From Desulfobacterales bacterium (lineage in GTDB: Bacteria; Desulfobacterota; Desulfobacteria; Desulfobacterales; Desulfosalsimonadaceae), in the NCBI GenBank assembly GCA_018335195.1, contig JAGXKN010000027.1:1-45184 (forward strand): a DNA stretch of 45,184 nucleotides, given 5' to 3'. Position 1 is the stretch's first letter; each line of letters begins with the position of its first letter. The notes under the pieces were generated by a model, which worked only from the letters and a program-made list of their open reading frames with translations, searched no databases and was not told where the DNA came from. This document shows, one piece after another, positions 1-45,184 of this stretch. Both the position numbers and the translations under genes were made by a program.

Positions 1-128
1 AAGGCGTTTCCTCGCTCCAGGAGCCTCTTCGAGTCTCAATTTCCGCTTGGAAACCCGCTTTTCCGCACCGCCGTCAGGGCAACGAAGTGCAATTTCGTTA
101 GAGCGCAAAAAAGGGTTTCCTTGGAAGT

Positions 129-262
129 CCAATATCTGCGTTACGCGCAATTTCTCAGAATTTCACGTACGGCGAAGTACGCTGCATTCTTCGAAATTGC
201 GCAAGCCTTGATCTTGAACTTTTTACGGCGCCATCTGAAATTAGACTTTTTACGAGAGCATC
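129..262 (+). repeat. Dispersed 134-nt repeat, copy 1
   Basis: This block is closely similar to 33609-33742: both begin CCAATATCTGCGTT, share ATTTCACGTAC and AAGTACGCTGCATTC in the middle and CCTTGATCTTGAACTTTTTAC near the right end. Both then carry a second, degenerate CTTTTTAC-like end. The left inverted end of copy 2 (GATGGCTTCGTAAAAAG) is not recognisable here, so this copy looks decayed on its left side. The two copies are in the same orientation. The rest of 1-278 holds only short imperfect hairpins (for example AACGAA 81-86 with TTCGTT 94-99) and no gene that I can support. Confidence 0.8.
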
Positions 263-278
263 AAATCTTGGGGGAACC

Positions 279-1910
279 ATGAAAACATGCGTGTCTGCAC
301 AGGGAAAATTCAAATACGGCATTCATCACCCGGCTTTCCGGGTCAAGCACCTGCGCGGAGACGATCGCGTATGCAATCTGGGTACGTTTGCAGACGGCGA
401 GCCCTGCATCAACCGGGTCAATTTCCCCGGGTGCGACGTCGAGGTGCCGTGCGCGGATACGGTCTACGAGGTCCCCAATGCGTTGGGTTTTCGAGGCGTG
501 ACCTACATTAACAAGCGGTGGGCGGATGAAAACGCTGCGGATCCGGTTGGTATGATCCGGCTGCCAGAGGCTCCGGATGTATCCTTCTCCGCCGTGCTCT
601 CGCAGTGGGCCGGGGGCGGGGCGGTTGATCCGGAGCAGAAATCGCGGATGCTCCGGGCGCTTCCCGAACCCCTGCAGCTTGCCCTGGCAGAAACCGGCAC
701 GGACGCCGGGGATCTGTCCTGCCTGGCAGAGATGGTATGCGAATTTACATTCAACCCGGAAACCGGCCGGCCCGACGGCCTGGTATTTCAAAAAGACGAA
801 ACCGGCGCCAGCCGTGCGGTAATCCATAACCGCACGCTTTTCGAAGTGCTGGCCAACAATCCGTATCTGCCGGATGCCTACAAGGCGGCCATGGTCCTGC
901 GCCCGGGCGTGCAGGGGCCCAACGAAATCATGGGCCAGTGGCAAAGCCCTGACGGATCTTCCCACGTGTACGAATACCTGAGGTGCAACAGTTATATTCC
1001 GTGGGGGCATTACGCGGCCAACATGGCCGAAGACAGCATCCGCTACCGGATGTCTGCTCTCGGGTACCAGGACATGCGCGGCATGCGTCACCTGTATTAC
1101 CAGCGAACTTACGTGCGAATGGCCGCCGACCTGGGCCTTGAGGTGAAAATCCAGCAGCGGGCGCTTTGCGAAGACGAGCTCGAGGATCTGCGCTGCCGGC
1201 TGCTGGAGCGGCTCGCAGATGCGCGCCTGCGTGAAAACCTGAGTTTCAACCGTACCCTTTGGGGTTGGAATTACGGATTCGACTATGCCCCGACCCGGTA
1301 TCGCCTGCATGCGTCCCATCAGCAGGTGCATCAGCAGTATGCCATGATTCCCAAATCGGTTTCACAAACCCCCGGCTTTGACAGTCCCATGCCGTCGTAC
1401 GCGGTGGGGGACATGGTCGAGGCGTTTGCGTTGCAATACGCCGAGCAGACCGGGGCGGCCTTTTTTGACGCCTACATCGCCGCCATTGAGAACAATTGCC
1501 GTATGCAGGGCGCGCCTGAAGGCGAGCACAGCCTGGTGATTTATTCGGATGAAAACGTCCTGGTATTTGTGCCCAAGGCCCAGACATCCCAGTGGGAGGT
1601 TAATGTCATGACCCGGCAGCCTGTGGGCAATATCGTGGAGACCGATATCCAAGTGCGGCGCTCGCTGGATATCGCGCTGCTTACGGCGGCCAGGACGCTT
1701 TCGAATATGGGCGCGCGCATGATCACCTCCTACGAAATTTCCAAGCGGATGGATGCCGCAGATACCCACCAGCGGCTGATTTATACCCTTCTGCCCCGCC
1801 TGCCCGAATCACCGGGCGCATTTTCAGAGTCCCAGCTCCGGTGGATCAACGGGCATTACCCGGAGGATTTTGCCGCGGCCTGCCGGGCGGCCTGTCCGGG
1901 CGAATTGTAA
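279..1910 (+). CDS. Divergent GalT/HIT-superfamily-like protein (hypothetical)
   Basis: A 543-residue protein that I do not recognise as a named enzyme. Two stretches resemble galactose-1-phosphate uridylyltransferase and related HIT-superfamily nucleotidyl transferases. Around residues 340-357 the sequence HASHQQVHQQYAMIP lines up with the family pattern GASxxHPHxQ...P, keeping one His (about 351) and the following Gln but replacing the first His of HPH. Near the C-terminus, YTLLPRLPESPGAF (about 502-515), followed by a WINGHYPEDFAA stretch, resembles the GalT tail 'PRLT..GF....YIN..PPEEAA'. There is no signal peptide or membrane segment. The ATG at 279 follows a GGGGGA stretch. A terminator lies directly after the stop, so it is probably a single-gene unit upstream of gltB. 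The family link is inference from motifs; the substrate is unknown. Confidence 0.55.
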   Translation: MKTCVSAQGKFKYGIHHPAFRVKHLRGDDRVCNLGTFADGEPCINRVNFPGCDVEVPCADTVYEVPNALGFRGVTYINKRWADENAADPVGMIRLPEAPDVSFSAVLSQWAGGGAVDPEQKSRMLRALPEPLQLALAETGTDAGDLSCLAEMVCEFTFNPETGRPDGLVFQKDETGASRAVIHNRTLFEVLANNPYLPDAYKAAMVLRPGVQGPNEIMGQWQSPDGSSHVYEYLRCNSYIPWGHYAANMAEDSIRYRMSALGYQDMRGMRHLYYQRTYVRMAADLGLEVKIQQRALCEDELEDLRCRLLERLADARLRENLSFNRTLWGWNYGFDYAPTRYRLHASHQQVHQQYAMIPKSVSQTPGFDSPMPSYAVGDMVEAFALQYAEQTGAAFFDAYIAAIENNCRMQGAPEGEHSLVIYSDENVLVFVPKAQTSQWEVNVMTRQPVGNIVETDIQVRRSLDIALLTAARTLSNMGARMITSYEISKRMDAADTHQRLIYTLLPRLPESPGAFSESQLRWINGHYPEDFAAACRAACPGEL

Positions 1911-1916
1911 GCGGAT

Positions 1917-1938
1917 CTGCCGGATCGGCGGGTTTTTT
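1917..1938 (+). terminator. Intrinsic terminator after the GalT-like gene
   Basis: CTGCCG (1917-1922) pairs with CGGCGG (1926-1931) around a GAT loop, followed by G and six Ts. It begins 6 nt after the stop codon at 1908-1910, which separates this transcript from gltB. Confidence 0.6.
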
Positions 1939-2011
1939 CTTTCGTTTTCGTCTCCGAAATCCGGCGTTGCGCGCATGGCGGGCAATGTCGCGGAAACCGC
2001 CGGAATTTATC

Positions 2012-2040
2012 TTGCCAAGGCCGCCTCAAGCCGTTAGACT
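2012..2040 (+). promoter_or_regulatory. Possible sigma-70-type promoter of gltB
   Basis: TTGCCA (2012-2017), a 17-bp spacer and TAGACT (2035-2040) match a -35/-10 pair at 4 of 6 in the -10. It lies between the terminator and the gltB start, leaving a leader of about 58 nt. This is a motif reading only. Confidence 0.35.
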
Positions 2041-2104
2041 TCCTCTTACCTGCGGCAAGTGCGTATGCCGATGGGCCAATTTCGAATCCGCACGGAGATC
2101 CTTT

Positions 2105-5100
2105 TTGGCATATTCCCGCAAAAGCTCGGACCTCTCGGAGCTCTATGATCCCGCCTACGAACACGATGCCTGCGGCGTTGGTTTTATCTGCAGCATCCGG
2201 GCCGAAGCCTCTCACGAAATTGTAAAAAACGGACTTCGCATACTCGACAACCTCACCCACCGGGGCGCCTGCGGCTGCGACGAGACCAGCGGAGACGGCG
2301 CAGGCATCCTGATTCAGATGCCGCACGCGTTTTTCGCAAAAGCCTGTGGCGAACAGGGGATCGACCTCCCTGCCGCCGGCCAGTACGCGACCGGGCTGTT
2401 TTTTTTGCCCACGGAACCGGACCAGCGGGATTTCTGCACGATGCAGTTTGAGGAAATGGTCAGTGATGAAGGGTTGGTGTTTCTCGGCTGGCGGACAGTG
2501 CCTGTGGAACCGGAGGCCCTGGGATACGAGGCCGGCCGGCTCAGGCCCTTTATCACCCAGGCGTTTGTGGGAAAACCTGCGGATATTACCGACCCCCTGG
2601 CATTTGAGCGCAGGCTCTACGTGATCCGGAAATTGACCGAAAACACCGTTTGGGCCTCGGATCTGGCCGACAAGGCCATGTTCCACATTTGCAGCCTGTC
2701 GGCCCGTACCATGGTATATAAGGGCATGCTCATGGCCGATCAGATGCCCCGTTTTTATCCGGACCTGCAGGATTCGGACATAACCAGCGCAATGGCCGTG
2801 GTCCACCAGCGGTACAGTACCAACACTTTTCCGACCTGGGATCTGGCCCAGCCATTTCGCTTTTTGTGCCACAACGGTGAAATCAATACCCTGCGGGGCA
2901 ATGTCAACTGGATGGCTGCAAGAGAGCACTTGTTTCAGTCCGCCCGGTTCGGCGCGGACATGGCCAGGCTTCTGCCGATCTCCACACCCGGAGCCAGCGA
3001 CTCGGCCATTCTTGATGATGCCATGGAACTGCTTTACCATTCCGGCCGGTCGCTTCCGCACGTGATCATGATGCTGATTCCGGAGGCGTGGGAGCATGAC
3101 CCGCGCATGGATGATGCGAAAAAAAGCTTTTACCGGTACCATGCGTGCATGATGGAGCCGTGGGATGGTCCGGCCGCCATTGTTTTTACCGACGGCGAGC
3201 GGGTGGGGGCCGTGCTCGACCGAAACGGGCTGCGGCCGGCAAGATACGTTGTCACCCGGGACGATACGGTCATCATGGCCTCTGAGGCCGGCACCCTGGA
3301 TATGGCACCGGAAAACGTAAGGGCCAGTGGCCGGCTCCAGCCCGGCCGGATGTTTTATATCGATCTGAATCAGCGGCGCATTGTCGAGGACACCGAGATC
3401 AAACAGGAGATCGCCGGCAGACGCCCCTACCGGCAGTGGCTCGATGAAAATCTCAGAACCCTTGAGGACCTGCCCGACCCCGAGCCGGAGGACTTGCCCG
3501 AGGGACCGCCCCTGCGGGTCCGTCAACGGATTTTCGGCTACAGCATGGAGGACCTGGACATGCTGCTTTCGGCCATGGCCCGGGAGGGAAAGACCCCGGT
3601 GGGCTCCATGGGTGACGATATCTCCATTGCCGCCCTTTCGAACCGCCCCAGGCTCCTTTTTGACTATTTCAAGCAATTGTTCGCCCAGGTGACCAATCCC
3701 CCCCTGGACGCCATCCGGGAGGAACTCGTCACCGGCCTGTCCCTGACCCTCGGCGCCGAGCAGGACCTGTTCCAGGAGACCCCGCGCCATTGCCGGCAAC
3801 TGCAGCTGATGCATCCGGTATTGACCGACGCGGACCTTTCACGGATCCGGCAGTCGGATATTGCGGATCTGCGCACACAGACCCTGTCCATGCTGTTTGC
3901 CCCGGATGAAGGTCCGGCGGGATTTAAGCGCTGCCTGGACAAGCTGTGTGCGGAGGCCGCCACATCGGTGGAAAACGGCGTATCCATATTGATTCTGTCG
4001 GACCGCTTTGCCGCGCCCGCCCGCGTTCCGATTCCCTCGCTGCTGGCCACGGCGGCCGTCCATCATCACCTGATCCGCCGGGGGATTAGAACCCGGTGCG
4101 GCATTATCCTGGAAACCGGCGAGGTCCGGGAGATCCATCACTTCTGCTGTTTGATCGGATACGGGGCCGGTGCGGTCAATCCCTACCTGGCGCTGGAAGC
4201 GGTGGAGAACATGGCCCGGGAAGGAGAACTCGATTCGCTCCACCCGGAGGCTGCCGCAGTTAATTACATCGCCGCGGTTAACAAGGGCATCCTCAAGGTG
4301 ATGTCCAAGATGGGCATTTCCACCCTCCAGAGCTACCGCGGGGCCCAGGTGTTCGAGTGCCTCGGCCTTACCGAGGAGCTGGTGGAAGCCTATTTTACCG
4401 GAACTGCCACCCGCATCGGCGGCGCCGACCTGCATATGCTGGCTGAAGAGGTGCTCGGGCGGCACGACAGCGCGGTCAAGAAGGCACCCAATGCTTCGTG
4501 GGCGGATCTGGAGGTCGGCGGGAAGTACAAGTGGCGGCGCGGCGAAGAAAAGCACCAGTACAACCCCATAACCATCGCCAGGCTCCAGCAGGCGGTGCGG
4601 CAGGATGACCGGCAGGCCTGGGACGAATTCACGATCCGGGTCAATGAACAAAACCGGCTGGGAGGCTTGCTCCGGGGGCTTTTCGATTTCAAGCCGGCAG
4701 CCGAGCCGGTACCTGTTGAATCAGTCGAGTCCTGGACCGAAATCGTCAAGCGTTTTAAAACCGGAGCCATGTCTTATGGATCCATCAGCCGCGAGGCCCA
4801 CGAAACCCTGGCCGTGGCCATGAACCGCATCGGCGGCAAAAGCAACTCCGGCGAGGGCGGCGAGGATCCGGACCGGTATTTTCCGGATGAAAACGGCGAC
4901 TGGCGCAACAGCGCCATCAAGCAGATCGCATCGGGCCGCTTCGGCGTCACAGGGGCATACCTGGCCAGTGCCGCAGACCTGCAGATCAAAATGGCCCAGG
5001 GCGCCAAGCCTGGCGAAGGCGGACAGCTTCCAGCCTTCAAGGTGTATCCCTGGGTCGCCCGGACACGGCACGCCACCCCGTACGTGGAGCTCATCTCGCC

Positions 5101-6652
5101 CCCGCCGCACCACGATATCTATTCCATCGAGGACTTGGCCCAGCTGATCCATGACCTGAAAAACGCCAACCCTGAAGCCCGGGTCAATGTCAAGCTCGTC
5201 TCCGAAGTCGGGGTGGGCACGGTGGCTGCCGGCGTGGCCAAGGCCAAGGCAGATGTGATTTTGATCAGCGGCGATGTCGGCGGCACCGGTGCGGCTCCGC
5301 TCACCTCCATTCGTCACGCCGGCCTGCCGTGGGAACTCGGCCTGGCAGAAGCTCAGCAGACCTTGGTACTAAATGGTCTTCGCAGCCGGGTGGTGATCGA
5401 ATGCGACGGTCAGCTCAAGATCGCCCGGGATGTGGTGGCCGCGGCCCTGCTCGGCGCAGAAGAGTTCGGGTTCGGCACCATTGCCCTGGTGGCGCTGGGA
5501 TGTATCATGATGCGCGTATGCCATCTAAACACCTGTCCGGTGGGCATTGCCACCCAGGATCCGGAGCTTCGGAAGAAATTCGCAGGCGAGCCTGAGCACG
5601 TGGTTCGGCTCATGCGGTTTATCGCAGAAGACGTGCAAAAGGAGATGGCGGCCCTGGGTTTCCGTTCCGTCAGTGAAATGGTGGGGCGGACCGACTGCCT
5701 GGATCCGAGTTCGGCGCTGACACACTGGAAGGCCCGCGGCATCGATCTTTCGCGCATCCTTGCGCCCGCCCGGGCCAAGGCGGGGCTCTCAGACCGGTGT
5801 TTTGCCGCGGGCCAGGATCACGCGCTGGAAAAGGCCCTGGACAAAAGCCTGATCGAACAGTGCCGGCCGGCGCTGGACGCAAAAACTCCGGTCCGCCTGG
5901 ATGTTGCGATCAATAACACCCAGCGAACCGTGGGAACGATGCTCAGCTACGAAATTTCAAAACGCTGCGGCGAGGCCGGGCTTGCCGCGGACACCATCGT
6001 GATCAACGCATCCGGCACGGCCGGACAGAGCTTCTGCGCCTTCGGCGCACCGGGCTTAAGCTTTCACCTGCGCGGGGAGGGCAACGATTATTTCGGAAAG
6101 GGTCTTTGCGGTGCCCTCCTGACCGTGCGGCCGCCTGAAGGAAGCGCTTTTGCCGCGGAGGAAAACATTATCATCGGCAATGTCGCCTTCTACGGGGCCA
6201 CCAGCGGCGAGGCGTTTATCAGCGGCATGGCGGGCGAGCGCTTTTGCGTGCGAAACAGCGGCGTCCATACCGTGGTGGAAGGGGTCGGCGACCACGGCTG
6301 CGAATACATGACCGGCGGCAAGGTGGTGGTGCTGGGCAGCACGGGCCGGAATTTTGCAGCCGGCATGAGCGGCGGGGTGGCCTACGTGCGGGATACGGCT
6401 GGGGATTTTGCCGAGAACCGCTGCAACCCGGAGCGGGTCGATCTTGAGGCAATCGAAGATCCGGACGAGCGCGATGAAGTTCGCGATCTGATCCGTCGGC
6501 ATCACGCCTATACAGGCAGCCGGCTGGCCGGCCGCATCCTGGATGACTGGCGGGCCGAAGCCGGACGGTTCGTGCGGGTCATGCCGACCCAGTACAAAGA
6601 GGCCTTGAAATATCTGGCCGCAGAAGACGCTGAAGCCGGGAAGACTTCCTGA
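2105..6652 (+). CDS. gltB: Glutamate synthase (NADPH) large subunit
   Basis: GOGAT alpha subunit: it hydrolyses glutamine and uses the ammonia to convert 2-oxoglutarate into glutamate. The frame is open from 1841, but the TTG at 2105 is preferred. A GGAG (2095-2098) sits 6 nt before it, and the start places the N-terminal nucleophile Cys at residue 23 (HDACGVGF), giving the short cleaved propeptide expected of class II glutamine amidotransferase domains. The resulting 1515 residues match the usual 1500-1530. Domains in order are amidotransferase, central domain, FMN-binding synthase domain (SYGSISREAHE, GEGGEDPDRY) with the 3Fe-4S cysteines C-x5-C-x4-C at about 1133-1144, then the GXGXG beta-helix domain. 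gltD follows after 20 nt, so the two subunits are co-transcribed. Confidence 0.97.
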   Translation: MAYSRKSSDLSELYDPAYEHDACGVGFICSIRAEASHEIVKNGLRILDNLTHRGACGCDETSGDGAGILIQMPHAFFAKACGEQGIDLPAAGQYATGLFFLPTEPDQRDFCTMQFEEMVSDEGLVFLGWRTVPVEPEALGYEAGRLRPFITQAFVGKPADITDPLAFERRLYVIRKLTENTVWASDLADKAMFHICSLSARTMVYKGMLMADQMPRFYPDLQDSDITSAMAVVHQRYSTNTFPTWDLAQPFRFLCHNGEINTLRGNVNWMAAREHLFQSARFGADMARLLPISTPGASDSAILDDAMELLYHSGRSLPHVIMMLIPEAWEHDPRMDDAKKSFYRYHACMMEPWDGPAAIVFTDGERVGAVLDRNGLRPARYVVTRDDTVIMASEAGTLDMAPENVRASGRLQPGRMFYIDLNQRRIVEDTEIKQEIAGRRPYRQWLDENLRTLEDLPDPEPEDLPEGPPLRVRQRIFGYSMEDLDMLLSAMAREGKTPVGSMGDDISIAALSNRPRLLFDYFKQLFAQVTNPPLDAIREELVTGLSLTLGAEQDLFQETPRHCRQLQLMHPVLTDADLSRIRQSDIADLRTQTLSMLFAPDEGPAGFKRCLDKLCAEAATSVENGVSILILSDRFAAPARVPIPSLLATAAVHHHLIRRGIRTRCGIILETGEVREIHHFCCLIGYGAGAVNPYLALEAVENMAREGELDSLHPEAAAVNYIAAVNKGILKVMSKMGISTLQSYRGAQVFECLGLTEELVEAYFTGTATRIGGADLHMLAEEVLGRHDSAVKKAPNASWADLEVGGKYKWRRGEEKHQYNPITIARLQQAVRQDDRQAWDEFTIRVNEQNRLGGLLRGLFDFKPAAEPVPVESVESWTEIVKRFKTGAMSYGSISREAHETLAVAMNRIGGKSNSGEGGEDPDRYFPDENGDWRNSAIKQIASGRFGVTGAYLASAADLQIKMAQGAKPGEGGQLPAFKVYPWVARTRHATPYVELISPPPHHDIYSIEDLAQLIHDLKNANPEARVNVKLVSEVGVGTVAAGVAKAKADVILISGDVGGTGAAPLTSIRHAGLPWELGLAEAQQTLVLNGLRSRVVIECDGQLKIARDVVAAALLGAEEFGFGTIALVALGCIMMRVCHLNTCPVGIATQDPELRKKFAGEPEHVVRLMRFIAEDVQKEMAALGFRSVSEMVGRTDCLDPSSALTHWKARGIDLSRILAPARAKAGLSDRCFAAGQDHALEKALDKSLIEQCRPALDAKTPVRLDVAINNTQRTVGTMLSYEISKRCGEAGLAADTIVINASGTAGQSFCAFGAPGLSFHLRGEGNDYFGKGLCGALLTVRPPEGSAFAAEENIIIGNVAFYGATSGEAFISGMAGERFCVRNSGVHTVVEGVGDHGCEYMTGGKVVVLGSTGRNFAAGMSGGVAYVRDTAGDFAENRCNPERVDLEAIEDPDERDEVRDLIRRHHAYTGSRLAGRILDDWRAEAGRFVRVMPTQYKEALKYLAAEDAEAGKTS

Positions 6653-6672
6653 GCGCCGGGGCAAATAGGTGA

Positions 6673-8145
6673 ATGTCCATGGGAGATCCGAAGGGATTCC
6701 AAAAATATAGCCGCCAGACACCCAAAAAGCGCAACTCAGCAGAGCGGATCAACGATTTCTCCGAGATCTATGCCCCCTTTGCCAGGGAGACCCTCCGGCA
6801 GCAAGCCGCCCGATGCATGTCCTGCGGCGTACCCACCTGCCATGCTGGATGTCCGCTGGGCAACCTTATTCCGGACTGGAATCATGCCGTTTACCGGGGG
6901 CAATGGCAAAAGGCCGTTGAACTGCTGCACCGGACCAATAATTTTCCGGAGTTCACCGGCCGGCTGTGCCCGGCCCCGTGCGAACCCGCCTGTGTCCTGG
7001 CCATCAACGAGCCGCCGGTTACTATCGAGGCCATTGAAAAGGAAATTATTGAATTTGCATTTGCGCAGGGGTGGGTTAAGCCGGAGCCGCCGGAGGCCGA
7101 AACCGGAAAAAGCTTGGCAATTGCTGGATCTGGTCCCGCGGGTCTGGCTTGCGCCCAGCAGCTCTGCCGCGCAGGCCACAGCGTTACGGTATTCGAGCGC
7201 GCCGACAGGATTGGCGGGCTCCTGCGCTACGGAATTCCGGATTTCAAGATGGACAAGCAGGTTCTTGACCGCCGCTTGGCGCAGATGCGCAAAGAGGGCG
7301 TTCGGTTTGAAACCGGCGTGGACGTGGGCCGGGATCTGGGAAAAGCCGAAATCGCCGCCTTTGATGCCGTGGTATACTGTATCGGTACCACCGTCGCGCG
7401 GGACCTGCAAATCCCGGGGCGCGAGCTCGACGGCATCCATTTTGCCATGGATTTTCTTACCCAGCAGAACCGCCGACTGGCGGAACCGGATTTCAAGCCG
7501 CATCCCCGCGAGGAAATCCATGCAAAGGACAAACGCGTGATCGTGATCGGCGGCGGGGACACGGGCAGCGATTGTACCGGCACCTGTCACCGGCAGGGGG
7601 CGGCCTCGGTGGTCAACTTCGAGCTGATGCCCAGACCACCGGAAACACGGCCTGAACAAAACCCCTGGCCCTTCTGGCCCTTGACGCTCCGCACCAGCCC
7701 GTCGCATGAAGAAGGCGGTGAGCGCCACTGGGGGATTCTCACCAAGGAATTTGTCGGGGAACAGGGACGCGTGACCGGGCTGAAGACAGTTCACGTGCGG
7801 CTTGACACGGGGGCCGACGGCAGGCGGACCGTCAGCGAAATTCCCGGCACCGAGCAGCATTGGCCGGCCGACCTGGTGCTTCTGGCCATGGGATTTACCG
7901 GCCCGGAAACCGCGGCCGTTTCGGCACAGTCCGCCGTCGTGATAGACGGCCGGGGGCATATTCAGACGGATGAAGGGTATATGACCAATGTTGACGGGGT
8001 GTTTGCCGCAGGAGATGCCAGGCGGGGCCAGTCCCTAATCGTCTGGGCCATCTTCGAGGGCCGGGAAGCCGCCCGGGCGGTGGATATCTACCTCACCGGC
8101 ACAACCCGCCTGCCGAGCAAGGGCGAAGGGGACCTGGAAGGGTGA
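6673..8145 (+). CDS. gltD: Glutamate synthase (NADPH) small subunit
   Basis: GOGAT beta subunit, 490 residues, which passes electrons from NADPH through FAD and 4Fe-4S clusters to GltB. The N-terminal domain has the cysteine pattern [14 protein letters not shown] (C48, C51, C56, C60) and a second set [10 protein letters not shown] near residue 99. An FAD-binding Rossmann motif ([12 protein letters not shown]) lies near 150 and an NADPH-binding motif ([13 protein letters not shown]) near 290. The ATG at 6673 is preceded by TAGGTGA. The gene lies 20 nt downstream of gltB and ends just before a convergent relic reading frame. Length and motif order are normal for the family. Confidence 0.97.
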
Positions 8146-8152
8146 AGCCGCC

Positions 8153-8609
8153 TTAGAAAAACCAGCTCGTCCAGAGGTAGGCGCGGTCTGCCGGGGCTTC
8201 TGCAAGCCGCAGTCCCGGAATGTCGATACCTCCGAATTCCGTGTCAGGTTCACCCCAGTAAAGATAGCGCCCGGCGGTGACCTGCAGATTCTGGCCGGCA
8301 TTCCTCACCAGGCGGGGCTGGATGACCCCTGAAGGGTCTTCGGTGTTTACGATCAGGGGTGGTATACCCATTGACCAGGGGATGAAGCTCAACCCGGAGC
8401 TGGGCGTCAAAATAGGACCGCCCGAGGGTGAACCGTTCCCCGCGGCCGATGCGCGCAATCAGACCCGCATCATACCAGGCCGCTTCATAGTCGTCCGTGC
8501 CCAGCCCGGTGTAGTAATACTCGATCCATCCGTATATGTTTTTGCCCCACCAGACCCAGGAATCGTCCAGGTTGGCACAGACACAGGCATACCCGCTTTC
8601 TCGTCCCAA
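8153..8609 (-). pseudogene. Frameshifted relic of an outer-membrane or porin-like protein
   Basis: Two leftward reading frames join into one plausible protein end. Frame one (from about 8609) reads SWVWWGKNIYGWIEYYYTGLG and continues to ELHPLVNG. Around 8365-8380 the sense shifts by one base into a frame reading IPPLIVNTEDPSGVIQPRL, ending YLWTSWFF and a stop at 8153-8155. Alternating aromatic and polar residues and a terminal Phe resemble a beta-barrel outer-membrane protein, but I cannot name the family. The 5' part is missing: an in-frame stop lies just upstream of 8609, and no start with a ribosome site is visible. It sits between gltD and glnD, converging on gltD. The relic status is inferred from the frameshift plus truncation; a sequencing error could explain the shift but not the missing N-terminus. 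Confidence 0.5.
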
Positions 8610-8687
8610 TTATCTGAATATAACAGAAACACGGTTGCTTTTCATATCATCATCTGTATATTCTTTCTGTAAATACGAAAGGGAGCG

Positions 8688-8720
8688 TTACAAAATTGTA
8701 AATTGATGTTACAAATTTGT
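8688..8720. promoter_or_regulatory. Two tandem dyads 21 bp apart, probable activator sites
   Basis: GTTACAAAATTGTAA (dyad 8688-8701) and GTTACAAATTTGTCG (dyad 8709-8720) share the core ACAAWWTTGT. Their starts are 21 bp apart, two helical turns, so they would face the same side of the DNA. They lie about 80-110 bp upstream of the sigma-54 promoter of glnD, a usual distance for enhancer-binding proteins. They do not match the NtrC consensus, so the bound protein is unknown. Confidence 0.6.
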
Positions 8721-8798
8721 CGTACCTTTCTGCGTTCCCCGCAATTGGATTCAATTTCAAGTTTTTGATTTTATAGTTTATTTTGTCTTTATAAAATT

Positions 8799-8814
8799 TT
8801 GGCACATAAGTTGC
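8799..8814 (+). promoter_or_regulatory. Sigma-54 promoter of glnD
   Basis: TTGGCAC (8799-8805), five bases and TTGC (8811-8814) match the -24/-12 consensus exactly, with GG and GC at the required spacing. Transcription would start near 8825, just upstream of a GGAGG ribosome site at 8831-8835. The promoter lies inside an open frame, so any glnD start placed at or before 8829 is unlikely. Confidence 0.85.
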
Positions 8815-8840
8815 TTTTTAAACCACAAATGGAGGGATCT

Positions 8841-11883
<3,043 letters not shown>

Positions 11884-11950
11884 TAAGGATGTATGCGAAG
11901 CGGTAAGATTTCGAATTTAATATGTTAATTCAAACCTATAGGAGGACAAA

Positions 11951-13366
11951 ATGACGCAGCCGAAAAACGTGTTGGATCTGATCAAACAGGAGGGCATCCG
12001 GGTTGTGGATGTCCGGTTCATGGATTTTCCCGGTATCTGGCAGCATTTTACCGTGCCGGTCAGCGAAATGGACGAGGATTCCTTTGAGGACGGCTACGGT
12101 TTTGACGGCTCGAGTCTCAGGGGCTGGCAACCGATTAACGCCAGCGACATGCTCGTGGTACCGGATCCGGCAACCGCCAAAATTGACCCGTTTTACGAGG
12201 AAAAGACACTGGTGTTAATCGGCAACATCGTGGACCCGGTCACCCGGGAGGCCTATTCCCGGGATCCGCGCCACGTGGCCCATAAGGCCGAAAATTACCT
12301 CAGGCAGAGCGGCATCGGGGATACCGCATTTATCGGGCCGGAAGCCGAGTTTTTTGTTTTTGACAACGTGCGTTTTGACTCCCAGAGAAACCAGTCCTTC
12401 TACATGGTGGATTCCGTGGAGGGCGTCTGGAACACCGGCCGTGACGAGAACCCGAACCTGGCCTACAAGCCGCGGCACAAGGAAGGCTACTTCCCGGTGC
12501 CGCCCATGGACAAGGGGCAGGACATCCGGACAGAGATGATGCTGACCCTGGAGGACCTGGGAATTGACGTGGAATGCCAGCATCACGAGGTGGCCACTGC
12601 CGGCCAGGGTGAAATTGATATGCGGTTTAAGCCGCTGATGGAAATGGGCGATCAGCTGGTGTGGTTCAAATACGTGCTCAAAAACGTGGCCAGAAAATAT
12701 AACAAGACCGCCACATTCATGCCGAAACCCCTTTTCGAGGACAACGGCACGGGCATGCATACGCATGTGAGTATCTGGCGCGACGGCAATCCCATGTTTG
12801 CCGGGGACAAGTATGCAGGTCTTTCCCAGGAGGCCCTTTATGCCGTGGGCGGAATCCTAAAACACTGCAAGGCGCTGTGCGCATTTACCAATCCCACGAC
12901 AAACTCTTACAAACGCCTTGTGCCGGGATTTGAGGCACCGGTGAACCTGGCCTATTCGAGCAGAAACCGCAGTGCCGCAGTCCGGATTCCCATGTACTCT
13001 GCCTCGCCAAAGGCCAAGCGCATCGAGTTCCGCACCCCGGATCCGTCCTGCAACGGGTACTTGGCGTTTTCAGCCATTCTCATGGCGGTAATCGACGGCA
13101 TCGAAAACAAGATTGATCCGGGCGATCCCATGGACAAAAATATCTATGATCTGCCGCCGGAGGAACTCGCCCAGATTGACTCGGCCCCGGGATCGCTTGA
13201 AGAGGCCCTGCAGAGCCTTGCAGAGGATCACGAATTTTTGCTCAAGGGCGACGTGTTCACAGAGGACGTCATCGAGCGCTGGATCGAATACAAAAGAGAA
13301 AACGAGGTGGATGCCATCAAGCTGCGGCCGCATCCGCATGAGTTTTTCCTGTATTACGACATTTAA
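11951..13366 (+). CDS. glnA: Glutamine synthetase, type I
   Basis: A 471-residue GSI enzyme that makes glutamine from glutamate, ammonia and ATP in the cytoplasm as a dodecamer. The ATG at 11951 has a strong AGGAGG 6 nt upstream. Seen motifs are FDGSSLRGW near the N-terminus, [10 protein letters not shown] (metal-binding Glu), [29 protein letters not shown] and the [17 protein letters not shown] region. Near the C-terminus, [10 protein letters not shown] keeps the Tyr adenylylated by GlnE in GSI-beta enzymes, so control by adenylylation is likely although glnE is not in this window. The upstream glnD and glnB supply the PII signal, and a terminator follows. Confidence 0.98.
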
Positions 13367-13392
13367 CCCCCGCACAGCGGGACAAAATAAAG

Positions 13393-13422
13393 AGGCGGTC
13401 CTTTTTCGGGCCGCCTTTTTTT
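13393..13422 (+). terminator. Intrinsic terminator after glnA
   Basis: AGGCGGTCC (13393-13401) pairs with GGGCCGCCT with one G-U pair, around a short T-rich loop, and is followed by a run of Ts to 13422. It ends the glnD-glnB-glnA transcript 27 nt after the glnA stop. Confidence 0.88.
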
Positions 13423-13598
13423 ATGTGGATGAGAATTTGAGGGCTCTGAGTTGTTTCAGGGGATTTGCGCTTTTTCGTTTTGCCGTGTTTGCGGAACATG
13501 TGATAAGAATACAAATAAAGGGGCGGTTTGGAGGCCGCATGAAAACGGATTGGAATTCTCCGCCCGGGGTGCGCGGAAAAATACACAAGGAGCCACAT

Positions 13599-13922
13599 AT
13601 GTTTTGCAGACAAGCCGAATCCGCCTGGCGTGAACTCATGCCGGGAATCGAGGTCAGAACACTGGTTTACGGAGAAAAAATGCTTATGGCCCAGTATCGC
13701 CTCAAAAAGGGCAGCCAACTGCCCGAACATTCCCATCCGCACGAGCAGACCGGTTTTCTGGTTTCCGGTCAGATCCGGCTGCATCTCGCGGATGAAGTGC
13801 TGGATGCCGGCCCGGGCGATTCCTGGTGCATTGCCGGCAACAGGTCCCACTGGGCCGACGTGATCGAGGATGCGGTGGCAGTGGAGGTCTTTTCCCCGGT
13901 GCGGGAGGATCTCCTCCCTTAG
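13599..13922 (+). CDS. Small cupin-domain protein
   Basis: A 107-residue single-domain cupin. The ATG at 13599 is chosen because AAGGAG (13587-13592) precedes it and because the product then starts just before the cupin fold. The metal-binding motif is PEHSHPHEQTGFLVSG (two His, Glu in the expected G(X)5HXH(X)3-4E(X)6G arrangement), and the second motif is GPGDSWCIAGNRSHW. Such proteins bind a metal and act as small isomerases, dioxygenase-like enzymes or sensors; the substrate cannot be told from sequence. It stands 232 nt after glnA beyond a terminator and 47 nt before nadE, so it probably heads or joins the nadE transcript. Confidence 0.8.
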   Translation: MFCRQAESAWRELMPGIEVRTLVYGEKMLMAQYRLKKGSQLPEHSHPHEQTGFLVSGQIRLHLADEVLDAGPGDSWCIAGNRSHWADVIEDAVAVEVFSPVREDLLP

Positions 13923-13969
13923 GCAGTCCCTCTGCCTTGTTCCTATGGGTTTGAGGGCAAGGAGGGTTT

Positions 13970-14749
13970 ATGCAGACACGCAAAGTAATCGATTATATCG
14001 TCGACTGGATGCGGCAGTATACCGCAAACGCCGGTACGAATGGTTTTGTGGTCGGCGTTTCCGGCGGCATTGATTCCGCGGTGACTTCCACTTTGTGCGG
14101 CAAAACCGGGCTTCCGGTAATGGTGCTGAACATGCCCATCCGGCAGGCCGCCGAACAGAAAACGCTTGCCGCGCGGCATTTGGGATGGCTGCACGAGCAT
14201 TTTGAAAACGTAACCGGGCACACGGTGGATCTTACCCACGTGCTTGAAGCATTTGAGCAGTCCTTGCCGGAAGATATCCAGGATCAGCTCACCATGGCCA
14301 ATACCCGGGCCCGGATCCGCATGTCAGGGTTGTATGCGTATGCCACCCATCACCGGCTCCTGGTGGCCGGCACCGGCAACAAGGTGGAGGACTTCGGGGT
14401 GGGATTTTTCACCAAGTACGGAGATGGCGGAGTGGACATCGGTCCGATTGCCGGTCTCATGAAAACCGAGGTCTACGAGTTGGCCCGCGGGCTGGGGGTG
14501 ATGGCGGAAATTCTCGAGGCTCCGCCCACAGACGGGTTGTGGCAGGACAATCGAAGCGATGCCGACCAGATCGGGGCAAGCTACGAAGAACTGGAATGGG
14601 CCATGCAATTTGAGCAATCCGGCGGGGACGAATCCGGTCTTGGTCAGCGGCAGAAACAGGTGCTTGCCATATACCGTGATTTTCACCGCAAAAATCGGCA
14701 CAAGATGGACCCCATCCCGGTGCCGGTGATTCCGGAAGAATACAAATAA
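13970..14749 (+). CDS. nadE: NAD synthetase, ammonia-dependent
   Basis: A 259-residue enzyme for the last step of NAD synthesis, amidating deamido-NAD with ATP. The PP-loop SGGIDSAVTS (about residues 31-40) identifies the N-type ATP pyrophosphatase fold. TRARIRMSGLYAYA and GTGNKVEDFGVGFFTKYGDG are family signatures. There is no nitrilase-type glutaminase domain, so ammonia is expected to be the amide donor, fitting the nearby nitrogen genes only by position. The ATG at 13970 follows AAGGAGG. kefB begins 19 nt downstream, implying co-transcription. Confidence 0.94.
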   Translation: MQTRKVIDYIVDWMRQYTANAGTNGFVVGVSGGIDSAVTSTLCGKTGLPVMVLNMPIRQAAEQKTLAARHLGWLHEHFENVTGHTVDLTHVLEAFEQSLPEDIQDQLTMANTRARIRMSGLYAYATHHRLLVAGTGNKVEDFGVGFFTKYGDGGVDIGPIAGLMKTEVYELARGLGVMAEILEAPPTDGLWQDNRSDADQIGASYEELEWAMQFEQSGGDESGLGQRQKQVLAIYRDFHRKNRHKMDPIPVPVIPEEYK

Positions 14750-14768
14750 ACCAGAGAGGGACCCAGCC

Positions 14769-16436
14769 TTGGAATTCTGGGTTTTGTTAAGAGACGTGCT
14801 GCTTTTGCTGGCCGGCGCGTTTGTATTCGGCATTGTCGCCCAGCGCTTAAGACAGAGCGCAATCATTGGATATCTGCTGGCAGGCGTGGTTTTCGGACCG
14901 TTTTTGTTTCACGCCGAAGCACTGATGCACCTGGCTGAAATCGGGGTGGCCCTGCTGTTGTTTACCATCGGCCTGGAGTTTTCGTTCACCCGCCTGCGGC
15001 GCCTTGGGGGAATTGCACTGGGCGGCGGTACGCTCCAGGTGGTTTCCACCATGGCGCTGTTTGCCCTGATCCTGGCGGCGTTTGTGGATTTTCGCGCAGC
15101 AGTGGCGCTGGGTTCCATGATTGCGCTGAGTTCAACAGCCGTTGTCATGCGTATCCTGGTAGATCGTAGCGAGGTGGATTCCCCCCGGGGAAGAAATGCG
15201 CTGGGCATTCTGCTGCTCCAGGATGTGGCAGTGGTGCCCCTGGTGCTTTTGGTCACCATGATGGGCCAAACCGGCCATCTCGATTCCATTGCCCTGCAGA
15301 TCGGGAAAATTCTGCTGGGTGCGGCCGGGCTGGTGGTGCTTTTTTACGTGCTGTTTTATATCCTGGTGCCCCGGATCCTGTTTTCCGGTACCATCCACCG
15401 CAATCGGGACCTGGTGGTGCTGCTGGCCATTCTTTCGGCTGCGGGTTCACTGTGGCTGGCCCATGAGGCCGGGCTGTCCCCGGCGCTGGGTGCGTTTATC
15501 GCCGGCATGATGCTTGCCGAATCCCCGTTTGCCACTCAGATCCGGGCGGATATCGGATCGATCCGCACGCTTTTTGTGACCCTGTTTTTTGCCACCATCG
15601 GGCTGCTTCTCGATCCGCAGTGGATGGTCTACAATATTCATTGGGTGCTTCTGGTATTGCTGATCATTGTGATCGGCAAGATCCTGATCATTTATTTTGT
15701 TGCCCGGTTGTTTTCCCGGCCGCCGGCAGAAGCCCTGTCCACAGGCATCACCCTGGCCCAGGTCGGGGAGTTTTCCTTTGTGCTGGCCACCACGTCCCGC
15801 GATATTGCCCTGATCGGACCGGAAACCTTTTCCCTGATCGTGTCCGTGACCATTGTCTCGATTTTGATTTCCACCTACATGGTCAACAAGGCCCCGGCGC
15901 TTGCCGGTAAACTGTTGAAGCCCGCATCCTGGGATCCTTCGGCATCCATGGCTACGGACGCCAAAGGGGACCGGCCGGCCGGCCGGGTCATGGTCATCGG
16001 CTACGGACCTGCCGGCAAACAGGTTACGGATGCGCTCATGGAACACGAGATCCGCCCGGAAATCATTGAAATGACCCCCAAGACCGCCCAGGCTGCCATT
16101 GAACGGGGGCTTGAAGTGCACATCGGCGATGCGGTCAACGAAGAGGTCCTGGTGCACGCGGGCTTGAACGAAACCTGCCTGGTGGTCATCACCATCCCGG
16201 ATCCGCGCATGACCATTGCAATCATTGAAGCCGCCAAGCGGCTTTCGCATAAAGCACCGGTGGTGGCCCGCTGCCGCTATCATATTTTTAAAGAAGCCAT
16301 GGAAAAGGCCGGGGCCGCCCTGGTGGTGGACGAGGAAAACGTGGTCGGCATCGACCTGGCCGAATCGGTCATTGACTCCCTGTACCGGGCCGACAGCGAG
16401 GAGATGGCCTGCGCCCTCGGCATTTCCGGAGTTTGA
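14769..16436 (+). CDS. Kef-type monovalent cation:proton antiporter with TrkA-N domain
   Basis: A 555-residue inner-membrane protein of the CPA2 family. The first 390 or so residues are about twelve hydrophobic segments (for example LLLAGAFVFGIVAQRL and a GPFLFHAEALMHLAEIGVAL region). The C-terminal part is a cytoplasmic RCK/TrkA-N domain with the nucleotide-binding motif GRVMVIGYGPAGKQVTDAL (about 405-425). This domain usually gates transport by NAD(H) or related ligands; glutathione control as in E. coli KefB/C is unproven here. The start is TTG at 14769 with GAGAGGGA upstream. Its place next to nadE is suggestive only. A sigma-70-like promoter for the next genes overlaps its stop codon. 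Confidence 0.9.
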   Translation: MEFWVLLRDVLLLLAGAFVFGIVAQRLRQSAIIGYLLAGVVFGPFLFHAEALMHLAEIGVALLLFTIGLEFSFTRLRRLGGIALGGGTLQVVSTMALFALILAAFVDFRAAVALGSMIALSSTAVVMRILVDRSEVDSPRGRNALGILLLQDVAVVPLVLLVTMMGQTGHLDSIALQIGKILLGAAGLVVLFYVLFYILVPRILFSGTIHRNRDLVVLLAILSAAGSLWLAHEAGLSPALGAFIAGMMLAESPFATQIRADIGSIRTLFVTLFFATIGLLLDPQWMVYNIHWVLLVLLIIVIGKILIIYFVARLFSRPPAEALSTGITLAQVGEFSFVLATTSRDIALIGPETFSLIVSVTIVSILISTYMVNKAPALAGKLLKPASWDPSASMATDAKGDRPAGRVMVIGYGPAGKQVTDALMEHEIRPEIIEMTPKTAQAAIERGLEVHIGDAVNEEVLVHAGLNETCLVVITIPDPRMTIAIIEAAKRLSHKAPVVARCRYHIFKEAMEKAGAALVVDEENVVGIDLAESVIDSLYRADSEEMACALGISGV

Positions 16437-16461
16437 CACACCCGCCCGCTGCTGATATTTT
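16433..16461 (+). promoter_or_regulatory. Sigma-70-type promoter before the ADP-ribosylglycohydrolase gene
   Basis: TTGACA (16433-16438) overlaps the stop codon of the antiporter gene. A 17-bp spacer leads to TATTTT (16456-16461). The start point would be about 16468, only some 15 nt before the chosen start codon. The -35 is perfect and the -10 matches 4 of 6. Confidence 0.5.
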
Positions 16462-16482
16462 GGATCAAAGGAGGTGATGTCC

Positions 16483-17256
16483 ATGTTGGGCGCCATTGCC
16501 GGGGACATTATCGGCTCGGTTTACGAGGCCCGGCCGATCAAATCCAAGAGCTTTTCCTTTTTTTCCAGCGGATGCCGGTTTACGGACGATTCCGTGCTCA
16601 CCGCGGCAGTGGCCGATGCCATCCTGCACAACGCGGATTATACGGACAAGTTTCACGAATATTTTGCAAAATACCCACATGCCGGTTTCGGCGGATCATT
16701 CATGCAGTGGGCAATGACGGGCTCGCGTCAGCCCTATTATAGTTTTGGAAACGGCTCGGCCATGCGGGTCAGCCCGGTGGGCTTTGCATTTGCGGATCTC
16801 GACGCGCTGCTGGCGGAGGCGGAAAAAAGCGCGGCCGTGACACACAACCACCCCGAGGGAATCAAGGGGGCGCAGGCAACCGCGGCCGCGGTGTTCATGG
16901 CAAACACCGGGGCGGATAAGGATGAGATCCGCACGTTTGCGCAAGAGCGGTTCGGTTACAGCCTGGATCAGCCCCTGACAGACATCCGGCAGGACTATCA
17001 TTTTGATGTCTCCTGCCAGGGCTCGGTGCCCCAGTCCCTGATCGCATTTTTCGAATCCACGGATTACGAGGACGCGGTTCGAAACGCCATCTCCCTGGGC
17101 GGGGATGCAGACACCATGGCCGCCATTGCCGGCGCCGCGGCAGAGGCCGCCTACGGCCTGCCCGACTGGATCCGTCAGAAGGCGCTGTCCTGCCTGGATG
17201 TCCCGTTAAAGCGGGTGGTGCAGGAATTTACAGAAAGGTTCATGACCGCTTTATAA
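16483..17256 (+). CDS. ADP-ribosylglycohydrolase family protein (DraG/ARH fold)
   Basis: A 257-residue dinuclear-metal hydrolase that removes ADP-ribose from proteins, nucleic acids or small molecules. Seen motifs are MLGAIAGDIIGSVYE at the start, the metal-binding FTDDSVLT (about 27-34), GNGSAMRVSP, HNHPEGIKGA and the second metal site GGDADTMAAI. ATG codons at 16477 and 16483 compete; the perfect Shine-Dalgarno AAGGAGGTGAT (16468-16478) overlaps the first, so 16483 is preferred and matches the usual family start. The substrate is unknown: DraG-type control of nitrogenase would need a DraT transferase, which is not seen here. It is followed 14 nt later by a small ORF. Confidence 0.9.
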   Translation: MLGAIAGDIIGSVYEARPIKSKSFSFFSSGCRFTDDSVLTAAVADAILHNADYTDKFHEYFAKYPHAGFGGSFMQWAMTGSRQPYYSFGNGSAMRVSPVGFAFADLDALLAEAEKSAAVTHNHPEGIKGAQATAAAVFMANTGADKDEIRTFAQERFGYSLDQPLTDIRQDYHFDVSCQGSVPQSLIAFFESTDYEDAVRNAISLGGDADTMAAIAGAAAEAAYGLPDWIRQKALSCLDVPLKRVVQEFTERFMTAL

Positions 17257-17270
17257 GAAGCCAGAAACGC

Positions 17271-17501
17271 ATGGATTACACCATGGAAGAAAAAACAAAC
17301 AATACAGCGGACGGGTGGATCGAAAAACTGATCCGTTTTTTCAAGCACATGCCCCGCAAAAAACCGGATGCGGAGCAAGCCGATTATACCGGCTGGCACC
17401 AGAGCGAAGCGCAATACCAGAAGGAGCAGGCAGAGTGGCAGGCGCAGGTGGCCGCACGCAGACAAAAGAAACGGATCGGTAATGGCAAAGAGCAAAAGTG
17501 A
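17271..17501 (+). CDS. Small charged hypothetical protein
   Basis: A 76-residue, highly charged and Gln/Lys/Glu-rich protein with no membrane segment, no cysteines and no motif that I recognise. The middle (MPRKKPDAEQ) is basic and the second half (YQKEQAEWQAQVAARRQKK) would form an amphipathic helix. It starts 14 nt after the ADP-ribosylglycohydrolase gene, and its last 20 nt overlap the start of the cation transporter gene, the usual sign of translational coupling, which is the main reason to believe it. The ribosome site is weak. An alternative start is ATG 17283. Confidence 0.5.
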   Translation: MDYTMEEKTNNTADGWIEKLIRFFKHMPRKKPDAEQADYTGWHQSEAQYQKEQAEWQAQVAARRQKKRIGNGKEQK

Positions 17502-18393
17502 TGCCCCGGAAAGCCACGTCCGCCGGGTCACTTGGTGGGGGTTCGGGGGCAATATCCTTCTGGCGGCCTTCAAGGTCGCGGCCGGATGGCTGGGCCATAG
17601 CCAGGCCGTGGTGGCTGACGGGATTCACAGCCTTACCGATACCATCACTGACGTTGTCGTGATCCTGGGGTCCTATTACTGGTCCCGACCGGCAGACGAT
17701 TCTCACCCTTACGGCCACCAGCGCATGGAGACCACGGTTTCCATATTTATCGGCGGGGTGCTTTTTCTGGCGGGCGCAGGCATCGGCTGGGACGCGGTTA
17801 CATCCGTGTACAAGCCGCATGCAAAGCACCCCGGCTTGATCGCCTTTGCAGCCGCAGCCGCCTCCATTGTCATCAAGGAGTTTCTCTATCAGTGGAACAT
17901 GCGGGTGGGCAACCGGATAAACAGCGTGTCCCTGACAGCAAACGCCTGGCATCACCGGATGGATGCATTCAGCTCCATACCCGTTCTGATCGCGGTCGGC
18001 GTGGCGCTGGCATATCCGCAGTGGCACCTGCTCGACCACCTGGCCGCATTTTTCGTGGCCATCCTGATCTGTTATGCCGCCATCCGGATCATTCTCTCCG
18101 GGTTCAGGGAGCTCGTGGACCAGGGCGCGCCTCGGGAAGTCTGCGAGCAGATTAAGCACCTGGTAAAGACCCATCCCGCGGTTGTCCAGGTGCACAACAT
18201 CCGCACCCGGTATGCGGGCAACCTTTTGTGCGTGGACCTGCACGTGGTGGTGGACAGTCAGATGACCGTTTATGAAGGCCACCGAGTGGCCGAACAGGTC
18301 AAAAACCTGTTGCTCCGGAAAGGACCGGAGATCCTGGATGCGGAGGTTCACATCGAGCCCGAGGAGGCCGCCCTGCCGGATGGCGAGTGCTGA
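17482..18393 (+). CDS. Cation diffusion facilitator (CDF) family transporter
   Basis: A 303-residue inner-membrane metal:proton antiporter, exporting divalent metal such as Zn, Fe, Mn or Co. The start ATG at 17482 (MAKSKSDAPESHVRR) overlaps the upstream small ORF by 20 nt. Six hydrophobic segments are visible. The metal-site motifs HSLTDTITD in segment 2 and HHRMDAFSS in segment 5 carry the paired His and Asp residues of the family. A cytoplasmic C-terminal domain (about 215-300) holds HPAVVQVHNIRTRYAGN and VDLHVVVD. The His in the HSLTD site is compatible with zinc, but the ion cannot be fixed by reading. Confidence 0.9.
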   Translation: MAKSKSDAPESHVRRVTWWGFGGNILLAAFKVAAGWLGHSQAVVADGIHSLTDTITDVVVILGSYYWSRPADDSHPYGHQRMETTVSIFIGGVLFLAGAGIGWDAVTSVYKPHAKHPGLIAFAAAAASIVIKEFLYQWNMRVGNRINSVSLTANAWHHRMDAFSSIPVLIAVGVALAYPQWHLLDHLAAFFVAILICYAAIRIILSGFRELVDQGAPREVCEQIKHLVKTHPAVVQVHNIRTRYAGNLLCVDLHVVVDSQMTVYEGHRVAEQVKNLLLRKGPEILDAEVHIEPEEAALPDGEC

Positions 18394-18425
18394 GGGCTTA
18401 TTACTGATATTTCTGGAGGGAAACC

Positions 18426-19172
18426 ATGCATAAACTCGTATTAATCAGACACGGCGAAAGCCTGTGGAATCGGGACAACCGGTTTACCGGCTGGACAGAT
18501 GTGGATTTGACGGAAAACGGTACCCGGGAGGCCCACGAGGCGGCAAAGGTTTTGCAGGAAAAAGGCTTTGATTTTGACGTGGCCTTTACCTCGGTATTAA
18601 AGCGCGCCATCCGGACCCTGTGGCTTGTCATGGATGACATGGACCGGATGTGGATACCGGTTTATCGATCCTGGCGTTTAAATGAACGCATGTACGGCGG
18701 CCTGCAGGGCTGGGACAAGGCGGAGACCGCCAGGGAGTATGGAGACGAGCAGGTGCATACCTGGCGCCGCAGCTATGACGTGCGCCCGCCCGAACTTGAA
18801 AAAAGCGATGCGCGCCACCCGGTACACGACCCGAAGTACGCCCATCTCCCGAAAAACGAAATCCCTGCTGCGGAAAGCTTAAAAGACACCATCGAGCGGT
18901 TCATGCCTTACTGGCACGGCACCATCGCCCCTGTGATCCGCCAGGGGCAGCGGGTGATCATCTCTGCGCACGGAAACAGCCTGCGCGGTCTGGTCAAGCA
19001 TCTAGACGGCATATCCGACCAGGAAATCCCTGGGTTAAACATTCCCACAGGCATTCCCCTGGTGTACGAACTGGATGCGGCGCTCAAACCCATCCGGCAT
19101 TACTACCTGGCAGACCCGGAGACAGTGGAAAAAGCCGCCGCTTCCGTAGCCGCCCAGGGCAGGTCCGAGTAA
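18426..19172 (+). CDS. gpmA: 2,3-bisphosphoglycerate-dependent phosphoglycerate mutase
   Basis: A 248-residue dPGM interconverting 3- and 2-phosphoglycerate in glycolysis and gluconeogenesis. The phosphohistidine motif [10 protein letters not shown] lies at residues 6-15, followed by the classic [10 protein letters not shown]. The second catalytic region [17 protein letters not shown] and the second His in [14 protein letters not shown] are present. The usual ERHYG is ERMYG here. GGAGGGAAACC precedes the ATG. It is 32 nt downstream of the CDF gene and 18 nt upstream of the ComB-like gene, so it belongs to the same run of genes. Confidence 0.95.
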
Positions 19173-19190
19173 TAGGGGAACCCGGGGCAA

Positions 19191-19889
19191 ATGGAGATTC
19201 ATATCGTTCGTTACCCACAGGGTGCGGCCAGGGCTCGCGGCCTTGCGGTAATTATTGACGTGTTCCGGGCGTTTTCCGCAGCCTGCTATGCATTTGACCG
19301 CGGTGCGGAAAGCATTATCGCCACCCAAAGCCTGGAAACCGCACGCGCCCTTAAGCGGAATCATCCCCGCTACCTGCTCATGGGTGAGCGGCACGCCGTA
19401 AAGCCGCCGGATTTCGACTTCGGCAACTCCCCCTCGGAGCTCGTGCAAGCCGATCTTTCCGGCAAGACCCTGGTGCACACCACCCACGCCGGCACCCGTG
19501 CGCTTTTGGCCGCCTCCCATGCCGAATCCGCAATTACCGGCAGCTTTGTCAATGCCGGCGCAATTGCCGCATATATCCGCAAACGCTCTCCGCAATCCGT
19601 CTACCTGATCTGCGCCGGGTTTGAAGGAAAGCAGGAAGCCGCCGAGGACCTTTTGTGCGCCAGGTACTTACAACAGCTCCTGCGCGGGGAAGACCCGGAC
19701 TTTACCACCATACCCGAACAGCTCCGAACCGTCCCGTCGGCCCTGCGCTTTTTCGACCCCGAAGACCCGGCCTCCCCGGAAATCGACTTTCACATGTGCC
19801 TGGATCTCGACCGCTTCGACTTTGTTATTTGCCGCTGCTCGGAAGAAACCGACACCTGCGTGCTGAAAAGGGGTCAAGTCTGCCCTTGA
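19191..19889 (+). CDS. 2-phosphosulfolactate phosphatase (ComB) family protein
   Basis: A 232-residue member of the Mg-dependent ComB acid phosphatase family, known from methanogen coenzyme M synthesis where it converts 2-phosphosulfolactate to sulfolactate. Characteristic stretches are AVIIDVFRAFSAACYA, LLMGERHAVKPPDFDFGNSP, KTLVHTTHAGTRALLAA, GSFVNAGAIA and CAGFEGKQEAAEDLLCA, in normal order. The typical T-T-N-G-T-R is T-T-H-A-G-T-R here. It directly follows gpmA, which makes 2-phosphoglycerate on the way to PEP, the precursor of phosphosulfolactate. No other coenzyme M or sulfolactate gene is visible, so the true substrate may differ in this bacterium. Confidence 0.85.
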   Translation: MEIHIVRYPQGAARARGLAVIIDVFRAFSAACYAFDRGAESIIATQSLETARALKRNHPRYLLMGERHAVKPPDFDFGNSPSELVQADLSGKTLVHTTHAGTRALLAASHAESAITGSFVNAGAIAAYIRKRSPQSVYLICAGFEGKQEAAEDLLCARYLQQLLRGEDPDFTTIPEQLRTVPSALRFFDPEDPASPEIDFHMCLDLDRFDFVICRCSEETDTCVLKRGQVCP

Positions 19890-19947
19890 TTCATTTTCCT
19901 TTGCTTCTTCCAGCAGCGGGTTTTCAGGGAACGCCGGAGACGATTTT

Positions 19948-21012
19948 TTACTGTCCGGAATGCTTGACGGGATCTTGATTCATGTACCCGGTCCCGATGT
20001 CGAAACCTTCGGCGCGGAGCTGATCGCGGGCAAAGACGAGGAGCGAATCCGGGAGCCGATTGCCGCTGTGGGTCATGGGTGCCGGCTGGTCGCCCGTTTT
20101 TTCCCCCCAGGCAAAATGGTGATCGATCGCCTTGTTCGCATTGGTAAAGGGGTTTCCGAAAGGCAGGGGGGCTGCCGCATCAAAAACCTTCCGGATAACC
20201 CGGGAAACCCGATCCGAAAAGGTTTGCGCCTCGTCGGTGCGGCCCTTGTCGAGGTGGTCGAGCATTGCAGCGAGTTGTTCGGCAAAGCAGTTGGCGGTGC
20301 TCAGGAGAAACCCGTCGTAGTATCCGCCGCCCGACTTGGCCCATTTCGCGTAATCGCCCTCAGCGCCTCGCACGAGCCAGAGATTGGAAAGGTTTTTGCC
20401 GGAGCATGCCACGCGGTCTTCCCCGCTGGTGTCTTTCATGAGATAAATGTTTGGATAGCGCGAAACAAGCGAGTTCACCGTTTCCGGGTTCATCTCGTTT
20501 TCCGTGATCTGAGGCAGCTGGTAGAGGGCGATCGGAACACCGGTGCGGGCAGCCGCGTCAAGCTCCTCATGGATGAGCGTTTGGGCAAGCTCGGCCCCTT
20601 TGGGCGGGGTGACCGTAAATCCGCAGATATTGCGCGCTGTCAGTGCGGCCGGATCGTTACTGCCTCCGGTGAATCGATCGAGAAGCGCATGAATGGCCGG
20701 TACTACGGCACCCGTTTCGGTGCGCAGCACCCCGGTCAGGAGGGAGAAGTTCTGCCGGCGCGCTTCTTCGGTGAGAAATGCGAGCAGGGCGTCTGCTTCT
20801 TCATTATCCATCTCCCATCCGTCGCCGGTGGATCCCGGGGCGAGAACGGCGGGAACCCATGGGCGAATGTGTCTGATGTGGGCCGCCATGCGCCGGGTAT
20901 CCAGGGCGCCGTCTTTCGTGTAATGCGTGAGCAGGGCGCACCACAGGCGGGGCACGTCTTGCGGAAAAAGCGTGCGTATCAGGTCTTTGCGCTGATCGTG
21001 AACTGACTGCAT
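19948..21012 (-). CDS. Dihydrodipicolinate synthase (DapA/NAL) superfamily protein
   Basis: A 354-residue class I aldolase-type lyase, longer than the usual 290 of DapA. The Schiff-base Lys is in IYLMKDTSGED and the catalytic Tyr in PIALYQLPQ. The phosphate/substrate loop reads APGSTGDGWEMDNEE in place of the typical GTTGE. The C-terminal extension ends in QLRAEGFDIG. The frame is open to 21108, but a promoter (TTGACA-N17-GATAAA) lies in that extension, so ATG 21012 is the better start. It converges on the comB-like gene. The specificity is not DapA by default: aldolase or lyase on another 2-oxo acid is equally likely. Confidence 0.8.
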   Translation of the reverse strand: MQSVHDQRKDLIRTLFPQDVPRLWCALLTHYTKDGALDTRRMAAHIRHIRPWVPAVLAPGSTGDGWEMDNEEADALLAFLTEEARRQNFSLLTGVLRTETGAVVPAIHALLDRFTGGSNDPAALTARNICGFTVTPPKGAELAQTLIHEELDAAARTGVPIALYQLPQITENEMNPETVNSLVSRYPNIYLMKDTSGEDRVACSGKNLSNLWLVRGAEGDYAKWAKSGGGYYDGFLLSTANCFAEQLAAMLDHLDKGRTDEAQTFSDRVSRVIRKVFDAAAPLPFGNPFTNANKAIDHHFAWGEKTGDQPAPMTHSGNRLPDSLLVFARDQLRAEGFDIGTGYMNQDPVKHSGQ

Positions 21013-21079
21013 ATCCTTCAACGTTTCCGCATCATGAAGTTGTTCCCGCCCTTTTCGGCAATATTCCGGTATCTGTCTA

Positions 21080-21108
21080 TTTATCGGCACTTTCTTCGTT
21101 TTTGTCAA
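21080..21108 (-). promoter_or_regulatory. Sigma-70-type promoter of the DapA-family gene
   Basis: On the minus strand TTGACA (21108-21103), a 17-bp spacer and GATAAA (21085-21080). The start point would be near 21073, about 60 nt before the ATG at 21012. The 287-nt gap between this gene and the divergent AAA+ gene is otherwise AT-rich in its centre, without other clear motifs. Confidence 0.5.
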
Positions 21109-21299
21109 CAGCTGCGTCAGCGACGATAAAGTTCATGCTTCATATACGGATATAAATATGCGATACTTTATTTGATGACCTGATATCCATCCGGGTCCCG
21201 GGGGATCTGAAGGAGTGCAGGCAAAGTGCGGGACAATGCGGAATTGAAAAATCATGTACAGGTGATGATTCTTATCGGAAAGAGCCAAGAGCAGACCCT

Positions 21300-22277
21300 A
21301 TGACACTTTTTCCCTTCACCGCCCTGGTCAACCAGGAAGTGGCCAAGGAGGCCCTGCTCGTCGCGGTGCTCAACCCGACCGTACACGGCGTTTTGTTGCT
21401 CGGAAGCAAGGGCACGGGCAAGACCACGATGGTGCGCAGCCTGAGCGGGCTTCTGCCGGACAAAAACGTCATCGAACTGCCCGTGGGCAGCGGGGAGGAC
21501 ATGGTCCTGGGCACCGTGGATGCCGAAAAAACCCTGGCCTCCGGGGAGCTGTCAGTCAAGCCGGGGATCCTGTCCCGGGCGGACCAGGCCATTTTGTACA
21601 TCGACGAGGTCAACCTCCTGCCGGACCACCTGGTTGATGTCATCCTGGATGCAGCAGCCACCGGAAAGTATCGTCTCGAGCGCGAGGGCATTTCCGCGGA
21701 AATTCCTTCCCGCTTCATCCTGATCGGCTCCATGAATCCGGAGGAGGGCTGGCTCCGGCCGCAGCTTCTGGACCGTTTCGGTCTGGCCGTGCATGTACGG
21801 GGACTGGAACAGGTGGATGACCGGGCCGAGGTTTTTTCCAGGTGTCACAGCTATTCAAACGATCCGGAAGGTTTTGCCGCGCAGTTCCGGGAGCAGCAGG
21901 AAGCCCTTTGCCAGCGTCTCCAGCGCGCGGCCGGGCTTCTGCCGGATGTTGAACTGCCTGGTGATTTGCTGCGCCGGGTGATTGAAATGGTGCTCGAAAT
22001 CGAGATTTCCACGCACAGGGCCGAACTGACCGCCTGCCAGGCCGCCATAACCCGGGCGGCCATCAACGGCCGGAAGCAGGTCGAGTGGGAGGACCTTCAG
22101 GCCATGCTCCCGCTGGCCCTGCAGCACAGGCTCGGGGAAGCCGAGACCCAGACGCGTCTGACCTGGGACAGACTGGAGCAGCGAATTTTCGAAGGGAGTC
22201 AGGAAACCGAACAGAGCAAGCCCGGGTGGCTCCCGTCGCCGTTTTACCGAAAAAAAAAAGCCAAAACGCAACCCTGA
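21300..22277 (+). CDS. Mg-chelatase subunit I-like AAA+ ATPase
   Basis: A 325-residue AAA+ ATPase of the BchI/ChlI type. Walker A is GSKGTGKTT (about 36-44), Walker B is ILYIDEVNLL (about 98-107), sensor 1 is GSMNPEEG and the arginine-finger region is RPQLLDRFGL, all as in chelatase I subunits. A helical lid domain with RAAITRAAINGR-like features follows. It is 3-9 nt from a VWA-domain gene, the usual ATPase-integrin domain pairing, which drives metal insertion into tetrapyrroles or remodels other complexes. No large chelatase subunit (BchH/CobN) is present. The ribosome site is weak. Confidence 0.88.
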   Translation: MTLFPFTALVNQEVAKEALLVAVLNPTVHGVLLLGSKGTGKTTMVRSLSGLLPDKNVIELPVGSGEDMVLGTVDAEKTLASGELSVKPGILSRADQAILYIDEVNLLPDHLVDVILDAAATGKYRLEREGISAEIPSRFILIGSMNPEEGWLRPQLLDRFGLAVHVRGLEQVDDRAEVFSRCHSYSNDPEGFAAQFREQQEALCQRLQRAAGLLPDVELPGDLLRRVIEMVLEIEISTHRAELTACQAAITRAAINGRKQVEWEDLQAMLPLALQHRLGEAETQTRLTWDRLEQRIFEGSQETEQSKPGWLPSPFYRKKKAKTQP

Positions 22278-22279
22278 GC

Positions 22280-23068
22280 GTGGAAATGCGCAGCCGGACC
22301 GGCAACCAATCCGGACCGGTCCATGTGATGCATCCATTATTGGAAACCGCCCGAACCGTCATCGGCCGCCCCTTTGTTCCCCGCCGCGAGCGCCCGGTAC
22401 GGGGAAGGCATCCTTCCCGGTTCAGAAAGCCGGTATTGGCCAAACAGGGGCGGAAGATTGCCGTGCGCCCGTGGGAGCAAACCGGCCGCATCGACATCCC
22501 GGCATCCATTTTCGAAGCCTGGAAACGGGGCCATCTGCAGCCCGGCGCCCGGGACCTGGTCTCGTCCCGGAGCGTGGCGCCGCTGTCCCGGCTGGTGGTT
22601 TTCCTTTTGGATGTCAGCGAGTCCATGTCCGATACCCTGGAATGGATGCGGGTCTGGGTGCGTACGGCCATGGAACAGGCCTATCTGCGCAGAGACTCGG
22701 TGGCCGTAGTCGTTGTCCAGGGAAAGGCGGCCGGGGTTCTTGTGCACCCCACCACCAGTCTGGGTTTTGTCCTGCACCGGCTCTCCGAGGTCCGGGTCGG
22801 GGGCGGGACGCCCCTGGACCGGGGCATCATGGCGATCCACCGGATCATGCTGCAGCACAGGGATGCGTATCCGGTAATCGACATGTGCCTGCTCACAGAC
22901 GCGCGATCCACTTCGCCCCTGGACACACCCGAGGTCCGGGCGCGGGCCCGGGAGGTTTCCCGGGGGGCCCGTGAGGTCGTGCTCCTCAATCCGGGATCCG
23001 GAACAGATCGGCATATGCAGGAATTGGCCGCAGTTTTGAATGCTTCGCTGATTGATATGCGCCGCTGA
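22280..23068 (+). CDS. VWA-domain chelatase-like protein (BchD C-terminal type)
   Basis: A 262-residue protein containing only the von Willebrand/integrin I half of a ChlD/BchD-type subunit. The MIDAS residues are seen as FLLDVSESMSDT (DxSxS), GGGTPLDRG (Thr) and LLTDAR (Asp). An N-terminal basic segment (RRERPVRGRHPSRFRK) stands where full-length BchD has its acidic linker and AAA domain. The start is GTG 22280 or ATG 22286, right after the stop of the ATPase gene; translation is probably coupled. The partner ATPase is encoded immediately upstream. Whether the pair serves a cobalt, nickel or magnesium chelatase, or a protein-remodelling role, cannot be told. Confidence 0.85.
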   Translation: MEMRSRTGNQSGPVHVMHPLLETARTVIGRPFVPRRERPVRGRHPSRFRKPVLAKQGRKIAVRPWEQTGRIDIPASIFEAWKRGHLQPGARDLVSSRSVAPLSRLVVFLLDVSESMSDTLEWMRVWVRTAMEQAYLRRDSVAVVVVQGKAAGVLVHPTTSLGFVLHRLSEVRVGGGTPLDRGIMAIHRIMLQHRDAYPVIDMCLLTDARSTSPLDTPEVRARAREVSRGAREVVLLNPGSGTDRHMQELAAVLNASLIDMRR

Positions 23069-23186
23069 TTTTTCCGATTTTACATCCATTTCGATTGTTG
23101 CTTTCAGCAGGATCCGGGGTTATCATTCAACGGGAGCCTCCCGGCAGGGTGCGGATATGCGTATTTTTTTAATTGGAAGCGAACCA

Positions 23187-23870
23187 ATGTTGAACCCGGA
23201 TCCCATGCAGTACGGCAAAAAATACAAAAAACCCGCTTCCCTGGGATGGTACGGCCGCTTTGTTTTTCCGCATATCGAAGTACTGGTCACCAGGGGCTTG
23301 GGCAAAATCCGCAGGCGGCTGTTGAGCCAGGCCCACGGCCGGGTCATGGAAATCGGTGCAGGTGCTGCCCAGAACCTGGCGTACCTGCCGGAAACCGTGC
23401 GATCCTATCTTGCCACGGATCCATCCCCTGTGATGGTGGGCAAGGCAAAAAAAGAGATCCGGCGGCACAAGCCTCCGGGGCTGGATGCCCGCGTGATGCG
23501 GGCGGCTGCCGAGGACATCCCGGTGAAAAGCCAATCCGCGGATACAGTGATCAGTTTCCTGGTGCTATGCTCTGTTTACGATCCGTTTGCCGCCCTTTCC
23601 GAGGTTTACCGGGTATTGCGGCCGGGCGGCAGTTTCCTGTTTTTCGAACACGTCCGGGCGCCCGGGGGCGCCGCCGTTTGGTGGCAGAACCGGATCACCC
23701 CCGTATGGAAACGCCTCGGGGGCGGCTGCCACCTCAACCGGGACACGGCGGATACAATTGAAAAAAGCGGTTTTTGTTTCGAGCAGTTCCGGCAATACCG
23801 CACCCGGAAAATGGGCCCGGCCATCACCTCCAATGTCATTGAAGGCATGGCCGGAAAGCGGGATTCTTAA
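23187..23870 (+). CDS. Class I SAM-dependent methyltransferase
   Basis: A 227-residue methyltransferase of the type 11/UbiE-like group. SAM-binding motif I is VMEIGAGAAQNLAYL (about 54-68), the acidic residue follows at LATDPSP, and post-motif regions AAAEDIPVKSQSADTVIS and LRPGGSFLFFEHVRAPGG are standard. The start ATG at 23187 has GGAAG upstream; an in-frame ATG at 23157 has no ribosome site. The N-terminus carries a tyrosine/proline-rich stretch (GWYGRFVFPHIEVLV) common to small phospholipid- or quinone-like methyltransferases. It follows the VWA gene by about 118 nt; the substrate is unknown. Confidence 0.85.
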   Translation: MLNPDPMQYGKKYKKPASLGWYGRFVFPHIEVLVTRGLGKIRRRLLSQAHGRVMEIGAGAAQNLAYLPETVRSYLATDPSPVMVGKAKKEIRRHKPPGLDARVMRAAAEDIPVKSQSADTVISFLVLCSVYDPFAALSEVYRVLRPGGSFLFFEHVRAPGGAAVWWQNRITPVWKRLGGGCHLNRDTADTIEKSGFCFEQFRQYRTRKMGPAITSNVIEGMAGKRDS

Positions 23871-23902
23871 ACCGATGGGATGCCTCCAATTCCGGAAAAC
23901 TC

Positions 23903-24523
23903 CTATTGCCGCCGCATCATTCCCTTCATGCCATGATGCCGGGAGTTGCTGCGGCCTTGCTGCATCATATAGCCGGGATGTGTCATCATGTTTTCCAGAA
24001 CTTCTGCCTGATCCGCAGTGAGTACGGATTTCATTTTTTTCGTGGTTTCGTAGGCAGCCATATGCATGTTGATCTTTATTTCAGAGCAGGCCTGGAGTTG
24101 GCTCTTGATCTCATCGGCAGCGGGGTTGCCTGCCAGCAGGCTTTGCATTCTCACTTTCTGTCTTGCCAGTTCAGCCTTGTAATCCAATTGCTGTTTTTTA
24201 AAATTTGTCTGCAGATCAATGAGCTCTTCGGTCTGTTCCGGAGTCAGGGATAATTGCGCCTGCATGCCGGGCAGCATATGGACCTGCATCATATATTTTT
24301 TCATTGGCATGGCGCCCATCATTCCCTGTTGCATCGGGCACATCCTGCCATGCATCATGCCACCGCCTCCACCGTGCATCATCATTCCCGGCTGCATCAT
24401 TCCCCCGTACATCATGGGATATTGCCGGCCGGATTGCGAATTATCCCCCGGACTCATCTGGGCATTTGCCGTCAGGCATACGAGAAAGAAAACGGCTGCT
24501 GCAATGAATACGATTTTCTTCAT
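23903..24523 (-). CDS. Periplasmic Spy/CpxP-like protein, Met/His-rich
   Basis: A 206-residue exported protein. The ATG at 24523 lies 7 nt after AAGGAGGG, and the signal peptide MKKIVFIAAAVFFLVCLTANA is followed by a mature N-terminus dense in Met, Gly and His (MMYGGMMQPGMMMHGGGGG). The helical second half has the LTxxQ motifs LSLTPEQTEEL and SVLTADQAEVLEN typical of Spy/CpxP/CnrX-type envelope chaperones and metal sensors. The C-terminus is again His/Met-rich (HHGMKGMMRRQ). Methionine clusters suggest binding of Cu(I) or Ag(I), inferred from composition. A perfect TATAAT on this strand at 24704-24699 may be its -10 element. Confidence 0.85.
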   Translation of the reverse strand: MKKIVFIAAAVFFLVCLTANAQMSPGDNSQSGRQYPMMYGGMMQPGMMMHGGGGGMMHGRMCPMQQGMMGAMPMKKYMMQVHMLPGMQAQLSLTPEQTEELIDLQTNFKKQQLDYKAELARQKVRMQSLLAGNPAADEIKSQLQACSEIKINMHMAAYETTKKMKSVLTADQAEVLENMMTHPGYMMQQGRSNSRHHGMKGMMRRQ

Positions 24524-24880
24524 GATCAAACCCTCCTTGTATAATGAAATTTCACACTTTTGTTTTTTGCCTGCAATTACCTCTTTGTTTAAGGTTAATC
24601 ATAAAGCGTGGCGTTTCAAAAACCGGGTATTTATCGCCGGGACTGCACCGTTTGGCGCTTTGGGGCTCTTTTCTGCAGAGGAAAGGCCGAAATCCCGCAT
24701 TATATAAAATTTTGATTGTTCCGAAGGGTTTTTTCATCGAGAGTTGCTGGGATTGAACTGCCGCAATTGACTTTGTTCACTATAAGTTATAGAATGAGCA
24801 GAAAATCGGGTGTAATCCGGCTTTCCACCGGCCCTGTTGATCCTGTATTTTGAGGCCGGAGCTCATATGAAAGGGAAATC
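24524..24880. other. Divergent intergenic region of the Spy-like and cupin genes
   Basis: This 357-nt gap is AT-rich relative to its neighbours and holds no supportable gene. On the minus strand a TATAAT (24704-24699) has no good -35. On the plus strand a good promoter lies at 24767-24795. Nothing else recognisable was seen. Confidence 0.6.
24767..24795 (+). promoter_or_regulatory. Sigma-70-type promoter of the second cupin gene
   Basis: TTGACT (24767-24772), a 17-bp spacer and TAGAAT (24790-24795), matching 5 of 6 at both boxes. It leaves a leader of about 80 nt before the ATG at 24881. Confidence 0.55.
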
Positions 24881-25201
24881 ATGGGGAAGGGATCGTTATT
24901 CAAAGACATACCGGATGAATTGCCTGATGAAGTTTCTGATACGTTATGTTCGGCAGACACCGTCATCATCGAGCGGATCGTATCCGGGGGACACGCTTGC
25001 CCTGAAGGCTCCTGGTATGATCAGGAAAAAAATGAGTTCGTACTGGTGGTAAAAGGCAGCGCAGGGCTGCAGATTGAAAACCGGGACGATATTGTGGTGT
25101 TAAAAGCGGGTGATTATTTCAACATTGGCGCCCGTGTCAGGCATCGTGTGGCATGGACCGATTCTGCATGCGAAACAATATGGCTTGCAGTGCATTATTG
25201 A
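24881..25201 (+). CDS. Small cupin-like protein
   Basis: A 106-residue single-domain cupin with a GKGSLFKDIPDELPDE start and an AAAGGGA ribosome site. The first motif (YDQEKNEFVLVVKGSAGLQI) keeps the Glu and Gly positions but lacks the HxH pair, while the second (GDYFNIGARVRHRVAW) keeps the His. It may therefore bind metal weakly or not at all. Proteins of this type (often annotated as cupin 2 or phosphoribosylaminoimidazole carboxylase-like) have no fixed function. A NYN-domain gene starts 55 nt downstream, possibly in the same transcript. Confidence 0.75.
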   Translation: MGKGSLFKDIPDELPDEVSDTLCSADTVIIERIVSGGHACPEGSWYDQEKNEFVLVVKGSAGLQIENRDDIVVLKAGDYFNIGARVRHRVAWTDSACETIWLAVHY

Positions 25202-25256
25202 AAACTGTTCAAATTTTGCGGCGTGTGCGCCGCGGCCTTGGAAAACCGGAGGATTT

Positions 25257-26066
25257 ATGGTTTCCCCGAGAGAAACTGAAAAAATTGACCCAGAAGAACA
25301 CACCCTTCGACTGGCGGTCCTCATTGATGCGGACAACGCGCAGGCGGCCGTGATCAAGGGCCTTCTTGCGGAAATCGCAAGATTCGGGGAAGCCACCGTA
25401 AGGCGGATATACGGCGATTTCACGGCCACGGCGAGCGCCTCGTGGAAAAAAGTGCTTCAGCAATACGCCATTAAGCCGATTCAGCAGTTTGCCTACACCA
25501 GGGGAAAAAACGCCACGGACAGCACCCTGATTATCGATGCCATGGACTTGCTGTACACGCGGAAATTTGACGGCTTTTGCCTGGTCACAAGTGACAGTGA
25601 TTTTACGGGACTGGCCATGCGGCTGCGTGAAGAGGGGCTCACGGTTCTCGGGTTTGGCGAAAAGAAGACCCCGGAGGCATTTCGCAATGCCTGCCACAAG
25701 TTCGTGTTCACTGAAGTGCTTCGCCCCGGTACGGGAGCCGAGCCTGCCGGCCAGCCGTCAAAGGCCGGGGGCGGACAAAAGCCCGCGCCGACCCAGGCGC
25801 CTGCCGAGTCAACAGATAACCATAAGGCTGAATTTCCCACGCAGTTCATTCTCACTGCGCTCGAACAGTCAAGTGATGATGCCGGATGGGCGAATCTCGC
25901 CACTTTCGGGAGCTACTTAAACAAGCTGCAACCCGATTTCGACTCCAGGCTGTATGGCTATAAGAAGCTTTCCGATCTCGTCAAGGCAAGGACGGATCTC
26001 TTTGTGACAAAAGAACGCAAGGCACACGGATCAAATCAGAAGGTGCTGTTTGTTCGTGCAAAATAG
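25257..26066 (+). CDS. NYN (PIN-like) nuclease domain with C-terminal OST-HTH/LOTUS domain
   Basis: A 269-residue protein. The ATG at 25257 has GGAGGATTT directly upstream; the frame is open further but without a ribosome site. The N-terminal NYN domain has the acidic residues of a PIN-type nuclease: VLIDADNAQ, NATDSTLIIDAMDLLY and LVTSDSDFTGLA. A Pro/Ala/Gln-rich linker (about 165-190) leads to an OST-HTH/LOTUS-type winged helix (SYLNKLQPDFDSRLYGYKKLSDLVKA), which binds RNA or proteins in this family. It likely acts in RNA turnover or as an RNA-binding endonuclease. This architecture recurs in many bacteria; the target is unknown. Confidence 0.88.
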   Translation: MVSPRETEKIDPEEHTLRLAVLIDADNAQAAVIKGLLAEIARFGEATVRRIYGDFTATASASWKKVLQQYAIKPIQQFAYTRGKNATDSTLIIDAMDLLYTRKFDGFCLVTSDSDFTGLAMRLREEGLTVLGFGEKKTPEAFRNACHKFVFTEVLRPGTGAEPAGQPSKAGGGQKPAPTQAPAESTDNHKAEFPTQFILTALEQSSDDAGWANLATFGSYLNKLQPDFDSRLYGYKKLSDLVKARTDLFVTKERKAHGSNQKVLFVRAK

Positions 26067-26101
26067 GGCTTTTCGCCCGGCCGGACAGCACGGCTTAAAT
26101 C

Positions 26102-26557
26102 ATGGCAATGAAAATCGACAAATATAAGCCGGCTGTTTCCGGAAGCCTCCTGGTGCTTCTGGCCGGGACGGTCTGGATATGCGCAGGCGCTATGCTGCTG
26201 TTTTCAGCCGCGATATGGCTGTTTGCGCCTTCGGGTGCGAATCCGTACCCTTTTGCGGCAGCCGGGGTTTTACTGGCGCTGCTGATTCACCATTTCGGGT
26301 TTTTAAAAATCGTGGACAAGAACCTGGACAGGATTCTTTCCATTGGTGCCAAGCGGTGCCTGTTTTCCTTTATACCCTGGAAGAGTTATCTGGTCATTGC
26401 CGTCATGGTTGCCATGGGCGTGCTGCTGCGTCATTCCGCGATTCCCGGGCGGTATCTGGCAATCTGTTATATCGGCATCGGCCTGGCCCTGGTATTGTCT
26501 AGCATGAGATATATGCGGGTTTTTTTCAGGGAAATCAGAAGGGATAAAACGAGCTGA
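26102..26557 (+). CDS. Small membrane protein, four predicted helices
   Basis: A 151-residue protein that I do not recognise. Four hydrophobic segments are visible at about 13-39, 45-62, 92-108 and 117-133, joined by short charged loops (KIVDKNLDRILSIGAKR, FFREIRRDKTS at the end). There is no signal peptide motif, and it is probably an inner-membrane protein. The ribosome site is weak and ATG codons at 26102 and 26108 compete. It lies 35 nt downstream of the NYN gene, so the two may share a transcript. The lack of conserved motifs prevents any function call. Confidence 0.6.
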   Translation: MAMKIDKYKPAVSGSLLVLLAGTVWICAGAMLLFSAAIWLFAPSGANPYPFAAAGVLLALLIHHFGFLKIVDKNLDRILSIGAKRCLFSFIPWKSYLVIAVMVAMGVLLRHSAIPGRYLAICYIGIGLALVLSSMRYMRVFFREIRRDKTS

Positions 26558-26599
26558 TGTTTTTTGGGGCTGTCAGCCGGTTTCCGTGCCCTGTTGGGC

Positions 26600-26633
26600 A
26601 AGGCCCGGCCGGTTTCGCAGCGGCACGGGCCTT
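26600..26633. terminator. Possible bidirectional hairpin between the membrane protein and tyrA
   Basis: AAGGCCCG (26600-26607) is perfectly complementary to CGGGCCTT (26626-26633), with a GC-rich loop. There is no clean T-run on either side, so it may pause or end transcription of the two convergent genes only with Rho. Confidence 0.35.
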
Positions 26634-26645
26634 GTATCTTCAGTG

Positions 26646-27794
26646 CTAGAACCGTTCAATGAGTTTGTCGATCAGGTAGGAACTCTCCCGGATGGCCTGT
26701 TCGCTGAACGGGCCGAACCATTCGGCGATTTTTTGGAACTCGGATATGAACCGTTGCTTGTCGCCTTTTTCCACCATTTCCAGGTTTTCATAAATGTTGT
26801 GGATATAGTCCTTTAAAAGTTCGCGGCGCTGATCCGAGGCGAATATGATTTCCGCATACATGGCCGCGTCCTGGGCAAACAGCCGGCCCACCATGCCCAG
26901 TTCCAGGCGGTAGATGGGGCTGGAAAACTCCAGGGTGCGGGCCACGGGTACTTTTTTGCGCTCGATGAACTGGCCGAAGGCAAACGTGGCAAAATGGCGC
27001 AGCGACTGGACTACTGCCATGATATCATCGTGTTCCTCAGCCGTGGCAGGGACGATCACGGCCCCCCATGCCGTGAACTGGTCGAGCACCCACTGGCAGG
27101 CCTCGTTGTCGCGCCCCGGGGTGGCCACCACGATCTGCTTGTCCAGCGAGGACGTGGTCGGGCCGAACAGGGGGTGCATCCCGAGCACCGGGCCCTTGTG
27201 TGCGGCGGTCATGGCCTCTACGGGCGCCTGCTTGATGCTGGTGATATCGCTCAGCACGGCGCTTTCCGGCAGGTGCGGGGCCAGGGCGTGTATGGTTTGG
27301 GCGGTTTTTTCAATGGGCACCGAAACAATGGCCAGGTCCACGTCCGCGCACAACTCGCCAACCCTCTCCCAGTCGTTTCTGCCCATCAGGCGGACCCGGT
27401 AGCCGGCCCCGGAAAAGCAGGCCTCGAAATACCGGCCCATTTCTCCGTATCCCCCCACGATCAGGACCACGGCCCCGGGGCGGATGCCCTTTTTGCGCAT
27501 CTGCCCGGTCTGCTCCACCCGGGACTGGCGCAGGATGGTGCGGTATAGTTCCTCGATGAAATCCGGGTCCAGGCCGGCATCCCGGCCCTGGCGGCGCCGC
27601 AGCGATATCAGGTCTTCTTCCCGGGCCGGGTGGTAGATCGGCAGATGATGTTTTTTCTTGATTTCCACGATCCGGTGGACAAGTTTCTGCCGTTCTGCGA
27701 GCTGGGTGACGATCTTTTCGTCCGCTGCGTCGATTTTCTCCCGCAGGGCCTCGAGTTCCCCGGAATCATCCGGATCGTTTCGCTGATTGCTCAT
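26646..27794 (-). CDS. tyrA: Chorismate mutase / prephenate dehydrogenase (T-protein)
   Basis: A 382-residue bifunctional enzyme of tyrosine synthesis, close to the E. coli TyrA length of 373. Residues 1-95 form an AroQ chorismate mutase (LREKIDAADEKIVTQLAERQ and the HPAREEDLI region). From about 108 comes a prephenate dehydrogenase with the NAD-binding Rossmann motif LIVGGYGEMGRYF, then LSDITSIKQAPVEAM, GMHPLFGP and HDDIMAVVQSLRHF. AAAGGA precedes the ATG. A promoter lies 40 nt upstream. Tyrosine feedback is normal for the family. It is a single gene, convergent with the membrane protein and divergent from the YbhN-type gene. Confidence 0.95.
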   Translation of the reverse strand: MSNQRNDPDDSGELEALREKIDAADEKIVTQLAERQKLVHRIVEIKKKHHLPIYHPAREEDLISLRRRQGRDAGLDPDFIEELYRTILRQSRVEQTGQMRKKGIRPGAVVLIVGGYGEMGRYFEACFSGAGYRVRLMGRNDWERVGELCADVDLAIVSVPIEKTAQTIHALAPHLPESAVLSDITSIKQAPVEAMTAAHKGPVLGMHPLFGPTTSSLDKQIVVATPGRDNEACQWVLDQFTAWGAVIVPATAEEHDDIMAVVQSLRHFATFAFGQFIERKKVPVARTLEFSSPIYRLELGMVGRLFAQDAAMYAEIIFASDQRRELLKDYIHNIYENLEMVEKGDKQRFISEFQKIAEWFGPFSEQAIRESSYLIDKLIERF

Positions 27795-27835
27795 AATGCA
27801 CAGTCCTTTCCGCTTGGCTCGTCATGCACCGAAAA

Positions 27836-27863
27836 AGCATATAATAACCGGTGCGGATGTCAA
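27836..27863 (-). promoter_or_regulatory. Sigma-70-type promoter of tyrA
   Basis: On the minus strand TTGACA (27863-27858), a 16-bp spacer and TATGCT (27841-27836). The start point would fall near 27829, some 35 nt before the ATG. Confidence 0.55.
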
Positions 27864-27974
27864 GCACAAGCCCACAAGTTGCGTCCGGGGCAGGTTATTT
27901 TTTGCACGGGGCGGCAAAAAACGTTATTCTTGCATGCTGGATCTGCATAAGGAATTTTGGATGCCGGAACGAAT

Positions 27975-29066
27975 ATGAAACGCAAAATCGTGATTTCCCT
28001 TGTCCTGGGAGCTTTGGTCTCCGCGCTGGGATTTTACTTCGCATTCCGCAGCGTGCCGTTTGACAAGCTGGTGCAGAGCATGGCCGGCATCAATTACCTG
28101 TGGCTGATTCCGGGGGCGGGCATCGGACTGGTATCCTTCATGGTTCGCACGCTTCGGTGGCAGCTGATTTTGGGCAGCTCCCTGAAACTGTCGTTTTTCT
28201 CCGCATTCCATCCCCTGATGATCGGTTTTTTGATCAACTCGGTGCTTCCCGGCCGCATCGGGGAACTGGCGCGGCCGGCCATAATCCGGAAGCAGGGCAA
28301 TGTGCCGTTTTCCCAGGGACTGACCACCATTGCCGCAGAACGGATTTTTGACGCCATCATTTTGATGGCGCTGTTTGCCTGGGTGCTGACCACGGTGTAT
28401 ATCGACCCGGATTTACAGACGGAGTTTCGCGGACACCAGTTGAGCCGGCAGACCCTGGAAGGCCTTGCTTCCATGATGATTTGGCTCTGCATTTTCCTGA
28501 GCGCAGCAGCCGTTACCATCAGCATTCCAAAGGTTCAGCGGGTTTTAAAGCAGATGGTTTTAAAGGCGCCTTTTATGGTGTTTCCTCCAGGCAGTTCTGC
28601 AGGAGAGAAGGTGCAGGAGAAATGCTGCCTGCCGCTGACCCGGGTCATTGATCACGTTGCCGCAGGGCTTTTCATGATCCGGCAGCCCGTGAACCTGATT
28701 CTGTGCCTGGTTTATTCCTTTGCAATCTGGCTGCTCCAGGCGCTGGCCATTTACGTGCTCTCATTCGGGTTTCCGGCCATCGGGCTGAGCTTTGGCGAGA
28801 TGGTCACCGTGTTTATCGTAATCTGTTTTTTTATCATGCTGCCCTCTGTGCCCGGATTCTGGGGGCTCTGGGAAGCCGGGGGCGTATTTGGCATGGCCCT
28901 GTTCGGCGTAAGCCAGGGCAATGCGGCCGGCTTTTCCCTGCTCAATCACGCCATGCTGATGTTTCCGGTGCTGATCACGGGGGTGTATTCCGCTGCTGTT
29001 ACCGGGGTCAATATCCTGCATGTCAGCTACGAGGGTGCCCAGAAGGCCAGGGAGGCAGACATCTGA
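27975..29066 (+). CDS. YbhN/UPF0104-type membrane protein (lysylphosphatidylglycerol synthase TM/flippase family)
   Basis: A 363-residue inner-membrane protein with about seven to eight hydrophobic segments. The hallmark of the family is seen: an early LVQSMAGINYLWLIPGAG segment, the charged turn FMVRTLRWQLILG, the NSVLPGRIGELARPAI loop and the C-terminal PSVPGFWGLWEAGG loop. These proteins transfer or flip lipids or sugar-lipids, but a substrate is not assigned here. The start ATG at 27975 is preferred over the open frame from 27957, with a GGAAC site upstream. It is divergent from tyrA, and its stop codon lies in a hairpin shared with the next, convergent gene. Confidence 0.85.
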   Translation: MKRKIVISLVLGALVSALGFYFAFRSVPFDKLVQSMAGINYLWLIPGAGIGLVSFMVRTLRWQLILGSSLKLSFFSAFHPLMIGFLINSVLPGRIGELARPAIIRKQGNVPFSQGLTTIAAERIFDAIILMALFAWVLTTVYIDPDLQTEFRGHQLSRQTLEGLASMMIWLCIFLSAAAVTISIPKVQRVLKQMVLKAPFMVFPPGSSAGEKVQEKCCLPLTRVIDHVAAGLFMIRQPVNLILCLVYSFAIWLLQALAIYVLSFGFPAIGLSFGEMVTVFIVICFFIMLPSVPGFWGLWEAGGVFGMALFGVSQGNAAGFSLLNHAMLMFPVLITGVYSAAVTGVNILHVSYEGAQKAREADI

Positions 29067-29090
29067 CCCGGTGCGCTGCGCGACGGGTCA
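29064..29090. terminator. Hairpin carrying both convergent stop codons
   Basis: TGACCCG (29064-29070) pairs perfectly with CGGGTCA (29084-29090) around a 13-nt loop that can itself pair (GCGC/GCGC). The first arm starts with the TGA of the flippase gene and the second, read on the minus strand, with the TGA of the EAL gene. No T-run is present, so termination efficiency is uncertain. Confidence 0.4.
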
Positions 29091-30773
29091 GCAGAGCAGC
29101 TTGCCTGCCTGGGATTGCGGCATGGGCACGTTGTAATACCATCCCTGTCCATACTCGCACTTCATCTGCTGCAGTGTTTCCACCTCGGCTTCTTCTTCAA
29201 TGCCTTCGGCCACCACCTTCATGTCCAGACGGTGGGCCAGTTCGACGGTACTGCCCACGATTGCCTGGTTGCGGGGTTTCTGGTGGATCTGGCGAATCAG
29301 GGAGCGGTCGATTTTCAGCGTGTCAAATGGGAAGCGGTTCAGGTAATTTAGTGAACAATATCCCTTGCCGAAATCATCCAGTGATGTGCGGACCTTGAGT
29401 CTTCCCAGTTCATCTAAGATTTCAGCAAGCCTTTCCGTGTTTTCGATCAGTGCTGTTTCCGTGAGTTCGAGGTTGATGTTCCGGCTCCGGGCGCCGCTTT
29501 TTATCATGGCGTCTTCCAAAACGCCGAGAAAGTCGGGTTCTGCGAATTGATGCGCCGAAACATTTACGCTGATCGTGAAATGGTTGTTATCGCCCGCCAT
29601 TTCTCCCCACCGGGCGGCCTGGCGGCACACTTCATGAAGGATCCAGTTGCCCAGCGGGATAATCAGACCGGTATCCTCGGCAATCCGGATGAAATCGTCA
29701 GGCATGATTGTCCCTTTTTCCGGGTGTTCCCAGCGCACCAGAGCTTCATATCCTGCAATATCGCCGGTACTCATTGAGATGATGGGCTGATAATGCATGA
29801 GCATCTGTTTTTTGTGCAGGGCCTGCCGCAAATCGGGTTCCAGTGCCAGCCGGCGCATGGCTTCCTGGTGGAGGGTGTCGTCAAATATCTTGAATCCGCC
29901 CCGGGAGCCGGCCCGGCTTGCGGCCAGGCCGGCATCACGGAGCATTGTTTCGGCACTGGCGTAGGGGGGATTGTTGTAGGCCACGCCCACGTGAATTTTC
30001 CCCGCAAATTCATGCCCTTCCAGATATAGCGGGTCTGAGAGGGCTTCAAAAATGCCGATCGCCACGGCATCGCCCTGAGCCGTCGACTTCAGGTCAAATA
30101 GCAGTACGGCAAAGCTCTGCTCCCCGGTTCTGGCCATGACCGCGTCATCGGGCAGAATGCCTTCGAGCTGCCTGGTCCGCTTGACAAGATATTTATCCGC
30201 GGCCGCGCGGCCCAGGGTTTCAAAGATCAGTTGATACTTGCCGATTCGCACGGAAATTACGGCAAAAAGAAACGGATGGCGATCATTTCGATGGATCTGT
30301 TCGGTCAACCGCTGGATAAAATATCGTTGATTGGGCAGGCCCGTGGCAGAGTCATACGTGCGCAGGTATTCTTTCTCGATGTCCCGGAGCCGTTTCTTCT
30401 CGAGGCAGGCAAATATCCGGGCGCGCAGCATTACGGGATTGAAGGGTTTGGTAAGGTAATCCTCCGCTCCCATTTCAATGCATTTGACGGCGCTGTCCAT
30501 GTCGTCCAGGGCGGTGACCATGATAACCGGAATGTTTCGAAGGTTTACATCGGATTTCATGGTTTTGAGGACTTCTCGGCCGTCGAGTTCCGGCATTATG
30601 ACATCGAGCAATACCAGATCTACGCGGGTCGTTTTCAGCCGTTCTACGGCCTGCCTTCCGTTTTCCGCTTCATAGATAGAGGGAGTGCCCTGTTTTTCCA
30701 ACATCCTGGCCAGGGCAAACCGGGTGGATCGCTCGTCCTCTACCACGAGGATCGTGGCATCGTTGTCGTTCAT
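29088..30773 (-). CDS. Response regulator with degenerate GGDEF and EAL domains
   Basis: A 561-residue cytoplasmic regulator. The N-terminal receiver domain has the acidic pocket VVEDE, the phosphoacceptor Asp in LVLLDVIMPELDG (about 55) and the Lys in YLTKPFN. The middle GGDEF-like domain reads ARTGEQSFAVLLF where GGDEF should be, so it is probably inactive as a cyclase. The C-terminal EAL domain keeps the catalytic residues: YEALVRW, SVNVSAHQF, LELTETALI, LDDFGKGYCSL, FDTLKIDRSLI, AEGIEEEAE and GQGWYY. It should cut c-di-GMP under phosphorelay control. It starts 15 nt after the enoyl-CoA hydratase gene on the same strand, implying co-transcription with a beta-oxidation gene. Confidence 0.92.
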   Translation of the reverse strand: MNDNDATILVVEDERSTRFALARMLEKQGTPSIYEAENGRQAVERLKTTRVDLVLLDVIMPELDGREVLKTMKSDVNLRNIPVIMVTALDDMDSAVKCIEMGAEDYLTKPFNPVMLRARIFACLEKKRLRDIEKEYLRTYDSATGLPNQRYFIQRLTEQIHRNDRHPFLFAVISVRIGKYQLIFETLGRAAADKYLVKRTRQLEGILPDDAVMARTGEQSFAVLLFDLKSTAQGDAVAIGIFEALSDPLYLEGHEFAGKIHVGVAYNNPPYASAETMLRDAGLAASRAGSRGGFKIFDDTLHQEAMRRLALEPDLRQALHKKQMLMHYQPIISMSTGDIAGYEALVRWEHPEKGTIMPDDFIRIAEDTGLIIPLGNWILHEVCRQAARWGEMAGDNNHFTISVNVSAHQFAEPDFLGVLEDAMIKSGARSRNINLELTETALIENTERLAEILDELGRLKVRTSLDDFGKGYCSLNYLNRFPFDTLKIDRSLIRQIHQKPRNQAIVGSTVELAHRLDMKVVAEGIEEEAEVETLQQMKCEYGQGWYYNVPMPQSQAGKLLC

Positions 30774-30788
30774 CAGTGGTTCCGCTTA

Positions 30789-31559
30789 TTATTCACCCTT
30801 GAAAACGGGTTTGCGTTTTTCCAGAAATGCGGTGAATCCTTCCTGTGCATCCTTGGATGCGCCGGCGGTCTTGCTGCCCTCGCGCTCGACTTTCAGGCCC
30901 TGATCAATGCCTTCATAGATACCTGTGGTCATTGCGCGCAGTACGCAGCCCACGGCCACGGGCGGACGTTCGGCCAGCTTCTGGGCAAAGTTTGTGACTT
31001 CATCCATGAGTTTTTCCGGCGGCACGATCTGGTGGACCAGTCCTGCCTCCAGGGCTTCGGCCGGCCCCAGGCGCTTGGAAAACAGGATCATGTCCAGGGC
31101 CTTGGCCCGGCCCACTTCCCGCATCAGGCGCTGGGTGCCGCCCCAGCCCGGTATGATGCCCAGGTTGAGTTCGGTCAGGCCAATCTGGGCCTTGGTCGAG
31201 TCCGCCATGATCCGGAAATGGCAGCAAAGGGCAAGTTCCAGCCCCCCGCCGAAAGCGTGACCGTTGAGGGCGGCAATAACGGGTTTTTCAAACCGATCGA
31301 TCCGGGTCCACATCTCCTGGCCTTTGGGCCCGGTCGTGGCCTGGTTTGCCGCGTCCTTAACGTCAAAGCCGGCGGAAAAGCATTTTTCCCCGGAGCCGGT
31401 AAGGATTACGGCCCGGACGTTCCTGTCGTTTTCCACCGTGCCGAGTTTTTCCTCCAAATCCTCCAGCGCCGCCAGGCTCCAGGCATTGGCCGGGGCCCGG
31501 TTGAAGGTGATGGTGGCGATCTGATCCTTGATTTCCAGAAGGTTGAGTTCTTCTGCCAT
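30789..31559 (-). CDS. Enoyl-CoA hydratase/isomerase family protein
   Basis: A 256-residue crotonase. The ATG at 31559 has AAAGGAGG 6 nt upstream; a longer frame to 31670 lacks one. The oxyanion-hole regions are FDVKDAANQ and ALNGHAFGGGLELAL. The first catalytic Glu is kept in LTELNLGIIPGWGGTQRL (position of rat Glu144). The second (rat Glu164) appears as Asp in KALDMILFSKRL, a change found in several family members, so pure hydratase activity is not assured. It probably acts on short or medium 2-enoyl-CoA esters in fatty-acid breakdown, beside an acyl-CoA dehydrogenase. It is 15 nt upstream of the EAL regulator on the same strand. Confidence 0.88.
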   Translation of the reverse strand: MAEELNLLEIKDQIATITFNRAPANAWSLAALEDLEEKLGTVENDRNVRAVILTGSGEKCFSAGFDVKDAANQATTGPKGQEMWTRIDRFEKPVIAALNGHAFGGGLELALCCHFRIMADSTKAQIGLTELNLGIIPGWGGTQRLMREVGRAKALDMILFSKRLGPAEALEAGLVHQIVPPEKLMDEVTNFAQKLAERPPVAVGCVLRAMTTGIYEGIDQGLKVEREGSKTAGASKDAQEGFTAFLEKRKPVFKGE

Positions 31560-31636
31560 TGTTACCTCCTTTGGCGATATTCGTTTGGTTGTTTGCAACC
31601 GGGTCGTCGGATTCGGGCCGGCGGATCGGGCGCTGC

Positions 31637-31654
31637 ATTTGATCCGATCCAAAT
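31637..31654. promoter_or_regulatory. Possible operator before the enoyl-CoA hydratase gene
   Basis: The minus strand reads ATTTGGATCGGATCAAAT, with ATTTG/CAAAT-like arms and a GATCGGATC centre. It falls just downstream of the promoter at 31669-31697. The symmetry is imperfect, so this could be chance. Confidence 0.25.
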
Positions 31655-31668
31655 GTGGCCGAAAAATC

Positions 31669-31697
31669 ACTATAACTTTTCCGCATATGAATTTAAA
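31669..31697 (-). promoter_or_regulatory. Possible promoter of the enoyl-CoA hydratase gene
   Basis: On the minus strand TTTAAA (31697-31692), a 17-bp spacer and TATAGT (31674-31669), 5 of 6 in the -10. It leaves a leader of about 100 nt before the ATG at 31559 and lies in the 170-nt gap after the acyl-CoA dehydrogenase gene. Confidence 0.4.
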
Positions 31698-31729
31698 GCG
31701 GATTTTTTCAGGCCCGGTCCCCTCTTGCT

Positions 31730-33547
31730 TCAGACGCCGCCAAAGCCGTCGTCTGCGATTTCAATGGCCGCACCGCAGCCGTCAGTGATGGAATCGAGCC
31801 TGCCGAGGCTTCCGGGAAGCATGGTGCGGATGAAAAATTCCGCGGTTTTGACCTGGCCCTCGTAAAATGCCTGGTCCTTTTTTTTGACCTTGCCCGCCAG
31901 TTTCTCGGAAGCCACATGGGCTCGCCACAGAAGCATCCAGGCGATGATCACATCTCCGGAAACATCCAGAAACGGCCAGGAGTGGGCAAATGCGGTTTTC
32001 ACTTTTTCCGACATCGCGGTTTTGCCGAGCTGCATGCTCGTTTCCCCGAGCCGAGTGACTGCATGCTCCACTTTTTGGGCCAGCGGGGCCAGGGTATCAT
32101 GATTTTTGGCTTCAGTCGCGGTCTTCTGCATTTCGCCCAGCAGGCTGCCGAAAACCTGCCCCTTTTTCATGCCGAGCTTGCGGCCGAGCATGTCCATGGC
32201 CTGGATGCCGCTGGTGCCTTCGTAGATGGAGGCGATTTTGCAGTCCCGCGCGTACTGTTCCACCGGGTAGTCCTTGCAGTAGCCGGCTCCGCCGTATACC
32301 TGGATGGCCTGGATGCAGACCTCGTGGCCGTGCACGGCCAGGTAGTCCTTGATAATCGGGGTGAGCAGGTCGTAGATGTCTGAATGGAATTCGCGCTCCT
32401 CCTCGGATTCGGCCAGGGCAGCCCTGCTGCGGCATCTGGCGGTATAGTAGAACAGGCTGCGCATGCCGTCGACGTATGATTTCATCCACAGCAGCATGCG
32501 CCGGACGTCCGGGTGCTTGATAATGGGCACGGGCGGGGCTTCGTGGTTGAAAAAATCGTTCATGTCCCGCCCCTGGATGCGCTCGCGGGCGTAGTTGACC
32601 GCCAGCATGTAGGCAGCCGACGCGTAGGCCAGGCCCTGCAGGCCCGTGGCCATCCGCGCGCCGTTCATCATGTTGAACATGATGCGCATGCCTTTTTGCT
32701 CCTCGCCCAGCAGGTATCCGATGCATTTGCCCTTGGAGCCCAGGGCCATGCTGCAGGTGGCATTGGCGTGAATGCCGTGCTTTTCCTCCACGCCGGTGCA
32801 GACGATGTCGTTTCGCTGGCCCGGGGTGCCGTCGGCGTTTAACAGGTACTTGGGCACGATGAAAATCGAGATTCCCTTGGTGCCCGCGGGATCGCCCTCG
32901 ATGCGGGCCAGGACCGGGTGGATGATGTTTTCGCACAGGTCGTGCTCCCCCACGGTGATAAAAATCTTGTTGCCGCTCAAGCTGTAGGTGCCGTCTTCGT
33001 TTCTGACCGCGGTGGTGCTCAGGGCGCCCACGTCCGATCCCGCCTGGGGCTCTGTCAGCAGCATGCTGCCGCCCCACTTGCCGGTGACCAGTTTTTCCAC
33101 ATAGGCTTCCCGCTGCTGCTGCGTGCCGTATTTCTGTATCATCTCCGCGGTGCCCAGGCCCATGGTGGCATACACGTACAGCGGCCAGTTCGCCCCCATG
33201 AAGTATTCGCTCGATGCCGCGGCCACCAGGGCGGGTGCGCCCTGGCCGCCCATCTCGGCCGGCGCCGAAAGGCACCCCCATTCCCCCTCGAGCAGCAGCT
33301 TGTGCGCCCGGTGGAAGCTTTCCGGCACCTTGACCGCGCCGTTTTCAAATTTTACGCCCTCCCGGTCGCCTTCCTGGAGCAGGGGAAGCAGTTCCTTGAT
33401 GGCCAGGCCGCGCGCCTCGGTTAAGATCATGTCGCATGCCTTGCGGTTGAAGTCTTTGTAGAGATCGTATTTGAGCAGTTCTTCTCCCTGCATCTGCTCC
33501 CAGATGACAAAATCAATGTCCCGTCTGTCTGCAATTTGCTGTGCCAT
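31730..33547 (-). CDS. Acyl-CoA dehydrogenase, 600-residue class
   Basis: A 605-residue FAD flavoenzyme oxidising acyl-CoA to 2-enoyl-CoA. It belongs to the long subgroup with an extra C-terminal domain. Seen are the N-terminal helical domain, SMLLTEPQAGSDVGALSTTA (FAD/substrate region), EKHGIHANATCSMALGSKG, and the catalytic Glu in SIYEGTSGIQAMDMLGRKLG. The ATG at 33547 (MAQQIADRRDIDFVIWEQM) is chosen, since an upstream open frame runs into a repeated element. The gene stands alone on its strand with the enoyl-CoA hydratase 170 nt downstream. The chain length preferred cannot be told. Confidence 0.94.
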   Translation of the reverse strand: MAQQIADRRDIDFVIWEQMQGEELLKYDLYKDFNRKACDMILTEARGLAIKELLPLLQEGDREGVKFENGAVKVPESFHRAHKLLLEGEWGCLSAPAEMGGQGAPALVAAASSEYFMGANWPLYVYATMGLGTAEMIQKYGTQQQREAYVEKLVTGKWGGSMLLTEPQAGSDVGALSTTAVRNEDGTYSLSGNKIFITVGEHDLCENIIHPVLARIEGDPAGTKGISIFIVPKYLLNADGTPGQRNDIVCTGVEEKHGIHANATCSMALGSKGKCIGYLLGEEQKGMRIMFNMMNGARMATGLQGLAYASAAYMLAVNYARERIQGRDMNDFFNHEAPPVPIIKHPDVRRMLLWMKSYVDGMRSLFYYTARCRSRAALAESEEEREFHSDIYDLLTPIIKDYLAVHGHEVCIQAIQVYGGAGYCKDYPVEQYARDCKIASIYEGTSGIQAMDMLGRKLGMKKGQVFGSLLGEMQKTATEAKNHDTLAPLAQKVEHAVTRLGETSMQLGKTAMSEKVKTAFAHSWPFLDVSGDVIIAWMLLWRAHVASEKLAGKVKKKDQAFYEGQVKTAEFFIRTMLPGSLGRLDSITDGCGAAIEIADDGFGGV

Positions 33548-33590
33548 GCCCTGTGGTTTCCTTTTTTTTCGGTGTGGATAAACAGCGCTT

Positions 33591-33742
33591 GATGGCTTCG
33601 TAAAAAGCCCAATATCTGCGTTGCGCTGCATCCCTGCGGAATTTCACGTACGATTAAGTACGCTGCATTCCTCGGGATTTGCGCGCCTTGATCTTGAACT
33701 TTTTACGAAGCCATCTCAAAGTTGACTTTTTGTGAAGCCGTC
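33591..33742 (+). repeat. MITE-like repeat, copy 2, with 17-bp inverted ends
   Basis: GATGGCTTCGTAAAAAG (33591-33607) is the exact reverse complement of CTTTTTACGAAGCCATC (33699-33715). Between them lies the sequence shared with copy 1 at 129-262, including a central GTAC-centred imperfect dyad (CACGTACGATTAAGTACG). A second degenerate right end, ACTTTTTGTGAAGCCGTC, follows at 33725-33742. No open frame for a transposase is inside. The element lies in the 347-nt gap between the acyl-CoA dehydrogenase and the MerR-like genes; nothing else but the operator at 33773-33790 was seen in that gap. Confidence 0.8.
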
Positions 33743-33772
33743 AAAAAAAGCTCTCGCGCTTTGTTAAAAAAT

Positions 33773-33790
33773 CGTGTAGTGTACTACACG
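33773..33790. promoter_or_regulatory. Perfect palindromic operator before the MerR-like gene
   Basis: CGTGTAGT (33773-33780) and ACTACACG (33783-33790) are exact inverted repeats around a GT centre. The dyad sits 105 bp upstream of the MerR-like start and about 226 bp upstream of the divergent acyl-CoA dehydrogenase start, so it could control either or both. The binding protein may be the MerR-like regulator itself or a TetR-type factor. Confidence 0.55.
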
Positions 33791-33894
33791 TTATGGCACA
33801 CAATACCCGGACGGGGGTATTTGTCAATAAAAAAGATCATCTCTCGGGCCGGGCGCACAACCGCACGCGGCCCAGGCGGCTGCAGGGACACGGC

Positions 33895-34629
33895 ATGAAA
33901 ATCGGCGAACTGGTAAAAAAAACGGGCGTTTCCAAGGAAACCATTCATTACTACATGCGGGAGGGGGTGCTGCCCAGGCCGCACAAGACCGGAACAAACA
34001 AGGCGGATTACGGCGAGCATTTCGTGGAACAAATCCGGTTGATCAAGGCCTTGCGGCAGAATTACTTTCTGCCCATTTCCGTGATCAAGAAGCTGATCCA
34101 AAAGCACAAGAAACAATCCCCGGCAGACCAGCTGTCGTTTCGGTTTTTAACGGAATTCATCCGTCCCCTGGATCAACTGCTGTCCGGGGAGGTGGCCGGC
34201 AGGCAAGCCTTTATGGAGGCCACGGGCATCGGCGAGAAATGGCTTGACAAAATGGAACAGTGGCGCATTATCACCGGTGAGATGCGCCGGGGTCGGCGCT
34301 ACTATTCCCGTGATGACGTGATTATCGGTAAACTGCTGGTGGATATGGAAAACACCGGCATCGGGCCCAGGGACGGCTTCAACCCGGAGGAAATCCGGAA
34401 TCTGACAGACCAGCTCAGGGAGCTTGTGGCCCGGAACGTAAGCCGGAAAATCGAGCAGATCGGAAACGCGGATTCCGGTTTTCCGTCCACAGACGGGCCC
34501 GGTGGGCGGGAGACCCGGTCCACCGAGATCATGAGCTTATTTTTATACCACATTTACCGCAAGATTGCCAAAGAGGAATACCGGCGCTATTGGCAGATCA
34601 CGGAAAGCGACCCGGAGGATGGGCAGTAA
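33895..34629 (+). CDS. MerR-like regulator with two HTH units
   Basis: A 244-residue DNA-binding protein. Residues 1-68 form a typical MerR winged helix (MKIGELVKKTGVSKETIHYY, then LRQNYFLPISVIKKLI). Residues 105-160 repeat the pattern: ATGIGEKWLDKMEQWRIIT, RRGRRYYSRDDVIIGKLL, MENTGIGP. This looks like an internal duplication, so one chain carries two helix-turn-helix heads. The usual long dimerisation helix of MerR proteins is not obvious. The start ATG 33895 has AGGGA upstream; open frame begins at 33793 but without a site. Its stop overlaps the ABC ATPase start (TAATG), so the regulator and exporter are one unit. Confidence 0.85.
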   Translation: MKIGELVKKTGVSKETIHYYMREGVLPRPHKTGTNKADYGEHFVEQIRLIKALRQNYFLPISVIKKLIQKHKKQSPADQLSFRFLTEFIRPLDQLLSGEVAGRQAFMEATGIGEKWLDKMEQWRIITGEMRRGRRYYSRDDVIIGKLLVDMENTGIGPRDGFNPEEIRNLTDQLRELVARNVSRKIEQIGNADSGFPSTDGPGGRETRSTEIMSLFLYHIYRKIAKEEYRRYWQITESDPEDGQ

Positions 34630-35558
34630 TGGCGCCCGCAGTCGAAGTCCAGGATGTATATAAATCCTTTAAAAACGTACGGGCGGTCAGCGGGGTGGAC
34701 CTGGGGATCGAAAGCGGCCGGTTTGCCGCTTTGCTCGGGCCCAACGGGGCTGGAAAGACCACCCTGGTGGAAATGATCGAGGGGATTCAAAAGCCGGACC
34801 GGGGGGAAATCCGGATTCACGGCATGCCCTGGAAGGGCAACGAGCAGCGGCTGCGCCATATCATCGGCCTGTCGCTGCAGGAAACCCGGTTTATTGACAA
34901 GCTCAGCGTATGGGAGATTCTCCGGCTTTTTGCCTCGTTTTTCAGTCTCGGCAAAAAACGGGTCAACGAGATCCTCGAGCTTGTGGGGCTTGAAGACAAA
35001 CGGCAGGCCTGGGTGGTCAACCTCTCCGGGGGGCAGCGGCAGCGGTTGGCCCTGGGGATCGCGCTTTTGAATCACCCGCGGGTGCTGCTGCTCGACGAGC
35101 CGACCACTGGCCTGGACCCCAACGCCCGAAGGGAGATCTGGTCGATTCTGCTGGACTTGAAAAAGCGCGCGGAAACTTCGATGGTGCTGACCACCCATTA
35201 CATGGAAGAGGCCGAAAAACTCTGCGATCACATCCTGATTATCGATCAGGGCCGGGTCCTGCGGGAAGGCAGCCTGGACCAGCTGCTGGCAGACGATACG
35301 CAGGAAAAAATTATCGAGTTCACCCTGGATGCCGCCGGCCTGCCAGAGGAAACCGTTTCCGCGGGCGCGCCGTTTTCCATTGACTGGGACAGTTACAACG
35401 CCAGGGGCACCGTCATCCTGGACCACATCGAAAGCCAGTTGCCGGAATTCTTTGAATTTCTGCATCAAAAAAACTTGCACATGAAAAACATGGAATGCCG
35501 GAAAAAGACCCTGGACGACCTGTTCATCGAGTTGACGGGCAGGCGGCTGCATGAGTAA
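34629..35558 (+). CDS. ABC transporter ATPase, ABC-2 exporter type
   Basis: A 309-residue nucleotide-binding subunit. Walker A GPNGAGKTT, Q-loop LSLQETRFIDKLSV, signature LSGGQRQRLALGIAL, Walker B VLLLDEPTTGLDPN and the H-loop LTTHYMEEAEKLCDHI are all intact. A C-terminal extension of about 80 residues follows. The ATG at 34629 shares bases with the stop of the MerR-like gene (TAATG), and its own end overlaps the permease start by 8 nt, so the three genes are translationally coupled. It powers an exporter of drugs, lipids or polyketides; the cargo is unknown. Confidence 0.93.
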   Translation: MAPAVEVQDVYKSFKNVRAVSGVDLGIESGRFAALLGPNGAGKTTLVEMIEGIQKPDRGEIRIHGMPWKGNEQRLRHIIGLSLQETRFIDKLSVWEILRLFASFFSLGKKRVNEILELVGLEDKRQAWVVNLSGGQRQRLALGIALLNHPRVLLLDEPTTGLDPNARREIWSILLDLKKRAETSMVLTTHYMEEAEKLCDHILIIDQGRVLREGSLDQLLADDTQEKIIEFTLDAAGLPEETVSAGAPFSIDWDSYNARGTVILDHIESQLPEFFEFLHQKNLHMKNMECRKKTLDDLFIELTGRRLHE

Positions 35559-36687
35559 TCCGATTCGTCATCATCAGTTTTTCCACCTGATTGCAGCCCA
35601 TGCCAAGGAAATCATTCGGGAGCCCGCGGTGATTTTCTGGGGCATTATTTTTCCCATGCTGATTTCCCTGGGCCTGGGCCTGTCATTTACCCAGACCCGA
35701 GACGTGGTGCACCATGTGGGGGTGATCTCCGATTCGGCGGATGCGGGGCGAAACGATTCGAAAATTCACGCGTTTCTGCGGGAGCACGGCCAAAAGGTGT
35801 CCGAACCGGCGGGCCATGCCCCGAAATACAGGCTGACTGTTGAAAATCCGCAGTTGGGCGATACAACCTTCGTGTTTACCCAAACAGACTGGAAAACCGC
35901 CACGGTCCTGCTCAAGCGCGACAGGCTCCATCTGATTGTCGAGCCGGCAGGCGGGGGCATAGAGTATCATTTTGATCCCCGCAATCCGGACGCAGAGCTG
36001 GCCTACCTGAAACTGACCAAGGCAATCTCCGGCAGGCCGGTTGCCAGCCCGGAGATCGCCGGCAACATCGAGCCGCTGACAGTGACCGGCACCCGCTATA
36101 TCGATTTCCTTGTTCCCGGGCTGATCACCATGGGGGCGATGATGTCGTGCATGTGGGGCATCAGCTACGGCATGATCGACAAGCGGTCCAAAAAGCTGCT
36201 GCGGCGGATGGTGGCCACGCCCATGAGAAAGTCCAATTTTCTTATGGCCCTGATGGTGGTGCGCATCGGCATGAACATTATTGAAGCGGTGCTTTTGTTC
36301 ATATTTGCCTACCTGGTATTCGACATTGCCGTGCAGGGCAGCATTGCCGCCCTGATCGTGATTTTCCTGGCAGGCAACATCGCTTTCTGCGGTATTGCGA
36401 TTTTTGTTTCCTCGCGCACGGCCAATACAGAGGTGGGCAACGGTCTGGTCAATGCGGTGGTGCTGCCCATGACGGTGATGTCCGGCATTTTTTTCTCCTA
36501 TCACAACTTTCCGGACTGGAGTGTTCCGTTCATTCAGAAATTGCCGCTAACCCTGTTTACCGACGGCATCCGCAGCATTTTCAACGAAGGGGCGGGCTTT
36601 GTTGAAACCGGGATCCCGGCCGCCATTCTGGTGGCAGTGGGGGGGATTTTCTTTTCCCTCGGGTTGCGGGTATTTCGCTGGCACTGA
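35551..36687 (+). CDS. ABC-2 type permease
   Basis: A 378-residue inner-membrane subunit pairing with the ATPase just upstream. One N-terminal hydrophobic segment (PAVIFWGIIFPMLISLGLGL, about 26-45) is followed by an extracytoplasmic domain of about 130 residues, then five hydrophobic segments from about 185, as in YhhJ/DrrB-like exporters. The sequence GNGLVNAVVLPMTVMSGIFF and the NFPDWSVPFIQKLPLTLFTDG region match the ABC-2 membrane signature. The start ATG at 35551 overlaps the ATPase stop by 8 nt (ATGAGTAA). A 9-nt-periodic inverted repeat follows 30 nt after the stop. Confidence 0.9.
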   Translation: MSNPIRHHQFFHLIAAHAKEIIREPAVIFWGIIFPMLISLGLGLSFTQTRDVVHHVGVISDSADAGRNDSKIHAFLREHGQKVSEPAGHAPKYRLTVENPQLGDTTFVFTQTDWKTATVLLKRDRLHLIVEPAGGGIEYHFDPRNPDAELAYLKLTKAISGRPVASPEIAGNIEPLTVTGTRYIDFLVPGLITMGAMMSCMWGISYGMIDKRSKKLLRRMVATPMRKSNFLMALMVVRIGMNIIEAVLLFIFAYLVFDIAVQGSIAALIVIFLAGNIAFCGIAIFVSSRTANTEVGNGLVNAVVLPMTVMSGIFFSYHNFPDWSVPFIQKLPLTLFTDGIRSIFNEGAGFVETGIPAAILVAVGGIFFSLGLRVFRWH

Positions 36688-36717
36688 ATGCAGCCGTCCG
36701 GAAGCCCGCATTATTTT

Positions 36718-36809
36718 AACACGAAGCATCCGAAGCAAAAGAAAGACGACCGCGAAGTTTTTGGTTTTTTTAATTTTCCCTCTTCGTGATCTTCGTGTGC
36801 TTCGTGGTT
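36718..36809. repeat. Imperfect inverted repeat with CTTCGTG-type units
   Basis: The right arm holds three 9-nt units CTTCGTGAT, CTTCGTGTG, CTTCGTGGT (36782-36808). The left arm (36718-36757) has the complementary forms ACACGAAGC and related GAAG units, with a T-rich middle. Such 'CGAAG/CTTCG' intergenic repeats occur in many environmental bacteria. It may act as terminator of the exporter operon, being 30 nt past the stop. Confidence 0.6.
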
Positions 36810-36943
36810 CCGGAACCTTTTTCCCGGGCCGGCAAAGATACCTGTTGCAATTGTCATTCAAAAATATTATGATTCATTATTAATATTAATTTGGTTTCGT
36901 GTCTGAATGAGAACCGGCCTTTCGCGATATATCTGCGCGGGGC

Positions 36944-37080
36944 TTAAATTTTAAACCTCGCCACATCCGGCGTATACTTGACGGTTAAAATTTCGCCTTC
37001 CTTGATTTCAGAGAAAATCTCCGGCTTTCCTTCCGGCACCCGTAATGCATCCAAGCACAACAGAACGATCAGAAAAAAGG
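36944..37080 (-). pseudogene. Possible C-terminal remnant of a small protein
   Basis: Reading leftward, a frame open from about 37080 yields [20 protein letters not shown] and ends VARFKI at the stop 36944-36946. The sequence looks like the end of a small beta-strand-rich protein rather than random codons. A hydrophobic stretch ([12 protein letters not shown]) precedes it and a stop lies upstream, with no start or ribosome site. It may be the tail of a lost gene. The remaining part of the gap 36688-37086 holds the inverted repeat and AT-rich sequence only. Confidence 0.35.
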
Positions 37081-37086
37081 CAATTC

Positions 37087-38544
37087 ATGAAAAAACACCA
37101 ATTGATGGCCAGGACACATAGCGGCGATTCCAAGCGCGCGACGGATTCGCTAAGCGCCGCCGGTGCCGGGAGTCACAGCAAAACTTCAAGCAACACGGAA
37201 CAGCAAATGTCTGACGCGACCCATTCCGAAACCGAGCAGTGGAATGTATCCGAATTCCAGGTCTCCCCTGCAGCGGGCAGGACCCGGTTTCACGATTTCG
37301 ACCTGCCCGATCCGATAATGCGCGCCATAAGCGACCTGGAATTCGAATATTGCACGCCGATCCAGGCAGAGATCATGCCGGCTTCGCTTGCCGGAAAAGA
37401 CGCCAGCGGCCGCGCCCAGACCGGGACGGGGAAGACGGCGGCATTTCTGATCTCCCTGATGACCCGGATACTGCAGAATCCCGCGGAGAAAAAAAGAAAA
37501 AAAGGCACACCCCGCGTGCTCATACTTGCGCCCACCCGGGAACTGGTGCTTCAGATCACAGACGAGGCCCGGCAGCTGGCTGATTACACCAAAATCCGGA
37601 TTGTGCCGGTGTTCGGCGGCATGGACTATGTCAAGCAGCAGAATCAATTGGGATCGGATCCCCTGGATATCGTGGTGGCCACCCCGGGGCGGCTGTTGGA
37701 TTTTCACCGCAAGCATGTGGTGACGCTCAATCAGATCGAAGCCCTGGTGATCGACGAGGCCGACCGCATGCTGGACATGGGGTTTATTCCGGATGTCCGC
37801 AAAATTATCCGCAGTACCCCGCCAAAGGGACAGCGCCAGACCCTGCTGTTTTCGGCAACGCTTACCCAGGAGATCATGCGGCTTTCCGAGCAGTGGACAA
37901 AAGAGCCGGTCACCGTTGAAATCGAGCCCGAGCAGGTGGCCGTGGACACCGTGGAGCAGATTGTCTACATCGTGACCATGGAGGAAAAGTTCGGACTGCT
38001 CTACAATATCATTGAAAAAAAGGAACTCGACCGGGTTCTGATCTTCTGCAACCGCAAGGACGAAGTGCGGCGCCTGACCCAGACCCTGTCGCGCTACGGG
38101 ATCAACTGCGATATGATTTCCGGGGACGTGGATCAGAAAAAGCGCATGTCCCGCCTCAATGCCTTTAAGACCGGAAAGATCCGTGTGCTGGTGGCAACCG
38201 ACGTGGCCGGCCGGGGGATTCACATCGAGGGGATGAATCACGTGATCAATTTTACGCTTCCCCACGATCCCGAGGATTATGTCCACCGCATCGGCCGGAC
38301 CGGGCGGGCCGGGGAACTGGGCACATCCATCAGTTTCGCGGACGAGGATGACGCCTTCTACATCCCGGCCATTGAGCAGTACCTGGGCCGCAAGCTTGAC
38401 TGCATTGAGCCCCCAGAGCAGTGGCGGATCATGCCCGAGGCGCCGCCGCGGAAAAAGGGGGATGACCCGGAAGATATTGCCAGCCGGCCGCCCCGGAAAA
38501 AAAGAAGCTCCGGCGGGGGCAACAGGCGGCGCAAACGGAACTAA
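37087..38544 (+). CDS. DEAD-box ATP-dependent RNA helicase (RhlB/RhlE-like)
   Basis: A 485-residue helicase. After a low-complexity Ser/Thr-rich leader of about 70 residues come all core motifs: CTPIQ (Q motif), AQTGTGKT (I), PTRELVLQI (Ia), TPGRLLDF (Ib), [13 protein letters not shown] (II, DEAD), SATLTQE (III), [11 protein letters not shown] (IV), [20 protein letters not shown] (V) and [10 protein letters not shown] (VI). A basic tail ([18 protein letters not shown]) resembles the RNA-binding end of RhlB and RhlE. ATG 37087 has AAGG upstream; ATG 37207 is an alternative that drops the leader. It acts in mRNA decay or ribosome assembly. The stop overlaps the convergent ferritin-like gene's stop. 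Confidence 0.93.
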
Positions 38545-39002
38545 TCCCCGTAAAGCGCCTTGTAGGCCCTTTCAATCCGGAGCTTGTGATGGGCCTCTTC
38601 TTTTGCCAGCCCGATAAAAAGCAGGCTCACGGCATGATCGTCAGAGTTTTCCGCCAGCATGGAATAGAGCTGATGGGACTTGTCCTCCCGCTTCATGGCC
38701 AGAAGCAGGGCATCCTTGAAATCAAGGTCGACGGCCGGAGATACTTTCGGGGCGTTTTCGGCAAGCGCAAGATCGTTGACCGGTTTTATAATGTTGGCAA
38801 AAATCCGTTCCAACCCCTCGGCCTCCAGGTTTTCCAGGGTTTCGCGGTGTTTTTCCTCCTCGTGGGCAAAATCCATGAAAATCTGTTTCATGAAGGTGTC
38901 ATTTGTCTGCCGGGCCAGTTCGAGGTAGAACTGACGCGCGGCTTCTTCCCGTTCTGCGGCAAAAGCGATAACTTCTGCAAAGGTCCGGAATCCTGGCTGC
39001 AT
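38541..39002 (-). CDS. Ferritin-like / rubrerythrin-domain diiron protein
   Basis: A 153-residue four-helix-bundle protein. Carboxylate and His ligands are seen as [23 protein letters not shown] (ExxH), [13 protein letters not shown] and [13 protein letters not shown] (ExxH). It lacks the C-terminal rubredoxin domain with its CxxC motifs, so it is a stand-alone erythrin-like protein. These act in peroxide or oxygen defence of anaerobes, or iron handling. GAAAGGA precedes the ATG at 39002. The gene converges on the helicase gene with overlapping stop codons (CTAA) and diverges from the aldo/keto reductase, sharing a 139-nt promoter region. Confidence 0.87.
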
Positions 39003-39141
39003 TGAAAAATCCTTTCGGAATGTGCATATTTGTTAAAGTATGAAATCCGGATTTGAATTTATGGGATTTGTCCGCAAATTGCAACATCAATGAGAACCGG
39101 GCACGGAGGAACACTTCCCGGCGAAAAGGAGGAAATCGGAA

Positions 39142-40140
39142 ATGGAGCATACAGAGATTTACGGGCTGGCGCAGAAAGCGACCCGGGTCGGCCTGGGCAC
39201 TTGGGCCATCGGTGGATGGATGTGGGGCGGAACGGATGCGGACCAGTCCATCCGGACCGTTCACGCGGCCCTGGACCAGGGCGTGAACCTGATTGACACT
39301 GCACCGGTTTACGGTTTCGGCACCTCCGAGGAACTCGTGGGCAAGGCCGTATCCCAGTACGGCGGCAGGGAAAATATCATCCTGGCCACCAAGGTCGGGC
39401 TGGAATGGGATGACGCCCAAAAGGGGGTCTGGCGCAATTCTTCTCCCGAGCGCATCCGGCGGGAAGTCGAGGACAGCCTCAGGCGGCTTCGTACCGATTA
39501 CATTGATATCTACCAGATCCACTGGCCCGATCCCCGGGTACCCATTGAGCAAACCGCACAGACCATGGCCGAACTCAAAAAGGAAGGCAAGATCCGGGCC
39601 GCCGGGGTGAGCAATTACACCCCGGAACAAATGGATGCCTTTCGCTCGGCATGTGAACTTTCTGTCTGCCAGCCGCCCTACAATATTTTTGAACGCGCCA
39701 TTGAAAGCGAGATCCTGCCGTACTGCATCAAAAACGGTATTGCCACCCTGACTTACGGCGCCTTGTGCCGCGGGCTGCTGACCGGGAAAATGACCCGGGA
39801 CCAGCAGTTTACCGGCGATGATTTGCGGAAGATGGACCCCAAGTTCAAGCAGCCCCGCTTTGACCAGTACCTGGAGGCTGTGGACCGGTTGCGGGAACTG
39901 GCCGAATCCAGGGGGGATAAGCAGTTGCTGCACCTGGCGGTGCGTTTCGTGCTGGACCAGGGCGCCAGCGTTGCCCTGTGGGGCGGCCGCCGGCCCGGTC
40001 AGATGGAACCGCTGCCCGGGATTTCCGGGTGGGAGCTTTCTGCCGAAGACTTGCAGGAAATCGACCGGATCCTGGAGCAGGCCGTGACCGATCCAGTGGG
40101 TCCCGAGTTCATGGCCCCGCCCGCCAGAAAATCCGGATAA
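39142..40140 (+). CDS. Aldo/keto reductase
   Basis: A 332-residue TIM-barrel NADPH-dependent oxidoreductase. The catalytic tetrad is visible: Asp and Tyr in LIDTAPVYGFGTSEELVG, Lys in ILATKVGLEW and His in YQIHWPDP. The family substrate-binding and cofactor regions GVSNYTPEQM and VALWGGRRPGQM follow. A very good ribosome site (AAAAGGAGG) precedes the ATG. It is of the AKR-11/12-like, so-called 'general stress' group by its AQKATRVGLGTWAIGGWMW start. It may reduce carbonyls or sugar derivatives; no substrate is given by context. A terminator-like hairpin follows 38 nt after the stop. Confidence 0.93.
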   Translation: MEHTEIYGLAQKATRVGLGTWAIGGWMWGGTDADQSIRTVHAALDQGVNLIDTAPVYGFGTSEELVGKAVSQYGGRENIILATKVGLEWDDAQKGVWRNSSPERIRREVEDSLRRLRTDYIDIYQIHWPDPRVPIEQTAQTMAELKKEGKIRAAGVSNYTPEQMDAFRSACELSVCQPPYNIFERAIESEILPYCIKNGIATLTYGALCRGLLTGKMTRDQQFTGDDLRKMDPKFKQPRFDQYLEAVDRLRELAESRGDKQLLHLAVRFVLDQGASVALWGGRRPGQMEPLPGISGWELSAEDLQEIDRILEQAVTDPVGPEFMAPPARKSG

Positions 40141-40178
40141 ATCCGTATTATAGCCCCGGCGGATCGCCCTGTGAAGAT

Positions 40179-40201
40179 CCGGGAAGCTCCAGGCTTTTTT
40201 T
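40179..40201 (+). terminator. Intrinsic terminator after the aldo/keto reductase gene
   Basis: CCGGGA and TCCAGG pair with one mismatch around AGC, followed by C and seven Ts. The stem is short, but the T-run is good. Confidence 0.45.
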
Positions 40202-40236
40202 GCAGCGCCTCACAATATTGGAAGCTCCTGGGAAAA
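40183..40236 (+). repeat. Imperfect 54-nt direct repeat, unit A
   Basis: Aligns without gaps to 40651-40704 at about 40 of 54 positions. Shared stretches include GAAGC, TTGCAG, GCCT, ATTG, AAGCT and CTG. Unit A partly overlaps the terminator hairpin. Confidence 0.55.
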
Positions 40237-40650
40237 ACCAGTCTTTAAGGCTTATCCGCGTGCATCGCTTGCCGGGACAGCCGCCTGTCGCTGCACTCGG
40301 GCCGGGCATCTCTAAGGCTTGCTTCGCGGCGGCTCAGCCAAAGCCGGCCGCCTGCTCCGCCTCGCCAAGAGCTTCTTCGGCCCTCGTGCAATGCGCCATG
40401 CGGCAGCCCCGTCAATCTCCGCACGGGAAAACCCAGCCGGAGATCCGCAGCCTGATTTAAGGCTTCTCTGTCCCGAGGGTCTATCATTGAAATCCAGGGT
40501 ATTTGAAACCCCGGAATGTTAAACGGCGTGCCCTTTCGGGGGATCTGGACAGGGCCGGACGGCGGGGGTGATTTGTGAGATGCATTGAGCGCGCCAGCGG
40601 TCAGCATTCGAACAAATTATCCCCGCAGGCCGGTTCCTGCGAAAACCCTT

Positions 40651-40704
40651 GAAGCCCCACGTATTTCTTGCAGAGCCTGACAGAATTGAAAGCTTCTGAA
40701 AACG
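40651..40704 (+). repeat. Imperfect 54-nt direct repeat, unit B
   Basis: Second unit, 468 bp after unit A and in the same orientation, with the common core TTGCAG-N-GCCT-N-ACA. It is separated from A by the GC-rich structured segment. Confidence 0.55.
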
Positions 40705-40837
40705 GATCGGGTAGACTGTCGAGACCGTTGGCCAGGTCGGGACGGGGGATTTGAAGGATGTGTTGCGGTATAGGATTGTGTGTAAAGTCCGGGCCCGGCA
40801 GGTCGAAACGTAAGGGTATGGCTCTCGATATTTGCTC

Positions 40838-40866
40838 TTGACGGATTTGCCCGCACCCTTTATGGG
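40838..40866 (+). promoter_or_regulatory. Possible promoter of the sucrose synthase gene
   Basis: TTGACG (40838-40843), a 17-bp spacer and TATGGG (40861-40866). The -35 is strong and the -10 weak. The leader would be about 75 nt, with an AAAGGAGG ribosome site before ATG 40947. Confidence 0.4.
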
Positions 40867-40946
40867 AACAAAATGCATGTGCATGAAAGCAGTTGCATCC
40901 GGGTGCGGAAGCATCCGGACACGAGCGTCAAAGGAGGATTTTCTGC

Positions 40947-43358
40947 ATGTCCGTGCCCAACCTGATTTCCGGGCTGATTCCGGAAGCCGAGCAGAAGGAT
41001 TTTTCCGATTTTATTTATCTGCTCAGCAGCGGGGAGAAAAAATACCTGCTGCGCAACGATATCTGGCTTGAGTGGGAGAAATGGTGCCGGGACAATAGCA
41101 AGGAAAAAGATTTTACCGCCAATTCCGCCATTGCCCGGTTTCTGGCCCGGGTACCGGAAATGCTGTTCCCCGACAGCATCGCCCTGATCCTGCACCGCTA
41201 CACCATGGGACGGTACCGGATTTATCGGCTCAGCGCCAACCGGGATCACATGGAAGAGATCTCGATCAACCGCTACCTGGACTACAAGGATGCCTACGTG
41301 CTGGGCAACCGGGCCTGGACCAACCGCGATGCCCTGGAGCTTGATTTCATGCCCTTCTACGATTATGCCCCGACCATCCGGAACGTCCGAAACGTGGGCA
41401 ACGGCATCAGCTTTTTAAACAAGCATATGTCCAGCAGCCTGTTTAACAAGGCAGACGACTGGGGCAGAAAACTCTTCGAGTTTTTGCGGATTCACAGGAT
41501 CAACGGCCAGCAGTTGCTTGTCAACCCGGATATCCTGGAGGGACTCGATGATTTTCTCTCCGCTCTGGAGGAAACCATTGACGAGCTGGCCGAACAGGAT
41601 CCCGAAATCCCGTATGATCAGCTCAAACCGCACCTGAAAAGCCGGGGTTTTGAGCCCGGCTGGGGGCACAACGCGGGACGGGTTCGGGAGACAATGGCAC
41701 TGCTGCACGGGCTTTTTCACGAGCCGCGCAGTGCGGACCTGGAGGAATTCATTTCCCGGGTGCCCATGATTTCAAAAGTCGCCATTATTTCCCCGCACGG
41801 CTGGTTTGCCCAGGAAAACGTGCTGGGAAAGCCGGACACCGGGGGACAGGTGATCTATATTCTCGACCAGGTGCGCGCTCTGGAGGCGCACCTGATCCGG
41901 GAATTCGATTGGGCCGGCATAGACGTCACCCCCCGGGTGGTGGTGGTTACCCGCCTGATCCCGAATGCGGGCGACACCTCCTGCAACCAGCCCAGGGAGG
42001 ATATTGTCGGCACAAAACATGCCTATATCCTGCGCCTACCGTTTTACGACAGCCAGGGCCGCCTGCAGAAAGACTGGATATCCAGGTTTAAAATATGGCC
42101 GTACCTGGACCGTTTTGCCTCGGACTGCGAGCGGGACCTGATGGCCGAGTTCCAGGGCCGGCCGGATTTGATCATTGGTAACTACTCGGATGGCAACCTG
42201 GTGGCCACCCTGCTTTCGGATCGGTTGGACGTGATCCACTGCACCATCGCCCATGCGCTGGAAAAAACCAAATACCTGTTTTCAGATCTGTACTGGCAAG
42301 ACATGGAGCCGGATTATCATTTTTCCTGCCAGTTTACCGCGGATCTGCTCTCCATGAACAAGTCCGACTTCATCATCACGAGCACCTACCAGGAGATCGC
42401 AGGAACCGAGACCCGGTTCGGGCAGTACGAGTCCTACCAGTTCTACACCATGCCCGGGCTCTACCAGGTGGTCAACGGGATCAACCTGTTTAACCCGAAG
42501 TTCAACGTGGTGCCGCCGGGCGTGGACGAGGCCAATTATTACCCGTATTTTGAAACCGGGAGCCGGGCGTCCAGCCGCCGCAGCCACTGGGAAAAGCGCA
42601 TTTTTACAGAGGAAAGCACGGACGTATACGGCCAATTGACAGATCCGCAAAAACCTCCGATCTTCACAATGGCGCGCCTGGACCGGATCAAGAATATCAC
42701 CGGGCTGGTCGAAGCCTTTGGCATGCATTCCGAACTGCGGGCCCGCTGCAACCTGATCGTGGCAGCAGGGACCATTCACCTGGGGGAATCCGAGGATACC
42801 GAGGAGCAGAGCGAGATCCTTCGGATGTATGAACTCATTGACAAGTATGACATGGAAGGCCATATCCGCTGGCTGCCGAGTGTGCCGAAACAGGAAACCG
42901 GCGAGGTCTACCGGATCATTGCGGACAACCGGGGCATGTTTGTCCAGCCCGCGCTTTTCGAGGCTTTCGGCCTCACCGTGCTCGAGGCCATGCAATGCGG
43001 CCTGCCCACCTTCGGCCCCGTATTCGGCGGGCCTTCGGAGATCATCCGCGACGGCGTCAGCGGATACCTCATGAACACCAGCCAGCCGGACCTGATCGCA
43101 GATGTGATATGGAAGTTTATCTCTGAATGCGACAAGGATCCCGAAAAATGGCAGAAGATTTCTAAGAAAGGCATGGAGCGGGTGCAGGAGAAATTCACCT
43201 GGAAACAGTACAGCAACAAACTCTTCAGCCTGACCAAGCTCTATGGGTTCTGGCGCTATACCGAGTCCCAGGCCGGCATGGTCAAGCTTCACCGCTACTG
43301 CGACCTGCTGTATCACCTGTTTTTAAAGCCGCGGGCAAAAGCCATGGAACATTACTGA
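40947..43358 (+). CDS. Sucrose synthase
   Basis: An 803-residue GT4-type glycosyltransferase that reversibly makes sucrose and NDP from NDP-glucose and fructose; plant and bacterial enzymes are about 790-810 residues. The ATG at 40947 has AAAGGAGG 10 nt upstream. The N-terminal regulatory domains (1-270) are present. The GT-B core starts at ISPHGWFAQENVLGKPDTGG, with MARLDRIKNITGLVEAFG, VPKQETGEVYRII, the nucleotide-sugar site EAFGLTVLEAMQCGLP (E-x7-E) and GPVFGGPSEIIRDG. Sucrose could serve as a compatible solute or a glucosyl store. No sucrose-phosphate synthase or invertase is nearby. It stands alone, preceded by a long structured region and converging on an acyl-CoA dehydrogenase. Confidence 0.94.
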   Translation: MSVPNLISGLIPEAEQKDFSDFIYLLSSGEKKYLLRNDIWLEWEKWCRDNSKEKDFTANSAIARFLARVPEMLFPDSIALILHRYTMGRYRIYRLSANRDHMEEISINRYLDYKDAYVLGNRAWTNRDALELDFMPFYDYAPTIRNVRNVGNGISFLNKHMSSSLFNKADDWGRKLFEFLRIHRINGQQLLVNPDILEGLDDFLSALEETIDELAEQDPEIPYDQLKPHLKSRGFEPGWGHNAGRVRETMALLHGLFHEPRSADLEEFISRVPMISKVAIISPHGWFAQENVLGKPDTGGQVIYILDQVRALEAHLIREFDWAGIDVTPRVVVVTRLIPNAGDTSCNQPREDIVGTKHAYILRLPFYDSQGRLQKDWISRFKIWPYLDRFASDCERDLMAEFQGRPDLIIGNYSDGNLVATLLSDRLDVIHCTIAHALEKTKYLFSDLYWQDMEPDYHFSCQFTADLLSMNKSDFIITSTYQEIAGTETRFGQYESYQFYTMPGLYQVVNGINLFNPKFNVVPPGVDEANYYPYFETGSRASSRRSHWEKRIFTEESTDVYGQLTDPQKPPIFTMARLDRIKNITGLVEAFGMHSELRARCNLIVAAGTIHLGESEDTEEQSEILRMYELIDKYDMEGHIRWLPSVPKQETGEVYRIIADNRGMFVQPALFEAFGLTVLEAMQCGLPTFGPVFGGPSEIIRDGVSGYLMNTSQPDLIADVIWKFISECDKDPEKWQKISKKGMERVQEKFTWKQYSNKLFSLTKLYGFWRYTESQAGMVKLHRYCDLLYHLFLKPRAKAMEHY

Positions 43359-43379
43359 CCGGGGTGGGTAATAGAGACC

Positions 43380-44525
43380 CTATAGGCCCATAAACTTGGC
43401 GGCGATGTTTTTCATGATCTCATTGGTGCCGGCAAAGATCGACATGACCCGCACGTCCCGCAAGCCGCGGGCAATGGGGCAGGCCTCGAAAAACCCGTAG
43501 TCGCCGTATAAGTCCATGCATCTCTGCGCGGTGCGCTTGGCCAGGTCCGTGATCCAGTACTTGGCCATGGAGGTTTCCACCACTACCTGTTCGCCGCCGG
43601 CATGCTCGGCAATGAGCTTGTCGAGAAACGTCCGGCCCAGCTTGACCTCGGTGGTCATTTCCACCAGGGCGAACTGGCATGCCTGATGCTTTGCCAGGGG
43701 TTTGCCGTGGGGGTCTTTGGTCTGCCTGCAGAAGTCCGTGGTCAGCTCCACCATCATTTCGGCTGCGGCCTGGGCGCCGATGGCTGTTACGAGGCGTTCC
43801 TGCTGCAGTTTCTCCATGAGCATGCCGAACCCGGCCCCGGGCTCGCCCAGGCGGTTTTCTTCGGGTATCCGGCAGTTGGTGAAAAACAGCTCTGCCGTGT
43901 CCTGGCTGTGAAACCCCATTTTTTCCAGATGCCGGCCCCGCTTGAATCCGGGGGTGCCGTCCTCCACGAGAAACAGGGACACGGCCCGGTAGGGGTCGGA
44001 GACGCCGGCTTCCTTGGCCGCAACGATCACCAGGTCGGAGTTGATTCCGTTTGAAATAAAGGTCTTGGAACCGTTTAAGACGATTTCGCCGTTGCCCTGT
44101 TCGGCCGTGCTGGTCATCCCGGCAAGATCGCTGCCCGCATCCGGCTCTGTCATGGCAACGGCCGTGATGATGTCGCCTGAAACGCAGCCGGGAAGGTATT
44201 TCTTTTTTTGGGCCTCGCTGCCAAAGGATTCAATATAGGGTACCACCACGTCGCTGTGCAGCGAGGAGGCCAGGCCGGTATGGTTGGTTCTGGCCATTTC
44301 CTCGGCGGCGATCACGGAATAGAGAAAATCTCCGCCCATGCCGCCGTATTCGGGTTTGACCGCCGTGCACAGAAATCCCTGCCGGCCCAGTTTTTTCCAG
44401 GCCCACTTGGGGGTGATGCGGTCCTTTTCCCACTGCTCCACGTGGGGCAGAATTTCTTCCTGCAGAAATCCGCGCATCCGCTGTCGAAATTCCCGGTGCT
44501 GCTCTGTGTATTGCAGTATTTCCAT
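43380..44525 (-). CDS. Acyl-CoA dehydrogenase (catalytic Glu probably on helix G)
   Basis: A 381-residue flavoenzyme. Seen are FLCTAVKPEYGGMGGDFLYS, AMTEPDAGSDLAGM, TFISNGINSDLVIVAA, KMGFHSQDTAELFF and the end IFAGTNEIMKNIAAKFMGL. The usual Glu of YEGT is Ala here, but the alternative base of LCAD and isovaleryl-CoA dehydrogenases is kept as Glu in LQQERLVTAIGAQAA, so activity is expected, likely on long or branched acyl-CoA. GGGAG lies upstream of the ATG at 44525. The next acyl-CoA dehydrogenase gene ends 20 nt upstream on the same strand, so the two form an operon. Confidence 0.93.
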   Translation of the reverse strand: MEILQYTEQHREFRQRMRGFLQEEILPHVEQWEKDRITPKWAWKKLGRQGFLCTAVKPEYGGMGGDFLYSVIAAEEMARTNHTGLASSLHSDVVVPYIESFGSEAQKKKYLPGCVSGDIITAVAMTEPDAGSDLAGMTSTAEQGNGEIVLNGSKTFISNGINSDLVIVAAKEAGVSDPYRAVSLFLVEDGTPGFKRGRHLEKMGFHSQDTAELFFTNCRIPEENRLGEPGAGFGMLMEKLQQERLVTAIGAQAAAEMMVELTTDFCRQTKDPHGKPLAKHQACQFALVEMTTEVKLGRTFLDKLIAEHAGGEQVVVETSMAKYWITDLAKRTAQRCMDLYGDYGFFEACPIARGLRDVRVMSIFAGTNEIMKNIAAKFMGL

Positions 44526-44545
44526 GGCGGCGGATTCTCCCGGTG

Positions 44546-45184
44546 TTAGCTTCGCCTGCCGATAAGACCGCCGGCGATGACGTCTTTTAAGGCCGCCGGC
44601 GGGCCCATGAATATTTCCAGGGTCTTGGCGTCCCTGTAGAAATGTTCGATTTCATACTCGGTCATGTATCCGTAGCCGCCCAGCAATTGAACGGCTTCGT
44701 CCACGGCTGCCATGGCCGCTGAAGTGGCAGTGAGTTTGGCTTGTGCGGCGGTTTTTGCGTCGCACCGGTTTGTATCAAAGGCGGCGGCCGCGCTGTAGAC
44801 CGTCCATCTGGCCGCATCAATCCGGGCGGCCATGTCCGCGAGTTTGTGCCGGGTAACCTGAAAATCAACCAGTTTTTTCCCGAACTGCCGGCGCTGTTTG
44901 GTATAGCTCACGGCTCGGTCACAGGCGCCCTGCGCGGTGCCCAGCGCCATGGCTGCGGTCTGGATCCGGCATTCATCAATAAAGCATTGGGCCTGCCGGG
45001 CCCCGGCGCCGGTTTTGCCGATCCGGTTTTCTGCGGGTACCCGGACGTTTTCAAACGTGACATGGGCAAAATCAATCAGGTTGCCGCCCAGGCTCGGGCC
45101 TGCGGGCGCTGCGGTAATGCCTTGGAACCGGTATCCGCAACGATCAGGGAAAGGTTGTTTTTCGCGGTCTCCGCATCCGGGCCG
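44546..45184 (-). CDS. Acyl-CoA dehydrogenase, C-terminal part, frameshift near the window edge
   Basis: The gene enters from beyond 45184 and ends at 44546. Seen in the main frame are NLIDFAHVTFENVRVPAENR, IDECRIQTAAMALGTAQGAC, RRQFGKKLVDFQVTRHKLAD, the LLGGYGYMTEYEIEHFYRDA signature and GRRS at the end. In the last 65 nt the main frame gives an unlike sequence, while another frame gives PDAETAKNNLSLIVADTGSK, which is typical acyl-CoA dehydrogenase sequence. The two join near 45125, so a single-base frameshift is present in the DNA as given. The C-terminal Glu of YEGT is Met in IFMGPP, but a helix-G Glu (DECR) could serve instead. It is 20 nt upstream of the next gene. Confidence 0.8.
   Translation of the reverse strand, partial: RPGCGDREKQPFPDRCGYRFQGITAAPAGPSLGGNLIDFAHVTFENVRVPAENRIGKTGAGARQAQCFIDECRIQTAAMALGTAQGACDRAVSYTKQRRQFGKKLVDFQVTRHKLADMAARIDAARWTVYSAAAAFDTNRCDAKTAAQAKLTATSAAMAAVDEAVQLLGGYGYMTEYEIEHFYRDAKTLEIFMGPPAALKDVIAGGLIGRRS

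Follow-up and report, generated by a model that had tools for sequence, protein, structure and literature searches.

The window, i.e. the whole 45,184-nucleotide stretch of a Desulfobacterales genome analysed here, carries glnD, glnB and glnA in a row on its forward strand. The first of these genes (8844-11456) encodes the PII uridylyltransferase, with a GGYGR-SDVD motif and GlnD_UR_UTase, HD and ACT domains, the second (11545-11883) a PII protein with Tyr51 in its T-loop, and the third (11951-13366) glutamine synthetase. Behind glnA lies an intrinsic terminator on the same strand (13389-13420; -21.5 kcal/mol, z -5.2), a hairpin followed by a U run that is strong by folding and absent from the list of the pattern scan. 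That scan returned no forward terminator-like site between the three genes and two weak ones inside glnD. Because the genes share a strand, have no listed terminator between them and are followed by a strong one, glnD-glnB-glnA is probably a single operon ending with glnA. Further upstream are gltBD (1841-8145) and, ahead of gltB, a 543-aa open frame (279-1910) that has no Pfam match. At least three PII genes are present in the genome: the one behind glnD (11545-11883), one behind amtB (G000:C71, L401) and one beside glnE and the gene of an enhancer-binding protein, or EBP (G000:C17, L083).

The start codon of glnD was taken as the GTG at 8844, downstream of a Shine-Dalgarno sequence GGAGGG that can be read directly at 8831-8836 (+). 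At 8799-8814 of the same strand, just where the first-pass annotation had placed it, stands an exact -24/-12 element, TTGGCAC-N5-TTGC (TTGGCAC at 8799-8805, TTGC at 8811-8814), whose -24 GG and -12 GC have the spacing of a sigma-54-dependent promoter. Sigma-54 transcripts start about 12 bases past the -12 GC, a geometry that puts the expected start at 8826 (+). The genome encodes RpoN (445.6 bits against a cut-off of 277.35) together with EBPs. Among the matches listed from the open-licence literature, no title deals with a glnD under sigma-54 control in this group.

By window base composition only, an exact element (TGGCACNNNNNTTGCW) is expected 0.046 times per window and 3.4 times per genome, and in a scan of the window the glnD copy is the sole match with fewer than two mismatches. 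With about three exact matches per genome to be expected from composition, the element might be a chance match and glnD constitutive from another promoter. This is extremely improbable, as the same place holds a -24/-12 in every readable relative while the flanking DNA has diverged. The GTDB family set comprises 36 genomes, many of the compared genomes being fragmented; 32 of them have glnD, complete or as a large piece (E <= 1e-190), three have weak matches only and one has none. Thirty glnD loci were fetched, two of which (L036 and L037) lack the gene start, and all of the remaining 28 carry the element in the form TGG(C/T)A(C/T)-N5-TTGC. Sigma-54 control had been presented as usual for glnA, against a glnD normally described as weakly or constitutively expressed. 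In a probable operon headed by glnD, glnA would still be under sigma-54; the unusual point is that glnD shares this promoter.

Upstream of the promoter lie two dyads of the TTACA-N4-TGTAA type, both exact: a distal one, TTACAAAATTGTAA (8688-8701), and a proximal one, TTACAAATTTGTcg / TTACAAATTTGTCG (8709-8722), with ACA cores 110 and 89 bp ahead of the TGG of the -24 element and the start-to-start distance of 21 bp that had been reported. From window base composition only, TTACANNNNTGTAA is expected 0.03 times per window and 2.2 times per genome, and a pair at 21 bp 0.0004 times per genome. The genome holds four exact TTACANNNNTGTAA sites, every one of them paired, upstream of glnD, amtB and a split glutamate synthase. 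Single sites behave differently: with 5 strand matches, against 4 for the reversed control, the 12-base dyad core alone shows no excess, dyads with 1-3 mismatches are at chance level (11 vs 6.9 expected), and a further count of such dyads gave 26 per strand vs 35 in the control. Single dyads, be they exact cores or sites with 1-3 mismatches, were therefore rejected as evidence, and only paired or positioned sites are meaningful.

Such positioned sites recur throughout the family. Both ACA-N4-TGT cores are found in 26 of the 27 glnD upstreams long enough to contain them (L029 is too short), and the exception, L021, has one exact core. The two are 21 bp apart in 24 upstreams, 20 bp in one and 22 bp in one. 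The distal core stands 107-113 bp ahead of the TGG, the proximal core 86-92 bp. This positional conservation of both dyads and promoter, on which the first-pass annotation had staked its proposal of an enhancer arrangement ahead of glnD, supports a sigma-54 promoter with a helically phased enhancer pair. The dyads are, admittedly, simple AT-rich palindromes whose core alone is not rare, and a weak sigma-70-like match overlaps 8770-8797, so that they might instead be sites of a repressor or other non-EBP regulator acting on an ordinary nearby promoter. The doubling in helical phase, 86-113 bp ahead of the -24 element, is however enhancer geometry, and similar geometry is seen at other target promoters, which makes such a regulator very unlikely.

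Another dyad-like core, ACAATTTTGT, lies at 11519-11528 within the stretch 11517-11530, just ahead of the glnB ribosome-binding site, and is partly kept in the close relatives L010 and L012. As a second enhancer it was rejected: there is no -24/-12 match there, and most of the 13 loci compared do not preserve the core.

NtrC sites have the consensus GCAC-N5-8-GTGC, and the upstream activator sequence of NifA is TGT-N10-ACA. The former occurs in none of the 28 glnD upstreams, each taken to a length of at most 200 bp; the latter is absent from the window's own glnD upstream and present in two of the 28. Neither of these, nor the VnfA consensus, is found in the window's own upstream, and all three were discarded as the identity of the dyads. 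The remark in the first-pass annotation that the dyads do not match NtrC is supported.

Between enhancer and promoter lies a feature that had gone unremarked there: an exact match to the consensus of integration host factor (IHF), CAAGTTTTTGATT (YAANNNNTTGATW; 8758-8770, +), marking a putative DNA bend. The consensus of IHF is WATCAANNNNTTR. It appears as WATCARXXXXTTR in a passage of PMC7962754. Exact sites are present in 9 of the 27 family glnD upstreams, always 36-38 bp past the proximal core, and absent from the other 18; dinucleotide shuffles, which ignore relatedness, gave a mean of 0.43 at the same offset and a maximum of 4 in 500. With the consensus placed between enhancer and -24 element and four HU/IHF-type genes in the genome, the site is consistent with an IHF-assisted promoter.

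Beyond glnD, the dyads can be used to search for a regulon. A pair pattern, TTACANNNNTGT-N7-27-TACANNNNTGT, which allows spacings of 18-38 bp, matches in 27 of the 36 family genomes, and its reversed control matches once across all 36. The 53 distinct family pairs are spaced by 20-24 bp (n = 24, 21 of them at 21 bp) or by 30-33 bp (n = 29), with none at 25-29 bp, i.e. by about two and three helical turns. A second pattern, one dyad with a sigma-54 element 66-94 bp downstream, yields 49 sites in 26 of the 36 genomes vs 2 reversed-control matches. Duplicate copies of one fetched locus entered the count as one, and the genes behind the sites were named with reference proteins partly drawn from pair loci. 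On this basis the downstream genes encode GlnD (24 sites), split glutamate synthase (12), AmtB-type transporters (5), GSIII, the type III glutamine synthetase (4), and unrelated proteins (2), the last two sites abutting contig ends. Nitrogen-assimilation genes thus stand behind 45 of 47 readable sites, or 21 of 23 with glnD left out.

The window's own genome has dyad-plus-sigma-54 sites at exactly three places: ahead of glnD, ahead of amtB with a PII gene behind it (L401, C71), and ahead of the split glutamate synthase operon (L400, G000:C72:34325-39481). This operon begins with a 376-aa protein that has no Pfam or NCBIfam match and that we take to be the amidotransferase subunit of glutamate synthase, followed by Glu_synthase and GXGXG/Pyr_redox proteins and the small chain of carbamoyl-phosphate synthase. 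The notion that one regulator governs the nitrogen island as a unit does not survive this search: the latter two sites lie on other contigs than glnD, and gltBD in the window has neither a dyad pair nor an exact -24/-12. Of the two glutamate synthases, only the split enzyme, which has both, looks regulated by the system. In a phylum sample of 148 genomes, pairs were also seen upstream of genes identified by eye as glnA, amtB and nifH, against a background of 10 reversed-control matches that is higher than in the family.

Which protein, then, binds the dyads? The sigma-54 activator domain is matched 26 times in the genome. Of these matches, 21 are complete or almost so and were extracted as candidates, a partial 22nd and four weak ones being left out; all but L101 were scanned against NCBIfam. 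None of the 20 passes the NtrC cut-off (best 471.8 vs 558.6 bits). One, encoded at G000:C17:39990-41510 (L083:2991-4511) beside glnE and a PII gene, passes the nifA model with 562.7 vs 528.85 bits. It consists of GAF, AAA (Sigma54_activat) and HTH_8 domains by Pfam, with GAFTGA visible in the alignment. The suggestion that an enhancer-binding protein other than NtrC acts here is thereby supported, and this NifA-like EBP is likely the best candidate activator. Orthologues with 74-100% identity occur in 32 of the 36 family genomes (two as fragments) and in all 18 good ones. The closest named relatives of the EBP come from Desulfobacteraceae metagenome-assembled genomes, one of which, from a 'Tobar' sample, has an EBP that is 96% identical. 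Cultured relatives carrying the EBP include Desulfoluna spongiiphila AA1 and Desulfobotulus alkaliphilus ASO4-4 (L244, L254). Autoregulation of the EBP gene was dismissed, no dyad being present within 250 bp upstream.

The neighbourhood of the NifA-like EBP points the same way. Of 100 EBP loci from relatives, 57 passed a filter that asked for flanks of 2.8 kb or more to either side and 55% identity and that removed duplicates; 31 of these have nitrogen-assimilation genes nearby and 26 have no such gene within the flank examined. Such genes are also found near the EBP in 15 of 20 distant loci, which were chosen by hand, vs none of 24 loci of control EBPs with somewhat shorter flanks. In the phylum sample, an EBP match at E <= 1e-130 is present in 27 of 29 genomes with a pair vs 91 of 148 overall, a co-occurrence whose Fisher p of 3e-5 ignores phylogeny and whose E-value cut admits nif-type NifAs too. 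In nine genomes (G061, G086, G103, G116, G120, G123, G133, G140 and G149), a dyad pair lies within 3 kb of such an EBP gene; only two of these are represented in the protein tree described below, G086 in the clade of the window's EBP and G061 by a nif-type copy beside nifH. Taken together, the link between EBP and dyads is strong but circumstantial.

The promoters themselves at these loci mostly speak against the link. A dyad pair is present in 4 of the 100 EBP loci of relatives vs 0 in the control. At starts of nitrogen genes beside the EBP in relatives, dyad plus sigma-54 was found for GlnA in 2 of 13, GlnD in 1 of 5 and AmtB in 2 of 6 cases, the two AmtB cases having the same site and identity and apparently being one sequence present twice, and for PII in none of 37. 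Since by the pattern used there is mostly no site, these adjoining promoters were set aside as evidence. Site counting in 40 distant EBP loci was likewise abandoned for having too few sites (2 dyad-plus-sigma-54 sites vs 0-1 for other palindromes). Sigma-54 control of glnD is therefore supported for the window's family by conservation and is not claimed for the phylum, as nitrogen genes beside the EBP in relatives mostly have no recognisable site.

Nitrogen genes of Geobacter are reportedly controlled by a two-component system, GnfL/GnfM, and the window's genome itself encodes several EBPs with receiver domains. The promoter and dyads could thus be real but bound by a two-component response-regulator EBP, either GnfM- or NtrC-like. 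The matches listed in the literature search for GnfM concerned other subjects. We consider such a regulator unlikely, if the least remote of the alternatives, given the failure of all 20 scanned EBPs at the NtrC cut-off. Moreover, none of 18 other EBP loci in the genome lies near PII, GlnE, GlnA, AmtB or GlnD (flanks of about 3-4 kb for most), while the NifA-like lineage is repeatedly found near these genes and, in the nine genomes named above, near dyad pairs.

This NifA-like protein differs in several respects from the NifA of nitrogen fixation. In the window's genome, the best nifH match reaches 35.7 bits against a cut-off of 394.35, i.e. the EBP does not accompany nitrogenase genes there. 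Five of the 36 family genomes have nifH over the cut-off, and two more reach about 310 bits. NifH was found near the EBP in none of the 57 filtered and none of the 20 distant loci, as opposed to 6 of 10 nif-type loci, five of which also have a PII gene. The nifH carriers G010, G026 and G035 encode a second NifA-like protein that is about 42-45% identical, in G010 and G026 on the same stretch as nifH. In a tree of 51 proteins, the clade of the window's EBP is split from the nif-type proteins with support of 100/99. Members of the nif type include plasmid proteins annotated as NifA (L322-L324) and an EBP from a D. vulgaris plasmid (L321); this label was partly given by identity only, and L296 and L300, so labelled, fall into the clade of the window's EBP, with L297 apart. 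The latter, outside the clade, is also beside AmtB and GlnA.

Differences extend to the presumed DNA contacts. The recognition helix reads GN...TTxRKxxYK in Desulfobacterales members of the clade, with variation in distant members, and typically G-W-(V/I)-Q...TxRQxxYR in nif types. Five nifH upstreams of 400 bp (L171-L175, from G017, G035, G031, G010 and G026) contain ACA-N4-TGT cores whose outer bases are different, among them exact CGACA-N4-TGTCG in two, and hold no TTACA-N4-TGTAA and, by the pattern used, no -24/-12. This suggests that the sites of nif-linked NifA and of the assimilation EBP are distinct at their outermost positions. In distant relatives with EBPs about 57% identical (L273 and L277), sites upstream of GlnA-like genes read CTACA-N4-TGTAG, and the core TACA-N4-TGTA may thus predate the outer TT/AA. 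Since the nifA model accepts the EBP of a genome without nifH over the cut-off, it would be misleading for automatic annotation to call the protein a nif-specific NifA; acceptance by this model need not imply nitrogen fixation.

Several described systems bear comparison. In D. vulgaris Hildenborough, DVU1231-1233, DVU3392 and DVU1823-1821 are what we take to be amtB, glnA and glutamate synthase genes. For its regulator DVU1949, the part of Kazakov et al. (2015; PMC4641369) available here predicts a regulon of nine operons for nitrogen metabolism and transport and reports co-transcription with iorAB in four genomes. Among the matches listed from the open-licence literature, no other paper dealt with DVU1949. 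Like DVU1949, the window's EBP is a one-component protein of the GAF-AAA(GAFTGA)-HTH kind, with targets in ammonium assimilation (45 of 47 sites) provided that it binds the dyads; the difference is that glnD goes without mention in that part of PMC4641369, which gives regulon predictions only. A homologue with 49% identity to the window's EBP (G072, L384; outside the tree) lies directly behind iorAB-like genes, called by sequence motif, which fits the description of DVU1949. Judging by the context of this one locus, the two are probably of the same regulator lineage.

For Aquifex aeolicus Nlh1, a NifA-like GAF-AAA activator, a role in nitrogen assimilation instead of fixation has been speculated (excerpt of PMC9866876, on Batchelor et al. 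2013). It is a structural precedent: its GAF domain (4g3k) is the best GAF-only PDB match to the EBP, with 84.6 bits vs 49.4 for the NifA GAF entry 8jrc, although Nlh1 belongs to another phylum and the best PDB match over the whole length of the EBP is a NifA (9qq6, 405.6 bits). With NifA, the EBP shares domain order and presumably PII-linked signalling and IHF-assisted sigma-54 activation, besides passing the NCBIfam cut-off; its own clade, its recognition helix, a glnD upstream without TGT-N10-ACA and a genome without nifH over the cut-off set it apart. VnfA1 of Azotobacter vinelandii, an EBP that controls the vanadium (alternative) nitrogenase, is described in the consulted part of PMC9542535 as binding paired GT(T/A)C-N6-GTAC sites. 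These have the TAC-N6-GTA frame in common with TTAC-N6-GTAA and differ in the outer bases, GTAC-N6-GTAC being present in none of the 28 glnD upstreams. In Geobacter sulfurreducens, an RpoN promoter of glnB-glnA was validated by primer extension and an RpoN-regulated glutamate synthase operon was predicted (Leang et al. 2009, PMC2725144); in the sections seen, this work neither mentions glnD nor names the EBP for glnB. The kind of system is therefore known in outline; new here are the motif, a glnD promoter whose geometry is fixed, and an activator that stands apart from nif-linked NifA.

With good confidence, we read the element as a sigma-54 promoter driving the probable glnD-glnB-glnA operon, served by the NifA-like EBP on the paired dyads with the help of IHF bending. 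This one-component EBP would sit as two dimers on the same side of the helix, at the paired TTACA-N4-TGTAA dyads, and IHF at 8758-8770 would bend the intervening 80 bp such that the dyads reach RNA polymerase-sigma-54 at 8799-8814. Under nitrogen shortage, the AAA ring would then open this complex. The signal could enter via the GAF domain as PII-UMP and/or 2-oxoglutarate, as in known NifAs: according to the parts available of PMC6490700 and PMC9866876, several NifAs are activated by PII-UMP, and the A. vinelandii NifA has a GAF domain that binds 2-oxoglutarate. Tyr51 of PII and the nucleotidyltransferase motif of GlnD make a loop from GlnD via PII and the activator back to glnD-glnB-glnA possible, in which GlnD and its substrate PII would both come from the very promoter whose activator they inform, a feedback on the nitrogen sensor. 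A gene that the first-pass annotation called normally weak or constitutive would thus be placed inside a possibly nitrogen-inducible feedback loop.

More broadly, though with less assurance, we favour the view that a NifA-family one-component activator, and not NtrBC, is the general master regulator of nitrogen assimilation in much of the Desulfobacterota, including lineages without nitrogenase, in which database annotation would name it nif-specific, with clade members also in metagenome-assembled genomes of Hydrogenedentota and Rokubacteria. Its sites would be paired (T/C)TACA-N4-TGTA(A/G) dyads, and in the window's family it would also drive glnD, so that the protein informing PII about glutamine would be under a regulator, likely controlled by PII, that induces it. 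If true, this would explain how relatives of sulfate reducers such as this one, where no NtrC passes the curated model, can control nitrogen assimilation, and it defines the regulon by a motif and a geometry that are precise and can be tested.

Finally, dyad pairs were also noticed ahead of genes for porin-like proteins (L059, L065, L068, L144 and L164), with a weak Gcw_chp match for L059. These loci mostly have no recognised -24/-12 at the expected place, and the genes may extend the regulon to the outer membrane.
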